Assembly: GCA_016928165.1 (NCBI GenBank)
Contig: JAFGLH010000118.1
Coordinates: forward strand, 1-60,564
Reading direction: 5' to 3'
Length of the DNA stretch: 60,564 bases
Origin: Pirellulales bacterium
GTDB taxonomy: Bacteria; Planctomycetota; Planctomycetia; Pirellulales; Thermoguttaceae
Part shown: piece after piece, positions 1 through 60,564 of the stretch
Layout: the number at the start of each line of letters is the position of its first letter
Numbering within the stretch: position 1 is the stretch's first letter
Program-made: the position numbers and the translations under genes
The notes under the pieces: generated by a model
Seen by the model: the letters and a program-made list of their open reading frames with translations, nothing else
The model's database searches: none
Told to the model about the DNA's origin: nothing

Positions 1-90
1 ACTGGCTCATTTTTTCGCCCTTTCAAGGGCGAAAAATGTGCCTGTCCCCTTCACCGCCGAGGGGGACAGTCCCCTGTGAACGGTTACCAT
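1..90. repeat. Family C palindromic element, truncated by the window edge
   Basis: This is the right part of the element seen again at 57888-58031. It has a hairpin of TTTTCGCCCTT and AAGGGCGAAAA arms, then GTGCCTGTCCCC, and a right end reading CAGTCCCCTGTGAACGG then TTACC. The copy lacks the 35-nt nested palindrome present in the other one. The left end lies outside the window. The rest of the gap, to about 319, holds only degenerate GGTCGGTGG-like repeats and no gene that I can see. Confidence 0.8.
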
Positions 91-319
91 ACCGCCATCC
101 CAACATACTTTATCAGTTTTCAGAAGGCCGACTGCTTCCGCGGAGGGGGAGCGGGGGGTGCTAAGATTGGAAAATTCAAAAGTTGCTGACCAACTGGCGG
201 CAGTGGTCGGTGGCCGGTGGTCGGTAGTCAGAAATCGGCAATTTCTCGTTGGGGGGGCGGTTCACCTACAGCCTACGGCCTATCGCCATCAGTCTGAACG
301 CTGACAGCTTCTGCCATTG

Positions 320-2176
320 CTACTTGGCCTCGCGGCGGACGAACGCCTCCATGGCGTAATACTCGGGCAGGCCGATGCGGTTGTAGAGGTCGGCCGTGCG
401 ACGGTTGCGGTCCTCGGCCCGCTCCCAAAACTCGCGAGGATCGTCCGGGCCGGGAAACAACGCCGTATCCTTTTGCGATTGGTGGCGAAAGATGGCCGTT
501 CGCTTCCGCTCGATGTCGTCCGGGCTTAACGGCACGGCGATGTCGATCTGATGCAAGGGCCATTCCTGCCACGCCCCGCGATAGAGCAGCACTTCGGGCT
601 GTTCCATTTCCTCCAAGGCCCGATAAACCGCCTGGGCGCAAAGCCGATGGGTGCCGTGCGGGTCGGACAGGTCGCCAGCGACGTAAATCTGATCGGGCTT
701 GATCCGCTCGATCAATTCGCGGACGATCCGCACGTCGTCCTCGGCGATCGGCCGCTTGCTGATCGTGCCGGTCTGGTAGAAGGGCAAATCGAGGAAATGG
801 AGGTTTTCCTCCTTGCAGCCGCAGACGCCGGCGGCGATCTTGGCCTCGGTCCAACGGATGAGCGTTTTTATTCGCAGCACTTCGGGCCGGTCCGGGTCGC
901 CGGCCGTCTTCGCGTTCAGGGCCTCGGCGACGGCGGCCTCCAGATGGGGCGTCTTCTCGGCGTCGATCTCGAAGATGCGGTTCAGCTCGGTCATCATGTC
1001 GGCGATTCGCCGGGCGTCGTGGTCGAAGACGGCGATGTTGCCGCTGGTCATGTAGGCCACATGCACGTCGTGCCCGTCCTCGACCAGCCGGATCAACGTG
1101 CCGCCCATGCTGATTACGTCGTCGTCCGGGTGGGGGCTGAAACAGAGTATCCGTCGCGGCTCCTTGCCGCCCGGGTGATACTCGATCGTCTCGGACATCC
1201 AGCGGAAGACGCGATGGGCCAGCCGGGCCGAGGGGCCGTGGTGGCGGAGCAGTTGATGGAGATTGTGTTGGCGGAAGTCGTTGCCGTCGAGCTTCAGCAG
1301 GGCCTTTTCCGTTTTCGCGCACAGCCAGAGCACCGCCCGCTTGATAAGCTTGTCGGTCCATTCGACGTTGCCTAAGACCCAGGGCGTGGCCACGCCGGTC
1401 AGTTCGGCGGCCGAGGCGTCGTCGAGGATGAAGGAGGCGTTGGGATGTTCGCGGAGGAAGCTGGCCGGCACGCGGTCGGTCATCGGCTCCTCGACCGCCT
1501 CGCGGATAATATGGGCCTTGTGTTCGCCGAAGGCCAGCAGGATGATTTGCCGGGCCTCGAAAATCGTGGCGATGCCCATGGTCAGCGCCTGGGCGGGCAC
1601 GTTGTCTTCGTGGAAGAAGTCGCTGGCCGCGTCCTTCCGCGTGACCGGATCGAGCGTGACCAGGCGGGTGCGGCTGTTGCGGACCGAGAACGGTTCGTTG
1701 AAGGCGATGTGGCCGTCGCGTCCAATGCCCAGCAGCAGCACGTCGATGCCGCCCGCACGCCGAATTTGGTCCTCGTACCGCCGGCAGTGTTCCTCGACCT
1801 GATCGCCGGGCGTGTCGCCGTCGAGCAGATGGATGTTCTCCCGCGGCACGTTCACGTGGTCGAAGAACATCTCGAACATCCAACGGTGGTAGCTCTGCAA
1901 CCTGTCGGAACGCAGCCCGTAGTATTCGTCCAGGTTGAAGGTGACGACGCGGGAAAAATCCAAGCCCTCTTCGCGGTGCAAACGAATCAACTCGCGATAG
2001 ATGCCCACCGGAGTCGAGCCGGTGGGCAACCCCAGCACTGCGTCGTGGCCGAACGAATTGCGCTGGCGGATCGCGTCGGCGATGATCCGGGCGACGTGGC
2101 GGGATACGTCCTCGTTTTGCTCGAACCAGTAACAAGGAATTTGCGTGGCGGGAATCAGGTGGGCGGTGTGGTTCAT
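320..2176 (-). CDS. nagB: Glucosamine-6-phosphate deaminase fused to PIG-L/LmbE-type deacetylase domain
   Basis: The 618-residue protein joins two enzymes. Residues 1 to about 290 are a NagB domain with LPTGSTP (50-56), NLDEYYGL (81-88) and GIGRDGHIAFNEP (150-162), the last two carrying the family's catalytic Asp and His. NagB converts glucosamine-6-phosphate to fructose-6-phosphate and ammonia. From about residue 340 there is a PIG-L/LmbE zinc-deacetylase domain with SPHPDDD (347-353) and a later DPHGTH. A lone NagB is about 260 residues, so the second half is a true fusion; similar fusions are known in Bacteroidetes. The inference is coupled N-deacetylation and deamination of an amino sugar in the cytoplasm. 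The phosphohexomutase gene lies just upstream on the same strand, which fits amino-sugar metabolism. The start is the ATG at 2176. Confidence 0.9.
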   Translation of the reverse strand: MNHTAHLIPATQIPCYWFEQNEDVSRHVARIIADAIRQRNSFGHDAVLGLPTGSTPVGIYRELIRLHREEGLDFSRVVTFNLDEYYGLRSDRLQSYHRWMFEMFFDHVNVPRENIHLLDGDTPGDQVEEHCRRYEDQIRRAGGIDVLLLGIGRDGHIAFNEPFSVRNSRTRLVTLDPVTRKDAASDFFHEDNVPAQALTMGIATIFEARQIILLAFGEHKAHIIREAVEEPMTDRVPASFLREHPNASFILDDASAAELTGVATPWVLGNVEWTDKLIKRAVLWLCAKTEKALLKLDGNDFRQHNLHQLLRHHGPSARLAHRVFRWMSETIEYHPGGKEPRRILCFSPHPDDDVISMGGTLIRLVEDGHDVHVAYMTSGNIAVFDHDARRIADMMTELNRIFEIDAEKTPHLEAAVAEALNAKTAGDPDRPEVLRIKTLIRWTEAKIAAGVCGCKEENLHFLDLPFYQTGTISKRPIAEDDVRIVRELIERIKPDQIYVAGDLSDPHGTHRLCAQAVYRALEEMEQPEVLLYRGAWQEWPLHQIDIAVPLSPDDIERKRTAIFRHQSQKDTALFPGPDDPREFWERAEDRNRRTADLYNRIGLPEYYAMEAFVRREAK

Positions 2177-2307
2177 CGGTGCTTGGTATTCACATTTTTT
2201 CTTCGGTTGAATTTATCAAGCCTATCTGATTGCCTTGGCAAAGTCAATTAGCCCAATCGACGATGAAAAGCCGCGTCCTATAGCCGCGACAAATACGCGT
2301 TCAATGG

Positions 2308-2336
2308 ATAGGGTGGCAGTTTAACCGCCCCCCCAT
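2308..2336. repeat. Family B palindrome, degenerate copy
   Basis: GGGTGGCAGTTTAACCGCCCCCC is a decayed version of the ~30 bp dispersed palindrome (best copy at 30561-30593). It lies between nagB and the phosphohexomutase gene, next to a family D palindrome. Confidence 0.6.
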
Positions 2337-2342
2337 CTTTCA

Positions 2343-2362
2343 GCGCGACCAACAGTCGCGGC
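2343..2362. repeat. Family D short palindrome (GCGACC-AACA-GTCGC type)
   Basis: GCGCGACCAACAGTCGCGGC forms a short stem and ends one base before the stop codon of the phosphohexomutase gene. Related copies are at 23216, 28027, 28093 and 30673. It may act as a transcript 3'-end hairpin. Confidence 0.55.
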
Positions 2363-2363
2363 T

Positions 2364-3782
2364 TTATGAAATGAGTCCCGCGACCTCTTCGCACAACCGA
2401 GCGGCCTCCGCCTCGGTCGGGGCCTCGGCAATCGCCCGGACGATCGGCTCCGTGTTGCTGCCGCGGACCAGCAGCCAGCGGTCCGGCCAGTCGAGCCGCA
2501 GGCCGTCGAGCCGGTCGGCCGTCGCGTCGGCAAAGCGTTTTTCCAACGAATCAAACAGGGCCGGCAGTTTTTCCGTCGGAAAAGACATTTTCGTCTTTAC
2601 GATCTCGTAGCGCGGCAACTCGTCGGCCAGTTGGGCGACCGACGTCTCTCGGGCGGCCATTGCGCTGAGCAGCAGCGCCATGCCGACGAAGCTGTCGCGG
2701 ACGTAGCCGACTCGCGGGTCGATCGGTCCGCCATTGCCTTCGCCGCCGAAGACGGCCCCGCGTTCGATCATCGCGTCGGCCACGTTCGCCTCGCCGACGG
2801 CCGACCGGAAAAACGCAGCGCCGTGCCGGATGGCGATGTCTTGCGACATGCGGCTGCTGGCGCAATTGGCGACGATCGCGGGGACCGCCTCAATTTTTGC
2901 GGCGGGAGAAACATCGCCGTTCACGGCGGTTTTTTCGCCGCAAAAATGGGACCGTCCTCTTTGCCGCAACACATGCTCCACGCACATTGCCAGCGTATAT
3001 TCTTCGCCCAAGTATCGACCTGAGGCGTCGATCACCGCCAGGCGATCGGCGTCAGGGTCTTGGCAGAAGCCGATCTCCGCGTTGTGCTCGACGACGCTTT
3101 CCAGCACGCCGGCGAGGTTTTCGGCGGTCGGCTCGGCGGGATGCGCAAACCGGCCGTTGGGTTCCCCGCCGAGGACCGTCGCCCGACAGCCGAGTTCGCC
3201 GAGCAACCGCCTTCCCAGTATGCCTCCGGCCCCGTGGTTGCTGTCGAGCAATACGCGGAAACGGCGGCTTCGGATCCGTTCGACATCGACGGTATCCAAC
3301 ACCGCCCGGAGGTGCTCGCCGATCGTATCGTCGCAGGATGGGATGCCGTCAATAGAGTCGGCGTCACAGCCGGGCAAGCCGGCGGCGGCACAACTTCGGT
3401 ATCGTTCGAGGACTATTTGTCCCGGCCCGGCGGAAATGACTCGCCCTTGGTCCGAGAAGAGCTTCATGCCGTTGTAACGCGGCGGGTTGTGGCTGGCGGT
3501 GATTTGCACGGCCCCGGCCGCCTTGCGGCTTCGCACCAGTACGCCGACGGTCGGCGTGGCGGCGATGCCGGCGTCGATTGTATCTCGGCCGGCTACCCGC
3601 AGCGCGGCGTGTATTGTCCGGGCCAGCATTTCTCCGGAGGGGCGACTGTCGCGGGCGACGAGCACCTCGCCCGGCGGCGCCTCGGCGGCGAAGGCCGCCG
3701 CATAGCGCGCGGCCACTTCGGCAGTGAGCGTCTCGCCCACGATCCCCCGCAATCCGGAAACGGTGATAATCGGTTCGGTCAT
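2364..3782 (-). CDS. glmM: Phosphoglucosamine mutase / phosphomannomutase family, with an in-frame insertion
   Basis: This alpha-D-phosphohexomutase of 472 residues interconverts hexose-1- and hexose-6-phosphates. GlmM makes glucosamine-1-phosphate for UDP-GlcNAc and peptidoglycan or lipid A. The phosphoserine loop is TASHNP (95-100, Ser97), the Mg-binding loop is DPDADR (242-247) and the sugar-binding loop is GEGNGG (347-352). Residues about 275-299 (SHFCGEKTAVNGDV and flanks) have no counterpart in the family as I know it. They are encoded by a palindromic repeat (2886-2960), so the gene carries an in-frame insertion between helix VLRQ and strand AIVANC. The frame is kept and all active-site loops are intact, so the enzyme is probably functional. 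GlmM versus phosphomannomutase cannot be settled from motifs alone. Confidence 0.88.
   Translation of the reverse strand: MTEPIITVSGLRGIVGETLTAEVAARYAAAFAAEAPPGEVLVARDSRPSGEMLARTIHAALRVAGRDTIDAGIAATPTVGVLVRSRKAAGAVQITASHNPPRYNGMKLFSDQGRVISAGPGQIVLERYRSCAAAGLPGCDADSIDGIPSCDDTIGEHLRAVLDTVDVERIRSRRFRVLLDSNHGAGGILGRRLLGELGCRATVLGGEPNGRFAHPAEPTAENLAGVLESVVEHNAEIGFCQDPDADRLAVIDASGRYLGEEYTLAMCVEHVLRQRGRSHFCGEKTAVNGDVSPAAKIEAVPAIVANCASSRMSQDIAIRHGAAFFRSAVGEANVADAMIERGAVFGGEGNGGPIDPRVGYVRDSFVGMALLLSAMAARETSVAQLADELPRYEIVKTKMSFPTEKLPALFDSLEKRFADATADRLDGLRLDWPDRWLLVRGSNTEPIVRAIAEAPTEAEAARLCEEVAGLIS
2886..2960. repeat. Palindromic element inside the phosphohexomutase gene
   Basis: Perfect 12-bp arms ATTTTTGCGGCG (2893-2904) and CGCCGCAAAAAT (2936-2947) flank an inner palindrome CGCCGTTCACGGCG (2915-2928). 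The core CCGTTCACGG followed by GGGACCGTCC resembles the ends of the family C element at 57888-58031. About 72-75 nt were added without breaking the frame. Confidence 0.7.
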
Positions 3783-3827
3783 GTCTAATGCTTCCGCGGG
3801 ACGGGAACAGAGTACCCGACCTAGTAA

Positions 3828-4202
3828 TTAAAATTGTCCGGTCCTTAAAAGGACGAGCGTGCAGGCCTCTTGGGTGCCAACGCCGGCGTTTTCCAGCGCG
3901 TCGCGCAGGGCGGGGTTCTCGGCGCCGGGATTGAATATGACCCTTCGCGGCTTCAGTTTCAATAGTTCCTCTTGCATGCCGCTCGATCTGGCCGACGAGA
4001 CATAAAGCGTGACCGTGTCGATCTGGCCGGCGACTTCGGCGATGGATTTCACCACCGGGATGCCCTCGATTTCCTTGACGGCCGGATGGACCGGGACCGC
4101 CTCGTGTCCGCATTCGAGCAACATTCGCACGGCGCGGTTCGAGTAACGTTCCGGATTCGGGCTGGCGCCGACGACGACGACTCGTTGCAGCTTTTTAGAC
4201 AT
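3828..4202 (-). CDS. CoA-binding domain protein (YccU-like)
   Basis: The small Rossmann protein of 124 residues has the N-terminal nucleotide-binding loop VVVVGASPNPERYSNR and later PVHPAV and VIFNPGAENP. These are typical of the single-domain CoA-binding (succinyl-CoA ligase alpha-like) family. The family binds CoA or a related cofactor, but its physiological role is not established. The ATG at 4202 (MSKKLQ) is preferred; a start ten codons upstream is possible but adds non-family sequence. The gene is read in the same direction as the mutase (45 nt downstream) and the sulfatase (upstream), so it may be co-transcribed with them. Confidence 0.85.
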   Translation of the reverse strand: MSKKLQRVVVVGASPNPERYSNRAVRMLLECGHEAVPVHPAVKEIEGIPVVKSIAEVAGQIDTVTLYVSSARSSGMQEELLKLKPRRVIFNPGAENPALRDALENAGVGTQEACTLVLLRTGQF

Positions 4203-4248
4203 AAGCGTCCGCGCCGGGTTACAGGCCGGCATAAGTTGATTTCAATTT

Positions 4249-5772
4249 TTAGTGCGAGGGGTATTTCGGGCTGTGCAACATCTTCTTCCGTCGGATGCCC
4301 AACTTGCCGTCGACCACGAATGGCTCGCCCCGCTCCGAAAGGTGCTCGATCATCCGTCCCCGCCAAGTTTCAAGGAGTGTTTTATATTCATCCAGCGGGG
4401 CGAGATCGCGGGTCTCGCCGGGATCGTTTTCCAGGTCGAACAACTGTTCACGGCCGTCGTAGGCATGGTAAATGTACTTGATCCGCCCGTCGGTCAGGGC
4501 CGTCCAAACGTTCGTTTTGTCGTAACAGGTGGCATGTTCGAGGTCGATCCAGGGCCGCCAACCTTGACGGTTGCCGCGGATCAACTGCAACATGCTGCGG
4601 CCGTCGAACCATTCCGGATCGTACTCCGCGCCGGCCGCCTCCAGAAGCGTTGGCAGCACGTCGCGCAGCTCGACCGGCGCGTGGATAACCCGACCGCGCC
4701 GCGCGTCGAGCATTCCCTTCGGCCAGCGTATCAGCATCGGTATCCGCGCCGATGGTTCTAAGGCGTATGTTTTACGCCACAGGTAATGGTCGCCGAGCAT
4801 GTCGCCGTGGTCGGCGAAGAAGATAATGAAGGTGTTTTCCAGCCAGCCGCGTTTTTCCAGCGCCGCGAGAATCCGGCCGATCTGCTCGTCGACGAAGGAG
4901 ACGTTGCCGTAATATCCGCGGCGGGCGCCGCGGACTTTTTTGGGGCTAAGGTCGCCTTGCCACAGATCGGATTTGTGTGGTTTGCATCGTTGAGCGTGCC
5001 GCTCGGCCCAATCACCCACGACCGCCCCGGGCAATTCGACCCCTTCATAGCGGTCCCACCAGCGCTGCGGCGGGTCGTAGGGGCTGTGCGGCCGGGCGAA
5101 CGACACCTTCAGCAGAAACGGCAAATCGCCCTGGTATTGCTCGATGAACTTCACCGCCTCGTCGCCGGTCCAACGGGTAGGGTGGAGCCACTCGGGCAGG
5201 ACATAGGGCCGAGCGCGATGGTCGTTCCAGCCGATGCCCGTCGCGTCAGGGTCCATGTCCGGGGCCTCTAACTTGAACCAGCGACGATAATCGCTCTGGA
5301 AGCCGGGCGATTCGACCCGTCCCTCCTCGTCGAGGATCGTCTTGTGGTAGCCGTGGGTGTTGCGCTGCGGATGGAAGTGCATCTTGCCGATGCCTTGCGT
5401 ATAGTACCCGGCGTCGCGGATCATCCGCGGCAGTTCGCGTGGATAGCGCTCGGCCACCTGGTCGTAGCCGAGCATCCCGTGATGCCAGGGCGAGAGTCCG
5501 TTGAGTATCCCGGCCCGGGCGGGCGTGCAAGAGGGGGTTGAGGAATAGGCCGAGCGGAACTGCGCCCCCTCGGCGGCCAGTCGGTCGAGGTTCGGCGTGA
5601 TGATCGCCCGGTTGCCGTCCGCTCCCAGACAGTCGCCGCGGAATTGATCTGCCATCAGAAAAAGGATGTTTGGCCGTTTTGGTCTTTTCTCAATCCGGCC
5701 CTCGACAGCCGCTGCCAAGGACACGGACGAGAGCATAATGGCAAAAATTATAATTGCTGTAGTGTTTTTCAT
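4249..5772 (-). CDS. Secreted Cys-type (S1) sulfatase
   Basis: The 507-residue protein hydrolyses sulfate esters, probably of sulfated polysaccharides, in the periplasm or outside the cell. A signal peptide covers residues 1 to about 22 (hydrophobic IIIFAIMLSSVSLAAA). The N-terminal metal-binding segment is PNILFLMADQFRGD. The formylglycine signature is C-T-P-A-R beginning at Cys82, matching C-x-P-x-R. Other family features are GKMHFH, HSPYDPP and FFADHGDMLGDH. Planctomycetes are known for many such sulfatases, which need a formylglycine-generating enzyme that is not in this window. The substrate cannot be told from sequence. Confidence 0.93.
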   Translation of the reverse strand: MKNTTAIIIFAIMLSSVSLAAAVEGRIEKRPKRPNILFLMADQFRGDCLGADGNRAIITPNLDRLAAEGAQFRSAYSSTPSCTPARAGILNGLSPWHHGMLGYDQVAERYPRELPRMIRDAGYYTQGIGKMHFHPQRNTHGYHKTILDEEGRVESPGFQSDYRRWFKLEAPDMDPDATGIGWNDHRARPYVLPEWLHPTRWTGDEAVKFIEQYQGDLPFLLKVSFARPHSPYDPPQRWWDRYEGVELPGAVVGDWAERHAQRCKPHKSDLWQGDLSPKKVRGARRGYYGNVSFVDEQIGRILAALEKRGWLENTFIIFFADHGDMLGDHYLWRKTYALEPSARIPMLIRWPKGMLDARRGRVIHAPVELRDVLPTLLEAAGAEYDPEWFDGRSMLQLIRGNRQGWRPWIDLEHATCYDKTNVWTALTDGRIKYIYHAYDGREQLFDLENDPGETRDLAPLDEYKTLLETWRGRMIEHLSERGEPFVVDGKLGIRRKKMLHSPKYPSH

Positions 5773-5797
5773 CGTATACTTTTTAGGCTGAAAAGTT

Positions 5798-6661
5798 TTA
5801 TGCCAAATCCAACTCTTCGTTGCACTTCGTTATGGAATCGTGCACGCCAATGATCTTTTCGATTTCTGGGTGGACCGCCGCAACGCCCAGCGTGCCGAGC
5901 AGCCGACAGGTCGCGTATGCCGAACAGCGGGACTCGTATCCGGCAAGCCAAGAATCGAATTTCCTCTGTTCGTCCTCGTCGCGGGGCCACTTGACGGCAA
6001 GCCGCGGGGCGCGGCAGCGCCACGGCTTCGGCGTCAGCCGGGCGCGGAAACATTCCTGCGCCTTGCAGAGCCTGACGTAAAGCGGATCAGCCCCGACCGA
6101 GCGGAGCAATTCCAAGGTCGCCTCGGCCGAAGGGTCGAACAGATCGTGGGTCGCAAGGCAGCGCAACCCGGCCCGGGTGCGATACAACCGAAGACCCCAG
6201 TCGCGATGTTCGCCGATAAACGCCTCCAACCGCCGGGTCGCCTCTTGCGCGGCACGTTGTTCGGGAGACGGGACCGATTTGTTGAACAGTCTAACGAAAG
6301 AGTGCTTCAGCTTTTCTCCGACGGTGGGAGTGACAAAATCGAGGTCGATGAACATCGCCCGAGAGGTGTTCAAGACCAAGGCCCCGTATGAGTTTCGCGT
6401 CACGGCGGCCGTCAATCGACCGTCCGCGCCGTTGTGCCGCTCGATGACCTCTTCCCGCAGCGGCGTCGCGCCGTAACCGTAGCGATCGAGTCGTTCGCCG
6501 CCGATTATCCTCGTCAAGGCCCGCTTGGCGGCGGCCAGCGCGGACTCGCGGGCGTCCTCGCGGCTAACGTCCGACGACCGCCAGCAGGATGCCTCGTATT
6601 CTTTTCCTTTTCTATCCGTGTCCCTTGCCGTGGCTTTCGCCCAATGGGCCGGTATTTTCAT
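5798..6661 (-). CDS. Conserved unknown protein with D-x-D and YRTRAGLR motifs
   Basis: I cannot assign a function to this soluble protein of 287 residues. It opens with MKIPAHWAKA, then has a helical segment (ALAAAKRALTRII), RPLREE-like APLREEVIERH, MFIDLDFV (a D-x-D pair on a predicted strand), WGLRLYRTRAGLRCLATHD and a Cys/Arg-rich FRARLTPKPWRCR. The strand-borne D-x-D followed by YxTxxGxR is faintly reminiscent of archaeo-eukaryotic primase (AEP) catalytic motifs, but this is a guess. No signal peptide or membrane segment is visible. The ATG at 6661 has a good ribosome site (GGAGG, 7 nt spacing). It ends 25 nt before the sulfatase start on the same strand. Confidence 0.75.
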   Translation of the reverse strand: MKIPAHWAKATARDTDRKGKEYEASCWRSSDVSREDARESALAAAKRALTRIIGGERLDRYGYGATPLREEVIERHNGADGRLTAAVTRNSYGALVLNTSRAMFIDLDFVTPTVGEKLKHSFVRLFNKSVPSPEQRAAQEATRRLEAFIGEHRDWGLRLYRTRAGLRCLATHDLFDPSAEATLELLRSVGADPLYVRLCKAQECFRARLTPKPWRCRAPRLAVKWPRDEDEQRKFDSWLAGYESRCSAYATCRLLGTLGVAAVHPEIEKIIGVHDSITKCNEELDLA

Positions 6662-6789
6662 GGCCTTGCCTCCGAAAAGAAGAGCGTGGACTTTACAACC
6701 GATTTTATCATTCCGACGATATAATCACAATCCTTGAGGGTTTGACCGCCACGCGGCACGTCGTAAAATTGAACAGTCGATTGTTTATC

Positions 6790-6862
6790 GAACAGGAGGA
6801 AACGGAAGAAACGGAGCACGCCGGCAACGTCTTATCTCTGTTGCTTCCGTTTTCTCCTGTTC
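6790..6862. repeat. Long inverted repeat upstream of pyruvate dehydrogenase
   Basis: Arms GAACAGGAGGAAACGGAAG (6790-6808) and CTTCCGTTTTCTCCTGTTC (6844-6862) pair over 18 of 19 positions around a 35-nt loop. It lies 33 nt before the aceE start. It could be a mobile palindrome or a leader hairpin; no T-run follows on the plus strand. Confidence 0.65.
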
Positions 6863-6895
6863 AAAATAATCCTTAAAACACAACGGCCTATTACA

Positions 6896-9631
6896 ATGGA
6901 CCAATCAAATAAGACTTCCCATGCTCCCGACGCCGATCCCCAGGAAACCGCCGAGTGGATCGACGCGCTCGAATACGTAATTGCTTCCGGCGGCCGCGAC
7001 CGGGCTGAGTATCTGCTCTCCCGGCTGAAGCAGCACGCCTTCAACCGCGGCGTTTGCCCGGCCGGCGTATCGACCACGCCCTACGTCAACACGATCCCCG
7101 CCGCCGAACAGCCCGCGTATCCCGGCGACAGGGAAATCGAGCGCCGCATCAAGCACATCATCCGCTGGAACGCGATGGCGATGGTCGTCCGGGCGAATAA
7201 GCACAGCCCCGGCATCGGCGGACACATATCGACCTACGCTTCGGCGGCCACGCTCTACGAAGTGGCCTTTAACCACTTCCTCCACGGCAAGGAAGGAAAG
7301 CATCCACCCGATCAGGTCTTTTTCCAGGGCCACGCCGCGCCGGGCATCTACGCCCGGGCGTACCTGCTCGGTCGGCTCAATGAAGACCACTTGAAAAACT
7401 TCCGCCGCGAACTGCAACTCGAGCCGGGGCTTTCGTCGTATCCGCATCCTTGGTTGATGCCCGACTTCTGGGAATTCCCCACCGTGTCAATGGGTTTGGG
7501 GCCGATCATGGCGATCTACCAGGCCCGCTTCAATCACTACCTGGTCGATCGGGGCATCAAGCCCGACGCCCAGGCGTCGCGCGTTTGGGCGTTCCTCGGC
7601 GACGGCGAGTGCGACGAGCCGGAGACGCTCGGGGCGATCACACTAGCCGCCCGCGAAAAACTCGACAACTTGATATTCGTCGTCAACTGCAACCTACAGC
7701 GGCTCGACGGACCGGTTCGCGGCAACGGTAAAATCATCCAGGAATTGGAAGGGGCCTTCCGCGGCGCCGGATGGAACGTGATAAAAGTCGTCTGGGGATC
7801 CGACTGGGACCCGCTGCTGGCCCGCGATCAAGACGGACTGTTGGTCCGCCGGATGGGTGAGGTGGTCGACGGCGAGTATCAGAAATACGTCGTCGCCGGC
7901 GGCGAATATATTCGCAGGCACTTCTTCGGCGTCGATCCGCGGTTCGAGGCGATGGTCGCCGAGATGAGCAACGAGCAACTGCATCGTCTTTCCCGCGGCG
8001 GACACGACCCGGCCAAGGTCTACGCCGCGATGAAGGCGGCCGTCGAACACCGCTGCGCGCCGACCGTCATCCTCGCGCAGACGATCAAAGGCTACGGACT
8101 GGGCGAGGCCGGCGAAGGACGCAACATCACCCACCAGCAAAAGAAGCTCAACGAGGATGAACTGGTCGCCTTTCGCGGCCGGTTCAACATCCCAATCTCC
8201 GAGGACGCCGCCCGTCGGGCCGAGTTCTACAAGCCGCCGACCGACAGCCCCGAAATGCAATATCTCCTCGGCCATCGCAAGGCGCTGAGCGGCTTCGTGC
8301 CCGGACGCCGGGCGCCAACCGTGAAGCTCAAGCCGCCCAAGTGGGAAGATTTGGCCGAGTTCTTCGCCGGCAGCGACGGCCGCGAGGTCTCGACCACGAT
8401 GGCCTTCGTCCGGCTGCTCTCGCACCTGATGCGCGACAAGCAGATCGGGCGGTTCGTCGTGCCCATCGTCCCCGACGAGGCCCGCACCTTCGGCATGGAG
8501 GCGCTGTTTCGCCAATTCGGCATTTATTCCCACGCCGGGCAACTCTACGAGCCGGTCGATTCCGACGCGATCATGTACTATCGCGAGGCGACCGACGGGC
8601 AAATTCTCGAGGAGGGAATTACCGAGGCCGGCTCGATGGCGTCGTTCATCGCCGCCGGCACCGCCCACAGCAGCCACGGAATCAGCATGATTCCGTTCTT
8701 CATCTACTATTCGATGTTTGGCTTCCAGCGGATCGGCGACCTGCTTTGGGCGGCCGGCGACATGCGCTCCCGCGGCTTCGTCCTCGGCGGCACCGCCGGA
8801 CGGACCACACTGGCAGGCGAAGGTCTCCAACACCAGGACGGCAACAGCCACCTGAATGCAATGGCCTTCCCCAACTGCCATGCCTACGATCCCTGCTATG
8901 CCTACGAGATGGCGGTAATCGTGCTGGACGGGCTGCGGCGGATGTTTTTCGAGGAGGAGGACTGCTTCTATTACATCACGCTGATGAACGAAAATTACGC
9001 CATGCCGATCCTGCCGCAAGGCTCGACCGAGGGCATCACTCGGGGCATCTATAAGCTCTCTTCGCGCGAACTCGGTCAAAAAACGCCGCACGTAAGGCTC
9101 TTTGGCTCCGGGGCGATCCTGCGGGAATCGCTGCGCGCGCAGGAATTGTTGGCCGATAAGTTCCTCGTCGGCAGCGACGTGTTCAGTGTGACCAGCTACA
9201 AGAGCCTCTATTACGACGGCCGCGAGTGCGACCGTTGGAACCGACTGCACCCGACCGAAGAGCCTTGCAAGCCTTTTGTTTCCCAGGTGTTGGCCGACGG
9301 ATCGGGTCCGGTCGTCGCGGCGCTTGATTACGTCTCGGCCGTGGGGTTTTCGATTTCACCTTGGGTTACTACCCCCCCTCGCCCTTTGGAAGAGGGGCCA
9401 GGGGTGAGGGCAACCGGCGCTTCGTCATTCGTCGTCCTCGGCGCCGACGGCTTCGGCCGCAGCGAAGCGCGCAAGGAGTTGCGGCGTTTCTTCGAGGTTG
9501 ACGCCGAGAACATCGCCCTGGCCGCGTTGGTCGAATTGGCCCGCGAGGGCAAATACCCCCAAGAAAAACTCTCCGCCGCGATCAAAACCCTCGGTCTCGA
9601 TCCCGACAAGCCGAACCCGGTAACGGCGTGA
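6896..9631 (+). CDS. aceE: Pyruvate dehydrogenase E1 component, homodimeric (AceE)
   Basis: This thiamine-diphosphate enzyme decarboxylates pyruvate and passes the acetyl group to the E2 lipoyl domain, feeding acetyl-CoA to the TCA cycle. The length is 911 residues (E. coli AceE is 887). Family segments include HSPGIGGHISTYASAATLYEV, the ThDP-binding GDGECDEPET and FVVNCNLQRLDGPVRGN, GLGEAGEGRNITHQQKK, EGITEAGSMASF, and the C-terminal VVLGADGFGRSEARKELRRFFEVD. Residues about 825-840 (TTPPRPLEEGPGVRAT) are about 16 more than E. coli AceE has between its conserved ALDY and LGADG segments. They are encoded by repeat-like DNA (9368-9415). E2 and E3 genes are not adjacent. No clear ribosome site precedes the ATG. 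Confidence 0.95.
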   Translation: MDQSNKTSHAPDADPQETAEWIDALEYVIASGGRDRAEYLLSRLKQHAFNRGVCPAGVSTTPYVNTIPAAEQPAYPGDREIERRIKHIIRWNAMAMVVRANKHSPGIGGHISTYASAATLYEVAFNHFLHGKEGKHPPDQVFFQGHAAPGIYARAYLLGRLNEDHLKNFRRELQLEPGLSSYPHPWLMPDFWEFPTVSMGLGPIMAIYQARFNHYLVDRGIKPDAQASRVWAFLGDGECDEPETLGAITLAAREKLDNLIFVVNCNLQRLDGPVRGNGKIIQELEGAFRGAGWNVIKVVWGSDWDPLLARDQDGLLVRRMGEVVDGEYQKYVVAGGEYIRRHFFGVDPRFEAMVAEMSNEQLHRLSRGGHDPAKVYAAMKAAVEHRCAPTVILAQTIKGYGLGEAGEGRNITHQQKKLNEDELVAFRGRFNIPISEDAARRAEFYKPPTDSPEMQYLLGHRKALSGFVPGRRAPTVKLKPPKWEDLAEFFAGSDGREVSTTMAFVRLLSHLMRDKQIGRFVVPIVPDEARTFGMEALFRQFGIYSHAGQLYEPVDSDAIMYYREATDGQILEEGITEAGSMASFIAAGTAHSSHGISMIPFFIYYSMFGFQRIGDLLWAAGDMRSRGFVLGGTAGRTTLAGEGLQHQDGNSHLNAMAFPNCHAYDPCYAYEMAVIVLDGLRRMFFEEEDCFYYITLMNENYAMPILPQGSTEGITRGIYKLSSRELGQKTPHVRLFGSGAILRESLRAQELLADKFLVGSDVFSVTSYKSLYYDGRECDRWNRLHPTEEPCKPFVSQVLADGSGPVVAALDYVSAVGFSISPWVTTPPRPLEEGPGVRATGASSFVVLGADGFGRSEARKELRRFFEVDAENIALAALVELAREGKYPQEKLSAAIKTLGLDPDKPNPVTA
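9368..9415. repeat. Dispersed CTCGCCCTTTGG-type repeat in frame inside aceE
   Basis: CTCGCCCTTTGGAAGAGGGG followed by a few bases and GGGGTGAGGGC matches the intergenic repeat at 10277-10320 (CTCGCCCTTTGGGAGAGGGG, then GGGGTGAGGGC), 0.9 kb downstream. A similar stretch is at 37331-37372. About 48 nt were added, a multiple of three. Confidence 0.8.
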
Positions 9632-9790
9632 AATCGCAGTATCCTACAACGGGTAATTTGCCCCGCCGATTGACGCTCTCCGACGGGGCCGTATAATTAA
9701 CGGCGGCGTGCGGTACCGCCGTGTATTGTCTTTCAATCAACAAAATTGCTGTCGCCTTAAAGTCGCGGCCACAGAAGGGAGATCGGTAGC

Positions 9791-10117
9791 ATGGACCACA
9801 TCAAAGAAATAACGGACCACAATTTCGAGGCCGAAGTGATCAACTCGGAAATGCCGGTCATGGTCGACTTCTGGGCCCCTTGGTGTGGTCCCTGTCGGAT
9901 GGTCGGGCCGATCGTCGAGGAGTTGGCCCGCGACTACCCCGGCAAGCTGAAAGTGGCCAAGATGAATATCGACGACAGCCCCAACACGGCGGCTGGTTTG
10001 GGGATCAGCGCCATTCCAACCATCATGTTGTTCAAGGGCGGCGAGATCGCCGAGCGTTTCGTCGGCGTGCAGCCGAAGAACCGCCTACAGCGGGCCGTCG
10101 ACCAAGCGCTCGACTGA
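9791..10117 (+). CDS. trxA: Thioredoxin
   Basis: The classical thioredoxin of 108 residues is a cytoplasmic disulfide reductant. The active site is WAPWCGPCRM (Cys32-Gly-Pro-Cys35 type), with the cis-proline segment SAIPTIMLFKGGE. The length matches the family. Its stop codon TGA (10115-10117) doubles as the left target duplication of a family A mobile palindrome. The site GAAGGGAGATCGGTAGC before the ATG supplies a ribosome-binding sequence. Confidence 0.97.
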   Translation: MDHIKEITDHNFEAEVINSEMPVMVDFWAPWCGPCRMVGPIVEELARDYPGKLKVAKMNIDDSPNTAAGLGISAIPTIMLFKGGEIAERFVGVQPKNRLQRAVDQALD

Positions 10118-10227
10118 AAACGTGTTTTGAAAACCATAAATGTTGCACAGCCGCCCTCGGCTGTGATGGGGAATTGACGGTTTTTCGCACAGCCGAAGGC
10201 GGCTGTGATACATTTCAAAACGCGTTC
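10118..10227. mobile_element. Family A MITE-like palindromic element, copy 1
   Basis: The terminal inverted repeats are AAACGTGTTTTGAAA on the left and TTTCAAAACGCGTTC on the right. A 3-bp TGA duplication lies on both sides (10115-10117 and 10228-10230). The interior differs from copies 2 and 3. It carries two opposed copies of CACAGCCG(CC)CTCGGCTGTG, forming its own hairpins, so the element is composite. The left TGA is the trxA stop codon. Confidence 0.85.
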
Positions 10228-10276
10228 TGAGGAACGGGGACTGCCTCCTTTCGGGAGAGTGGGCGAGGGCGAAAAA

Positions 10277-10320
10277 ACTCTCCTCGCCCTTTGGGAGAGG
10301 GGTTGGGGGTGAGGGCGGTT
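10277..10320. repeat. Dispersed CTCGCCCTTTGGGAGAGGGG repeat
   Basis: An intergenic copy of the sequence found in frame in aceE, ending GGGGTGAGGGCGGTT. Just upstream (10252-10270) is an opposed GGGAGAGTGGGCGAGGGCGA, so a larger hairpin can form. Confidence 0.7.
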
Positions 10321-10337
10321 TGCCAACGAACAGGATG

Positions 10338-10366
10338 TTGGGGCGGCAGTTGCGCTGCCACCTCGC
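10338..10366. repeat. Family B palindrome
   Basis: TTGGGGCGGCAGTT then GCGCTGCCACCTC is an imperfect copy of the ~30 bp palindrome. It lies in the 592-nt gap between trxA and acs, which otherwise contains repeats and one terminator. Confidence 0.75.
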
Positions 10367-10395
10367 CGAATTACATAACCATAGACGAGCACCTA

Positions 10396-10427
10396 ACGCC
10401 CGAGACTCCGGTCTCCGGGCGTTTTTT
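10396..10427 (+). terminator. Rho-independent terminator
   Basis: ACGCCCGAGAC-TCCG-GTCTCCGGGCGT forms an 11-bp stem with one bulge and a TCCG tetraloop, followed by TTTTTT. It would end transcription from trxA before acs. Confidence 0.75.
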
Positions 10428-10709
10428 CATGCAGAGTTTTACGAAAGAAAGAGCGACAGACTAAAGCGTCTCCGCACAATCGGTAAAACACCGGCAAAGC
10501 CAACGGCGCCCAAAGCGTAGGCCGGGTTGCAACCAGGCGGCCCATTTAGCCGGGTCCAAACCGGGCCTTCACACCGTATTTTTGGCGTGTTGACTTGCGG
10601 GCCGGGGCGGGTAGAATATGGGATTCTATCGCTTCGTATGGCCGCGGGCTGGGTTTTGCCGCTCGGCCGTTGCACTACACCCCTATTTTCCGTTTGGAGG
10701 ACGTTACAG

Positions 10710-12668
<1,959 letters not shown>

Positions 12669-12689
12669 CTTGCGTGGAAATTGTTCGGC

Positions 12690-12712
12690 CGGCGGGCTTG
12701 CCCGCCGGCTAG
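12690..12712. terminator. Hairpin after acs, possible terminator or attenuator
   Basis: GCCGGCGGGC-TTG-CCCGCCGGC is a strong GC stem with no T-run. It lies between acs and the small basic protein gene. Confidence 0.4.
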
Positions 12713-12741
12713 ACTTATACTTACGCGGGAGAGTCATTGCA

Positions 12742-13026
12742 ATGACTATGGACAAGAGCTTGAAGGTCCGCGCGGGCTTGGTGCGCGCGCGGAGCGTGTT
12801 GAACCGGGCCGAACGAATTCAGCGGCTCAAGGAAGCCGAGCGCTGGCAGGAAGGCGACAGTCCTTTCGGCCTGGCCAAGGTGCGCGTTTATAAACTGGCC
12901 GTCAGGAAGAAAAAGAAAAAGAAGGAAGAGGAAGGCGAGGGGGCTGAAAGCGCCGCCGCCGCTCCGGCCGACGCGGCCAAGAAGGACGCGAAGAAAGAAG
13001 CCGCCAAAAAGCCCAGCAAGAAGTAG
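12742..13026 (+). CDS. PVC-superphylum small basic protein with Lys/Glu/Ala tail
   Basis: The 94-residue protein has an N-terminal half (MDKSLKVRAGLVRARSVLNR, AERIQRLKEAERWQEGDSPF, GLAKVRVYK) that matches the small basic protein family described only from Planctomycetes, Verrucomicrobia and Chlamydiae. An association with ribosomes or rRNA has been proposed for that family. From about residue 57 it continues into a low-complexity tail of Lys, Glu and Ala (RKKKKKKEEEGE, DAKKEAAKKPSKK). The ATG at 12742 follows GGGAGAG at suitable distance; a second ATG is two codons later. The role is not established. Confidence 0.85.
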   Translation: MTMDKSLKVRAGLVRARSVLNRAERIQRLKEAERWQEGDSPFGLAKVRVYKLAVRKKKKKKEEEGEGAESAAAAPADAAKKDAKKEAAKKPSKK

Positions 13027-13083
13027 GCCGCTTAGCCGGGTCGCTTGCGGCTCATGTTTGCGGTACACGTTCTCAATTCACGA

Positions 13084-13111
13084 TGGGGTGGCAGTTATAC
13101 TGCCACCCCAA
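13084..13111. repeat. Family B palindrome
   Basis: TGGGGTGGCAGTT-A-TACTGCCACCCCA lies between convergent genes (small basic protein and hemB), a position suitable for a bidirectional terminator or an mRNA 3'-end hairpin. Confidence 0.8.
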
Positions 13112-13115
13112 CATT

Positions 13116-14108
13116 TTATATCTCGGCTAGCCATCGGGCGGCGTCCAGCGCCCAATAGGTCAAAATGATCCCCGCCCCCGCGCGGCGGATGGCTGTCAAT
13201 GATTCGACGGCAACCTGCTTCTCGTCGATCCAACCCCGCTCGGCAGCCGCCTTGACCATGCTGTATTCGCCCGAGACGTTGTAGGCGGCCAGCGGCACGC
13301 CGGGAAACCGCTCGCCGGCCATGCGAATAATGTCCAAATAGGGCAACGCCGGCTTGACCATCACGATGTCAGCCCCTTCAATCAGGTCCAACTCGATCTC
13401 GCGCATCGCCTGGCCCGCGGCCGCGGCCGGGTCCATCTGGTAGCCGCGCCGATTGCCGAACTGCGGCGCGCTCTCGGCCGCCTCGCGGAACGGGCCGTAA
13501 AACGCGCTGGCGTATTTGGCCGCGTAGCTCATGATCGGCAGGTGCGAGAAGCCGGCCCCGTCGAGCGCCTCGCGGATCGCGCCGACCATGCCGTCGATCA
13601 TCCCGCTCGGGGCGACCATGTCCGCCCCGGCCCGGGCCTGGACCAACGCCTGCCGGGCCAAAAGCTCCAGCGTGGGGTCGTTTTCCACGTCCATCCGCCC
13701 GGTCGAGTCGCCGATTATCCCGCAATGGCCATGGTCGGTGTATTCGCAGCAGCAGACGTCGGTAATAATCAGCATACCGGGGGCCGCCTGTTTCGCCGCG
13801 CGGACGGCCTGGGCGATGATCCCCTCGTCGCTCATCGCGTCGCTCCCCCGGGCGTCTTTTTCGGCCGGGATGCCGAACAGGATCACCCCGCCGACGCCCA
13901 ACTCGGCCGCCTCGCGGATTTTTTCGACCAACAGGTCGGGCGACATCTGATCGTGGCCGGGCATGGCCGCGATCGGCTCCCGCAGGTTTTTACCCGGCCG
14001 AACGAACAAGGGGAGAATAAAATTGCTCGACGAAAGCCGCGTCTCGCGCGTCAGTTCACGAACCGCCGGGTGATAGCGAAGCCGTCGAAGTCTGGTGGTG
14101 GGAAACAT
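13116..14108 (-). CDS. hemB: Delta-aminolevulinic acid dehydratase (porphobilinogen synthase)
   Basis: HemB condenses two 5-aminolevulinate molecules to porphobilinogen in tetrapyrrole synthesis. The length is 330 residues, as usual. The zinc-site cysteines are in DVCCCEYTDHGHCGI. The first Schiff-base lysine lies in SYAAKYASAFYGPFREA, and the active-site lysine in VMVKPALPYLDI. GIPAEKDARGSDA is also family-typical. No other heme genes are adjacent. Confidence 0.96.
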   Translation of the reverse strand: MFPTTRLRRLRYHPAVRELTRETRLSSSNFILPLFVRPGKNLREPIAAMPGHDQMSPDLLVEKIREAAELGVGGVILFGIPAEKDARGSDAMSDEGIIAQAVRAAKQAAPGMLIITDVCCCEYTDHGHCGIIGDSTGRMDVENDPTLELLARQALVQARAGADMVAPSGMIDGMVGAIREALDGAGFSHLPIMSYAAKYASAFYGPFREAAESAPQFGNRRGYQMDPAAAAGQAMREIELDLIEGADIVMVKPALPYLDIIRMAGERFPGVPLAAYNVSGEYSMVKAAAERGWIDEKQVAVESLTAIRRAGAGIILTYWALDAARWLAEI

Positions 14109-14224
14109 GGCATCTCAATATGCGGGAGGTGTTATAGACAAAAAAGTTTAGCCGCTACGTCCACGCGGCGCAAGTCGCAACCTGTAATATAGAAATTCAC
14201 GGCCTGTACGGCAAGCAGTGCCGG

Positions 14225-15595
14225 TCAGCCGCGAGGCAGGCCGTCGACGCGGCGGGCGGCGGTGCATAGCGCCCAGGCAAGCAACAACACCAATACGACA
14301 ATCGCGGAGCCGAGCAACAATGGATTATTGAGAACGCTGTCCACCGAAAGGGGCTGGCCAGCGGGCGAGTCCTCCACTTCCTGGCCGAGCTTCGCCTCGA
14401 TGGGCCGATGGCCTTCGGCGCGGAGCGGGGCCAAAACGGCCGCCGCGTCGTAGTCCGGCCGCTCGGCGATCTGCGATCCATAGACCAAGCGATACTTTCG
14501 GTCGGCTTTGGCCAGAAACACGGCCCGATAAACGTTCCCATGGGCCGAGACGCCGGTTATCTTCAGCGGCTGATTGTCGCCGTTGTGGATTACGACAAGA
14601 TATTGTTTGGCGCGTTGCTCGGGAAAAGAAATCGTCAGCGACCGCCGGTCGAATGCTCCGAACTCGATCAGTGAAATCTTGTTTCGCGCAATGCAATTCA
14701 TTTCCGCCCGGCGGCCGGCGGCGGTTTTTACATACACCTCCGCCGGGCGAACGAAATTGCGGCTCGCCGTTTCGATCGTCAACTCGGTGATCGGCTGCCG
14801 CTTCGCGTCGATCAACATCTTGGTCGCGCGTTCGTCGAGGTCTTCGTTGATCTTGGCGATGGATGCGTAATAGTCGGTTTTCTCGTCGCGGCGCTGGAGC
14901 GTTTCCTTGCGGTCCTTCCAGAACTCGATCCGCTCCAGGCGGAACGGCCGTCGCCGGAGGACCGTCTTTTCGATCCGCTCCACCTCTTCTTTGTCGTGAT
15001 ACTTGCGGGTCATTTCCCGAAACAGCGACTGCTCGACCTCGCCCACGCCGATAATCTCCACGGCGTAGAGCCGCTGCTCGTTCTTCGGCAGACGCACGTC
15101 GCGGTTGGAAATATCCATTAAGCGCGAGTAATCGAATACCCGTCCGTTTTCCTCCAGCGGCAGCCAGGTCAAACCGTTGTCGCTGCCGTAGACCCTGACG
15201 CGATACTCGAAATTCTCGAGCGGCGTGAAGACACTCAGTCCGTCGGCGCCTCGCGCTTCGCCGTCGAGCCGCAGCAGCACTTTCACCCGGTCGCCTTGTT
15301 CGCTCGGCGGAGAGAAAACCCTGCTCGGCAACGGTCGGCGGACCTCGCTTTCGATCGTCTCGACGACCTTCTCGATGGCAAAAGGCGTTTGCCGCCCCGT
15401 GTCGTCGAGCAGGCGGACGTCGGGCAATCCGTCGCGCGCGGCCGCGTAGACTTGCGAGTCGAAGAGCACCGAAACCATGCTTTCCCGGCCGGGCTGGGCA
15501 AGTATCACGTCCTTGTGGAACCGGAACGAATGTCGCTCCGCCGCGGGCTGGGACGCCGCGGCCGCCAACAAACATAGGGCGAGGATGCGCGTCAT
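14225..15595 (-). CDS. DUF3999 family protein, exported, C-terminal membrane anchor
   Basis: This protein of 456 residues has an N-terminal signal peptide (MTRILALCLLAAAASQPAAE) and a long beta-rich extracytoplasmic region. One C-terminal hydrophobic helix (LLLGSAIVVLVLLLAWALC) is followed by basic residues. The sequence and its partner fit DUF3999, whose genes commonly sit beside DUF2339 genes; the molecular function is unknown. The ATG at 15595 overlaps the last codons of the DUF2339 gene by 4 nt, so the two are translationally coupled. A longer frame upstream is rejected because it would overlap the partner gene. Confidence 0.85.
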   Translation of the reverse strand: MTRILALCLLAAAASQPAAERHSFRFHKDVILAQPGRESMVSVLFDSQVYAAARDGLPDVRLLDDTGRQTPFAIEKVVETIESEVRRPLPSRVFSPPSEQGDRVKVLLRLDGEARGADGLSVFTPLENFEYRVRVYGSDNGLTWLPLEENGRVFDYSRLMDISNRDVRLPKNEQRLYAVEIIGVGEVEQSLFREMTRKYHDKEEVERIEKTVLRRRPFRLERIEFWKDRKETLQRRDEKTDYYASIAKINEDLDERATKMLIDAKRQPITELTIETASRNFVRPAEVYVKTAAGRRAEMNCIARNKISLIEFGAFDRRSLTISFPEQRAKQYLVVIHNGDNQPLKITGVSAHGNVYRAVFLAKADRKYRLVYGSQIAERPDYDAAAVLAPLRAEGHRPIEAKLGQEVEDSPAGQPLSVDSVLNNPLLLGSAIVVLVLLLAWALCTAARRVDGLPRG

Positions 15596-18144
15596 TGTTC
15601 GCCTTCCTTGTTTCTCGCCGCCACCAGCGGGCGACACTTGATGTAGACAAACCCGCCGCAAAGGACCAGCGCGCCAACCAGCACGCAAGCCAACGCGCGA
15701 TACAACGATTCCTCTCGGGCTAGGTCCAGGAAGAGTATTTTATAGGCCACGACGGCGAACAGCGCCAAGCCCGCGTAGCGGATCGCGCGGACGTCCTTCC
15801 ACATTCCGCCGACGACCAGCCCCAGCGCGAAGCAGGCCCAGAGGATCGAGACCCCTCCGACCCGCAACTCGGGCAGCATGTTGTCCAAAAATGTGTTCGC
15901 CTCCAACGTCAGGAAGACGAACAGCATCGCCAACGCGGCTGAGCCGAACAGGTTGGACGTAAATTTCACGCCCGCCTCGTCCGTCGGCGAAACGGTCAGT
16001 CGCCGCAGGAGATTCCAGGCGAAAACCATCAACGCGATCATCGCGCCGAAGTCGAGCAGCCTCAGCCCGCCGTCGCGGAAGGAGTAGAATTCGCCGCCGT
16101 AGCGCCAATTGCCGCCGATGTGCCATGCCGGCAGGTCGAAGGCAAACAGCTTAATCACCATGCCCGCGGCGAAGCAAACCAACAGCGCCAGCAGCGCGTT
16201 GTTGCGATAAGCTCGGTATTCGAGCAGCAGGAACGCGCACATGGCGACCCATAGCAACGAGAGCATCGGCAGCCGCAGCGGTTCGTAGAAATAGGCTACG
16301 GACTGGTTCAACTCCAGATGCAAGGCAAGGAAGATCATGCCCGCCACCGCCGCCGTGATCGCAACCACGGCGTCGCGCGCTCCGAAGCGCCACGAAACGT
16401 CGTTCCCCTCGCCGACCGGCAACAGGGCCTTCGGCGGCGAGCGCTGCATCAGCCAGCCGGCCCCGGCCAGCGAGGCGATCGGCACGCCGAAAGTCACCAG
16501 CCGTTCAACCATCAGCCACAAATACCGCCCGGTCTCCAAGTCCTTAAACGAGTCGCTAAAATACTGCTGCCTCAGATCGATTATCCCGAAGCGGAACAGG
16601 ACGATCGCGTAGAGCAAATAGGCGACGTTGCGGAGGAACTCGCTTCGCAGCTTGCCGGCCATCCAGAACATGACCAGCGCCTGCACGGCCCAACTGGCCG
16701 TCACCCACTGCTCGGACAACAACACCGGCATCGTCACCGCGAGGAAAAAGGCCGACAAGCCGATGAACGAGAGGAGCAGCTCGCGGTCCAACATCCGGCA
16801 AATGAGGAAGAAATAGACATGCGCGGCGTAGAAGGCCGACAGCGACAACGTCACTGCGGCCACCCAACGCGAATCGTACGCATTGCGGATCATACAGTTG
16901 CTCAGCCCGTAAAATATGCCCGCGTTGACGATCAACGCCAACACCTCCAGAAGGCTCGTCTTATTGCGGTTGACGAAGTTGAACAGGAAGTTCATCGTCG
17001 AGAACAGCACGAAAAACGCGATCAGGAACGGCATGACCTGCCAGAAATTCTCCGGGCAGTAGTTCCAACGCCGCATGGTTGCGAACAGCAACAGGTATGT
17101 GCCGGCGAAGCTGAGATAATTCAGCAGGCGCCAGTTCTTTTTGTAGCTGATTCCCAGTACGCCTGTCCCGAGGATCAAGAGATATGAATACAGCGCGACG
17201 TAGGCTACCGTGTGGGTTTCCAGCATTACCGGCGTGGCGTATCCGCCAAGTATGCCAAGCACGGCCACCAGCAGCGTGTTAAAACGGACCGCGATTCCCC
17301 CGGCCAGACAGGTGATGCCGATCATCAAAGCGAAGGCCGTCGGGTGGGGCATCCAAGGCAATTTGTAATAGCTGTGGGCGGCGTAGACGGTCAAATATAA
17401 AACCGCGATGCCGCCGCCGATCAGGCCCTGGCCGAGCAAGTGATACCTCCGTCCGAGCATCCGCGTGCCGGCGACCAGCATCACCAACCCGGCCGCCGCG
17501 CTGAGCATCACTTGTCCGACCTCGTCGATCCAGCCCTCCTTGATCGAGTGCATCAGGAAAAGGGCCACGCCGACGACTCCGATCAAGATGCCGACGCGGA
17601 CCAGCCAGTTGCGGGCGACGGCGTATTCGATCGAGACCCCCTCGGGCAATTCGTCCTCGCCGACCAATATCCAGCGGCCGATCTTCCGCAGCGTCTCCTT
17701 GGCGGCCGACTCGAATTGGCTCGGTTCGACGGTGGATTGAGAGGCATACGCCGCCGGCTTGATTTCCGTTGGGACATGCGGCGGCAACGGCGTCAGCGGC
17801 GGCGGCAACGGGGGTGGCACTGGCGTCTCGCCAATGGGTTCGGCCGGCTTCTCCGGCTCGACCACTTCCGCCTCGATCGGCTCCTCGACGCGTGGCGCCG
17901 GCGTCGCGCCAGTGCTTTCGGCCGGCGGCCGCGCAATTGCCGGTTCTTCGGTGGGAGCTTTTTCCCGTTCGCGCAACAGGCCGAGCGCGCGTTGCGCGTT
18001 CCATTCGACTCGATCGAGCCGCCGCGATAGGTCTTGGTAATCGCTCTCCTGCCGGCCCTTAACGGAGATCAACACCCCCAATATCACACACAGCAACGCG
18101 ACCAGTACAAATAAGATAAGAGCCATTGTAAAAGGATCGGACAA
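15592..18144 (-). CDS. DUF2339 polytopic membrane protein
   Basis: This large integral membrane protein has about 850 residues. After one N-terminal helix (ALILFVLVALLCVILGVLI) come a short coiled coil (DLSRRLDRVEWNAQRALG) and a Pro/Glu-rich linker (residues about 60-150). A dense run of about twenty or more hydrophobic helices then reaches the C-terminus. This is the DUF2339 architecture; the function is unknown, and it forms an operon with the DUF3999 gene. The TTG at 18144 is chosen because GGGAGGG lies 6-7 nt upstream. An ATG at 18126 or 18183 is possible but has no ribosome site. Confidence 0.85.
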   Translation of the reverse strand: MSDPFTMALILFVLVALLCVILGVLISVKGRQESDYQDLSRRLDRVEWNAQRALGLLREREKAPTEEPAIARPPAESTGATPAPRVEEPIEAEVVEPEKPAEPIGETPVPPPLPPPLTPLPPHVPTEIKPAAYASQSTVEPSQFESAAKETLRKIGRWILVGEDELPEGVSIEYAVARNWLVRVGILIGVVGVALFLMHSIKEGWIDEVGQVMLSAAAGLVMLVAGTRMLGRRYHLLGQGLIGGGIAVLYLTVYAAHSYYKLPWMPHPTAFALMIGITCLAGGIAVRFNTLLVAVLGILGGYATPVMLETHTVAYVALYSYLLILGTGVLGISYKKNWRLLNYLSFAGTYLLLFATMRRWNYCPENFWQVMPFLIAFFVLFSTMNFLFNFVNRNKTSLLEVLALIVNAGIFYGLSNCMIRNAYDSRWVAAVTLSLSAFYAAHVYFFLICRMLDRELLLSFIGLSAFFLAVTMPVLLSEQWVTASWAVQALVMFWMAGKLRSEFLRNVAYLLYAIVLFRFGIIDLRQQYFSDSFKDLETGRYLWLMVERLVTFGVPIASLAGAGWLMQRSPPKALLPVGEGNDVSWRFGARDAVVAITAAVAGMIFLALHLELNQSVAYFYEPLRLPMLSLLWVAMCAFLLLEYRAYRNNALLALLVCFAAGMVIKLFAFDLPAWHIGGNWRYGGEFYSFRDGGLRLLDFGAMIALMVFAWNLLRRLTVSPTDEAGVKFTSNLFGSAALAMLFVFLTLEANTFLDNMLPELRVGGVSILWACFALGLVVGGMWKDVRAIRYAGLALFAVVAYKILFLDLAREESLYRALACVLVGALVLCGGFVYIKCRPLVAARNKEGEQ

Positions 18145-18418
18145 CGCGACCCCCTCCCGAGCTGCATTGCCATGCCCGCACAAGTATAGCCCTAAAGGAC
18201 GGCTACCACAATTCCTTCAGCTTGGGCCTTCAGTTGAGGCGAGTTTTCTCCCGTTATATAACACCCGCCGGAAAAAATCCTCTGCCGCCCCCGCGTTCCT
18301 TTTCCATTGTCCCACAGCGACTTACGTCTACCCGCGGCAAATTCCGACCGGCGTTCGGAAAAAAACTCCTAGCAAGTGTTAATTACCATAGAAGGAGTAT
18401 CCCTTTTCGAGAGAACTC

Positions 18419-18970
18419 TTGCGGGAAGACCTCGTGACCGCTCCACGCGCCAACGACGAATTTTTGCGGCGTTTCGTCCGTGCCCAGCAGGATTTGTACG
18501 CCTATATCCTCACGCTGGTTCCGAACATCGCCGACGCCCAAGACATACTCCAAGAAACGGCGATAGCGCTGTGGGGCAAGGCGGATGAGTATCGGATGGA
18601 GGAGCCGTTCATGCCCTGGGCGGCCCGCTTCGCCTGGTTTCAGGTCCGCAAGTTTCGCATGTACCAGGCGCGGCGGCACCGGCATGTCGTCGCGCTCAGC
18701 GACGAAGCGCTCAGCGCGTTGGCGGCGGATCGGGCGGAGTTCGAGTCCGAGGCGGCCGACCGCGACCGCATCCTGCAACGGTGCGTCGAGAAGCTCGCCG
18801 ACGCCGACCGCGGACTGCTCGCCAAACGCTACGACAAAGACATATCGATCCGCGAAGTCGCCCGTCAACAGGGCGTGGAACCCTCGCAACTTTACAAGCG
18901 CCTGGGGCTGATCCGACAGGCGCTGCTGGATTGCGTCCATCAAACCATCACTGAAGAGCGGAGCAAATAG
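18419..18970 (+). CDS. ECF-type sigma-70 family RNA polymerase sigma factor
   Basis: A short sigma factor of about 180 residues. Region 2 is visible as FLRRFVRAQQDLYAYILTLV, PNIADAQDILQETAIALW and PWAARFAWFQVRKFRMYQAR. Region 4 is LADADRGLLAKRYDKDISIREVARQQGVEPSQLYKRLGLIRQALLDCV, a helix-turn-helix that reads -35 elements. It resembles the planctomycete/verrucomicrobial expanded sigma subfamily. No ATG fits: either the TTG at 18419 (GAGAG upstream) or the GTG at 18434 starts it. The stop is 5 nt before the FecR-domain gene, so the pair is an operon, and the FecR protein is probably its signalling partner. Confidence 0.9.
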   Translation: MREDLVTAPRANDEFLRRFVRAQQDLYAYILTLVPNIADAQDILQETAIALWGKADEYRMEEPFMPWAARFAWFQVRKFRMYQARRHRHVVALSDEALSALAADRAEFESEAADRDRILQRCVEKLADADRGLLAKRYDKDISIREVARQQGVEPSQLYKRLGLIRQALLDCVHQTITEERSK

Positions 18971-18975
18971 ACCTC

Positions 18976-20640
18976 ATGCCGGCCCCCGATCGCACCACCG
19001 CCGAACTGCTCGCCGCGCTTTGCGACGAGACCATCTTGCCCGACGAGTTGCGGCGGCTCGACAGGCTGATCTGCGCCGACGCCGATGTCCGCCGCCAATA
19101 CGTGGAATATCTCGATTTGCACGCCCGGCTGAGTTGCAGTCTTCATCGCCCCGGAGAGATTTTCGACAAAGAAACGGGAGATGGTGCGTTTGAGTCCGTT
19201 GAGCCGCCGTTTGCGGTTTCTTCCCTCTTCCCTCCCCGCTCTCCCCTCTCCCATACATTTGTCGGCAGTCCGCTCTTTTCGTACATGGCCGCCACGGTGA
19301 TTTTATGCATGATGTTGCTCGGCGGTTGGGCCTATAAAATCTCTCACGCCCCTTCCCGCCCTTATGCCGCGACTTATCAGACGCAAGAACACCCTGCTTA
19401 CGTGGGCAGAATAACTGGAATGTACGATTGCCGGTGGGCAGATTCAGGGACGAAGACTTTCATCGGCGCGTCGACGCCGCTGGAGCGCGAATACGTGCTG
19501 GCCTCGGGATGTCTGGAAATAACCTATAAAAGCGGCTCGCGAGTAATCCTCGAAGGGCCGTGTGCGTACAAAATTGAGTCTTCCTCCGGCGGTTTTCTGA
19601 AACACGGAAAGTTGACGGCCCGGATTGAGCATCAAGGGTCGGCCGCTTCGGCGGATGGCGCCAAACCGCAAGCGGTATTTGCCGTCAAGACTCCCACCGC
19701 CGCCGTTATCGACCTCGGCACCGAGTTCGGTGTCGCTGTCGGCGAAAACGGCGACACAACCGCGCACGTTTTCCAAGGAACGGTGAAAGTTGAGACGCTG
19801 GGCGGCGCTCTGGCAATGTTGAGCGCGGGCGAGTCGGTTCTCGTGACCAAGGACGTCGCCAAAAAGATGCGTTTCACCAAGCCCGCGGCCGTGCCGACGT
19901 TCGTCCGCACATTGGTTCGGCCGATCGAGCAACTCGATCTGTTGGATGTAATCGCCGGCGGCGACGGAATGAGTCGGCGCCGCGAACGGGGACTCGATCC
20001 GACCACCGGCATGGAAGACCCGTTGTTCGTCCTGGGCGAGCGTATCGGCGACGGGAAATATCATCCGGTTTCTTGGCATCGACTGATCGACGGCGTGTTC
20101 ATTCCGGGCAACGGACCGATGCAAATCGATTCGACCGGCGGCGCGTTCGACGGATTCCGCGCGACCTCCGGCAGCACCTGGGGGTCGATCTGGCCGCGGG
20201 CGGCCGAAACCGATCCGGCCTCCGAACGCCGAGGCTGGATATACGAAATCGAACGGAGCGAACAATTCATGCCCCAGCGGCTGGGGATGATCGGCGTCTG
20301 CCCGAACGTGGGCTGGACGTTTGACCTGGCGGCAGTGCGAAAGATGTACAAAGCGGCTCGGCCCGTTCGGCTGCAAACAGTCGCCGGCTTGGGCGACCGG
20401 GTCGATTTCGCTGACCCCTTCGACGGAATGATCGACCTCTGGGTGATCGTCGATGGACAGCCGCGATTTAAGCGGTTGGGCATGACGCGACAGGACGGAA
20501 CCGCTCGGATCGACGTGGAACTGAAAGCGACGGATCGCTTCCTCACCTTGGCCGTCGCCGACGGCGGCGACGGCCAAGCGGCCGACTGGGTGCTATTCGG
20601 CGATCCCGTCTTGAAATTGGAGCCGATCGAGAAACCGTAG
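18976..20640 (+). CDS. FecR-domain transmembrane protein, probable partner of the ECF sigma factor
   Basis: The protein has 554 residues. Residues 1-55 look like an anti-sigma-type cytoplasmic domain (LLAALCDETILPDELRRLDR). One membrane helix follows (SYMAATVILCMMLLGGWAY, about residues 97-115). A FecR-like beta domain spans about 170-300 (SGCLEITYKSGSRVILEGP, AVKTPTAAVIDLGTEFGVAV, VFQGTVKVE, LSAGESV), then a C-terminal extracytoplasmic domain of unknown type. In planctomycetes such proteins typically follow an ECF sigma gene; a role in surface signalling is inferred. The gene lies directly downstream of the sigma factor and upstream of PEP-CTERM and prepilin-like surface proteins that it may control. 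Confidence 0.85.
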   Translation: MPAPDRTTAELLAALCDETILPDELRRLDRLICADADVRRQYVEYLDLHARLSCSLHRPGEIFDKETGDGAFESVEPPFAVSSLFPPRSPLSHTFVGSPLFSYMAATVILCMMLLGGWAYKISHAPSRPYAATYQTQEHPAYVGRITGMYDCRWADSGTKTFIGASTPLEREYVLASGCLEITYKSGSRVILEGPCAYKIESSSGGFLKHGKLTARIEHQGSAASADGAKPQAVFAVKTPTAAVIDLGTEFGVAVGENGDTTAHVFQGTVKVETLGGALAMLSAGESVLVTKDVAKKMRFTKPAAVPTFVRTLVRPIEQLDLLDVIAGGDGMSRRRERGLDPTTGMEDPLFVLGERIGDGKYHPVSWHRLIDGVFIPGNGPMQIDSTGGAFDGFRATSGSTWGSIWPRAAETDPASERRGWIYEIERSEQFMPQRLGMIGVCPNVGWTFDLAAVRKMYKAARPVRLQTVAGLGDRVDFADPFDGMIDLWVIVDGQPRFKRLGMTRQDGTARIDVELKATDRFLTLAVADGGDGQAADWVLFGDPVLKLEPIEKP

Positions 20641-20644
20641 TAGG

Positions 20645-20665
20645 ACAGGTTGACAACCTGCCCCA
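20645..20665 (+). terminator. Hairpin after the FecR-domain gene
   Basis: ACAGGTTGACAACCTGCCCC contains CAGGTTG/CAACCTG arms just after the stop codon. There is no T-run, so it may be a processed 3' end rather than a true terminator. Confidence 0.4.
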
Positions 20666-20799
20666 CATGCAAAAAGGAGGCGTGACTTATGAAGTGACGT
20701 GCGTCGGAACGGTGCGAGGCGTTTTGGGCGGACCGGCCGCCCGCATAAATCCAGACGAAGTGATGTTTATTTAACACCTTTTTTCGAGGAGATGTATCA

Positions 20800-22041
20800 A
20801 TGTTATTCAAAAAACTTTTCACCGCGCTGTTTGTGATCGGAGTAGTCCTCTCGATGACGGTGGCAGCCCAAGCGCACAGTTGGTTTGACGTAAGCTCGGG
20901 CGACTGGGGAACAGCAGCCAACTGGACCGACGATGCGGAGCCCACGGCGAGCGATTATGCCTCCATCGGCAGTCTTGAACCCGGTTACATTTACAATCCG
21001 GCCACCTGCTACGTCACGCAATCCGGCGAGGTGGCTACTGGTGTTACAGTCGGTCACGGCGGGACCGGCACCCTCTACATCACCGGCGGAACTCTGACGA
21101 TGGCGAACGATTACAGAATCGGACGAATTCAGTTCGATTGGGGCGACGCAACCGGTACCGTCTATCAATCCGGCGGCGAGGTTTCCCAGACGTCCACCCT
21201 ATCCGCGAGGATGACGGCCCTCGGTTGGGGCAACGGCGACGCCGGTTATTACAACATGAGCGGCGGTTCGCTGGACGTTAAAGGCGGGCGCGGCCTCGTG
21301 GTCGGGATCTGCGGATACGGTGAATTCAACCTCTCCGAAACGGGAGCGGTAACAGTTAACAAAAACCTATGGGTTGCCGGCGATGTGATCGGTTATCTGC
21401 CTCCGAGCGGCTATGACTACGGCACAACCGCCGAATCCGAGGGTTACGTAAACCAAAGCGGCGGATCCATGACGATCAGCGACCACCTGTACGTCGGCTA
21501 TAAAGGCGTCGGCGAGTACAACATCTCCGGCGGCTCGCTATCGGTTGACGACTACGTCTATATTGGCACCAGTACAGGTACCGGCAAGTTCGAGGTCGAA
21601 GACGTAACCGCCATGATTAGCTGGAACGGCTCGGCGACGATCGGGGCCAACGGCACGCTCTCTTACGTCGCCTCGGCCGGCGGAGTCAGCGACATCGCCC
21701 TCGACTACGCGGCCGGCACGCTGACCATCAACGCCGCCGCCGCGCTGTCGTTCGACCTGTCCGCCATGTCCTCGGCCGTCAACGACATCCTGCTGATCGA
21801 CAACTACGGCGCCGACGCCATCTCGGGCACGTTCGCCAGCTACGGCGAAGGCGACACCGTCCACACCTTCGGCGACGGCTCGTACTACACGCTGACCTAC
21901 GTTTACGACGCCGGCACCGACGTGTCCGCCGCCAACGACATGGCGTTGGTCGCCAATCCCATCCCCGAGCCGTCCACCTTGGCGTTGCTCGCCGCCGGAC
22001 TGATCGGGCTGTTGGCCTACGCTTGGAGGAAACGCAAGTAA
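20800..22041 (+). CDS. PEP-CTERM sorted surface protein with glycine-rich beta repeats
   Basis: This exported protein has 413 residues. A signal peptide (KKLFTALFVIGVVLSMTVAAQA) leads into imperfect repeats of the type YITGGTLTMANDYRIG, YNMSGGSLDVKGG, YNISGGSLSVDD and YVGYKGVGEYN, which are typical of beta-helix stalks. The C-terminus has the PEP-CTERM sorting tail: IPEPSTLALL, a hydrophobic helix (AAGLIGLLAYAW) and RKRK. Such tails are processed by an exosortase, not present here, and released to the exterior. GAGGAG lies 8 nt before the ATG. It probably belongs to the extracellular matrix; the ligand is unknown. Confidence 0.9.
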   Translation: MLFKKLFTALFVIGVVLSMTVAAQAHSWFDVSSGDWGTAANWTDDAEPTASDYASIGSLEPGYIYNPATCYVTQSGEVATGVTVGHGGTGTLYITGGTLTMANDYRIGRIQFDWGDATGTVYQSGGEVSQTSTLSARMTALGWGNGDAGYYNMSGGSLDVKGGRGLVVGICGYGEFNLSETGAVTVNKNLWVAGDVIGYLPPSGYDYGTTAESEGYVNQSGGSMTISDHLYVGYKGVGEYNISGGSLSVDDYVYIGTSTGTGKFEVEDVTAMISWNGSATIGANGTLSYVASAGGVSDIALDYAAGTLTINAAAALSFDLSAMSSAVNDILLIDNYGADAISGTFASYGEGDTVHTFGDGSYYTLTYVYDAGTDVSAANDMALVANPIPEPSTLALLAAGLIGLLAYAWRKRK

Positions 22042-22084
22042 AAACACCTCCCCTCCCCCGCTCGCGGGAGAGGGGACAAAGATT

Positions 22085-22113
22085 TTGGGGTGACATTTCA
22101 AATGCCACCCCAA
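22085..22113. repeat. Family B palindrome nested within a GGGGTGAGGGCGGTT repeat
   Basis: TTGGGGTGACATTT-CAAATGCCACCCCAA is a family B variant. It is flanked by the CCCCTCCCCCGCTCGCGGGAG-type repeat (22047-22080) and GGGGGTGAGGGCGGTT (22124-22141), and then by a GGCGGCGCAAGCGACGCGCC-type stem. The 180-nt gap between the two PEP-CTERM genes is essentially all repeat. Confidence 0.65.
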
Positions 22114-22222
22114 CAAATATAGCCGGGGGTGAGGGCGGTTGGCGGCGCAAGCGACGCGCCGAACGCCGCCCTCGCCCTAATGTTTTCATTCGGAAGAGGT
22201 AGATTTCGCGTAATCGACACCC

Positions 22223-23143
22223 ATGAAAAACGCACTTTTCACCGTCGTCTTAATGCTCGGCCTTGCCCTGTCGGCGGCGCAGGCCGAGGCGGCCGCGAAG
22301 GTCTTCCTGCTCGGCGGCCAATCGAACATGGCGGGCGTGGGTGGATATCCAGGCGGGATGATCAACGGCGAAACCATTCCGCCCGAACCAGCCATGCCGG
22401 CACCGTACAACGTAGCCCAACCGGACGTGCAATTCTGGTACAACAACGCCTGGACCGACCTGCGCCCCGGCTTCGGATACCAATCCACCGAGTTCGGCCC
22501 GGAAGTGACTTTCGGGTATCGGTTGAACGAACTCTTTCCCGACGACGACATTTATCTGGTCAAATACGCCGTCAGTGGCGCGAATCTGGCCGTCGATTGG
22601 AACCCCGGCGGCGGAACATGTTACAACACCTTCAAATCGACGGTCAACGCCGCCTTGCAGAACCTTTCCAACAACGGCCGCGACCCGGTGGTCGCCGGCA
22701 TGATCTGGATGCAGGGCGAAAGCGATGCCCATAATTCCACGTACGCGCCGCTGTACGGAACGAATCTGGCCAGCTTGATCAACACCGTGCGGAGCGATTT
22801 CTCCGCGCCGGAAATGCAATTCGTCGTCGGACGGATTACCAACGTCTATGCATGGGGGACCGAGGCCGACATGGCGTTGGTCCGCACCGCCCAGGAAGCC
22901 GTGCCGGGCATCGTCGGCGACGCCTCGTGGATCAACACCGACGACCTGCAAGTCGTTTACACGGGCCATTACGGTACCGAAGGGCAAGTCAATCTGGGAA
23001 TCCGCTTCGCCAACGAGTTCATCGTGCCCGAGCCGTCGTCGCTGACGTTGTTGGCGGTGCTTTTTTTGAGTATGGCGTTCATGGGATCGCTAATTCGTAT
23101 TTTACACAAACGAAAGCGACAAGGACCGATTGGTTGCATATAA
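22223..23143 (+). CDS. SGNH-type esterase (sialate O-acetylesterase-like) with PEP-CTERM tail
   Basis: The 306-residue secreted protein starts with a signal peptide (ALFTVVLMLGLALSAAQAEA, start MKN). The catalytic block FLLGGQSNMAG carries the Ser of the GQSNM motif used by carbohydrate acetylesterases of the SASA family. GMIWMQGESDA is the second family block. The C-terminus is a PEP-CTERM signal: VPEPSSLTLLAVLFLSMAFM then basic RILHKRKRQ. It presumably removes acetyl groups from polysaccharides at the cell surface. No strong ribosome site is seen before the ATG. Confidence 0.88.
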   Translation: MKNALFTVVLMLGLALSAAQAEAAAKVFLLGGQSNMAGVGGYPGGMINGETIPPEPAMPAPYNVAQPDVQFWYNNAWTDLRPGFGYQSTEFGPEVTFGYRLNELFPDDDIYLVKYAVSGANLAVDWNPGGGTCYNTFKSTVNAALQNLSNNGRDPVVAGMIWMQGESDAHNSTYAPLYGTNLASLINTVRSDFSAPEMQFVVGRITNVYAWGTEADMALVRTAQEAVPGIVGDASWINTDDLQVVYTGHYGTEGQVNLGIRFANEFIVPEPSSLTLLAVLFLSMAFMGSLIRILHKRKRQGPIGCI

Positions 23144-23155
23144 TGGACTAATGTC

Positions 23156-24286
23156 ATGAAATCATATTTAACAATTAGCGGCAAAATAATTACACGGCGG
23201 AAAAGCGTTTCCCGCCGCGACCGCAGTCGCGAGACGTTTCCCGAATCCCCGCTTCGACCTGGTTTCACTTTGGTGGAACTCCTTGTTGTAATCACGATCA
23301 TCGGCATCTTGATCGCGCTGCTGCTACCGGCCGTGCAGGCGGCCCGCGAGGCCGCCAGAAGGTTGCAGTGCCAAAACCACCTCAAGCAGATCGGGCTGGC
23401 CTTCCACAATCATCACGACCAGCACGGCTTCTTCCCGACCGGCGGCTGGGGTTGCTATTGGGTGGGCGATCCCGACCGCGGATTCGGCAAGGAACAAACC
23501 GGCGGCTGGACATACACCATCCTGCCGTTCATCGAGTCGGAAGCCCTCTTCATGCTTCCGGCCGACGGCGACGCCAAAGAGGTGACCGATCAACAAAGGG
23601 CCGGCGCGAAAATACTGGTCGAAACGCCGCTGTCGTTCCTGTATTGTCCTTCGCGACGGGCGGTCACCACGTATCCTTACGTCTACAACGGCCCGCACAT
23701 TCTCTACAACGCCAATACGCCCGCCTACGCGGCCCGGACCGACTACGCCGCCTGCGCCGGGACGCGCACATTTTCGATCGGCGATTTTGCCGGCCACGTT
23801 CCCCGCACCGCCGGGACCGCGGGGCTTACACTGGGCGACTCGCCTTCTTTCCCCTGGTTTAACGCCGACGAGGTCAACTTCAACGGCGTTTGCTATCAGC
23901 GCAGCGAAGTGCGAATGTCGGACATCAGCGACGGCGCCAGCAACACGTACATGGTCGGCGAGCGAAGCGTCAATCCAGACCATTACCTGGACGGCCTTGC
24001 CCCGCAAGACGCGTTTCCCGTGTACACGGGGGACGGCCGCGGCTCCTTTGCGCAAACGGTCAGTATAATCCCCGACGGTTCGACGATACCCGAAGCGACG
24101 CACCTCCCCTGCCAGGACCAGCCGGGCGTGGATACGCTCGGCTTCGGCAGCGCCCATTCAACCGGCATCCACATGGCGATGTGCGACGGCTCGGTGCGGA
24201 TGATCAGCTACTCGATCGACCCAATTACGCACGATCGGCTGGCCAACCGAAAAGACGGCTATGTAATCGACGCAAACAGCTTCTAG
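23156..24286 (+). CDS. DUF1559 protein with prepilin-type cleavage/methylation leader
   Basis: This 376-residue member of the family is greatly expanded in planctomycetes. The type IV pilin-like segment [20 protein letters not shown] is followed by [20 protein letters not shown], then the DUF1559 body ([36 protein letters not shown]) and the C-terminal [21 protein letters not shown]. The leader before the cleavage glycine is about 36 residues, much longer than the usual 5-15. It is encoded by a short palindrome (23216-23231), which suggests the natural start was displaced or the leader expanded by a repeat. Its function is probably a pseudopilin-like surface or secretion structure. Confidence 0.9.
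23216..23231. repeat. Family D palindrome inside the DUF1559 leader
   Basis: CGCGACCGCAGTCGCG, flanked by GCGTTTCCC and GACGTTTCCC direct repeats, encodes part of [14 protein letters not shown] upstream of the prepilin cleavage site. Confidence 0.55.
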
Positions 24287-24302
24287 TCATCACACCATCC
24301 TT

Positions 24303-24325
24303 GTTCCCATGCTCCGCATGGGAAC
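24303..24325. repeat. Palindrome GTTCCCATGC-TCC-GCATGGGAAC
   Basis: A perfect 10-bp inverted repeat between the DUF1559 gene and the beta-helix gene. It probably acts as a 3'-end hairpin for the former. It supplies a misleading ATG (24309) for the next gene. Confidence 0.65.
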
Positions 24326-24359
24326 GCACCGCCCGGACAATCCGCGTCCGTTTGTACTA

Positions 24360-26831
24360 ATGGACACCTCCACCAAACCGCGTCGTTGCCTAATGTCGCT
24401 AATCGGCGTCTCGATTTTGGTTTTCTGCGTCGGCCCTGCGTTAGCCGCCGAACAGCCCCGGCCAGGTTGGCTGAACGTCGCCGACTTCGGCGCTTCGGGA
24501 TCCGAGTATGAGACCACGGCATCCACCACGGCCGGCTCGCGGCAAATCACCGTGGCCGATCCGGGCGATTTCCAGCCCGGTCAGGGCGTGACCGTCGTCG
24601 GCGGACACGTCCGACACACCGCGCCGCAACTCTGGAGCGGCGGACCGCCTTACGACAACTCGAAACCGCTCGACGGCTCGGTCGAGGTCCGCGGCTACGA
24701 CGGCGCCCGCGGTCGACGCGTCGTCTATCTGCTCGACATCGCTCCTTCTTCCAAGCCGGTGTTCCGCTGGACCGACGACCTGGGGCGTTCGTGGCACGAA
24801 ACCGTGGAAATCAACCACGACTGGCATCCATTGGGCAACGGAGTCGAGGTCAAACTGAATCCGCGCGATTGGAATAAAGGATACGTCATATCCTTCGCCG
24901 CCGAGAATATGCTTACAACCGTCATCGAAAAGATCGACGGCACCGTCGTGACGCTCCGCGACGCTCCCAACCGAACGAGCGTAAAAGCGACGCTTCGCCA
25001 TTGCGACGACCGGGCCTTGTGCGCCGCGATCGAAACGGCGATCAAGCGGAAACGCAACGTTTGGATTCCCGCCGGCCGCTACCGCCTCGACCGCCGCGTA
25101 ATGGTTCGCAATCCCGAGGGAATCACCATCGAGGGCGAAAACGCCGCCACTACAACCTTCGACATCAGCGATGGTCAAGGGCCTTGCCTAGTGCTCAGCG
25201 GCGGCCGTGAAGTAACAGTCCGCAACTTGCGCTTCGTCGGTTTTATGGGTTTTGACCGCCGCGATCAGGCCGGACGCATCCCCACGCGCGGCGCCGAGGC
25301 CATCTGGGGCTTCTTTCTCGACCTCTGCAACGGCGTGACCATCGGCGGCACGGAACGAGTGCTGGTGGAAAACTGCCACGCCAGCCGGATGTCCGGCGAG
25401 TGCTTCGTCTCAGCTTGTCCGGGACGGGGAATAAAACCATCCCGGCCGCAAGACGAATCAACAGCCGACGAAGATTACTCGCTCGTCTGGAAAGTCAATC
25501 CGCACGGCGGACACACCATCTCGACCACCTATCTGCGCTGCTCGGTTACGGACTCGGCGCGGAACGCCTTCAACGACGTCACCTGCGGCCCGGAAAACAC
25601 GAACGTCATCCAATGCCGCATCGTCGACGTGGGCGGATGCACTTGGGAGGGTGCCTCGCGGTTCATCCGCTTTACGGGCAACTACGTCCGCAACGCCGGC
25701 ACCGTGGCCATCGGAAACCTCGGCGTGGCAAACCGCGACGCCTCCTTCGATAAGCTCGGCGCTGGCCAGCACGTCGTCGCCGGCAACACCTTCGAGAGCA
25801 GCATTTGCTACGGCGGCTGCGCGGTGCGGGCATCCGCCGGCGCCACGCAAGTCATCGTCAGCAACAACCACTTCGTCAACTTCAACTCATCCGGCGTGGA
25901 AATGCTTTCCCAGACCGGCGATCAGCACTTCCCCAGCTCCAACGCGGCGGTGCTGGGAAACAGTTTTGACATGACCAGCGTCGGTCGAAAACCGGCTGCT
26001 CGGCACGCCATAAAGATTAGTGCCTCCGACACCATAGCGGCTGACAACCAGATTTACGTTCGCGGCCGACGCGATCCGGCGCTTACCGGGATAATTGTTC
26101 TCGAACCGGCCCGAAACGTCATCGTCCACGACAACCTGATCCGCAACTGCGTCGCGGGCTTCGTCGCCGGGCGGCTGACGTCTTCCATCGGGCAAGTGAT
26201 CGACCAAAAGACCTTCATTCGCGGCGGCCACTGGCTGTCCATCGCCCTGCCGCTGGTCCGCGACGACTCGCACGGCTACCGCGGCTGGAACATCGTCTGG
26301 ATAAAAGACGAGCGGCCGGACGGCGCGTCTGTCATCGAGTCCTTCGATCGAACGACTCGCCGCTTCACGCTCCGCGAACCGCGGGAGATGCGGCCGGGCG
26401 ACCGCTTCGAGGTCTATCCGCCCGGCGGCGCCGATTGGGCAATCCACGACAACGTCATCACAAATTGCCTCCGCCCGGCGGTGTTGGACTGCTACGGCAG
26501 TCCGACCACCGTCTTCCAAAACAACCAACTCACTCGCGGCGATGAAACGGGCGTCGAACAAGCGGTCGAGATTTGCGGCCGATGGAACCTGATCGGCAAC
26601 CGCTTTTTCGGCTTCAACGAGCAGGGCCGTGCTGCCTTGTCGCTCCATCCCGACCGACAAGGCAATCCGCCGAGGAACCTCTATCTAAACAACGTCTTCG
26701 AGCGTTGCCGGCGGGTGGTTCGGGAGAGCCAAGCGGGGCTTTGGCGGGCGGCCGTCACGAAGGGGAATATATTCCTCGATTGCGGCGACGTTCCACCGCA
26801 AAACGCCGACTCCGCCGCAGAACCAATGTAA
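24360..26831 (+). CDS. Large secreted right-handed beta-helix protein (pectate-lyase-like fold)
   Basis: About 823 residues. An N-terminal signal peptide (KPRR followed by CLMSLIGVSILVFCVGPALA) is followed by LNVADFGASGS, the opening block of glycoside hydrolase 28/pectate-lyase superfamily beta-helices. Repeated strands such as VRNPEGITIEGENAATTTFD, VTVRNLRFVGFM and VIVSNNHFVNFNSSGVEM are typical of right-handed parallel beta helices. It is probably a polysaccharide lyase, hydrolase or epimerase, but no catalytic residues could be assigned. The ATG at 24360 is preferred over 24309, which lies in a repeat; 24393 is another candidate. It closes the plus-strand surface-protein block. Confidence 0.82.
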   Translation: MDTSTKPRRCLMSLIGVSILVFCVGPALAAEQPRPGWLNVADFGASGSEYETTASTTAGSRQITVADPGDFQPGQGVTVVGGHVRHTAPQLWSGGPPYDNSKPLDGSVEVRGYDGARGRRVVYLLDIAPSSKPVFRWTDDLGRSWHETVEINHDWHPLGNGVEVKLNPRDWNKGYVISFAAENMLTTVIEKIDGTVVTLRDAPNRTSVKATLRHCDDRALCAAIETAIKRKRNVWIPAGRYRLDRRVMVRNPEGITIEGENAATTTFDISDGQGPCLVLSGGREVTVRNLRFVGFMGFDRRDQAGRIPTRGAEAIWGFFLDLCNGVTIGGTERVLVENCHASRMSGECFVSACPGRGIKPSRPQDESTADEDYSLVWKVNPHGGHTISTTYLRCSVTDSARNAFNDVTCGPENTNVIQCRIVDVGGCTWEGASRFIRFTGNYVRNAGTVAIGNLGVANRDASFDKLGAGQHVVAGNTFESSICYGGCAVRASAGATQVIVSNNHFVNFNSSGVEMLSQTGDQHFPSSNAAVLGNSFDMTSVGRKPAARHAIKISASDTIAADNQIYVRGRRDPALTGIIVLEPARNVIVHDNLIRNCVAGFVAGRLTSSIGQVIDQKTFIRGGHWLSIALPLVRDDSHGYRGWNIVWIKDERPDGASVIESFDRTTRRFTLREPREMRPGDRFEVYPPGGADWAIHDNVITNCLRPAVLDCYGSPTTVFQNNQLTRGDETGVEQAVEICGRWNLIGNRFFGFNEQGRAALSLHPDRQGNPPRNLYLNNVFERCRRVVRESQAGLWRAAVTKGNIFLDCGDVPPQNADSAAEPM

Positions 26832-26872
26832 CACAGCCGCTAAATTCTTCCGCGCGGGTTTACGTAGAGGCG

Positions 26873-27339
26873 TCATTCATCTTTGCGCAACTGCTGTTCG
26901 GCCCACTTTCGCAGCCGACACACCATGTCCCGAGCACTCCGGCGCTCGAAATCCGGCGGCATCGGCAACATGTCGTAACGAAACGTGGTGCCGAATGGAG
27001 TCAGCACGTCCAACTGGTCGAGATCGGCTGGCACGGCGTGTCCAGCGTCGGACAGCAGGTCCATCAACTGCCGCAAGTTGTGGGTGCGGTGAAAAAGCGT
27101 TCCGACTTCCGACAGCACGGCTTTCAGATACTTCTCGGCTGCCTGCTGAGAACGTGTTTTGAAATTGAAAAATTAGCCCCCTCTCCCAAAGGGGAGAGGG
27201 GAGATTTTCAAAACACGCTCTGACAGTGAAAGCCGACAATCTCGTCACTTATCTGTTCGGACGCCAACACCTCGTCAACGAGCGCTTCGTCCTGGCAACC
27301 CTTGGCATACAACAACCTTGCCTGTTCATGCCGCTTCAT
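26873..27339 (-). pseudogene. HEPN-domain toxin gene, split by a mobile palindrome
   Basis: The 5' part (27339 down to 27224) encodes MKRHEQARLLYAKGCQDEAL then VDEVLASEQISDEIVGFHCQ. After a family A element comes QQAAEKYLKAVLSEVGTLFH and so on, to the stop at 26873. Removing the element with one TGA duplication (74 nt) restores a continuous 130-codon frame reading GFHCQQAAEKYLKAVL. That matches the HEPN-family block FHAQQAAEKxLKA. HEPN proteins paired with MNT nucleotidyltransferases act as RNase toxins in type VII toxin-antitoxin systems. As found, the product stops five codons into the element. Confidence 0.85.
27150..27220. mobile_element. Family A MITE-like palindromic element, copy 2 (inside the HEPN gene)
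   Basis: The left end is GAACGTGTTTTGAAATTGAA and the right end GATTTTCAAAACACGCTC. The interior hairpin is CCCCTCTCCC-AAAG-GGGAGAGGGG. TGA is duplicated at 27147-27149 and 27221-27223. The length is 71 bp with no coding capacity, so it must move with an external transposase. Confidence 0.9.
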
Positions 27340-27664
27340 AGAGAACGACTCCTTCCGTGGCTGCCTCAAACAGGATGTGGCCCGGGGTATCCGACCAGTC
27401 GGCGAAGTCTTAACGGCTGACCACCAACACGTCGGCCGGCAGACGCAACGGGCTAAGCACTCGCATCAAACGGACCATTTCCGCGGCCGCGTCCGTCACG
27501 TCACGCTCGACCACCAGCAAGTCCAGATCGCTGCCGGCGTCGGCGCCATTGCGGGCATAGGAGCCGAAAAGAATGATCCTCTCCGGATCGGCGGCCTGCC
27601 GCAGCATTTCCGCCGCGCGGGCGATGGTCGTTTGGTCGATCACGAGGGTGCTATTGAGGACCAT
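27326..27664 (-). pseudogene. MNT-type nucleotidyltransferase antitoxin with premature stop
   Basis: The open part (27410-27664, 84 residues) has the minimal nucleotidyltransferase signature LFGSYARNGADAGSDLDLLV. It ends ADVLVVSR then TAA. Reading on in frame gives DFADWSDTPGHILFEAATEG then VVLYEAA and a TGA at 27326, which is how full-length MNT proteins of this family end. A single nonsense change (for example CAA to TAA) therefore truncated a 112-residue antitoxin. Its original end overlaps the HEPN start (27339) by 14 nt, the usual operon layout. The short form may still fold, but loss of toxin activity would relax selection on it. Confidence 0.75.
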
Positions 27665-27684
27665 TGCATCTCTTTTGCGACTAA

Positions 27685-27936
27685 TTAATGCGCCAACATG
27701 GCTGTCAGCAGAAAAACGAATACATTCGTCGCTAGCCATCCAATTGAACGAGTGTTGCCTAGCAGGAAGAGCAGCATCTCTATTGTGGCAACAACGGACG
27801 AAAATGCAAGACCAGCCCACATGAGTTGACCGCTGATGTCGCAGGAAACGAAAAAATGCAACGGCAATAGCCCTGCGGCGAACAATACTAGCATAAAGGC
27901 AACATGATGAGAGGTCGTGCGTGTTGCAAACTTCAT
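27685..27936 (-). CDS. Small membrane protein, unknown
   Basis: The 83-residue frame contains two or three hydrophobic helices (HVAFMLVLFAAGLLPLHFFV, MWAGLAFSSVVATIEMLLFL, GWLATNVFVFLLTAMLAH). It ends 20 nt before the MNT start on the same strand. I recognise no family, and the ribosome site is weak (GGAA). The good membrane topology argues for a real gene, but its shortness leaves doubt. Confidence 0.5.
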   Translation of the reverse strand: MKFATRTTSHHVAFMLVLFAAGLLPLHFFVSCDISGQLMWAGLAFSSVVATIEMLLFLLGNTRSIGWLATNVFVFLLTAMLAH

Positions 27937-28026
27937 TTTTCCGTTGTCTTCGTGCGTTTACCTTTCAATATACGCAGCAATTGCGACATAACTATCCCGG
28001 GAGTCAATAAACGTTTTACGCCTTTC

Positions 28027-28112
28027 CCCGCGACGGCAGTCGCGGGCGTTTCGATTCACTCTTCTCCCTTCCCTCGTGCCCCCTCCGCCGGGGCGCGACC
28101 AACGGTCGTGGC
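28027..28112. repeat. Two family D palindromes upstream of the small membrane protein
   Basis: CCCGCGACGGCAGTCGCGGG (28027-28046) and GCGCGACCAACGGTCGTGGC (28093-28112) lie in the 210-nt gap after recA. No gene is visible there. Confidence 0.6.
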
Positions 28113-28146
28113 TATATGGGATCGTCGTGACCAATACCAAGCGGCT

Positions 28147-29241
28147 TTATGACTCTTCAACCGTGTTATCCGCCGCTTCATCCGCTTCATCCGGCGCGGC
28201 CATGCCGACGGCGACGAGGACTTTTTGCCGCAACTCCTCGACCAGTTTGGGATTCTCCTTGAGATATTCGCGGACCTTCTCGCGTCCTTGGCCGAGCTGC
28301 ACGTCTCCGTAGCGAAACCATGCCCCCACGCGGCCGACCAGCTTATTCGCCAAAGCCAGGTCTAGTATGTCCGCCTCGTAGCTGATGCCGCTGTCGTGCA
28401 TCATGTCGAACTCGGCGACGCGGAACGGCGGGGCCACCTTGTTCTTGACAACTTTCGCCCGCACCCGCTGGCCCGTCACCTGGTCGCCCTCCTTGATCTG
28501 GCTGATCCGTCGGACGTCGATCCGGCAGGAGGCGTAGAACTTCAGCGCCCGGCCGCCGGGTGTCGTTTCCGGATTGCCGAACATCACGCCGATCTTCTCG
28601 CGGATCTGGTTGATGAAGATCACCGAGGTCTTCGACTTCGAGATCGCGCCAGTCAGCTTGCGCATCGACTGGCTCATCAGCCGGGCTTGCAAGCCGACGT
28701 GCGAATCGCCGATCTCTCCGTCAAGCTCCTTCTTGGGGACGAGGGCCGCCACCGAGTCGACCACGGCCACGTCCACGGAGTTGCTTCTGATGAGCAGTTC
28801 GGTGATGTGCATCGCCTCTTCGCCGCTGCCCGGCTGGCTGACCAGCAGATTTTCCAGTTCGACGCCGAGTTTTTTTGCCCAGGTTGGGTCCAGGGCGTGC
28901 TCGGCATCGATAAAGGCGGCGATGCCGCCTCGGCGCTGGGCGCTGGCGATCACGTGCAGGGCAAGGGTCGTCTTGCCGCTCGATTCCGGTCCGAAGATTT
29001 CCACCACCCGGCCGCAGGGAATCCCCTGACCGCCCAGGGCGATGTCCAACGAGAGGCTGCCGGTCGGAATGCCCTTAATCGGGGCGGCCGTGTCCACGCC
29101 CAGCGGCATGATGGCCCCCTCGCCGAACTCCTTTTCGATCTGGGCGACGGTGTCTTTCAGCCGCGGATGGTCGTCGAGGATTGTCGCCGCGCCGCTTTTG
29201 CCGGCGGCTTTTCGCATCGTTTGCGTGCTTTTCTTGGCCAT
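28147..29241 (-). CDS. recA: Recombinase A
   Basis: RecA, 364 residues, is an ATP-dependent strand-exchange protein and SOS co-protease. The P-loop GPESSGKTT begins at residue 84. Also visible are [72 protein letters not shown] and the C-terminal [25 protein letters not shown]. The N-terminal extension of about 20 residues ([18 protein letters not shown]) is longer than in E. coli but usual in several phyla. A LexA-like palindrome lies 50 nt upstream. The neighbours are unrelated. Confidence 0.97.
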
Positions 29242-29290
29242 CGGTTATCTCGCTTATTGCATACTAGGGGTGGACACAATACATGAACTT

Positions 29291-29306
29291 GTGTATATGT
29301 ATACAG
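29291..29306 (-). promoter_or_regulatory. Possible LexA/SOS operator upstream of recA
   Basis: On the recA strand the site reads CTGTATACATATACAC, one base off the E. coli pattern CTGT-N8-ACAG, with the alternating AT centre typical of strong boxes. It lies 50 nt upstream of the start codon. Planctomycete LexA specificity may differ, so this is only a suggestion. Confidence 0.4.
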
Positions 29307-29456
29307 TCCTTGCTCGAACGATGCAAGGGGTGTTTGCATTGGCACGATGCCCCCGCGACGGTTGATCTTACCGGGCGGAGCGAATTTTGACGAGGGGGGC
29401 GCGACGCTCTATGTTTTGCGGCCTACGGTACGTCGGCCTTGTTTCAGCACACAATG

Positions 29457-29485
29457 TTGGTGTGGCAGTTCAACTGCCACACCAT
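29457..29485. repeat. Family B palindrome
   Basis: TTGGTGTGGCAGTT-C-AACTGCCACACCA is a compensated variant, with both arms changed so pairing is kept. The 342-nt gap between recA and the EamA gene also holds a CCACGCGG/CCGCGTGG hairpin (29497-29519). Confidence 0.8.
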
Positions 29486-29583
29486 CGCAAATCCACGCGG
29501 CCCTTGCCCCGCGTGGACGCGGGGGCTAAACTTTTTCCTTGATCCCTACCCCTTGAACCCTGATCCCCGACCCCTCAAAACCT

Positions 29584-30555
29584 TTGGCGCCCACAACATC
29601 CAACCGTGGTTCACTTTCGGGCGTCGCCTTTTGCCTCGTCTCGGCGCTGGGATACTCCGCCTCGAACGTCTTTATGCGCCAGTTGACCACGGGTGATTGC
29701 GACCCGTTCTGGGCGGTCTTCAATCGCGAACTGGTCACGCCGGTCTTCGTCGGACTGTGGCTCCTCTGGCAAGCGGCCCGGGGTCGAAACGCGCTGCCGA
29801 AAGGACGCGAGCTGGGCCTGCTGCTGGCCGTGGGCCTGTTGATCCAATTGGCCGGCAATGTTTGCGTGCAATGGTCGCTCGGTGTGGTGGGGCTGGCGGT
29901 GACGATTCCCGCCATGTTCGGCGCGATGATTACCTGCGGGGCGATTATCGGAAGGGTTTGGCTCAAAGAACGCGTCTCGACCCGTTCGATCGTCGCCATT
30001 GCCGTGCTGCTCGGTTCGCTGGCGCTGCTGGGAGTCGGGGCGGAGGCGTCGGGCCGCTCAATCGCCACGGCGAAATCCATCGCCCCAGATCCGCTGCTGA
30101 TGGTCCTTGGCGTGGCAGCCGCCGGGCTGGCCGGCGCGGTATATGCGCTGCTCAGCGCGACAATCCGCCGCAGCGTTACCGGCAATACGTCTCCGGCGGC
30201 AGTGGCATTCCTGGTCACACTGATGGGCGTAGTCGGCCTGGGACCGATATGTCTTTATCGGCTCGGCCTCCCGACCATGATGGATACGCCCGTCGAACAA
30301 TTCGCATTGATGATTGCCGCCGGGGCGTTCAATCTCGTCGCCTTCTTGGCGCTCATCCACGGCTTGCAGCGGACGGCCGTCTTTCACGCCAACGCGGTGA
30401 ACGCCTCGCAGGTGGCGATGGCGGCCGTGGCGGGATTGGCGCTGTTCGCCGAGCCGCCCACCGCGTGGCTGTTGCTGGGGGTTTGTCTGACGATTGTCGG
30501 CATTGCGTCGATCGACCGCCCCGCCGAGGCGGTCGAGGAAATCCCCCCGCCGTAA
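29584..30555 (+). CDS. EamA/DMT-family transporter
   Basis: This integral membrane protein of 323 residues has about ten helices arranged as two EamA repeats. The first spans GVAFCLVSALGYSASNVFMR to VLLGSLALLGVG, the second LLMVLGVAAAGLAGAVYALL to LLLGVCLTIVGIASI. DMT exporters move small metabolites; the substrate is unknown. The start is probably the TTG at 29584, as no ATG or GTG precedes the first helix. No ribosome site is evident. A perfect family B palindrome follows its stop codon. Confidence 0.85.
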   Translation: MAPTTSNRGSLSGVAFCLVSALGYSASNVFMRQLTTGDCDPFWAVFNRELVTPVFVGLWLLWQAARGRNALPKGRELGLLLAVGLLIQLAGNVCVQWSLGVVGLAVTIPAMFGAMITCGAIIGRVWLKERVSTRSIVAIAVLLGSLALLGVGAEASGRSIATAKSIAPDPLLMVLGVAAAGLAGAVYALLSATIRRSVTGNTSPAAVAFLVTLMGVVGLGPICLYRLGLPTMMDTPVEQFALMIAAGAFNLVAFLALIHGLQRTAVFHANAVNASQVAMAAVAGLALFAEPPTAWLLLGVCLTIVGIASIDRPAEAVEEIPPP

Positions 30556-30560
30556 CATTC

Positions 30561-30593
30561 TGTTGGGGTGGCAGTTGAACTGCCACCCCAACA
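30561..30593. repeat. Family B palindrome, perfect reference copy
   Basis: TGTTGGGGTGGCAGTT, one G, then AACTGCCACCCCAACA is a perfect 33-nt palindrome just after the EamA stop codon. It is the reference for the family. Further copies are at 2308, 10338, 13084, 22085, 29457, 39445, 41513, 43551, 43588 and 58875. Confidence 0.9.
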
Positions 30594-30672
30594 CGGAATT
30601 GAAGCTCGGCTTTACAGTTTGAACGGTTTCTGTTGAAATAGCCGACGGTATTTTCTTTTTCTCGACAAAAAG

Positions 30673-30694
30673 CCCCGCGACTGCGGTCGCGGGG
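30673..30694. repeat. Family D palindrome
   Basis: CCCCGCGACTGCGGTCGCGG (plus GG) forms an almost perfect stem 50 nt upstream of the NuoF-like gene. Confidence 0.6.
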
Positions 30695-30743
30695 GTAGAT
30701 ATGCAATGCGGTTTTTCTCGACCAACACTCACCGGGGGCGTTC

Positions 30744-32927
30744 GTGACAACAAAAATCTTCAAACAATACGAGGCCTTGGCGCTCCGCGCGGCGGAAACA
30801 CTCAAGCAACAGGCCGCCGGCGATAAAATCCGCATCCAGGTCGGATCGGCCACCTGCGAACACGCCGCCGGAAGCCGCGACGTGCTCGACGAGTTCCAAA
30901 AACACATCGCCGCCTCCGCCCGAGACGACCTCGTCCTACACCGCACCGGTTGCACGGGCCGGTGCAGCCGCGAGCCTATCGTCGGCGTTTTCATCCCCGG
31001 TCAATTGCCGGTCAAGTACGAGCGGGTGGATCGCCAACTCGCCCATGAGATATTCACCCAACACATTCTACAAGGCCAACCGATCTTGGATCGCGTGCTG
31101 GACGGCCCGCTCGGCGACCTCTCGCGGCGCGAAGCGCTCATCTGTGGCAGCGTCCGCTGCGGATGGAAAGGTCCCAAGCCGTTCAAGGAAATACTGGAAG
31201 AAAAGCTCCTCGCCGCCGGGCTGACCGACGAGCAGATACACGTCACCCAGGCACATTGCTTCGGCGCCTGCAACACAAAGGAAGCGGGCCACTATTCGCA
31301 CCTGATGATTCAGCCCGACCGCGTGTTCTATCGGGTCGAGAGCAACGACCAACTCGATGAGATCATCCGGGAACATCTGATTGGTGGAAAGCCCGTCGAG
31401 CGGTTGCTCGCGCCCGGCAACACGGTCGGACGCAACTTCCTTGAACTCTACGGCGACGTATCGTTCTTCAACCGCCAGAGCCGAGTGGCGTTGCGCCACA
31501 ACGGCGTGATCGACCCGGAGAGCGTCGAGGAGTATTTCCACTACCACGGCTTCCGGGCATTGACCACCGTGCTGGAAAAGAACGACCCGCAGTGGCTGAT
31601 CGAGGAAATCACCCGCTCGAAGCTCCGCGGACGCGGCGGCGGCGGCTATCCGACCGGCAAGAAATGGCGGATGGGCCGCGACGCCAAGGATAAAATCAAA
31701 TACCTCATCTGCAACGCCGACGAAGGCGACCCCGGCGCGTTCATGGACCGCAGCATGTTGGAGAGCGATCCGCTGAACGTCGTCGAGGGGATGATTATCG
31801 GCGGCTTCGCCATCGGCGCGCACCAGGGATTTTTCTACGTCCGGGCCGAGTACCCGTTGGCCATCGAGCGGATACAAAAGGCGATCGACGAGTGTCACCA
31901 GTGGGGCCTGCTGGGCAAGGACATCCTCGGCTCGGGCTTCGATTTCGATCTGGAAATACGCCTCGGCGCGGGGGCCTTCGTCTGCGGCGAGGAGACGGCC
32001 CTGATCCATTCGATCGAGGGCGAACGGGGACAACCGCGCGTCCGCCCGCCGTATCCGACCGAGCGCGGCCTCTGGGGCCGGCCGACCGTGATAAACAACG
32101 TCGAGACGTTCGCCAATGTCACGGCGATCATCAACTACGGGGCCGACTGGTTCGCCCGCATCGGCAGCGAGAAAAGTGGCGGCACCAAGGTCTTCGCCCT
32201 GGCCGGAAAGGTCCGCCACACCGGCCTGGTCGAGGTGCCGATGGGCACGACGCTGCGGACGGTCGTCGAGGAAATCGGCGGCGGCGTGGCCGGCGGAAAA
32301 AAGCTCAAAGCGATCCAAACCGGCGGCCCGGCCGGCGGATGCATACCCGCCTCGCAGGTCGATCTGCCCGTCGATTACGACACACTGACGCAGGCCGGCT
32401 CGATCATGGGCAGCGGCGGAATGATCGTGCTGGACGAAGACGACTGCATGGTAGATATCGCCAAGTATTTTATGACCTTCTCGCAGGACGAGTCGTGCGG
32501 CAAATGCACCCCCTGCCGCGAAGGCACCACACGGATGCTGGAAATCCTCGAACGGATCACCACCGGCCGCGGCGAGCCGGAAGACCTCGATAAGCTGAAG
32601 CGGCTCGGGTTGTTGATGAAGAAGGCGTCGCTCTGCGGCTTGGGTCGGGCGGCCGCCAACCCGGTCCTCAGCACATTGGAGCACTACCGCGAAGAGTACG
32701 AGGCACACGTAGTCGAGCGGCGTTGTCCGGCCCACAAGTGCACGGCGTTGATCCACTACGAAATCGATCCGGAGAAATGCGTCGGATGCACCGTCTGCGC
32801 CCGATACTGTCCGGTGTCGTGCATCTCCGGCGAGCGGAAAGAGCCGCACGAGATCAACCAGGCGCGTTGCATCAAGTGCGGACGTTGTTTCGAGGTTTGT
32901 CGCTTCGAGGCAGTTAAACGGATGTAG
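30744..32927 (+). CDS. NuoF/HydB-like NADH-binding flavoprotein with extra Fe-S domains
   Basis: The 727-residue flavoprotein has two N-terminal thioredoxin-like [2Fe-2S]-type domains: CEHAAGS with TGCTGRCSREP, then ICGSVRCGW with AHCFGACNTKEAG. The NuoF core has KLRGRGGGGYPTGKKW, CNADEGDPGAFMDR, GAGAFVCGEETALI, RGLWGRPTVINNVET and an SLBB segment. The 4Fe-4S motif is SCGKCTPCREGT. Two C-terminal ferredoxin clusters follow (CVGCTVCARYCP and CIKCGRCFEVC). This matches the beta subunit of NAD-linked, often electron-bifurcating hydrogenases or formate dehydrogenases more than respiratory NuoF. No NuoE, hydrogenase or dehydrogenase gene is adjacent, so the partner is unknown. It oxidises or reduces NAD(P)H in the cytoplasm. 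Confidence 0.88.
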   Translation: MTTKIFKQYEALALRAAETLKQQAAGDKIRIQVGSATCEHAAGSRDVLDEFQKHIAASARDDLVLHRTGCTGRCSREPIVGVFIPGQLPVKYERVDRQLAHEIFTQHILQGQPILDRVLDGPLGDLSRREALICGSVRCGWKGPKPFKEILEEKLLAAGLTDEQIHVTQAHCFGACNTKEAGHYSHLMIQPDRVFYRVESNDQLDEIIREHLIGGKPVERLLAPGNTVGRNFLELYGDVSFFNRQSRVALRHNGVIDPESVEEYFHYHGFRALTTVLEKNDPQWLIEEITRSKLRGRGGGGYPTGKKWRMGRDAKDKIKYLICNADEGDPGAFMDRSMLESDPLNVVEGMIIGGFAIGAHQGFFYVRAEYPLAIERIQKAIDECHQWGLLGKDILGSGFDFDLEIRLGAGAFVCGEETALIHSIEGERGQPRVRPPYPTERGLWGRPTVINNVETFANVTAIINYGADWFARIGSEKSGGTKVFALAGKVRHTGLVEVPMGTTLRTVVEEIGGGVAGGKKLKAIQTGGPAGGCIPASQVDLPVDYDTLTQAGSIMGSGGMIVLDEDDCMVDIAKYFMTFSQDESCGKCTPCREGTTRMLEILERITTGRGEPEDLDKLKRLGLLMKKASLCGLGRAAANPVLSTLEHYREEYEAHVVERRCPAHKCTALIHYEIDPEKCVGCTVCARYCPVSCISGERKEPHEINQARCIKCGRCFEVCRFEAVKRM

Positions 32928-33022
32928 GGGTCGGGGTTTGGGGGCGGGGGAATGACGAGAATGAATTTTCGTACAGTCCCCTCTGATGCCGTTGCCCGCG
33001 TCGGCGGGCGGCACGGACGAAA

Positions 33023-33080
33023 CAAGAAGGCCGGTTTGCGACCCGGCAAAAACGATCGCCGGGCTTCAATCCGGCCTATA
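33023..33080. repeat. GC-rich inverted repeat between convergent genes
   Basis: GGCCGGTTTGCGACCCGGC and GCCGGGCTTCAATCCGGCC can pair around about 10 nt. They lie in the gap between the NuoF-like gene and the TonB-receptor gene, together with a CCCTCACCCCC-type repeat fragment (33110-33140). Confidence 0.5.
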
Positions 33081-33154
33081 ATACTTGCCCTTCATCCCAC
33101 TACCCTCACCCCCGACGTCTTTCCCGCACGGCGTGAGAGGGGAAAGACGGCCAT

Positions 33155-35212
33155 TCAATACGCCATCGTGAAGCCGCCGTAGAAGGTCCGGCCGGGGCCG
33201 GCCGGGATCGTGTTGATCACGCCCCGCTGGAACTCGACGTGGTTGAGCGGCTCGTTGAACAGATTTTGGATCAGGAACTGAAGGGTCATTTGCCGGTCCA
33301 TGTTCCAGTTGAAGCGGCGGTTCAGATCGAGGGTCGTGTTGAGGCTGGCCAGATGGTATGCGGCGGCGGCGGGATTGACGGGCAGGGCCGCGGCGGGTTC
33401 GGGTCGCGTGCCGTAGAAGACGTCCATCAGGGCGAGTTTCAGCCCGCGGTCGTTGTGATAAACCGCGCCCATCTTTGCCATCCACAGCGGGGCGGCGGTC
33501 ACGTTGCACCGGCCCTCATAGGTGTTGTTTTGGTAGGTGGCCGATCCGACCCATCGCCATTGCCCGTTGAGACGCCACTCGTTTTCCAGTTCCACCCCCT
33601 GGAACTTCAGGCCGCCAAGGTTGACGTATGTTTCCGGGAACGTGCCAGTCCTCACGATCGAGTCGAAGTAGTCGCTGTGGAAATAAGTGGCCGCCAGGCG
33701 ATAGTCCTCGGTGCGGTAGGCGATCTGGGCGTCGAAGGTCTGGATAACCTCCGGCACGAGGTTGGGATTGCCCATTACGACGCCCGGCACGTTGATGTAC
33801 CGTTCGGGGTAATAAGGCGAGCGGAACGCCTGCCCATAGAGAAACTTCAGCGTCCATTTGTCGCTTGGCGAGAGGACAACGCCCGCCCGCGGCACGATGC
33901 CTCCGGGAACGACGCCGGGCATGTTGCCCTGCGCCCCGCCGACCAGCTTCAACCAGTCGTTCACCCGGTAGTCGAGTTGCATGTAGGCGCTGTACCAAAT
34001 TTCGCGGAACCAGGAAACGGGCGAGAAAGGCCCCATCACGGCGCTGCCGGCATGGCCGTCGACCACGCCGCCGATCGTCATATCCATGCCGTCCCACAAC
34101 TCCGACCTGTAGGTCCCCTCGAAGAGGAAGCTGTGCGACGTGCTTACGAAGTCGATGTCCGGAATGACGCTCGGCATCGAACCGCCCTGGTAATTGTAGG
34201 TGAAATGCAGGTCCAGGCTGCGGCGTTCGTCGATTTCGTGAAGATATCCGAAATCGGTGAAGACGCGCGTGTTGATCGATTGAATTAGGGGCCAGGCGGG
34301 GGCCGTGCCCACGATATCCACAAGCGGTCGGGCGACGTATAGATTGGCCGCGAAGTTGTTGTCGCGATACATGGCGAACACGCCGGTGTTGTCCTCGCCG
34401 TAGAGGCCCGTGTCGGTCTGCATGTCTTCCAGCGTGGCGGCAAAGGGCCAACCCTTGGAGCGATTGTACATCGCCCCGGCGTAGTATCCCCGGCAGTCGT
34501 TTCCGTTGCCCGCAGCCAGCGAATACGACTGCCAGGCGTAGGAGCCGCCGAGGACGGAGGCGTGCAGCGTCGGCTCTTTGGGGTTTTTGGTGACGACGTT
34601 GATCACTCCGGTAAAGGCGTTGGTGCCGTAGAGGACCGATCCGGGGCCGCGAATCACCTCGATCCGCTCGATCATGTGGATGGGAAACGCGGTGTAGATC
34701 GACGAATACAAGCCGCCGCTGAGTATTTCTCGGCTGGGGCGTCCGTTGATCAACACCAACACGTGGTTAGCCTCGTGGGTGGCGAGATCGCCGCGGATCG
34801 AGGCGATGTTGCGCGGATACATGAAGCTGCCGGTCATGTAGACGCTGGTGGCCCACTCGAGCGCTTCGTAGAGGTTCTTCGCCCCGAATTCGGCGATGTC
34901 CTGGGCAGTGATCACGTCGACGATGCCCGGCGCCTCGGAGGCCTTTTCCACGGTTTTCGAGACCGCCTCGACGAGCGGATCGGTGAAAGTCGGCTCCTTG
35001 ACCGTGACTTTACCCAATGTTTCCAGGTCGAGATCGAGAAGTTTTTTAAGCTCGGGGTCCGCTCCGCCGGCCTTGTCGGTCCGTCCCTCGGCCTCGGCGC
35101 CCGGCGGCGACGGAGCGGGGCGCAGGTCTTGCGCCAAGAGGAATGTTCCCGCGTGGAAACCGACCATTGCAAGAGCAATGCCCCGAATCAATATCGAAGC
35201 CGTCGAACGCAC
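33155..35212 (-). CDS. TonB-dependent outer-membrane receptor
   Basis: About 685 residues. A signal peptide (STASILIRGIALAMVGFHAG) is followed by a short linker and LLDLDLETLGKVTVKEP. The plug domain has IVDVITAQDIAEFGAKNLYE, IRGDLATHEANHVLVLINGR and IERIEVIRGPGSVLYGTNAF. A 22-strand type barrel ends in RTFYGGFTMAY. The ligand (siderophore, cobalamin, sugar or metal) is not deducible. The GTG at 35212 is chosen: GGGGAGG precedes it and the signal peptide begins there; the frame stays open to 35314. It is monocistronic, with no TonB/ExbBD or transporter genes nearby. Confidence 0.9.
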   Translation of the reverse strand: MRSTASILIRGIALAMVGFHAGTFLLAQDLRPAPSPPGAEAEGRTDKAGGADPELKKLLDLDLETLGKVTVKEPTFTDPLVEAVSKTVEKASEAPGIVDVITAQDIAEFGAKNLYEALEWATSVYMTGSFMYPRNIASIRGDLATHEANHVLVLINGRPSREILSGGLYSSIYTAFPIHMIERIEVIRGPGSVLYGTNAFTGVINVVTKNPKEPTLHASVLGGSYAWQSYSLAAGNGNDCRGYYAGAMYNRSKGWPFAATLEDMQTDTGLYGEDNTGVFAMYRDNNFAANLYVARPLVDIVGTAPAWPLIQSINTRVFTDFGYLHEIDERRSLDLHFTYNYQGGSMPSVIPDIDFVSTSHSFLFEGTYRSELWDGMDMTIGGVVDGHAGSAVMGPFSPVSWFREIWYSAYMQLDYRVNDWLKLVGGAQGNMPGVVPGGIVPRAGVVLSPSDKWTLKFLYGQAFRSPYYPERYINVPGVVMGNPNLVPEVIQTFDAQIAYRTEDYRLAATYFHSDYFDSIVRTGTFPETYVNLGGLKFQGVELENEWRLNGQWRWVGSATYQNNTYEGRCNVTAAPLWMAKMGAVYHNDRGLKLALMDVFYGTRPEPAAALPVNPAAAAYHLASLNTTLDLNRRFNWNMDRQMTLQFLIQNLFNEPLNHVEFQRGVINTIPAGPGRTFYGGFTMAY

Positions 35213-35513
35213 GGCCACCTCCCCGGATGTCAGGATTTGGAAGGTTCTTTTTTTCCCCCCATGTCGTATTTCCGACACTACCCCCACGAGAAGCGTCATG
35301 TTGATAATCGACATACGGCGAACTCGTGCTGGACGGTTTCGGCCGTCTTGCGAGTATTTCTCGCCCTCTCATAATGCGAACATTCGTCATAACCCACATG
35401 GCCGGCATAATGCGTCGTAGAGATTTGAGGAGAATATGCGTCGGTTGCCGAGTGCGGACCCGGAGGGAAACGGCCCGCCAAAAAACTTGATGTCCATCGG
35501 TTTGCCAGCGTCT
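35213..35513. other. Gap upstream of the TonB receptor; only small hairpins seen
   Basis: No gene or known riboswitch was recognised. On the minus strand two similar short stems occur, GCGAG-AAATA-CTCGC and TGTCG-GAAATA-CGACA, within the probable leader of the receptor gene. They could be regulatory but may be chance. Confidence 0.3.
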
Positions 35514-36263
35514 TCAAAACGCCTCGAAGACGGACCCGAGCGAGAAATAAACGCCGGCCGCGACGAACAGCCAGCCGGTGAGTTGTCTGGCCCACCATTC
35601 GATCTTGGAAAGAACGTTATATGCCGTGCCGACCGCCTTGGCGCTGTAGGCCAGGGCGAACGCCACCGCTATCACCGGCAATGCCGTGCCGACGCCGTAA
35701 ACCACGGGCAAAACAATCGTTCCGCCAGCCAACGCGGCCGAGGGCAGGTCGATGCCGATCCCGTCGAGGACCGCGGCGATCGAGCCGCTCTCGGCGCCCA
35801 TTATCAGGCTGACCAGCCCGAAAAACCAAGTGGCCGAGATGGGACAAAACGAGACGGCGAAGAGGATACCCAACGGCAGCGCACCCCAGACGCCCATCGC
35901 GTCGATCCGCTTTTGGAGCCGGTCGTTCATCAACGGACTGCCGCCGAAAGAGATCACGCCGACCAGAAACATGCCCAGCAGCAGAAAGATCGGTCCCAAG
36001 ACCAGATGCATGTATTTTTGCAGGAAGACCGACACGGCGGGAATCGATAGTGCCGTGGTGGTCAACAACACGGCCAAGGCCAGATAGAGCAGGCAGCGTC
36101 CGAGCGTGTAGAGCAGCCCGGCGTGGATGATCGCCCTCGAATCGCCCACCTTGAGGCCGACGTAGGAGACGGCCGCGATATTGGTGGCCAGCGGGCAGGG
36201 GCTGATCGAAGTCAACACGCCCAGGTACAACGCCGCGCCGATATACAGCAAATAGGCCGTCAC
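35514..36263 (-). CDS. arsG: ArsG-family (CcdA/SafE-like) efflux permease
   Basis: The membrane protein of 249 residues has six or seven helices. The first block, GVLTSISPCPLATNIAAVSY, has the SPCPLATN signature. A second, GILFAVSFCPISATWFFGLV, repeats the Cys-Pro motif. This matches the family annotated as aromatic aminobenzylarsenical efflux permease ArsG. Alternatives are other CcdA-like thiol-redox transporters that carry electrons through the paired cysteines. The gene overlaps the ArsF-like gene by 4 nt and ends the arsR operon, which supports a joint role with it. Confidence 0.75.
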   Translation of the reverse strand: MTAYLLYIGAALYLGVLTSISPCPLATNIAAVSYVGLKVGDSRAIIHAGLLYTLGRCLLYLALAVLLTTTALSIPAVSVFLQKYMHLVLGPIFLLLGMFLVGVISFGGSPLMNDRLQKRIDAMGVWGALPLGILFAVSFCPISATWFFGLVSLIMGAESGSIAAVLDGIGIDLPSAALAGGTIVLPVVYGVGTALPVIAVAFALAYSAKAVGTAYNVLSKIEWWARQLTGWLFVAAGVYFSLGSVFEAF

Positions 36264-36721
36264 TTCCGGTACTCTTTTATCTGTTCCCGGACGTATTTGA
36301 AAAACGCTTCCTTGTCGCCGGCTTTCGTCCAGATTTCTTCCATGTTTTTGAATTCGGCGACCTTGCCGTCTTTCACCTTGGCCGCGATCAGCGAAGGTCC
36401 GCCGACCTTGTAGCTCTTCGCCAAAGCGGCGTTTTTCTCGTCTTGGAAGTCGATGAAGTGGAACTCGACCGTCCCTTTTTTCAATTCATCGGCGAAACCG
36501 CCGGCGACGGCCTCCTCGGCGTATCCGCCCATTTTCCGACAGGTCGGACAACGCTTCGTGCGGTGAAAATACATCACCACGACCCGATCGGCCGGCGCAG
36601 CGGCGGGCTTTTCGGCGGGTTGTTCGGCCGGCTTTTCAGACTTCTCAGTCTCGCCGCCGTATAACGAAGCCACACATGAAAACGCCACAAAAACATACAA
36701 TAAACGTCTGACATTACTCAT
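36260..36721 (-). CDS. arsF: ArsF-family thioredoxin-like protein, exported
   Basis: This protein of 153 residues begins with a signal peptide or anchor (LLYVFVAFSCVASLYGG) and a Glu/Pro/Ala/Lys linker (EKPAEQPAEKPAAAP). The thioredoxin-like domain carries YFHRTKRCPTCRKMGGYAEE, a CPTC active site. It fits the ArsF family, described with ArsE as a nitroaryl-arsenical nitroreductase component in Shewanella. Four-nucleotide overlaps on both sides place it in one translational unit. The biochemistry here is inferred from family and order only. Confidence 0.75.
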   Translation of the reverse strand: MSNVRRLLYVFVAFSCVASLYGGETEKSEKPAEQPAEKPAAAPADRVVVMYFHRTKRCPTCRKMGGYAEEAVAGGFADELKKGTVEFHFIDFQDEKNAALAKSYKVGGPSLIAAKVKDGKVAEFKNMEEIWTKAGDKEAFFKYVREQIKEYRK

Positions 36722-37311
36722 GGCTCATCGCCTCCGAATTCAGGAAACGCCGGTTCGCCCGGCAAGGGAATCTTAGGTGTCGCGGGGGGATTCAATACGT
36801 TTTCAATCCCCTTTCGGATATACTCGTCAAGCGCCGAGGGGTCGCTGGTGGATAGGGCCATTACGCGGTCGAGTCGCTCCCAATGCTCGATTTCCCCGTC
36901 CTTCATTTTCGCCACCACGACGACGGGCACGTGAACCTCGAACTTCGTTTTCAGTTCCGCGCCGCTCGGCTTATTGTAGTTGATCACCTTCCAGACCAGC
37001 GAACCGTTTCGCAATCGGTCGCCGTAATCATTCTCCACCACGGCGCGGGCCTTCGATTCGATCAATCGGCAGGTCGGACAAGGCTCGCCGTGAAACATGT
37101 AGACGACTAGTTCGGCGTCCGACGTATCGGTTTCTTTTGCGACGACCGGGCCGCCTTGGTTGCGCAGCGCCCGAAGCTCATCGACAATCGCGGCCAACTG
37201 CGGTTCGAGCCGTTCGGCGGCCCGATCGTCAAGCCATCGAGCGATCAACACCACAATCGCCGCCGAAAAAAAGGAAATCAGGCACACGCCCAAGGCTTTT
37301 TTAAGTTCCAT
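36718..37311 (-). CDS. Membrane-anchored thioredoxin-like protein, possible ArsE counterpart
   Basis: About 197 residues. One N-terminal membrane helix (ALGVCLISFFSAAIVVLIAR) is followed by a short helical region and a thioredoxin-like domain with VYMFHGEPCPTCRLIESKAR (CPTC). It then has VHVPVVVVAKMKDGEIEHWE and a Pro-rich tail. It is a paralogue of the next gene. The ATG at 37311 follows AAGGAG at 8 nt. The longer open frame upstream runs through the CCCCTCTCC repeat and is rejected. Assignment as ArsE is a guess from operon order. Confidence 0.7.
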   Translation of the reverse strand: MELKKALGVCLISFFSAAIVVLIARWLDDRAAERLEPQLAAIVDELRALRNQGGPVVAKETDTSDAELVVYMFHGEPCPTCRLIESKARAVVENDYGDRLRNGSLVWKVINYNKPSGAELKTKFEVHVPVVVVAKMKDGEIEHWERLDRVMALSTSDPSALDEYIRKGIENVLNPPATPKIPLPGEPAFPEFGGDEP

Positions 37312-37321
37312 TGCGATACTC

Positions 37322-37481
37322 CTTGAAAATCTCCCCTCTCCATTTGGGAGAGGGGACGGGGGTGAGGGCGGTTGGTATTGCATCAAATACAACCAATGAT
37401 GTCCTGCCGTGCAGCCCTCAGCCTAACCTTCCCTGAAAAGGAGAAGGAGAAGGGACTGATTTTTCATTTCAAAACATGCTC
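37322..37481. mobile_element. Degenerate composite family A element, copy 4
   Basis: The right end ATTTCAAAACATGCTC matches copies 1-3 and is followed by TTA (37482-37484). The left half matches copy 3 from TTGAAAATCTCCCCTCTCC on, but its outer tip is lost. The Shine-Dalgarno of the gene starting at 37311 lies there. The interior also holds GGGGGTGAGGGCGGTTGGT and a GGAGAAGGAGAAGGGACTGA segment. The TTA is the stop codon of the thioredoxin gene. Confidence 0.65.
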
Positions 37482-37715
37482 TTATTCAATCAACTTCCTG
37501 ATCTCTTCCGGCGGCGGGACTTTGCCCACCACTTTCACCTCGCCGTCGACGGCCAGCGCGGGCGTCATCATCACGCCGAATCCGGCGATGACGTTGATGT
37601 CCTCGATCTTCTCGACCGTCGCCTCGATGCCCGCCAGCGCGACGGCCGCCTTGGCGTTCTGTTTCAGCTTGTCGCATTTCGCGCAGCCGGTTCCCAATAC
37701 TTGTATCAGTTTCAT
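37482..37715 (-). CDS. Small thioredoxin family protein (redox-active disulfide type)
   Basis: The 77-residue protein MKLIQVLGTGCAKCDKLKQN and onward has a GTGCAKC active site and the cis-Pro segment VMMTPALAVDGEV. This is the size and pattern of the Thioredoxin_3 family, often found with ArsP-type permeases. The ATG at 37715 has GGAG at 8 nt. Its stop TAA coincides with the TTA flank of a family A element. Downstream spacing to the next operon gene is 170 nt, all repeat. Confidence 0.88.
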   Translation of the reverse strand: MKLIQVLGTGCAKCDKLKQNAKAAVALAGIEATVEKIEDINVIAGFGVMMTPALAVDGEVKVVGKVPPPEEIRKLIE

Positions 37716-37735
37716 TCGATATTCTCCATTTTCCA

Positions 37736-39061
37736 TTATGCGAAAAACAATCCGAACATCAGCCCGGCGATGGTGCTCATCAATACGGTCAATAATAATA
37801 CGAAAACGGCGGTTTTTCTGAAACCGATCACGCTGTAAATCACGGCGATGCTGGGCAACGAAAGGGCCGGACCGGCCAGCAGCAGCGCGAGCATCGGCCC
37901 GCGCGCCATGCCCAAGCCCCGCAACGCATCGAGGATCGGAATCTCGGTCAGCGTGGCGAAGTACCACATCGCGCCGATCATCGAGGCGATCAGGTTGGAT
38001 ATGATCCCGTTGTCGCCGACCCAGCCGGCGACGATTCGCTCGGGTATCAACGCCCCGACGAATCCGGTGGCCAGCACTCCGCCGAACAGCAGCGGAATGA
38101 TCGACTTCGAAAAGCTCCAAGTCTGGCCCATCCATTCGCCGAGTTCGGCCCGGTCGAACCAAGCGAACGCCATCGCCAGCACGGCCAGGAAACACGCGCC
38201 GGCGAACCACCAGCGATGATGAAACACCCAGGCGGCCCAGTGATAATTTTCCGGCGTATGGTCGGTTTCGGCCAGAATGTCCCCAGCGGGGAGCTTGATT
38301 TTATCACCTTTCTTCACATCGCCCGACGGCTCTTCGAGCTGCACGAGCAACGTCTCGGCGCTGCGTTGCAGGACGGTGACGTGAAGGTGACGGCCGTCTT
38401 TCGTATCGATGATCGTCTGGCTCGGGTTGGCCCAATCGCTGAAAACCAAGAAAATAATCATGCAGACGAAAAAGAGCGCTGTCTGCCACAATCGCCGCTT
38501 TGGCTTCGGCGGATCGGGCAGGGCCATTACGGCGGCCGTCCGGGCGGCGTCCTCCTTGCGGAAAATCACCGCCATCAGCAGCCCGATAATGACCGCGAAC
38601 AGAACCGAGCCGACGATCCGCGCGACGCCCAACTCATAGCCCAAAACCCGGGCGGTGAGGAATATCGCCATCACGTTGATCGCCGGGCCGGAATAGAGAA
38701 ACGCCGACGCCGGCCCGAGGCCCGCCCCGACCCGATATATCCCGGCGAACATCGGCAGCACGCTGCACGAGCAGACGGCCAGCACCGTGCCGGACGTGGA
38801 CGCGACGCTGTAGGCCTCGACCTTGTTGGCCTTCGGCCCCAGGTGGCGCAGCACGGCCTCCTTCGAGAAAAACACGGCGATGGCCCCGGCAATGAACATC
38901 GCCGGCACGACGCAGGCCAGCGTGTGATAGCGGACGTACCACTGGAGCATGAAGAGCGCCTCCATGACGGCGCCCTCGATCTTCGGGCTGGCGAAATTCA
39001 GAAAATACGCCAGCAAAAACACAGCGACCAAAGCGAAAAATATCCACAGTTCCCGTTTCAT
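37736..39061 (-). CDS. COG0701/ArsP-type permease
   Basis: The permease of 441 residues is built of two 4-5 helix halves separated by a soluble loop (residues about 215-275). The first half is ALVAVFLLAYFLNFASP to ARIVGSVLFAVIIGLLMAV, with the signature TSGTVLAVCSCSVLPMFAGI. The second half ends SIIPLLFGGVLATGFVGALI, MIGAMWYFATLTEIPILDAL and a final helix. It matches the permease family that includes ArsP, an exporter of trivalent organoarsenicals. Start ATG 39061 overlaps the arsR stop (ATGA), showing coupling. The CSCS cysteines could bind arsenic, but this is inference. Confidence 0.85.
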   Translation of the reverse strand: MKRELWIFFALVAVFLLAYFLNFASPKIEGAVMEALFMLQWYVRYHTLACVVPAMFIAGAIAVFFSKEAVLRHLGPKANKVEAYSVASTSGTVLAVCSCSVLPMFAGIYRVGAGLGPASAFLYSGPAINVMAIFLTARVLGYELGVARIVGSVLFAVIIGLLMAVIFRKEDAARTAAVMALPDPPKPKRRLWQTALFFVCMIIFLVFSDWANPSQTIIDTKDGRHLHVTVLQRSAETLLVQLEEPSGDVKKGDKIKLPAGDILAETDHTPENYHWAAWVFHHRWWFAGACFLAVLAMAFAWFDRAELGEWMGQTWSFSKSIIPLLFGGVLATGFVGALIPERIVAGWVGDNGIISNLIASMIGAMWYFATLTEIPILDALRGLGMARGPMLALLLAGPALSLPSIAVIYSVIGFRKTAVFVLLLTVLMSTIAGLMFGLFFA

Positions 39062-39390
39062 CTGCCGCATCCCGCCAGTTTCATTCTTTCCCGAACGTCT
39101 CGCTCCAGGACCGCCTCGACGCAATTAAAGAAGTTCAGCACACATTTCATCCGCAGACTGTAGTGAATTTCAGTTCCGTGACGTTCGTCCTCGACGATGC
39201 CCGCTTGTTTGAGAACCGACAGGTGGCGGGAAACGGTCGACATGTCGTCGCCGACCATTTCGGTCAATTCACAAACGCATCGCGGTCCGTTTTGCGCCAA
39301 GTGATCAACCAAAAACAATCTGGTGGGATGGGCCATCGCCTTGATGATTTTCGCCCGGGCCTCGAATTGCGCTCGTATTTTTGGGTTCAT
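39058..39390 (-). CDS. arsR: ArsR/SmtB-family metalloregulator
   Basis: The winged-helix repressor has 110 residues. IKAMAHPTRLFLVDHLAQNG leads to CVCELTEMV at the start of the DNA-binding helices, and DMSTVSRHLSVLKQAGIVED is the recognition region. The wing follows as RHGTEIHYSLR. The Cys-Val-Cys at helix alpha-3 is the As(III)/metal site of classical ArsR. It is the first gene of the operon, with a promoter and inverted repeat at 39628-39664, so autorepression relieved by arsenical is expected. Confidence 0.93.
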   Translation of the reverse strand: MNPKIRAQFEARAKIIKAMAHPTRLFLVDHLAQNGPRCVCELTEMVGDDMSTVSRHLSVLKQAGIVEDERHGTEIHYSLRMKCVLNFFNCVEAVLERDVRERMKLAGCGR

Positions 39391-39444
39391 TTCAAGCCTT
39401 GATGAATATCCAGCCGTTTAGCGGCCGTCGCGCCGACGGCCCAT

Positions 39445-39477
39445 TGTTGGGGCGGCAGTTAAACTGCCACCCCAAAC
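39445..39477. repeat. Family B palindrome in the arsR leader
   Basis: TTGTTGGGGCGGCAGTT-A-AACTGCCACCCCAAACA lies between the predicted promoter and the arsR start. It would therefore be transcribed as a hairpin in the leader mRNA. Confidence 0.85.
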
Positions 39478-39627
39478 AGAAGTTCGTTGGTTTTTTGCCG
39501 TCGCGCCAGCGGCCGCTAATCATAGGTGCATACAACCAGTTTTGGCGCCGCTGAAATTTACAACTACCGACCCTGTTTCTGCAAAATGTTCCCCGCTTGA
39601 TCCCTAACGACATCAATCGGCCGCTTA

Positions 39628-39664
39628 TATTTGTAAATTTAGCCAATTATGCAAATAATGTCAA
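39628..39664 (-). promoter_or_regulatory. Sigma-70-type promoter and ArsR-like operator of the ars operon
   Basis: On the minus strand TTGACA (39659-39664) and TAAATT (39636-39641) are separated by exactly 17 nt. An inverted repeat TATTTG-N18-CAAATA (39628-39657) spans the -10 box and the spacer, the usual place of an ArsR operator. The region is locally very AT-rich in a GC-rich genome. It is about 245 nt upstream of arsR. Confidence 0.6.
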
Positions 39665-39703
39665 GCGGAATCGTTCAGCGGTGTTTTCGGGGGTGGAACC
39701 GCT

Positions 39704-40300
39704 TTATGCCCAGCGATCTTCCGGGCGGTTGATGATCTCGCTGAGCACGATCGCCTGGCGTACGGAAGCGGCATTGGAAAGAATGGCGGCCAGACCGGCG
39801 GCGAACGTGGCGGGGACTTCGACGGCGGCCGCGGGAGCAGGCTCCGGCTGCTCGATCGCCGGCGTCTTCAGATCGCCCAACTGGTGATCGAACACCTGAT
39901 GGGCGTGTTGGACGAATTGCTCGTCGGCCAGGGCCACGTCGCGGCCGAGTTGGGCAGCGCGGCGCGACAACTTCTCGGGCTCGACATGTTTTTTCACGTG
40001 CTCGCCGACGCTGACGGCAACGGGCGCCGCCTCGATCGCTTCGACCACGACGGGCGGCTCTACCGGCGCCGGCCGTCGGCGGGCCGGCGGTTTTTCTTCG
40101 ACTTCCCGCTGTCCGAGCACGCGGCGCATGAAGGTCTCGATCTCGTCGGCCACCTCTTGGTTTATTGGCCGGGGGCGTTGGGGTTGTTGCCCGCCGCCGG
40201 GCGGCTGCGGCTGTTTCAGCTTCGCCAGCAATTGGCCGATCACAGGCACGACGACAAACAACAGCATCAGGATTACGTAGACGAGGTCGTCCATTCCCAT
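39704..40300 (-). CDS. Unknown membrane-anchored Pro/Ala-rich protein in the NfeD-FloA operon
   Basis: About 198 residues. One N-terminal membrane helix (DDLVYVILMLLFVVVPVIGQ) is followed by a charged, proline-rich cytoplasmic region (KQPQPPGGGQQPQRPRPINQ, PPARRRPAPVEPPVVV). A C-terminal helix (VRQAIVLSEIINRPEDRWA) resembles the tail often seen in planctomycete proteins downstream of floA. The ATG at 40300 or 40294 starts it. It lies 96 nt after floA. A role in membrane-domain organisation is guessed from linkage only. Confidence 0.7.
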   Translation of the reverse strand: MGMDDLVYVILMLLFVVVPVIGQLLAKLKQPQPPGGGQQPQRPRPINQEVADEIETFMRRVLGQREVEEKPPARRRPAPVEPPVVVEAIEAAPVAVSVGEHVKKHVEPEKLSRRAAQLGRDVALADEQFVQHAHQVFDHQLGDLKTPAIEQPEPAPAAAVEVPATFAAGLAAILSNAASVRQAIVLSEIINRPEDRWA

Positions 40301-40395
40301 GGCAAATAGGGGGCGAAATGCTGTGATGTAGTTTTTGGTAATTTCTCGCCGGGGTGGCACTGGCGAGACGCCGGCGCCACCCAGCCGACACCCGC

Positions 40396-41466
40396 TTAGC
40401 CCGTGTTGCTCGTTTTCCTGCCGGTGGCGGTCATTCCGGTCTTGGCGATCGACGACCGCATGTCGGTGTCTGCCTGAATGTTGCGTAGTTTATAGTAGTC
40501 CATCAGGCCGAGCTTGCCAGTGCGGAACGCCTGCGAGATGGCCTTGGGCACCTCGGCCTCGGCCTCCAGGACCTTGGCCCTGTTTTGCTCGATCTGAGCG
40601 ATCATTTCCTGTTCCTCGGCCACAGCCATGGCGCGTCGTCCCTCGGCCTTCGCCTGGGCGACGCGCATGTCGGCCTCGGCCTGATCCGCCTGCAGCCGGG
40701 CGCCGATGTTGTCGCCCACGTCCACGTCGGCGATGTCGATCGAGACGATCTCGAAGGCGGTCTGCGAATCGAGCCGGCGGGAGAGCACGGTCTTCGAGAT
40801 GCGATCGGGGTTTTCCAGCACCTCAAGGTGCGACTTCGCCGAGCCGATGGCGCTGACGATGCCCTCGCCGACGCGGGCGATGATCGTCTCCTCGGTGGCC
40901 CCGCCGATCAACTGCCGCAGGTTGGCGCGGACTGTCACACGGGCGCGGACCTTGAGTTGAATGCCGTTCTGTGCGATGCCGTCGAGCGAATCCTTGCCGG
41001 CGCCTTTGTCGGGACAGTCGATGACCTTCGGATAGACGCTGGTCTGCACGGCTTCGAGCACGTTTCGCCCGGCCAGGTCAATGGCGGCGGCCAGCTTGAA
41101 ATCCAATTCGACGAGCTTCGCCTTGGCGGCGGCGATCAGCGCGCGGATCACCAAAGGCACGTTTCCGCCGGCGAGGTAGTGGGCCTCCAGCGCCTTGGAG
41201 GTCACTCCCTGCCGGTCGCCGATGCCCGCCTGAACCGCCATGATCTTGCTGCGGACGATCACCGCCGGACTGACCTTACGGAACGTCATGCCTAGCAGAT
41301 CCCAGATGCCAATGCCGGCGCCGGTGGTTACCGACTGGATCCAGAGGCGAAAGTATCGGGCGAAGATCGCCAGAAAGATAATCGCGAAGAACAGGCCGAT
41401 TACGACGGCGATGGTGATGGCGATGCGGTAATTTTCCGGACTGAGAAGTTGCGCCAGTAGCGACAT
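40396..41466 (-). CDS. floA: Flotillin-like protein FloA
   Basis: The 356-residue bacterial flotillin (UPF0365) has an N-terminal hydrophobic hairpin ([20 protein letters not shown]) and LRKV-like [21 protein letters not shown] band-7/PHB domain includes [20 protein letters not shown] and [21 protein letters not shown] helical Ala/Glu-rich region follows ([20 protein letters not shown]). FloA scaffolds functional membrane microdomains. It forms an operon with nfeD upstream, the standard arrangement, although a family B palindrome lies between the two. Confidence 0.95.
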
Positions 41467-41512
41467 GGTCGGCTCCGTGAATTGTAACGGCCGCAGGGAA
41501 TAGCATCCAATT

Positions 41513-41542
41513 GATGGGGTGGCAGATTAACTGCCGCCCCAA
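41513..41542. repeat. Family B palindrome between nfeD and floA
   Basis: TGGGGTGGCAGAT-TAACTGCCGCCCCA is an imperfect copy inside the operon, so these hairpins evidently do not always end transcription. Confidence 0.75.
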
Positions 41543-41590
41543 CGATGACTAGCATTCAGTATCATAAGATGTGCCATCGGCCCGGCATTG

Positions 41591-42151
41591 TCAATCCGGG
41601 GGTGCGTCGAACGGGTCGTCGTATGTCCGCAGGAGCGGATCGACCGGGGGGGCGTTGGACGGCCCCGCCTCCACCGGCCGGACCACCACCCGGTTGCCTT
41701 GTACCCGCACCACCAGGATCGGCTGGCCGATCTCGATAGGCATGCTCTCGCTAACCGCGCCGACCGTTTCTCCGTCGATAGTGATGACCCCGCTAAGGAG
41801 CATTTTGCTCTTCGCTCGGCCCGTGCGGCCGACAAGCCCCTTCAATCGCTCTTTTTCGGGGTCGTCGGGCAAGACGTCGTTTCCGCTGGGGGCCATGAGC
41901 AGAACTCGTTTCCCCATCCGGGTTTTCGGCCAGTATTTGAAGCCCAGCACGATCGCCGTCGGCAGAGCAAGCACTACCCCCAGCAGGCTGAGAAATCCTG
42001 CCAAAGGCCCTTGCATGAAGCCCATCACCACCGCCGCGATCAGCGACGAGGCGGCCAGGAACCCCAAAATGCCGGCCGACGGAAAAAAGACCTCCAACAA
42101 GGCCAAGCCGATTCCTAGAACCAGAAGCAATATGGCCCAAGTCCAGTACAT
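41591..42151 (-). CDS. NfeD family membrane protein
   Basis: The NfeD protein has 186 residues, with three or four N-terminal helices (WTWAILLLVLGIGLALLEVF, AGILGFLAASSLIAAVVMGF, FLSLLGVVLALPTAIVLGF). The C-terminal soluble OB-fold NfeD domain follows: LKGLVGRTGRAKSKMLLSG, GVITIDGETVGAVSESMPI, QPILVVRVQGNRVVVRPVE. NfeD partners FloA in membrane microdomains. It is the first gene of this operon; the last 20 residues are acidic and Pro-rich. Confidence 0.92.
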   Translation of the reverse strand: MYWTWAILLLVLGIGLALLEVFFPSAGILGFLAASSLIAAVVMGFMQGPLAGFLSLLGVVLALPTAIVLGFKYWPKTRMGKRVLLMAPSGNDVLPDDPEKERLKGLVGRTGRAKSKMLLSGVITIDGETVGAVSESMPIEIGQPILVVRVQGNRVVVRPVEAGPSNAPPVDPLLRTYDDPFDAPPD

Positions 42152-42301
42152 AGCAATTTAATGGATGGCGGGTAGCGTGAAGATATTTTACCTTACGTGT
42201 TGTCACCTGAATGAGTAGACGTATAGTATACCGTAACCAATGTTATAGTAGCTATTTGCACCAATTCGTGCAAGATAACGGCCGTCGCGGAAACCATTCT
42301 C

Positions 42302-42859
42302 ATGGCAAAGAAAGAGGCGAATCGCCGATCGGCCCACCCCCCTCGTGCAAAGGCCGCCATCGACTGGTCGGACGAGTTGGCCCGGCACGGGCGATGGCTG
42401 CGGACCGTGGTTGCCGCCCGATTGGGAGAGCCGCAGGCGATAGACGATGTGATGCAGGAGGTTTCGCTGGCGGCGGTCCGGCAACTGTCCCCGCTAAACA
42501 ATCCCGAGAAGGTGGCCCCCTGGTTGTACCGACTGGCTGTCAGACAGACGCTGCTCTACCGGCGCAAGCAGGGCCGCAGGAGGAAACTGATCGACCGATA
42601 CGCCCAGCGGCATCGTCCCGGCGAGGCTGACACTGGCCAGGCCGACCCGCTCGGCTGGTTGTTGAAAGAAGAACGTCACGCGCGCGTCCGCGAGGCCCTC
42701 TCGCGGCTCGCCCCGCGCGACGCCGAAATACTGATGCTCAAATACAACGAAGATTGGAGCTACCGCGCATTGGCCGAACACTTGGGCGTCAGCCTCAGCG
42801 CCGTCGAGGCCCGATTGCACCGGGCCAGGCAGCGGCTGCGGGCGGAGTTGACCGAATAA
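42302..42859 (+). CDS. ECF-type sigma-70 family RNA polymerase sigma factor
   Basis: The sigma factor has 185 residues. Region 2 is RTVVAARLGEPQAIDDVMQE and VSLAAVRQLS, PEKVAPWLYRLAVRQTLLYR. Region 4 is ALSRLAPRDAEILMLKYNED, WSYRALAEHLGVSLSAVEAR and LHRARQRLRAELTE. The gene is followed after 10 nt by a single-helix membrane protein that is the likely anti-sigma factor. The 150 nt upstream are AT-rich and divergent from nfeD, a good place for promoters of both genes. Confidence 0.93.
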   Translation: MAKKEANRRSAHPPRAKAAIDWSDELARHGRWLRTVVAARLGEPQAIDDVMQEVSLAAVRQLSPLNNPEKVAPWLYRLAVRQTLLYRRKQGRRRKLIDRYAQRHRPGEADTGQADPLGWLLKEERHARVREALSRLAPRDAEILMLKYNEDWSYRALAEHLGVSLSAVEARLHRARQRLRAELTE

Positions 42860-42869
42860 GGATCTTGCC

Positions 42870-43541
42870 ATGAACGAAAGCAACGAAAACAACCCGGCGG
42901 ACGGCGCCCGCTTCGACCGGCTCGTGGACGGACAGTTGAGCGAACAAGAGCGGCGCGACTTATTGGCCTCCCTGGACGACAAGCCGGGCGGCTGGCGGCA
43001 TTGCGCATTGGCCTTTCTCGAAGCGCAATGCTGGAAGCAAGCGTTCGGCGCGACGGCGCCGGAAAGCGAATCCGTCGCCGCATCGACCGTCGAGACGCAA
43101 CCTCGACCTTCGCCCTGGCCCGGCCGGGTCGCAACCGTGCTGGCGATGGCGGCCAGCTTCTTGTTGGCCCTCTGGGTGGGATGGCAAGTTCAACAGCATC
43201 GCGCCGGCCGCTTCGCCGAAGACGGCGGGGCAATCGCCGCACGAGACGGCATCGCCGCGCCCGAAAGTGCAACGCCGCAAAAACCGTGGCGAATGGTCAA
43301 CGTCAACGCGCCGGGCCGCTCGCTCGATCTGCCGGCGGTCGAACGCGATAAAATCGATAAGAACTGGCTGCAAAACGTGCCCCAGGCGATCCCGCAAAGG
43401 GTCCGCGAAGCGCTCGCACGCACGGGACACGACGTAAAACAACGCCGCGAACTAGTGCCGGTCTCGTTGGACGACGGACGGAAGCTGATCATGCCGGTCG
43501 ATCAGGTTGACGTGCACTACGTCGGCAACGGACCGTATTGA
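42870..43541 (+). CDS. Probable anti-sigma factor, single-pass membrane protein
   Basis: About 223 residues. A cytoplasmic N-terminus resembles short anti-sigma domains (FDRLVDGQLSEQERRDLLAS) with a Trp/Cys patch (GGWRHCALAFLEAQCWKQAF). One membrane helix (RVATVLAMAASFLLALWVGW) leads to a periplasmic domain of unknown fold ending RRELVPVSLDDGRKLIMPVD. There is no HxxxCxxC zinc motif. AAGGA lies before the ATG. The position right after the sigma gene supports the role. Confidence 0.75.
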   Translation: MNESNENNPADGARFDRLVDGQLSEQERRDLLASLDDKPGGWRHCALAFLEAQCWKQAFGATAPESESVAASTVETQPRPSPWPGRVATVLAMAASFLLALWVGWQVQQHRAGRFAEDGGAIAARDGIAAPESATPQKPWRMVNVNAPGRSLDLPAVERDKIDKNWLQNVPQAIPQRVREALARTGHDVKQRRELVPVSLDDGRKLIMPVDQVDVHYVGNGPY

Positions 43542-43550
43542 TTGCGGAAA

Positions 43551-43616
43551 GTTGGGGCGGCAGTTGTTCTGCCGCCCCCGGATACAAGGTTGCGGCAGTA
43601 CAACTGTCGCACCAAC
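43551..43616. repeat. Two tandem family B palindromes
   Basis: GTTGGGGCGGCAGTT-GTTCTGCCGCCCC (43551-43579) is followed by GGTTGCGGCAGTAC-AACTGTCGCACC (43588-43616). They fill most of the gap between the anti-sigma-like gene and the PDZ gene. Confidence 0.75.
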
Positions 43617-43655
43617 GATAGCTCCCATCCCCAATTTCGTGTAAAGGAGTATGAC

Positions 43656-44654
43656 ATGTTGCGAAGTGGTATGTTGTGCGTTGCGGCGCTGGCGTCGCTG
43701 GGCGCCGTCGCCGCGCGGGCGCAGACGCCGGACCAGGCCGACAAGCCGAAAGTCGCCGTGATGGTCGACCAACCGCAAATCAGCGAATACTGGCTGGGCA
43801 TCATGGCGGTGCCGGCGGACGAATTGCTGCGGAAACAGTTGAACCTGCCCGAAAACGAGGGCCTGATCGTCGCGGGGGTCTTCCCGGAAGGACCGGCGGC
43901 GAAGGCGGGAATCGTTCAACACGACGTCCTTTTGCGGTTCGGACAACGGCCGCTCGGCGATCTGGACGACCTGATCAAAGCGGTCGCGGACGCCGGCGAC
44001 ACCGCGCAAAAGGTCGAATTGATCCGCGGCGGAAAACGTCAGTCCGTCGAGGTCGCTCCGGCCAGGCGCCCCGCGGCTGAAAGACGCCAAACGACCCCGC
44101 CGAGCGAAGACGATTGGGCAATCGTACAACGGTGGTTCGAGAGCATGAAGCCGGGCGCCGGCGGCGGATTCGGCCGAACGCCGGTCCGCTTCCGTTTCTT
44201 CCATCCCGGCGCAATCGTCTCCGACGAAATGGTCCTCGCCAAGAAAATGCCGGCGAATCTCAGCATTGCGATCCGCAAAACGGGCGAGCAGCCCGCCCGG
44301 ATCGAGGTCCGCCGCGACGACGACAAATGGGAACTGACCGAGAAAGACCTGGACCAGTTGCCGGACGACGTCCGTCCCTTCGTCGAGCGGATGCTGGGCG
44401 GCAACGTGATGTGGAGCGGCGGGCTGCGGGCCTTCGACATGGTGCCGGACGTGATGGTCCCCGTTCCACCCGGCGCGCGGGGCCAGAACTTCACCATGCC
44501 CGCACCGCCGTCGGGACAGATGCCAGTTGCCCCGCTGCCAGACATGGAGCAACGTTTACAACGGCGCTTTGACGAGATGAACCGCCGCATGGACCGGATG
44601 ATTGAGATGATGGAGCAGATGTTGGGCGTCGAAGAACCGCCGGAGGAAGAATAA
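43656..44654 (+). CDS. Secreted PDZ-domain protein
   Basis: About 332 residues. A signal peptide (MLRSGMLCVAALASLGAVAA) is followed by a PDZ domain at about 45-130 (YWLGIMAVPADELLRKQLNL, GLIVAGVFPEGPAAKAGIVQ, HDVLLRFGQRPLGDLDDLIK), as in the C-terminal domains of DegP/HtrA. A second region of unknown fold comes next, then a Pro/Met-rich tail with a short coiled coil (RRFDEMNRRMDRMIEMMEQM). No protease domain is present, so it may bind peptides as a sensor or adaptor for the sigma/anti-sigma pair upstream. The ATG at 43656 follows AAAGGAG at 6 nt. Confidence 0.85.
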   Translation: MLRSGMLCVAALASLGAVAARAQTPDQADKPKVAVMVDQPQISEYWLGIMAVPADELLRKQLNLPENEGLIVAGVFPEGPAAKAGIVQHDVLLRFGQRPLGDLDDLIKAVADAGDTAQKVELIRGGKRQSVEVAPARRPAAERRQTTPPSEDDWAIVQRWFESMKPGAGGGFGRTPVRFRFFHPGAIVSDEMVLAKKMPANLSIAIRKTGEQPARIEVRRDDDKWELTEKDLDQLPDDVRPFVERMLGGNVMWSGGLRAFDMVPDVMVPVPPGARGQNFTMPAPPSGQMPVAPLPDMEQRLQRRFDEMNRRMDRMIEMMEQMLGVEEPPEEE

Positions 44655-44661
44655 TTGCGGT

Positions 44662-44720
44662 TCAAGGGACAGGCACATTTTTCGACCTTGAAAGGGCGAA
44701 AAAAGTGCCAGTCCCCGAGC
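44662..44720. repeat. Family C fragment
   Basis: GGGACAGGCACATTTTTCG-ACCTTGAAAGGGCGAAAAAAGTGCCAGTCCCC keeps the central hairpin of family C (1-90, 57888-58031) but lacks the GTAACCGTTCACGG ends. It lies just after the PDZ gene and may serve as its 3' hairpin. Confidence 0.7.
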
Positions 44721-44841
44721 CGAACTACCGAAAGCTCGACGACACCGAGCATCCTGCCTCCGCGGTTCCCGCCGCGTGCTCCTGGGAGGGACGGCGCCGA
44801 GGTCCTCGACGCCGCCCCTCCGCGTTTCTTGACACCTTTTC

Positions 44842-45738
44842 TCACCGGCGTCGACGCAAGCCGAACGCCAGCAACGACCCCAAGCCCGAACAGAGCAGCG
44901 CCAGCGTGGCGGGTTCGGGGATTACGTATTCTTGCACCTTCAGCGAGACGGAAGCCCCGTTGTAGTAATGTCCGGTATAGTCGTAATCGCTCATTGCGAT
45001 ATTGTCCCAGCATACAAAGGCGAAATGGGTGAGTTGCTCAATCTCGATCGGACCGCTGGTGACGGTGACGGGGATTTCGAAAGGCTCGGTGTAGATGGTC
45101 CATTCCTGGTCGCCGACCTCCAACTCCCAATATTCGCAGCCGGGAGCGGAGATTTCGATTTTCAATGAGACCAGCGGTCCCCCTTCGCCGGCGAGGACCT
45201 TCAGATTCTCGTGGAGAGGATTATCCAGGCTGCCCACGGTGGCGGTCACGGTCGCATCGACGTAGTCGGAGCCAGTCAGGCAGTCCATTTCCGAGAATAT
45301 TTCCATCTGAATAGTAGCCGTTCCCGGAGGCGAGTTCGGATACTCATCAATGGTCACCGCCAACTGAGCATCGACCCCCGCGGACCCAATCGGGTCCGGG
45401 TTGTCCGGTTCGTAACCATTCATGGACGCTTGCGCCTCGGTGGAAGCCGTATGAGCGCTGGACAACGACCTATAGGTAGCCGAATTGGATATGTAAGAAT
45501 CGTAGTAGCCGTTATAGCCGCAGCCGCCGGTCTCGGATGCGAACCCACCGCCGTTGTGATAATAATCGTAGGGGTCCGGCTCGTAGTGGTGCGCATGTGC
45601 GAGTGCTTCTCCCTCGGCCTTGAATGACCCGTCGATGTTGATCGGGTTGGAAAGATAATCCGCCCGCGCCGCGACCGCAAGTAGGGCAATGATTGCTACG
45701 GCGGCCAGCGTCGAAAAAAACAATATTCTTTTTGTCAT
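44842..45738 (-). CDS. PEP-CTERM sorted secreted protein, unknown
   Basis: The 298-residue protein has a signal peptide (ILFFSTLAAVAIIALLAVAA) and a Tyr/Gly/Asp-rich first part (YEPDPYDYYHNGGG, GGCGYNGYYDSYIS). A beta-sandwich-like middle follows. The C-terminal tail is VIPEPATLALL with helix CSGLGSLLAFG and RRRR. It is an exosortase substrate for the cell exterior. The ligand or function is unknown, and it is monocistronic. Confidence 0.88.
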   Translation of the reverse strand: MTKRILFFSTLAAVAIIALLAVAARADYLSNPINIDGSFKAEGEALAHAHHYEPDPYDYYHNGGGFASETGGCGYNGYYDSYISNSATYRSLSSAHTASTEAQASMNGYEPDNPDPIGSAGVDAQLAVTIDEYPNSPPGTATIQMEIFSEMDCLTGSDYVDATVTATVGSLDNPLHENLKVLAGEGGPLVSLKIEISAPGCEYWELEVGDQEWTIYTEPFEIPVTVTSGPIEIEQLTHFAFVCWDNIAMSDYDYTGHYYNGASVSLKVQEYVIPEPATLALLCSGLGSLLAFGLRRRR

Positions 45739-46169
45739 TGTGATATTCCTTTACGTCTGAGAAAAGTAAACAAGGGAGGGCGTCGGAGATGAGTTGCCGC
45801 GCGGAATACCCGACGAAACGGAAGACTCCGTCGGCAAGTGACTCTGGAAACGACCGCTGCCTCTGGAAACGAGTGCTTGGAATGCGTTTGAGAGATCGGA
45901 CGAACGCACCGATTACAGACGGCCTTCCCGCCGGAACGGCGGGGCCAATCACGCGCTGCCTCGAAGTTAAGCTCAGGCTAGAATAGTAGAATAGAACTGA
46001 TTTTAGCAAAGCAGGAGGAAAACGCAAGCCGTTCGACCAATGCGGGTACGGATTGTGAACAACCCCCCCCTTGCGGTAGACGCATGCTGCAAGAAAGGTT
46101 CTTATTCCTCGCGACGGCGGCCGCGGTGCTTTTAATTCTCTCTTCTATATCCTCTTTCCTCTCTACCCT
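45739..46169. other. 431-nt gap without recognised gene
   Basis: No convincing frame, RNA or palindrome of the recurrent families was found. It contains AT-rich stretches before the PEP-CTERM gene on its upstream side and a run of nine C after AACAA near 46060. Confidence 0.4.
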
Positions 46170-46919
46170 CTACAGCAGGCTCTCCAGCAGCAATCGCATC
46201 TTGCGCATCTCGGCAAGTTGGTCTCCCTCGGACATCGGCAGGATGTCCACGCACAACGCTCTGTCGTAGCGGACCTTTTTCAACTGGTTGATCAAACGGC
46301 CGTACTCCACGTCGCCCTGGCCGATGCGAACTTGCAACTCGTGCTTCGTCGTGTCGCGAAGCCGGACGTGGTAGACGAGCTTGATAAGCTGATCGTAATT
46401 CGCTCCGCCGTGCGGGCCGTAGATGTAGTGGCTCGGATCGAGCGTGATGCCGAGTCCCTTGACGTTGTTGCAGATCACCTCGGCGGTGTTCGGGTCTTCG
46501 GTCATCCGGCCGACCTCGGTCAACAGTCCGATGCGCACTCCCTCTTGCGCCGCCAGCGAGACCATCTTCCGCAGCCGCTCGATTTCGGCGTTGAACGGCG
46601 TGCCCAACTCGGCCGAACGGACCGTCACCGTCACCACCTTGATGGCCTTCGCCAGCCGGCAGCAGGCGGCGAACTGCCGGTAATAATCCGCTTCGTCCGC
46701 CTCGATGTCGATGCTCAGCGCCACGGGCGTCAGGCGGTGGGTCTGGCGACAGAGGGCAACCGCCCCTTCCAGGTCGGCCAACACGGCCGACGGCTGAATG
46801 TGGCCGCCGGTGGAGTGGACCATGATTTCCACGGCGGTATACTCCAATTCCACCAACTGTTGCATGGCGGCTTCCAGCGACATCCCGGGAAAACAACGAC
46901 TCGTTGCGGCGACAAACAC
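46170..46919 (-). CDS. Sugar phosphate isomerase/epimerase (TIM-barrel, AP-endonuclease 2 superfamily)
   Basis: The 249-residue TIM barrel has typical metal-site strands: EYTAVEIMVHSTGGH, GVRIGLLTEVGRMTEDPNTA, GLGITLDPSHYIYG, VYHVRLRDTTKHELQVRIGQ and GDVEYGRLINQLKKVRYDRA. It belongs to the xylose isomerase-like family, which is numerous in planctomycetes; the substrate is unknown. Start GTG 46919 has AAGGAG at 7 nt. Transcription is divergent from sppA. Confidence 0.88.
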   Translation of the reverse strand: MFVAATSRCFPGMSLEAAMQQLVELEYTAVEIMVHSTGGHIQPSAVLADLEGAVALCRQTHRLTPVALSIDIEADEADYYRQFAACCRLAKAIKVVTVTVRSAELGTPFNAEIERLRKMVSLAAQEGVRIGLLTEVGRMTEDPNTAEVICNNVKGLGITLDPSHYIYGPHGGANYDQLIKLVYHVRLRDTTKHELQVRIGQGDVEYGRLINQLKKVRYDRALCVDILPMSEGDQLAEMRKMRLLLESLL

Positions 46920-47075
46920 TCGGCGGCTCCTTAAATTGACTTCTCCGTAGGTCAGGCTTTTTCAGCATCATAGCTTACCCCGCAACCCACATACTATGCA
47001 ACACCGCGCCGGTTGTGTCGCACGGAATCGGGGGTACAATGTGGGCGTTAAGGGAACTACAGGAAGGAGAACAAC

Positions 47076-48170
47076 ATGGACCAGCCCCCCCAAGCAGACG
47101 GATTCTCGCAGCAGCCCTTTCGGCCGGAGGTCGCCGCAGAACCGGTCCATGTCCAACCGCGCCGTAAGACGAGTTTCTTCATGCGGCTCGTTTGGGCCGT
47201 CCTTTTGCTGGGATTGTTCGGCTCGCTGGCGCTGAATGTATTGCTGTTCCTCGTAGTTGGATTGCTCGGGGCCGGTTCACTGCACGAGGGGAGGCATGTA
47301 AGAGAGCAATACCATTCCCTCAACCGTCAGGGGATGGATAAAGTGGCCATCCTCTCGATCGAGGGAACCATCCTCAGCGGAGAGGGCTTTTTCAGGGACC
47401 AAATCGAACACGCCAAACGGGACATCGAAAAGGGGAACCTGAAAGCGATCGTGGTGCGTGTCAACTCGCCCGGCGGAACCATCACCGGCAGCGATTACAT
47501 GCTCCACAATCTGCGGAAATTGGCCGAAAAGGTCCCCTTGGTGGTCAGCATGGGCGGAACGGCCGCCAGCGGCGGCTACTACGTCTCGATGTGCGTCGGC
47601 GATACGCCTAACGCCATTTACGCCGAACCGACCACTTGGACCGGATCGATCGGCGTGCTGATCCCCAACTACAACTTCGCCGAACTGATGGAACGTTGGG
47701 GCATCCAAGACAACACCATCTCCAGCGGACCGATGAAGACGATGGGCAGCTTTGCGCGGAAAATGACGCCCGAGGAAAAGTTGATCTTTCAGGCCCTGGT
47801 CGACGACGGCTTCAGCCGCTTCAAGGAGGTCGTCAAAGAGGGGCGGCCCAACTTCCGCGGAAATCCCCAGGCGCTCGAAAGGGCCGCCACCGGACAAATC
47901 TTCACCGCCAATCAGGCCCTGACATACGGCCTGATCGACCGAATCGGCTTTGTCGAGGACGCGATTGACAGGGCGATCAGCCTCGCCGAACTGGACAAGC
48001 AAAACGTCAATGTGGTTGAGTACGAAGCCCAACCGACCCTCTCCGACATGCTTTTCGGCGGCGCGTCCGCCCGGCCGTCCATCGACCCGGCCGCGTTGCT
48101 GGAATCCGCCACCCCCCGCGCTTATTACCTCTGCACGTGGCTCCCCGCCCTCGTCCGAAGCGATGATTGA
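47076..48170 (+). CDS. sppA: Signal peptide peptidase SppA (S49 family)
   Basis: The inner-membrane serine protease of 364 residues degrades cleaved signal peptides and membrane protein fragments. One membrane helix (LVWAVLLLGLFGSLALNVLL) is followed by the protease domain: VRVNSPGGTITGSDYML, VVSMGGTAASGGYYVSM with the Ser nucleophile after TAA, and TTWTGSIGVLIPNYNFAELM. The lysine general base probably lies in SSGPMKTMGS. It is the short, single-domain form. AAGGAG lies before the ATG. Confidence 0.94.
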   Translation: MDQPPQADGFSQQPFRPEVAAEPVHVQPRRKTSFFMRLVWAVLLLGLFGSLALNVLLFLVVGLLGAGSLHEGRHVREQYHSLNRQGMDKVAILSIEGTILSGEGFFRDQIEHAKRDIEKGNLKAIVVRVNSPGGTITGSDYMLHNLRKLAEKVPLVVSMGGTAASGGYYVSMCVGDTPNAIYAEPTTWTGSIGVLIPNYNFAELMERWGIQDNTISSGPMKTMGSFARKMTPEEKLIFQALVDDGFSRFKEVVKEGRPNFRGNPQALERAATGQIFTANQALTYGLIDRIGFVEDAIDRAISLAELDKQNVNVVEYEAQPTLSDMLFGGASARPSIDPAALLESATPRAYYLCTWLPALVRSDD

Positions 48171-48315
48171 ATCGGCCCCGACGGATGCATGACAACCATT
48201 CTTTCGAATGGCAGAATATGGTTGATCCAGAAGGGTTTTTGCCCGGCGATATGTAGGTCGGCTCTGCCCAAAGGACGGAAACCTGTTCTGTTCCCGGCCC
48301 ATGTGCAGAAATCCC

Positions 48316-48417
48316 ATGTCGATCGGCATCGAACGATTCGACCGGCGTCTCGTCGACAGCCAATTGATGTCCGGCGAGGAGATTGCGGCTTTTCGGCAGA
48401 GCATTGGAACCCCTAAA
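48316..48417 (+). pseudogene. N-terminal fragment resembling planctomycete kinase-type leader
   Basis: ATG at 48316 opens MSIGIERFDRRLVDSQLMSG then EEIAAFRQSIGTP. This resembles the first helices of planctomycete Ser/Thr kinase-like proteins (FVxRLxxSGLMSxxEVxAF). After about 34 codons the resemblance stops where the MBL gene begins on the other strand, so this is probably a remnant of a lost gene. No kinase domain follows. The rest of the 242-nt gap has no other feature. Confidence 0.4.
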
Positions 48418-49153
48418 ACTCCAACTCCATCCGGTCCTCGCCGAGCACGGTCTCGGGAAAGATCGCCCGGGCAACGTCCAAACCGATCGGGTCGTCGGCC
48501 GTGGAAAGGGGATTCAGGTGAACCAGCGCCAATCGGCCGACGCTGGCCCGTCGGGCCAGTTGTGCAACGGCGGTGGTGTGGCTGTGGCCCACCTTCCGCG
48601 CCCATTCGGCCTGTCGGTCGGGAAAATAACACTCGTGGACCAGTAGATCGACGCCGCGGAGCTTTTCCGCGTAAGCGGCCTCCGGCGAGGCCGTCGTGTC
48701 GGTGACGTAGGCCATCGAGCGGCCCGGCCAGTCGAGCCGAAAGCCGATCGAGCCGCCGCGATGTTCGAGCGGGAAGTGGGTCAGCCTGCCGCCCTCGCGC
48801 AAGGCGACGCTTGCGGCCAGCGGCCGCAGTTCGAACGGCGGCGGAATGGGAAACAGCGCCTCGGCGAACAGGTGTTCCTCGACCGCGCGGAGCACCTCCG
48901 GCAACGCATGGAGCGCGATCCGCCGCAGCGGATGGACGCGCATCACGCTGTGCAAATACGTCAGGCCGACGATGTGGTCGAGGTGGGCGTGCGTGACGAA
49001 TATGTCTAACTCGTCGCCGGCCAGATATTCTGCCAAGCGGTGGACGGCTGTGCCCGCGTCGAGCATCACCCCGCACTCAGGCAGCAGCAGGCAGGGCGTC
49101 TGCCGCCGATCGTTCGGATGGTAGCCGGTCGTGCCCAGCAGGATTAGTTTCAT
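48413..49153 (-). CDS. MBL-fold metallo-hydrolase (RNase Z / phosphodiesterase-like)
   Basis: The metallo-beta-lactamase fold enzyme has 246 residues. The metal motif is FVTHAHLDHIVGL (HxHxDH). SMAYVTDTTAS supplies the Asp, and HSHTT the later His. HECYF and LVHLNPLS complete the family pattern seen in tRNase Z-like and cyclic-nucleotide phosphodiesterase-like hydrolases. It lacks a full RNase Z exosite. The ATG at 49153 is preferred over a TTG at 49177. The substrate is unknown. Confidence 0.85.
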   Translation of the reverse strand: MKLILLGTTGYHPNDRRQTPCLLLPECGVMLDAGTAVHRLAEYLAGDELDIFVTHAHLDHIVGLTYLHSVMRVHPLRRIALHALPEVLRAVEEHLFAEALFPIPPPFELRPLAASVALREGGRLTHFPLEHRGGSIGFRLDWPGRSMAYVTDTTASPEAAYAEKLRGVDLLVHECYFPDRQAEWARKVGHSHTTAVAQLARRASVGRLALVHLNPLSTADDPIGLDVARAIFPETVLGEDRMELEF

Positions 49154-49310
49154 CGTGGAGGGTGGGTTGTGGAGCAAGAGATAGGGTGGGTCGAGCGTCA
49201 GCGAGCCCCACCAATGTCTATCTCAAGCTGAGTAAAATTCCGTCTAATTAACCAAAGAGAACGATGAAAGCAAACCAAAAGCAACCTCAAATTCCCCTCC
49301 CCAATTTTAG

Positions 49311-52300
49311 CTATTTTCGCGGTCCGAGCAATCTTTCGAGTTGCTTGTTCAATTCTTCTTCAAGTAAATTACCGGCGGCCTTCTTGATAAACTGCCGGCT
49401 GAGCCGCTCCATTTCTCGGCGGTCAAGTTGCGGTTTGGCGAGCGTTCCTTTCAAGGGTATGCGTACAACCTGGTTGGCGAGCGCCTTTGCGGCGATCGGA
49501 TTGCCCGCCAACCACTTCGGCGGGACGGGCATCTCGGCCACCAGGTCCAACGTCTTGTCCAGGCCGACCGAGCCGTGGGTGCGGATCGTCAGGTCGGGAA
49601 AGATCAATTCCAGGTTGTCGTGATGCACGCGGCCGTTTTTCATTTGAAAGGCGACGACCGATTCTTGCCGCAACCGGGCGGGCGACTCGCGCCCCAGCAG
49701 CACGGCCAACTCGCGGATCAGCGGCCCCGGGCCGATCTGCACCGAATGGACCACGAACCGCCCGGCCAGGTCGCTCTTCTTCGGCTCCGACAGCGGCACG
49801 CGGCAGCGGTCCATCGCGATCGAAAACGAACCCTGGGCGCTGGTCGCGTCCGCCAACACTGGGGCGATATACTGCAAAAACGACGCGCACATCGCCGGAT
49901 CGATTTGCACCTTTTCCATCAGCGGACCGGCGGGCAGGGTCAACGTCGTCGGCCCGGGCGAGAGCCGCGCCTGCGGGGCGAGATGCATCCGCCCGCCGCT
50001 GACGCTCAGGTCGAGCGGCCTGATTTTCAACAGCCCGTCGGCCATCTCCGTTTGCAACGAGCCGGGGCCTATCTGAAATCCGTAGACGTTCGCCCGGTCC
50101 CAATCCATTGCGGCGGCGGCAGTGCCGGAGGCCAACGAGAGCGGTCCGCGATACCCGAACGGCGACTCGCCGCGGCCGACGATCAGCACGCCGGGACCGA
50201 GGTAGGGCCGCATCATCTCGGCCAATCGCCCCACGTCGTATCGCATCCGTCCGTCGATCTGGGCCTCGCGATGGTCGCCTACCGGGCCGTAGCGTCCCGA
50301 GGCGATGGCGGCCAGCACGCTGGAGGTCAACTCGAACTTGGCCAGTTGGACCACTTTCGTCGGAGCGTCGTAATTCCCCTCGGCGGAGAGTTTGACGACC
50401 GGCTCGGTGAACTTCTGTCCCGAGGAGTCGGCAACGGCCAGATTGAGGACTTCGGCGTCGGTCGATCCGCGGATCGTCTTGCCCGCCTGCTGAAATTGGA
50501 CGGAGCCTTTGAGTTGCCCGGCGAGGCGCCAGGCGGGCGGCGCGGCCGGATCGGCGAACCACTGCTTCAGCCTGCCCAGGAAGGTCTGGTAGGTGAGCGA
50601 GCCGCTCATTTCCGTCGTTCCCGACTCGGGCATGGAGACGAGCAGGTTGTTCGCGCCGACGGCCAGCGTGCCGCAGGCGAGTCCGGCCCGCTCGATCCGC
50701 AGCCGCCGCTGCTTGCCTTCCCAGGAACCGGAGGCGTTGGCGTCCAGCCGCGGCTCGTCGGCGTTGAACGACTTCGAGGCCACTTTCAGGGGCACTGCCG
50801 AGACGGTTAGCTGCCGCAGGAAGACGTCGTCGTCGGTGGCCGTCGCTTCGGCCGCCAGCACGTAGTCGCCGGTCAGCCGCCAATCGTCGGTCGGCATCCA
50901 GGGGGCCAGCCGCGCCGGCCAGTTGCGCAAGTTGCCCCGCATGTCGAGCCGCACCGGCCACGGCCCGCCGGTCGGATCGACGACCGCGCCGGTCAGCTTC
51001 GCGTCGATCCGGTCGGCGGCGGTTTTCAGCGATATGGCAGCGGCGTCGATGCGGGTGTTTTCGCCCAGGTCGGTCTGGCCGGCGGCCGTGAGCGAGAGGG
51101 TCATGTTAGGCTCGATCCAGGCCCGCTTTCCGGCGGTCGCCAGTTGAAAATTGTTGACGCTAAACTGGGCGCCGGCCTCGAACAGGCGTTGGGCGTTGCG
51201 GTTCCAGTGCAGGCTGCCCGAGCCTTCCCCGGCCAGGTGCAAACCGGCTAGATCGACGAATTGCCCCAGTTGCTCGGTCAACCTGTTCAGGCTGAAGGTC
51301 AGCGAACCGGCCAGGCGGTCGGCGGTCCCGGCGGCGTGAAACTTGAGGAAGTCCGATTCGCAGCGGAGCGCGTCGATCACCGGGCCGTCCGGCCCTTGGT
51401 GCGCTTCGACGGACGCCATCACCGGCTGACGCCATTCGATCCTTCGCCCGCCGGCGTCGGCGGCCAGCCCGCTCGCCTGGAGTTGTCCCTGCCAAACCGT
51501 CCCCCGCGGCTCGGGCCGGCATGAGGCGCACAGACGCACTTGGCCCGAGTCGATCCTCATTCCCTGGCGAATGTGCAACGTGGCGGGCAAGAGCCGGGCC
51601 AACCGGGCAATGTCCAGCCGGCCGTCGAACTCCTGACGCTGGGCGAGCAAAGACTCTAAACCGATTTGACCTTCTTCGTCGAGCGGTATCGTCCCCTTGA
51701 CGAGAAAGCTGCCGACGTCGCAGTCCAAAGTCGTTTGCTCGATGTCCACCCGGTTGCCGGTCCAGGAGATTTTGCACGCGCCGTGCGCGCGGTCGAGCGC
51801 GAGCCGGTCGGTTTGCAGTTCCGGCGCGGTCAGTAGGAATGATTGCAGATTCAGGTCGGCCTGCAAATGGTTTCCGCCCTCGGCGTTTCCTCCCCAAGCG
51901 GCTCTTGCCGACGATGAGAGCAGGCCGGAAAGCGTCGTCCCCGGCGCGAAGCGGGCGGCCGCCGCGCGGAACATGGCCAAGGGAACGTTCGCGGCGTTCA
52001 CTGCGGACTCGCCGACGCCGCCTTCGATGCGCGCTTCGCCGACCAGCTTGCCGGGCTTTTCGCCGCCGAGCAACTCGGCCGAAAGCTTCGCGCCGATCGC
52101 GCCGGCAGCGCCCCGCGGCGCGTCCAGCTCCAGCGATAACGCGCGTATCTGCCAATTCTTTCCGCTGGCCCGATCGACGATCGTCACCTCGGCGTCGTCT
52201 ATCCGCAAGGAAAAGCCGACCGCCGAGGTCGGCGCCTCCTTCGCCGCCTCTTCCGCTTCCCGCGGCGCAAGGTAATTCGCCAGCAGTTCCTCGACGTTGC

Positions 52301-52715
52301 TCCCCTCGTCGTCGAGTTCGAGGAAGATTTTCGGCTTGCTCACGTGGATCCGGCCGATGTTCTTCCAATCGCGCAACATTCCCGCCAGCGACCGCTCGCT
52401 GCTTATCGAAGGGACCGACAACACCGTGTTTCCCGCTGCGTCCTTCACCTCGACGCCGGAGGCCACCGCCGGCGCGAACCAACCGAGCGACGTGGAGCGG
52501 ATGGAAACGGTCCCGTTTAGGTCGGCGGCGGCCTTGCGGACGATCCAACCGGGCAGCGGCGAGTTGGCGACGATCGCCGGCAGCAGCCAGATCAACGCCG
52601 CCAGCAGTGCTAGCGTCAACGGCAGCCGCCACGGGCGTCGCTTCTTTCGCTTCGCGGGCCGGGTTTCGATGGCGGCGGCCTGGTGGGAACGCCCGATGCC
52701 GTTGTCGTCGAACAT
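49311..52715 (-). CDS. Giant AsmA-like protein
   Basis: The 1134-residue protein has one N-terminal membrane helix (LPLTLALLAALIWLLPAIVA) after a basic KRKKRRPWR segment. A long beta-rich body with AsmA-type blocks follows: GWIVRKAAADLNGTVSIRST, ASGVEVKDAAGNTVLSVPSI, GRIHVSKPKIFLELDDEGSN. The C-terminal repeat region ends LDLVAEMPVPPKWLAGNPIA and VRIPLKGTLAKPQLDR, the usual close of AsmA/YhdP-like proteins. These are thought to bridge inner and outer membranes and help lipid transport. The ATG at 52715 has GGAGGAG at 6 nt. It is divergent from the EEP gene. Confidence 0.85.
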   Translation of the reverse strand: MFDDNGIGRSHQAAAIETRPAKRKKRRPWRLPLTLALLAALIWLLPAIVANSPLPGWIVRKAAADLNGTVSIRSTSLGWFAPAVASGVEVKDAAGNTVLSVPSISSERSLAGMLRDWKNIGRIHVSKPKIFLELDDEGSNVEELLANYLAPREAEEAAKEAPTSAVGFSLRIDDAEVTIVDRASGKNWQIRALSLELDAPRGAAGAIGAKLSAELLGGEKPGKLVGEARIEGGVGESAVNAANVPLAMFRAAAARFAPGTTLSGLLSSSARAAWGGNAEGGNHLQADLNLQSFLLTAPELQTDRLALDRAHGACKISWTGNRVDIEQTTLDCDVGSFLVKGTIPLDEEGQIGLESLLAQRQEFDGRLDIARLARLLPATLHIRQGMRIDSGQVRLCASCRPEPRGTVWQGQLQASGLAADAGGRRIEWRQPVMASVEAHQGPDGPVIDALRCESDFLKFHAAGTADRLAGSLTFSLNRLTEQLGQFVDLAGLHLAGEGSGSLHWNRNAQRLFEAGAQFSVNNFQLATAGKRAWIEPNMTLSLTAAGQTDLGENTRIDAAAISLKTAADRIDAKLTGAVVDPTGGPWPVRLDMRGNLRNWPARLAPWMPTDDWRLTGDYVLAAEATATDDDVFLRQLTVSAVPLKVASKSFNADEPRLDANASGSWEGKQRRLRIERAGLACGTLAVGANNLLVSMPESGTTEMSGSLTYQTFLGRLKQWFADPAAPPAWRLAGQLKGSVQFQQAGKTIRGSTDAEVLNLAVADSSGQKFTEPVVKLSAEGNYDAPTKVVQLAKFELTSSVLAAIASGRYGPVGDHREAQIDGRMRYDVGRLAEMMRPYLGPGVLIVGRGESPFGYRGPLSLASGTAAAAMDWDRANVYGFQIGPGSLQTEMADGLLKIRPLDLSVSGGRMHLAPQARLSPGPTTLTLPAGPLMEKVQIDPAMCASFLQYIAPVLADATSAQGSFSIAMDRCRVPLSEPKKSDLAGRFVVHSVQIGPGPLIRELAVLLGRESPARLRQESVVAFQMKNGRVHHDNLELIFPDLTIRTHGSVGLDKTLDLVAEMPVPPKWLAGNPIAAKALANQVVRIPLKGTLAKPQLDRREMERLSRQFIKKAAGNLLEEELNKQLERLLGPRK

Positions 52716-52831
52716 GATTCTCCTCCGCGAAAGCATGGAGAGGGCCGGTGGATTGTAGTCCCCTACGGCAAATGACGCCAGAGCGACTGCGGAAGTTGCC
52801 CGGGGAACGAAGAAAAGGTATTATTGCAGGC

Positions 52832-53848
52832 ATGAAAGCAATAATGCCGGCGATATTGGCGTTGTCTCTCGCGGTCGCCGCGGACCCCTCTCGGGCCGAG
52901 GAGTCCGCCGCCCTGTCGATCAAGGCCATGACGTTCAACATCCGCTTCAACAACCCGGCCGACGGCCCGAACCGATGGAGCGAACGCCGCGCGCTGGCCG
53001 CCGAGGCGGTGCGGCGATTCGACGGCGATTTCGTCGGGCTGCAAGAGGCCCTGCCGGACCAGATCGACGACCTGCTCGAAATGCTGCCTGAGTATGAAAT
53101 GATCGGCGCCTCGCGCGACGCCGACGGGCGGAGCGAAGCATCGCCGATCTTCTACCGCCGCGAACGATGGCGGTTGGACCAATGCCGGCAAGGGACGTTT
53201 TGGCTCTCCGACGCGCCGTGCCTGCCCGGCTCGATAACCTGGGGCAACAAATATCCGCGCGTTGTGACGTGGGGGCGTTTCGTCGAGAAGCGGACCGGCC
53301 ACGGCGTGTACGTCTACAATACCCATTTTTCGCACGTCTCGGCCGCTTCGCGCGAAAAAGGGGCCGCGCTGCTGGCCGAGCGAATCGCCCGACGCGACCT
53401 GCCCGAGCCGGTGCTGGTGACGGGCGACTTCAACGCCGCCGAATCGTCGCCGCCAATCGAGTATCTCACGGGTCGCCGGCCGGGGACGCTGCTGCGGCTG
53501 ATCGACACTTTCCGCGCCGTCCATCCCGAAGCGCAAGGGGCGGGCACGTTCCACGCCTTCAAGGGCGAAGCGGGGCCGGATAAGATCGACTACGTGTTCG
53601 CCCTGCCGAGCGCCACGGTCCGCGCGGCGGAGATCGTCCGCCTCGGCCGCGACGGCCGCTGGCCGTCGGACCATTTCCCCGTCGCGGCGGAGGTGGTCTA
53701 CTACCCGACCGACGCCGCGAAAATCACGTGCCGTAGCGGCCGCCCGCAACCGCATCGGATCCGCCACAGGCGCGCTCTGCGTTTGGACCGGCGGCGGACG
53801 AAATTGGGAAGGCGAATTTCCGAAAGCCGACGCCCTTTATCCAACTAG
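52832..53848 (+). CDS. Secreted endonuclease/exonuclease/phosphatase family protein
   Basis: About 338 residues. A signal peptide (MPAILALSLAVAADPSRA) is followed by the EEP fold: MTFNIRFNNPADGPNRWSER, DFVGLQEALPDQIDDLL, VYVYNTHFSHVSAASREKGA, PVLVTGDFNAAESSPPIEYL, KIDYVFAL and GRWPSDHFPVAAEV. It has all catalytic Asn, Glu, Asp and His positions. It probably acts on phosphodiesters (nucleic acid, sphingomyelin or phosphoinositide-type) outside the cytoplasm. The family usually ends right after the DHFPV strand. Here about 45 Arg-rich residues follow, suggesting a shifted or lost stop codon. The ATG at 52832 is chosen over 52748. Confidence 0.88.
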   Translation: MKAIMPAILALSLAVAADPSRAEESAALSIKAMTFNIRFNNPADGPNRWSERRALAAEAVRRFDGDFVGLQEALPDQIDDLLEMLPEYEMIGASRDADGRSEASPIFYRRERWRLDQCRQGTFWLSDAPCLPGSITWGNKYPRVVTWGRFVEKRTGHGVYVYNTHFSHVSAASREKGAALLAERIARRDLPEPVLVTGDFNAAESSPPIEYLTGRRPGTLLRLIDTFRAVHPEAQGAGTFHAFKGEAGPDKIDYVFALPSATVRAAEIVRLGRDGRWPSDHFPVAAEVVYYPTDAAKITCRSGRPQPHRIRHRRALRLDRRRTKLGRRISESRRPLSN

Positions 53849-53961
53849 CGGATCGAAAGCTCGTTCCCGCACGCGACGGACGAGGCCCGCTCGCCCGCCG
53901 CGCAACTGCCGACATCTCCGCGCGAATAAAGGCCTATTTAAACGGGCCGCCAACCCATCCT

Positions 53962-56900
53962 CTACGTCCGATCGCGCAACCGTTTTTTGAGCCAAGCGAG
54001 ATATTCGGCCCGAGGCAGGCCGTAGGGGCGGAACTTCTCGGCCAGTCCCTGGCCTTCGTCGTAGAGAATCGCCCGATACACGCCCAGCTTGGCCGCCTCG
54101 GGCGAGTCCATCAGGCTGCTCGAATCGTTGGCGTTCATCTGGAACAGCACCCGCAGTTCGAAGTCCTGCATCACCCGGCGGTCGAGGATCCGCGAGACGT
54201 TGGCGTAAGTGTCGCACCAGACGAGCGTGTGGATGCCCAGCGGGGGTCCGTCGTCCAACAGGGCGGCAAACTGCTTCGACGGCGCGGTCGGCTCCTCGTC
54301 GCTGCTTGAAAAGCCGAACTCGTCGTCCTTGCGCAGCTCGCGGAAGCGGCCCAGGTTGTAGAGGAACAGGTAGATCGGCGGGGCGTCTTCGCTTTCCGAT
54401 GTTCGACGGGAAGCCAATTCGGCATACAACTCGCCGATAAACTTCGGAGCATCTTTAACTCCGCCGATTGTCGCTTCGTGGGGCATCACGGCGGCCAGCC
54501 GCTTCCAGAAACCAGCCTCCGGCGCGTCGGCCCTCATGCCGTCGAGAATGTAGAACTTCGCGCCGGCCGGATGGTGCTGCGCAACTAGACTAACGAGGCA
54601 ACCCGACAGCACGCCGAGCGCGGCCTCCTCGCGATGGCCGACCATGAGCAGGTTTCCGCCGTGTTGGCGGAGAAATGGGGCCGAGGTAGGTTCCTTGATG
54701 GCCACGGCCGAGCCGAGCCATGCCCGCGGCGCCGTAATATCCGCAGGCCATGCATCGGCCGTCAATAGTTCCCGCAAACCCTCGTTGTTCTCCAGATCGG
54801 CGAGCACGTTTCCCTCGAAGACGATCTGCGGCGGCGCGGCGACTTTTCGCCGCTTCTGCAACTCGACGATCCGCTCGAGATAATCGTCGCGCTCGTTGTC
54901 CGGCAGCCAGACGATCTGGAACGGATGGTTACCCTCGTATAGTCCGTTGGCGTCGTTGTAGATCGCCTCGCCGGGGCGGGTCAGCAGCCGGGCCGCCGTG
55001 TTGTCCTCGCTGAGGATCAGGTGGGCGTCAGATTCGCTGCACTGCAAGGCGATCCGCACGGCCATCTGGCCGATCGTGCTGCGGGCCAGCGTGTAGGCCC
55101 CGCCGAGCGTCTGCGAGCCGAGCATTACGTGAATGCCGAACGCGCGCCCCTGACGCACTAGGCGGTCCAACAACAGCGCCGACTCCTGGGCAATGCGGTC
55201 GTCTTCGGTAAATAGCTCCTGGAACTCGTCGATAATCAGCAATATCCGCGGCAGCCTGGCCTCCGGATCGGCGGCGCGGTAGCTCTTCAGGTCTTGCAAA
55301 CCGCGGCGGCGGAACATGTCGCCGCGCGTGCGCAGCTCGGCGTCCAACCGCTGCAAGACGCTCAGCCCGAACTCTCGCTCGCTCTCGATCGCCACGACCC
55401 GCGCGTGCGGCAGGGCGGCGCGGGAATAGGCCTTGAACTCGACCCCCTTCTTGAAGTCGATCAGATAAAGTTCGACCTCGTGTGGGGCATAGCGCAGCGC
55501 AAGGTTGGTTATCAGCACATGCAGCAGGGTCGATTTTCCCGAGCCGGTCTTGCCGGAGATCAACACGTGCTGGGAGGTCCCGCTGCCGAGGTTCAGGTGC
55601 TGTAGTTTCATGGCTCCGGCCCGGCCCAGCGGCACGTCGATCCCCGCGCGTCCGTCGGCCGTCCAGTAGTCGTTTTCCTCCGGGACGATGCACGAGAAGG
55701 GGACCTCGACCCGGCCGCTGTCGCGGGCCGCGGCGCCCACGGCGCGGACGATCTGCTTGAACCGTTCGACCGGCGGCGGCGCGGGGAAATCCACCGTCAA
55801 GTGGCCGAACTCGGGGTGCTTCCAGACGAAGCGCCCTTCCTTCCACGACAAGACGAGGGCCTCGGACTTCAGATCGGCCAACTGGAAGTTTCGCGGCAGC
55901 GCGGCCTTCGCGTCGACGCTGAGGATCGTAAACACGCCGCACCGCGCACCGCTGGCGACGATGCTCTTCAGCCGCTGCGCGGCGGCCTCGGTGAAATTGG
56001 CCGGAAAATTGGCGATCGCCAGCACCCGATACGGCTCGGCCATCTCGCCGGCGAAGGCGTTGTATTCCTCGATAGACTGGAACTCCTTGCGGAGATAGAC
56101 CTGAATCACGTTTTCCATGTGCTTGGTCAGGTCGGCCAGACGCTGCTCGACGTGGGCCGGGTCGGTCCAAATCCGGCTGGAAACCAACTGCTCGTCGAAG
56201 TCGGCCAGGTGCATAAAGGCGGAAAAGTTCTCGCCTAGCCCGACTGGATCGACGATCGTAAAGCAGACCTTGCTCGGCGGCATCGCGCTGAGCATCCGCA
56301 ACATCGTGCTTTGCATCAAATCGACCGCCGCGCCGCGCCCCGGGCCGTCGACCTTCAATAGCAACAACGAACGGCGCGGAAACGGCAATGCGATCGGCAG
56401 CGCGAATTCGGTCCGTTCGGGACGCAGCCGCTCGTCCTCGGGCACGCCCCCCTCCAAGTCCGACAGCTTCACCTCGGCCCGACCCAGCGGAATCGCCGCG
56501 GGAATTTCCTCGGACGGCGACCAATGCCGCCAATCGTCGCCGTTCCAATCGGGAAACGCCTCGCGGCCGCGGCGGTCCGACTCCTCGATCGCGCGGCGGA
56601 AACGCTCGATTCCCTCGCGCCAACGCTCGCACATCTCGTCCCACCGCTGCCGGAAGAGCCGCTCGCTTTCCTCCAAGGCGCGGTCGCGCTCCCCTCGTGC
56701 CCGCTGCAATTCCGACCGATATTCCGCTTCCATCCGTTCGAGCCGGGAAGGATATTTTTCTTCTATTTCGCAAATCGCGTTGTTTCGCCAGGCTTCCAGA
56801 TCAGCCAGCTTCTTGGGATAGGTGTTTTCCACCCGGCGAATTTCGTCGTCGCGGCGCCGCTGAATTTCATCGCTCGCGGCGGCGAACTCGCCGTCGGCCT

Positions 56901-57846
56901 GCCGGGTTTGCTCCTTGTGTCGGGCGATGATCGCGGCGTCCAGCTTACGGCAATCCTCCTTGGCCGTTTCCAGTACGGATGGATTGCCCAGCCCGGCCTC
57001 GAGCAGTGTCCGCCGCAAATCGAGATACTTTTCCACGGAGCGGCGTTTCGCAACGCGGTAGGCCCATCCTCCGAAGATCAGCGCGATCAGCGTCGCCGCG
57101 GCGCAACTGATCGGCGCGGCCAGCGCCCAGCGCCAGCCCGTCGGTCTCAGAAAGACGATCGTGGGCACGGCCGCCAAGGCCCAGAGCAAGAAGAACACGG
57201 CCAAGGGCCGGGAACCTTGAAACCATCTCGGCAACCGCTGCTCGGCCAATTCGCGGCACAACGCCTGGGACTTCTCCACGGCGTGGCAGAATCGTCGGCC
57301 GGGGTGTTTTTCCAGGACCACCGACGCGGCTTCGGCCGGCGGCACGTCATCCCAGTATCCCCGCTCGTGAAGGACGACGGCCGCTTGCTGGTGCAGTTCT
57401 TCCAGTTGCTTCCAACGCGTCTCCAGCCCCTCGACAAGCTCTTGCAAGGTAACGTTCAATCCGCCCCGAGCGGCGTCGGAACTTTCGATCGCCTGCCAGT
57501 GCGAGTCCTGCAATTTCTGCTGCGCCGTCAGGCTCTCGGCGGCGAACCGCTCCTCGATTTCGGCGCGGACCGATTCGTATTCCTTTTCCAGGGCGCCGCG
57601 CTCGGCGCGATATTTTTCTTCGGTCTCTTCGCGGGCGGCGGCGTATTCCGCCTCGACCGCCGCCTTCTCCGCGCCGTGGCGTTCGGCGGCGGCGCGCTCG
57701 GCTTCTCGCGATTCATTTTCGGCCGCTTCCCGCTGCGAAGCCAAGTCGGCTCGCGATTTCTCTTCGACTTCGCGCCTGTCCGCTACCAGTCGGCACAGGT
57801 CGTCGAGCAGCAGTTTCGGTCCGTCGGGCGAGAAGGCGTCGCTCAT
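53962..57846 (-). CDS. Triple FtsK/SpoIIIE-domain ATPase of a type-VII-secretion-like system
   Basis: The motor protein has about 1294 residues. Residues about 15-125 form a charged coiled coil. Two membrane helices lie at about 205-255 (LAVFFLLWALAAVPTIVFL, ISCAAATLIALIFGGWAYRV), then a second coiled coil at about 280-430. Three FtsK/SpoIIIE units follow, of which only the middle one keeps ATPase motifs: Walker A GKTGSGKST near 758, Walker B LLIIDEF near 868, and GSQT. The first (VDGPGRGAAV, VLAIANFPANFTE) and third (LLMVGHREEAALGVL) are degenerate. Three tandem units resemble EccC/EssC of ESX systems, but FHA or EccB/D/E parts are absent. The start ATG 57846 (MSDAFS) excludes a repeat upstream. 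Confidence 0.88.
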   Translation of the reverse strand: MSDAFSPDGPKLLLDDLCRLVADRREVEEKSRADLASQREAAENESREAERAAAERHGAEKAAVEAEYAAAREETEEKYRAERGALEKEYESVRAEIEERFAAESLTAQQKLQDSHWQAIESSDAARGGLNVTLQELVEGLETRWKQLEELHQQAAVVLHERGYWDDVPPAEAASVVLEKHPGRRFCHAVEKSQALCRELAEQRLPRWFQGSRPLAVFFLLWALAAVPTIVFLRPTGWRWALAAPISCAAATLIALIFGGWAYRVAKRRSVEKYLDLRRTLLEAGLGNPSVLETAKEDCRKLDAAIIARHKEQTRQADGEFAAASDEIQRRRDDEIRRVENTYPKKLADLEAWRNNAICEIEEKYPSRLERMEAEYRSELQRARGERDRALEESERLFRQRWDEMCERWREGIERFRRAIEESDRRGREAFPDWNGDDWRHWSPSEEIPAAIPLGRAEVKLSDLEGGVPEDERLRPERTEFALPIALPFPRRSLLLLKVDGPGRGAAVDLMQSTMLRMLSAMPPSKVCFTIVDPVGLGENFSAFMHLADFDEQLVSSRIWTDPAHVEQRLADLTKHMENVIQVYLRKEFQSIEEYNAFAGEMAEPYRVLAIANFPANFTEAAAQRLKSIVASGARCGVFTILSVDAKAALPRNFQLADLKSEALVLSWKEGRFVWKHPEFGHLTVDFPAPPPVERFKQIVRAVGAAARDSGRVEVPFSCIVPEENDYWTADGRAGIDVPLGRAGAMKLQHLNLGSGTSQHVLISGKTGSGKSTLLHVLITNLALRYAPHEVELYLIDFKKGVEFKAYSRAALPHARVVAIESEREFGLSVLQRLDAELRTRGDMFRRRGLQDLKSYRAADPEARLPRILLIIDEFQELFTEDDRIAQESALLLDRLVRQGRAFGIHVMLGSQTLGGAYTLARSTIGQMAVRIALQCSESDAHLILSEDNTAARLLTRPGEAIYNDANGLYEGNHPFQIVWLPDNERDDYLERIVELQKRRKVAAPPQIVFEGNVLADLENNEGLRELLTADAWPADITAPRAWLGSAVAIKEPTSAPFLRQHGGNLLMVGHREEAALGVLSGCLVSLVAQHHPAGAKFYILDGMRADAPEAGFWKRLAAVMPHEATIGGVKDAPKFIGELYAELASRRTSESEDAPPIYLFLYNLGRFRELRKDDEFGFSSSDEEPTAPSKQFAALLDDGPPLGIHTLVWCDTYANVSRILDRRVMQDFELRVLFQMNANDSSSLMDSPEAAKLGVYRAILYDEGQGLAEKFRPYGLPRAEYLAWLKKRLRDRT

Positions 57847-57887
57847 TCTGGTGCTCGGTCGACAATTGGTGACGGGTTTTACATATT

Positions 57888-58031
57888 GTAACCGTTCACG
57901 GACCGGGGACTGGCTCATTTTTCGCCCTTTCAAGGGCGAAAAATGTGCCTGTCCCCTTCACCGCCGAGGGGGATAGCCCCATTTTCGCGGTGAACCGCGA
58001 AAATCGGGACAGTCCCCCGTGAACGGTTACC
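57888..58031. mobile_element. Family C palindromic element with nested palindrome and 7-bp target duplication
   Basis: The ends are GTAACCGTTCACGG on the left and CCGTGAACGGTTAC on the right. ACATATT occurs directly on both sides (57881-57887 and 58032-58038). Inside are the TTTCGCCCTTTCAAGGGCGAAA hairpin and a nested ATTTTCGCGGTGAACCGCGAAAAT that is absent from the copy at 1-90. It lies between the WXG-like gene and the FtsK ATPase start and must be transcribed if these are one operon. Confidence 0.85.
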
Positions 58032-58070
58032 ACATATTTTCCCATCTCCCGGAAGGAGAGGGGACGTTGC

Positions 58071-58304
58071 CTAATCGTGTTCCTCGCCGCACTGCCGCTC
58101 GGCGGCCACGAGGACTTCGTTCAATTTCGCGATCGCGTCGATCATGCCCCGCGCGTTCGGCTCGACCGTCAAAAGGTGTTTTTCCTGGAATGTTCGGAAT
58201 GCCTCGTCGTTCCACTGCCGTCCGACCGCGGCCTGGGTGGTGCGCAGCGATTTCAAGGACATCTCGATCTTGCCGGCGGCGGTTTTCAGGTCCCAGTTCT
58301 TCAC
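58071..58304 (-). CDS. Small WXG100-like protein, GTG start
   Basis: The 77-residue all-helical protein has the pattern of WXG100/ESAT-6 proteins: a first helix KTAAGKIEMSLKSLRTTQAA, a turn with Trp (VGRQWNDEAFRTFQEKHL, W-N-D in place of W-x-G, then F four residues on), and a second helix MIDAIAKLNEVLVAAERQ. The GTG start at 58304 overlaps the stop of the upstream coiled-coil gene (GTGA), so the two are co-translated. It is probably a secreted partner of the FtsK-type ATPase encoded next. Confidence 0.75.
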   Translation of the reverse strand: MKNWDLKTAAGKIEMSLKSLRTTQAAVGRQWNDEAFRTFQEKHLLTVEPNARGMIDAIAKLNEVLVAAERQCGEEHD

Positions 58305-58864
58305 GGCTCGGGGCCTTTCGTCTCGGTCTCGTATTGCGGTTCGCCGGGCGCGGCGGTCGCGGGCCGGTCGGCCTCCGGCGCCTCCAGGGAAATATAGCTT
58401 ACCAACGATTCGCTCATCTTGTTCAAGGCGGCGACCGCGCGTTGCAGGTCGCCCTCCAGCCAGGAAGCGAACTGCGTGCGGCTGCGTTGGAATTCGTCCA
58501 AGGCGCGGTCGATCTTCACGGTCCAGCGGCGGACCTCGTCGATCTTCTGCTGGGCGATTTCCAAGCGGCGCTTGGCCTTGGCCACGGCCCGCTTCTCGTC
58601 GATGCAGGCCGGCTCCTGGTCGCCGAGCCGGCGGGACATCCTTGCCTGTTGGAGTTGGAGCCGCGCCTGGCTCAGGTTTTCGTAGGCCCGTTCCCGCTGC
58701 TTCGCCCAATACTGTTTGCGGTCGTGGTGTATCCACTCGGTGATCCGGCGAAGCTCGATTTCCAGATCGTCCATCGCCACGGCCGACTCGCCGCGGAACT
58801 TCTGCAACGCCGCGGTCAGCAGCGGCAGCGCGTCGATCGAGGTCACTTTCGCTCTTCGGGCCAT
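58301..58864 (-). CDS. Coiled-coil protein of the FtsK/WXG100 cluster
   Basis: The protein of about 187 residues is almost entirely helical and highly charged (LEIELRRITEWIHHDRKQYW, LSQARLQLQQARMSRRLGDQ, RAVAAKAKRRLEIAQQKIDE-like). No membrane segment or signal peptide is present, and the tail is acidic and Pro-rich (ADRPATAAPGEPQYETETKG). I recognise no family; its length and helicity resemble chaperones or ESX-associated helical proteins. The ATG at 58864 (MARRAKV) is preferred; the longer frame runs into a palindrome. Confidence 0.75.
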   Translation of the reverse strand: MARRAKVTSIDALPLLTAALQKFRGESAVAMDDLEIELRRITEWIHHDRKQYWAKQRERAYENLSQARLQLQQARMSRRLGDQEPACIDEKRAVAKAKRRLEIAQQKIDEVRRWTVKIDRALDEFQRSRTQFASWLEGDLQRAVAALNKMSESLVSYISLEAPEADRPATAAPGEPQYETETKGPEP

Positions 58865-58874
58865 GATTGTTTCG

Positions 58875-58902
58875 TTGGGGCGGCAGTCGAACTGCCGCAC
58901 CG
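58875..58902. repeat. Family B palindrome inside the WXG/FtsK operon
   Basis: TTGGGGCGGCAGTC-GAACTGCCGCACCGA lies between the two genes 58911-59183 and 58301-58864, just upstream of the latter's start. Confidence 0.75.
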
Positions 58903-58910
58903 ACATATTA

Positions 58911-59183
58911 TTATCTCTGCCGCAAGTATTCCTCGATGATCTCCGCCTTTCGCGCCAGGTAGGGGACGTGCCGGTCGATCAGGTCGATGAATCGGCCCAG
59001 CGATTGGATCTGCCGCTCGAACTCCTCGCTGAACTTTTTTTGTTCCTGGTCGCGCCAGGTCCGCTCCAGCACGGAGAGTTGTCCGCTAAGGGATTTGACG
59101 CGCTCTTGAACGTCGCTGCTGAACTTTTTCAGGCTTTGGGCGAAACGCCTCAATTCCTCGGGATCAACGATGGCTTGCGGCAT
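58911..59183 (-). CDS. WXG100-family protein
   Basis: The 90-residue helical hairpin reads LRRFAQSLKKFSSDVQERVK for helix 1, then VLERTWRDQEQKKFSEEFER with Trp at the turn (W-R-D variant of W-x-G), then LIDRHVPYLARKAEIIEEYL for helix 2. The length and layout match WXG100/ESAT-6-like type VII substrates. It is the first gene of the cluster that continues with the coiled-coil gene, the second WXG-like gene and the FtsK ATPase. Confidence 0.82.
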   Translation of the reverse strand: MPQAIVDPEELRRFAQSLKKFSSDVQERVKSLSGQLSVLERTWRDQEQKKFSEEFERQIQSLGRFIDLIDRHVPYLARKAEIIEEYLRQR

Positions 59184-59271
59184 GGGAGTTGTCGGTTGTC
59201 GGTTTCAGTTATCAGAAAGTCGTCATTTCACGAGAACTGACGACTGAAAACTGATAACTAAAAACTTCTTA

Positions 59272-59341
59272 GAACGTGTTTTGAAAATCTCCCCTCTCCC
59301 TTTGGGAGAAGGGACTAATTTTTCAATTTCAAAACACGTTC
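59272..59341. mobile_element. Family A MITE-like palindromic element, copy 3
   Basis: The left end is GAACGTGTTTTGAAAATCTC and the right end TTTCAAAACACGTTC. The interior hairpin is CCCCTCTCCC-TTT-GGGAGAAGGG. TTA is duplicated at 59269-59271 and 59342-59344. The right TTA is the complement of the TAA stop codon of the efpL gene. Between it and the WXG100 gene lies degenerate GTCGGTTGTCGGTTTCAG-type repeat. Confidence 0.9.
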
Positions 59342-59905
59342 TTATGCGCGGGAAAGATATTCGCCCGTCCGGGTATCGACCTTGATGATTTCTCCTTCGG
59401 CGAGGTAATCGGGCACTTGCACCACCAGTCCGGTTTGCAGGGTGGCGGGTTTTGTCCGCGCGGTCGCCGACGCTCCCTTGACGCTCGGATCGCAGGCGGC
59501 CACCCTCAACTCGACGGTCAGCGGCAACTGGATGCCCACGCACTGGTCGTTGTAGATCAGCGCCTGAACGCCTTCGAGCTCTTCGGTGAGATAGTTCAAC
59601 TCTTCGGCCAGATCGTCTCGGGCGAGCGCGTATTGTTCGTAATTTCCCTCGTCTAGGAAGTGGACTGCTTCCGGGTCGGAGTACATAAACTTCACCGGCC
59701 GCCGCCGGAAATCGGCCTCGTCGATCGACTCGCCGCCGCGGAGGGTAATGTCCACCTTTTGTTTGGTTATCAGGTTGCGAGCGCGATATTTATAGAAGGT
59801 GGCCGCGCCGCGGGCGGAAGGGCTTTGCACGTTGATCGTTTCGATGATGCACGGCGCCCCGTTGTAGTTTACGATCAGTCCGCGTTTAACGTCCTTGGCG
59901 ATCAT
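59342..59905 (-). CDS. efpL: Elongation factor P-like protein (EfpL/YeiP type)
   Basis: The three-domain translation factor has 187 residues and relieves ribosome stalling. The tip loop region reads INVQSPSARGAATFYKYRAR, very close to E. coli YeiP/EfpL (SPTARGAATLYK), with Arg at the tip rather than the modifiable Lys of classical EF-P. The C-terminal domain has VKGASATARTKPATLQTGLV then VQVPDYLAEGEIIKVDTRTG. It is therefore the EfpL branch rather than EF-P proper. The stop codon lies in a family A target duplication. Confidence 0.92.
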   Translation of the reverse strand: MIAKDVKRGLIVNYNGAPCIIETINVQSPSARGAATFYKYRARNLITKQKVDITLRGGESIDEADFRRRPVKFMYSDPEAVHFLDEGNYEQYALARDDLAEELNYLTEELEGVQALIYNDQCVGIQLPLTVELRVAACDPSVKGASATARTKPATLQTGLVVQVPDYLAEGEIIKVDTRTGEYLSRA

Positions 59906-59930
59906 CGTCGGCGATTCCCGTTGCGCGTTG

Positions 59931-60419
59931 CTAGTCCGTCAATAAAGTGCCCGTTTGAGGATCGACGGCCACGCCGCCGGTGAGCCGGGCCAATGCCCCC
60001 AGCACGAGCAGCAACGCGCTGGGATCGACCATTTCTTCGTCGTCTTCGCCGGCTTCGACGACCCTTTCAAAGTGTAGCACATCCAAGCGTCCGTCGAAGC
60101 GGCGAATTTGCTCCCAGGGGAGCGGAGGTTCAACTTCGGAATCGGTTTTTTTCGCGTCTTTAACGAGCGCCGCGGCTTGTTCGAGCACTTCCGCCCCGCT
60201 GCTGTAGCAGACGTCCAGGGCGGCAAAATCGTCGGCCGAGACGACCGTCAGCGAATCGAACATCCCCCGGCCGTCGTCGCTGCGATTGGTAAACTCGAAC
60301 CGCTCGTTCAATGCCGAGAGGGACTCGACGACTCTATCCAGCGTGGGCCGCTTATTCGCGTCGAAGAGCACGAAATAGGTCTCGCGCCAGCGATACTTTT
60401 CGTTCTCGAACATCGACAT
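59931..60419 (-). CDS. Unknown soluble acidic protein
   Basis: The 162-residue protein begins MSMFENEKYRWRETYFVLFD and has YFVLFDANKRPTLDRVVESL, FDSLTVVSADDFAALDVCYS and MVDPSALLLVLGALARLTGG. It has no membrane segment or signal peptide. I recognise no characterised family; it looks like a conserved planctomycete protein. It lies 25 nt upstream of efpL on the same strand, probably in one transcript. The final 145 nt of the window show no gene. Confidence 0.75.
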   Translation of the reverse strand: MSMFENEKYRWRETYFVLFDANKRPTLDRVVESLSALNERFEFTNRSDDGRGMFDSLTVVSADDFAALDVCYSSGAEVLEQAAALVKDAKKTDSEVEPPLPWEQIRRFDGRLDVLHFERVVEAGEDDEEMVDPSALLLVLGALARLTGGVAVDPQTGTLLTD

Positions 60420-60564
60420 GATTGCACAACCTCGATGATATTATATTGCATCCGCGATTGCGCACAATCCTTTAGTTGGTGTGTGACCAGCGTTCTGGGC
60501 GGCCTTAAGTCGTGACGGGGCGGGCGTTTGGCCAGACTTGACGCCATTGGCCGTTTCTGTCCAG

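Follow-up and report, generated by a model that had tools for sequence, protein, structure and literature searches.

Palindromic repeats that are translated in frame as part of a protein were described in Rickettsia as Rickettsia palindromic elements, or RPE (Ogata et al. 2000, 2002; PMC10969869, PMC3733652), and tagged REPs inside genes were reported by Di Nocera et al. (2013) from various bacteria, among them Opitutus terrae, a member of the PVC superphylum (PMC3733652). The best-known cases of coding palindromes come from Rickettsia, which is intracellular and has a reduced genome. Because in-frame palindromes are already known from Rickettsia and tagged REPs from elsewhere (PMC3733652), the behaviour of the coding palindromes presented here is not new. 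The host considered here (G000) is a fragmented MAG of 3.6 Mb from Pirellulales (Planctomycetota), and the genomes compared with it are likewise MAGs. Window refers to the whole stretch of DNA that was analysed, 60,564 nucleotides long.

A palindromic element in frame within a glmM-type gene

The gene and the parts of the element that it carries are as follows.

2364-3782, minus strand: glmM-type phosphoglucosamine mutase gene of 472 aa that carries the insertion (ORF, Pfam PGM_PMM I-IV, TIGR03990)
2879-2969, minus strand: family Z palindromic element, whole profile match (nhmmer, 27 other Z copies, E = 3.5e-15)
2880-2959, minus strand: element core GAGGACGGTCCC...GCGGTCCCC, coding for RGRSHFCGEKTAVNGDVSPAAKIEAVP, residues 275-301 (congeners and about 95 other orthologues aligned)
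2936-2947, minus strand: palindrome 5′ arm on the coding strand, ATTTTTGCGGCG
2893-2904, minus strand: palindrome 3′ arm on the coding strand, CGCCGCAAAAAT
2916-2927, no strand assigned: inner palindrome GCCGTTCACGGC, within the element's variable centre, weak taken alone

The encoded phosphohexomutase has the full set of four PGM_PMM domains (Pfam I-IV), and its best-matching model was TIGR03990, phosphoglucosamine mutase. The ORF was uninterrupted across the inserted segment, and codon usage agreed with coding on either side. The catalytic serine loop (S97-H98-N99-P100), the metal loop (D242-P-D-A-D-R247), the sugar loop (G347-E-G..G352) and the phosphate loop (R440..N443-T-E-P446..R449) were all present, and these four motifs occupy positions that are invariant or near-invariant in an alignment of 27 orthologues. 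We infer from the intact catalytic motifs alone that the enzyme function was apparently kept. With the insert, the focal protein scored slightly below the GlmM cut-off of 439 bits (431.7), and the congener proteins scored above it (442.9 and 469.2).

Compared to both congener proteins, with which it shares 78-79% identity, the focal GlmM had a net gain of 24 residues (72 bp) in frame inside residues 275-301, reading HVLRQRGRSHFCGEKTAVNGDVSPAAKIEAVPAIVANC where the congeners have HVLRRQKGPVVANC. Neither congener had the insertion, nor did any of the other orthologues among the 98 measured. The loop at this position was 18 residues long in 75 of the 98 orthologues, 19-37 residues in about 20 of them, from other planctomycetes, and 42 residues in the focal protein. 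An inverted repeat of 12 bp was found at the loop in the focal gene only; in the others it did not exceed 9 bp. The ATTTTTGCGGCG and CGCCGCAAAAAT arms matched perfectly over these 12 bp, and GGGGAC-type ends were located at 2948-2959 and 2880-2886. For the segment as single-stranded DNA, only one of 200 dinucleotide shuffles folded at least as well (z -3.1), and the trimmed element gave a z of -4.9. The inner CCGTTCACGG had 25 matches at up to two mismatches compared to 15.8 expected and was dropped as a connection to other repeats, being too weak. It is weak evidence alone, and family membership is supported by the outer arms and the ends.

The original prediction, made from sequence alone, was a palindromic insert in frame in a GlmM-type gene with an open frame and intact catalytic loops, all of which held, the insert being supported by the arms, the open ORF and the folding. 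Its extent, given as 2886-2960, was corrected since the element is longer and the family profile matches 2969-2879, and the predicted addition of about 25 residues (275-299) became a net 24 (72 bp) within 275-301. The inner palindrome, which had been taken as a family-like feature, did not suffice; membership came instead from the outer arms and ends.

An AlphaFold2 model of the focal GlmM, built with 27 orthologues, had a mean pLDDT of 86 and a pTM of 0.88. The only segments of at least three residues with a pLDDT below 50 were 134-140 and 278-297, the latter being the insert, which connects the helix at 260-280 with the strand at 303-306. The model aligned to solved PGM/PMM enzymes with a TM of 0.88, and when the sequence was aligned with 9du5, the two sides of the insert were two residues apart. 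The model thus predicts that the insert forms a disordered loop and that the fold is preserved. The insert is located in the loop between the helix and the strand, as seen in the AlphaFold2 model, with the catalytic motifs kept.

Repeat families across genomes

The GlmM insert is a diverged full-length copy of family Z, which has the layout GGGGACNGTCCC-ATTTTYGCGGCG-centre-CGCCGCRAAAAT-GGGACNGTCCCC. Degraded GGGGACNGTCCC copies form its ends, and its arms carry a paired change relative to the Z consensus. The Z profile was made from 27 copies with all window copies excluded, and it recovered the focal segment over its full length, with the E value given above. The GGGGACNGTCCC end motif was present 323 times in G000 (162 + 161), compared to once (0 + 1) for the reversed control. 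It was counted 113 and 138 times in the two congeners and 657 times in G004, was nearly missing from most other genomes of the order, and was frequent again (134-847 times) in scattered lineages including G034, G068, G098, G112 and G065.

The GGGGACNGTCCC superfamily splits into composites, family Z and family Y. The composites have a 49-bp core with CCGTTCAC ends and were non-coding where tested, family Z is about 81-84 bp long with a variable centre, and its sister family Y is 75 bp long. The Y query copy was open in all six frames, which occurred in 0.7% of shuffles, and a 142-bp composite had stops in five of six frames. An Rfam search gave no match. Stem tags were nearly missing from 27 Z and 28 Y copies, with GTAG in none of the 55 and CGTC in one. 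Two composites lie in the window.

57891-58027, no strand assigned: composite repeat of the GGGGACNGTCCC superfamily, 49-bp core type, with ACCGTTCAC ends (Z profile E = 4.8e-12)
1-84, no strand assigned: truncated composite repeat of the GGGGACNGTCCC superfamily at the contig end

Many contigs of G000 start or stop in a composite GGGGACNGTCCC repeat (window 1-84, L111, L113, L124 and L122). Because so many contigs begin or end inside it, this repeat probably breaks the assembly. Two other repeats were observed in the window. The palindromic 31-nt TGTTGGGGTGGCAGTTGAACTGCCACCCCAA has ten copies, at 2306, 10336, 13081, 22083, 29455, 30561, 39445, 41512, 43550 and 58873, and CTCCCCTCTCCCTTTGGGAGAGGGG is repeated at 9365, 10270, 37323, 58031 and 59281, and also in L171 and L172.

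Other in-frame copies and empty sites

Coding copies were surveyed in 60 stretches and the window, about 718 kb. In-frame copies of the Z and Y families were found in about ten further genes of G000, and more in congeners. In the sampled part of G000, Z/Y-type copies were in frame in PurL (two), LeuC (two), BioA, INO1, PfkB, LigT, DUF2344 and BatA. Additional in-frame copies were present in PPK, XseA, a glycosyltransferase, a helicase, an acyl-CoA dehydrogenase, PdxA, AcrB, a P-type ATPase, a sulfatase and others. Judged by reading frame and codon usage at 59 loci, family Y was coding in 18 of 29 copies and family Z in 6 of 30; these fractions do not represent a random sample because the first 20 stretches were picked for holding the motif. 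The coding Y copies were read in several frames and in both orientations. The GlmM and INO1 inserts used an identical reading frame and shared the peptide pattern xGxSHFxGE...AAKIxxVP.

These genes were compared at the same sites between G000 and G001, G002 and G004. The sites in GlmM, LigT, PfkB, BatA and LeuC (site 1) were empty in both congeners, the DUF2344 site was empty in G001 and G004, and the sites in XseA, PPK and the glycosyltransferase were empty in the sister genome with the frame intact. In INO1, an identical element was present in G000 and G001 and none in G002, the much closer sister. At one PurL site, G000 carried an element of 44 bp and G002 one of family Y, and G001 and G004 were empty. 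At the second PurL site, and likewise in BioA, different species held unrelated repeats. These comparisons showed a dispersed family, insertion in frame, empty sites, and gain or loss between sister species. No clean target-site duplication was seen in the filled and empty pairs, at 84-99% flanking identity, and the flanks beside the insert had diverged; 10-25 bp of the target adjoining the insert often differed between the filled and the empty site.

Two side observations concern the same genes. The PurL gene of G001 (L174) carries a further in-frame palindrome, GTTAAAGGGGTCGGGAGTCTTTG...CAAAGACTCCCGACCCCTTTAAC, where G000 and G002 have family Y, and a sequence related to CTCCCCTCTCCCTTTGGGAGAGGGG is in frame in BioA of G001 and G002, where G000 has family Y.

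The original prediction also fared well against relatives. The orthologue alignment confirmed that the insertion, about 24 aa long, is lineage-specific, the search for other coding copies yielded those in about ten further genes and in congeners, and the disordered loop in the structural model favoured it. A conserved segment without palindromic DNA in relatives, or a frameshift at the site, would have refuted it, and neither was found. Its claim of Rickettsia palindromic element behaviour in an unrelated phylum was supported for the behaviour only, as both the sequence and the host phylum differ.

Arm co-variation and the search for the mover

Two features, arm co-variation and flank complementarity, limit the possible mechanisms. 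In family Y, 98.5% of the arm pairs were formed, with 24 double changes compared to 4.6 in shuffles, and the lengths of the A- and T-tracts agreed in nearly all copies. Outside the Y core, the two flanks of a copy tended to be complementary to each other, at 2.55 of 3 positions, compared to 1.85 when flanks were permuted among loci (z = 8). The flanks are complementary past the core in a locus-specific manner, for example at L239, L240 and L246. Template-switch correction, insertion into a palindromic target or a hairpin-ended intermediate could each possibly explain the flank complementarity, and the data do not decide between them.

No enzyme that moves the Z and Y repeats was identified. 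A RAYT (Y1) mover was rejected, as none of the Y1 loci that were read, among about 50 in 16 genomes, was directly flanked by these repeats. The RAYT-like Y1 genes of L062 and L057 have palindromes of their own, GGCCCGTTTACGGGCC and GCCCGGCGTTTACGCCGGG, unlike the focal families. A match next to TnpA/TnpB in L049 was dropped as an IS end when the right-hand copy proved, by its reading frame, to be TnpB coding sequence. Among the ORFs between neighbouring copies (about 718 kb, judged by eye), no transposase was recognised and no parent IS was found.

Discussion

The GlmM segment is likely a copy of a short, non-coding and non-autonomous mobile palindrome, family Z, that was inserted after the split from the two sequenced congeners. 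We infer that copying depends on an enzyme provided in trans. This enzyme would most likely act on a folded single strand in an HUH/Y1-like manner, as proposed for REPs, an inference with little direct support. Insertion would be blind to genes, and purifying selection would retain intragenic copies only if their net length is divisible by three, the frame is open and the loop is tolerant. The palindrome may be preserved through paired changes, perhaps by template-switch correction, and the inserted peptide would be tolerated baggage and no adaptation.

The best surviving alternative, though an unlikely one, is a classical MITE moved by a DDE transposase that makes target-site duplications. 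The elements are indeed short, inverted-repeat, multicopy and without coding capacity, but no clean target-site duplication was seen in filled and empty pairs at 84-99% flanking identity, whose flanks had diverged beside the insert, and no parent IS was found between neighbouring copies in about 718 kb. We consider it very unlikely that the element was domesticated, with an mRNA hairpin or the inserted peptide having a regulatory or structural role and being kept by selection. The co-varying Y arms (98.5% paired, with 24 double changes compared to 4.6 in shuffles) and the paired change from the Z consensus in the focal arms speak for such a role. However, presence differs between close sister species, the genes that are struck are unrelated, the inner sequence is found in both orientations and several frames, one site can hold different palindromes in different species, and co-variation is also expected from neutral template-switch correction.

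A mere change in the length of a variable loop, with palindromic DNA arising by chance, can practically be ruled out: the loop does vary (about 20 of 98 orthologues have 19-37 residues), but a long inverted repeat is unique to the focal loop (12 bp compared to at most 9 bp), and the match to an independent repeat family (E = 3.5e-15) refutes chance. An assembly artefact is no more credible, for although the MAG is fragmented and many contigs stop inside related repeats, the gene is in frame on both sides with 78-79% identity to congeners, the site is over 2.3 kb away from either end of a 60-kb contig, the focal copy has diverged from all other copies found, and independent MAGs show the same phenomenon.

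A bolder version of the family Z insertion account is possible, though less likely than not, in which the planctomycete elements have adapted to life within proteins (family Y comprises 25 codons and is open in six frames) through a mechanism that gives locus-specific inverted flanks and complementary arms. If this were true, there would be a steady supply of 20-30-residue insertions in housekeeping enzymes. The repeats call for caution in annotation, as the focal GlmM with its insert scores slightly below a cut-off that its congeners pass and related repeats probably fragment the assembly.

Compared to known systems, the elements resemble bacterial MITEs in being short, non-autonomous, inverted-repeat and multicopy, with in-frame fusions possible (PMC10969869), but may differ in that no clean target-site duplication was seen beside the diverged flanks and no parent IS between neighbouring copies. 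They resemble the intragenic GTAG/CGTC REPs of Opitutus terrae (PMC3733652) in being short ORF palindromes in a PVC genome that hit some genes twice and insert 20-30 residues. In contrast to tagged REPs, they lack the GTAG or CGTC tag in all but one copy, their arms are longer, and no RAYT gene flanked by Z/Y repeats was seen at the loci surveyed. As with RPE, dispersed palindromes are in frame in many unrelated housekeeping genes and also intergenic, about 20-50 residues are encoded, gene function is apparently kept and insert-free orthologues exist. Unlike RPE, they have a different sequence, measure 75-84 bp compared to about 100-150 bp, reside in a planctomycete with a 3.6-Mb genome and lack the CGTC tag of two RPE families (PMC3733652). 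The Z and Y elements behave like RPE; membership in RPE is not shown. No description of planctomycete coding palindromes was found in the open-access literature searched, and within that literature neither these families nor the preference of Y for coding sequence, the missing tags, the planctomycete host or the polymorphism between sister species is apparently described. The same behaviour is now seen in Pirellulales with larger genomes, where sister species differ in copies at 84-99% flanking DNA identity, and insertion tempo, loss and tolerance can therefore be studied directly.
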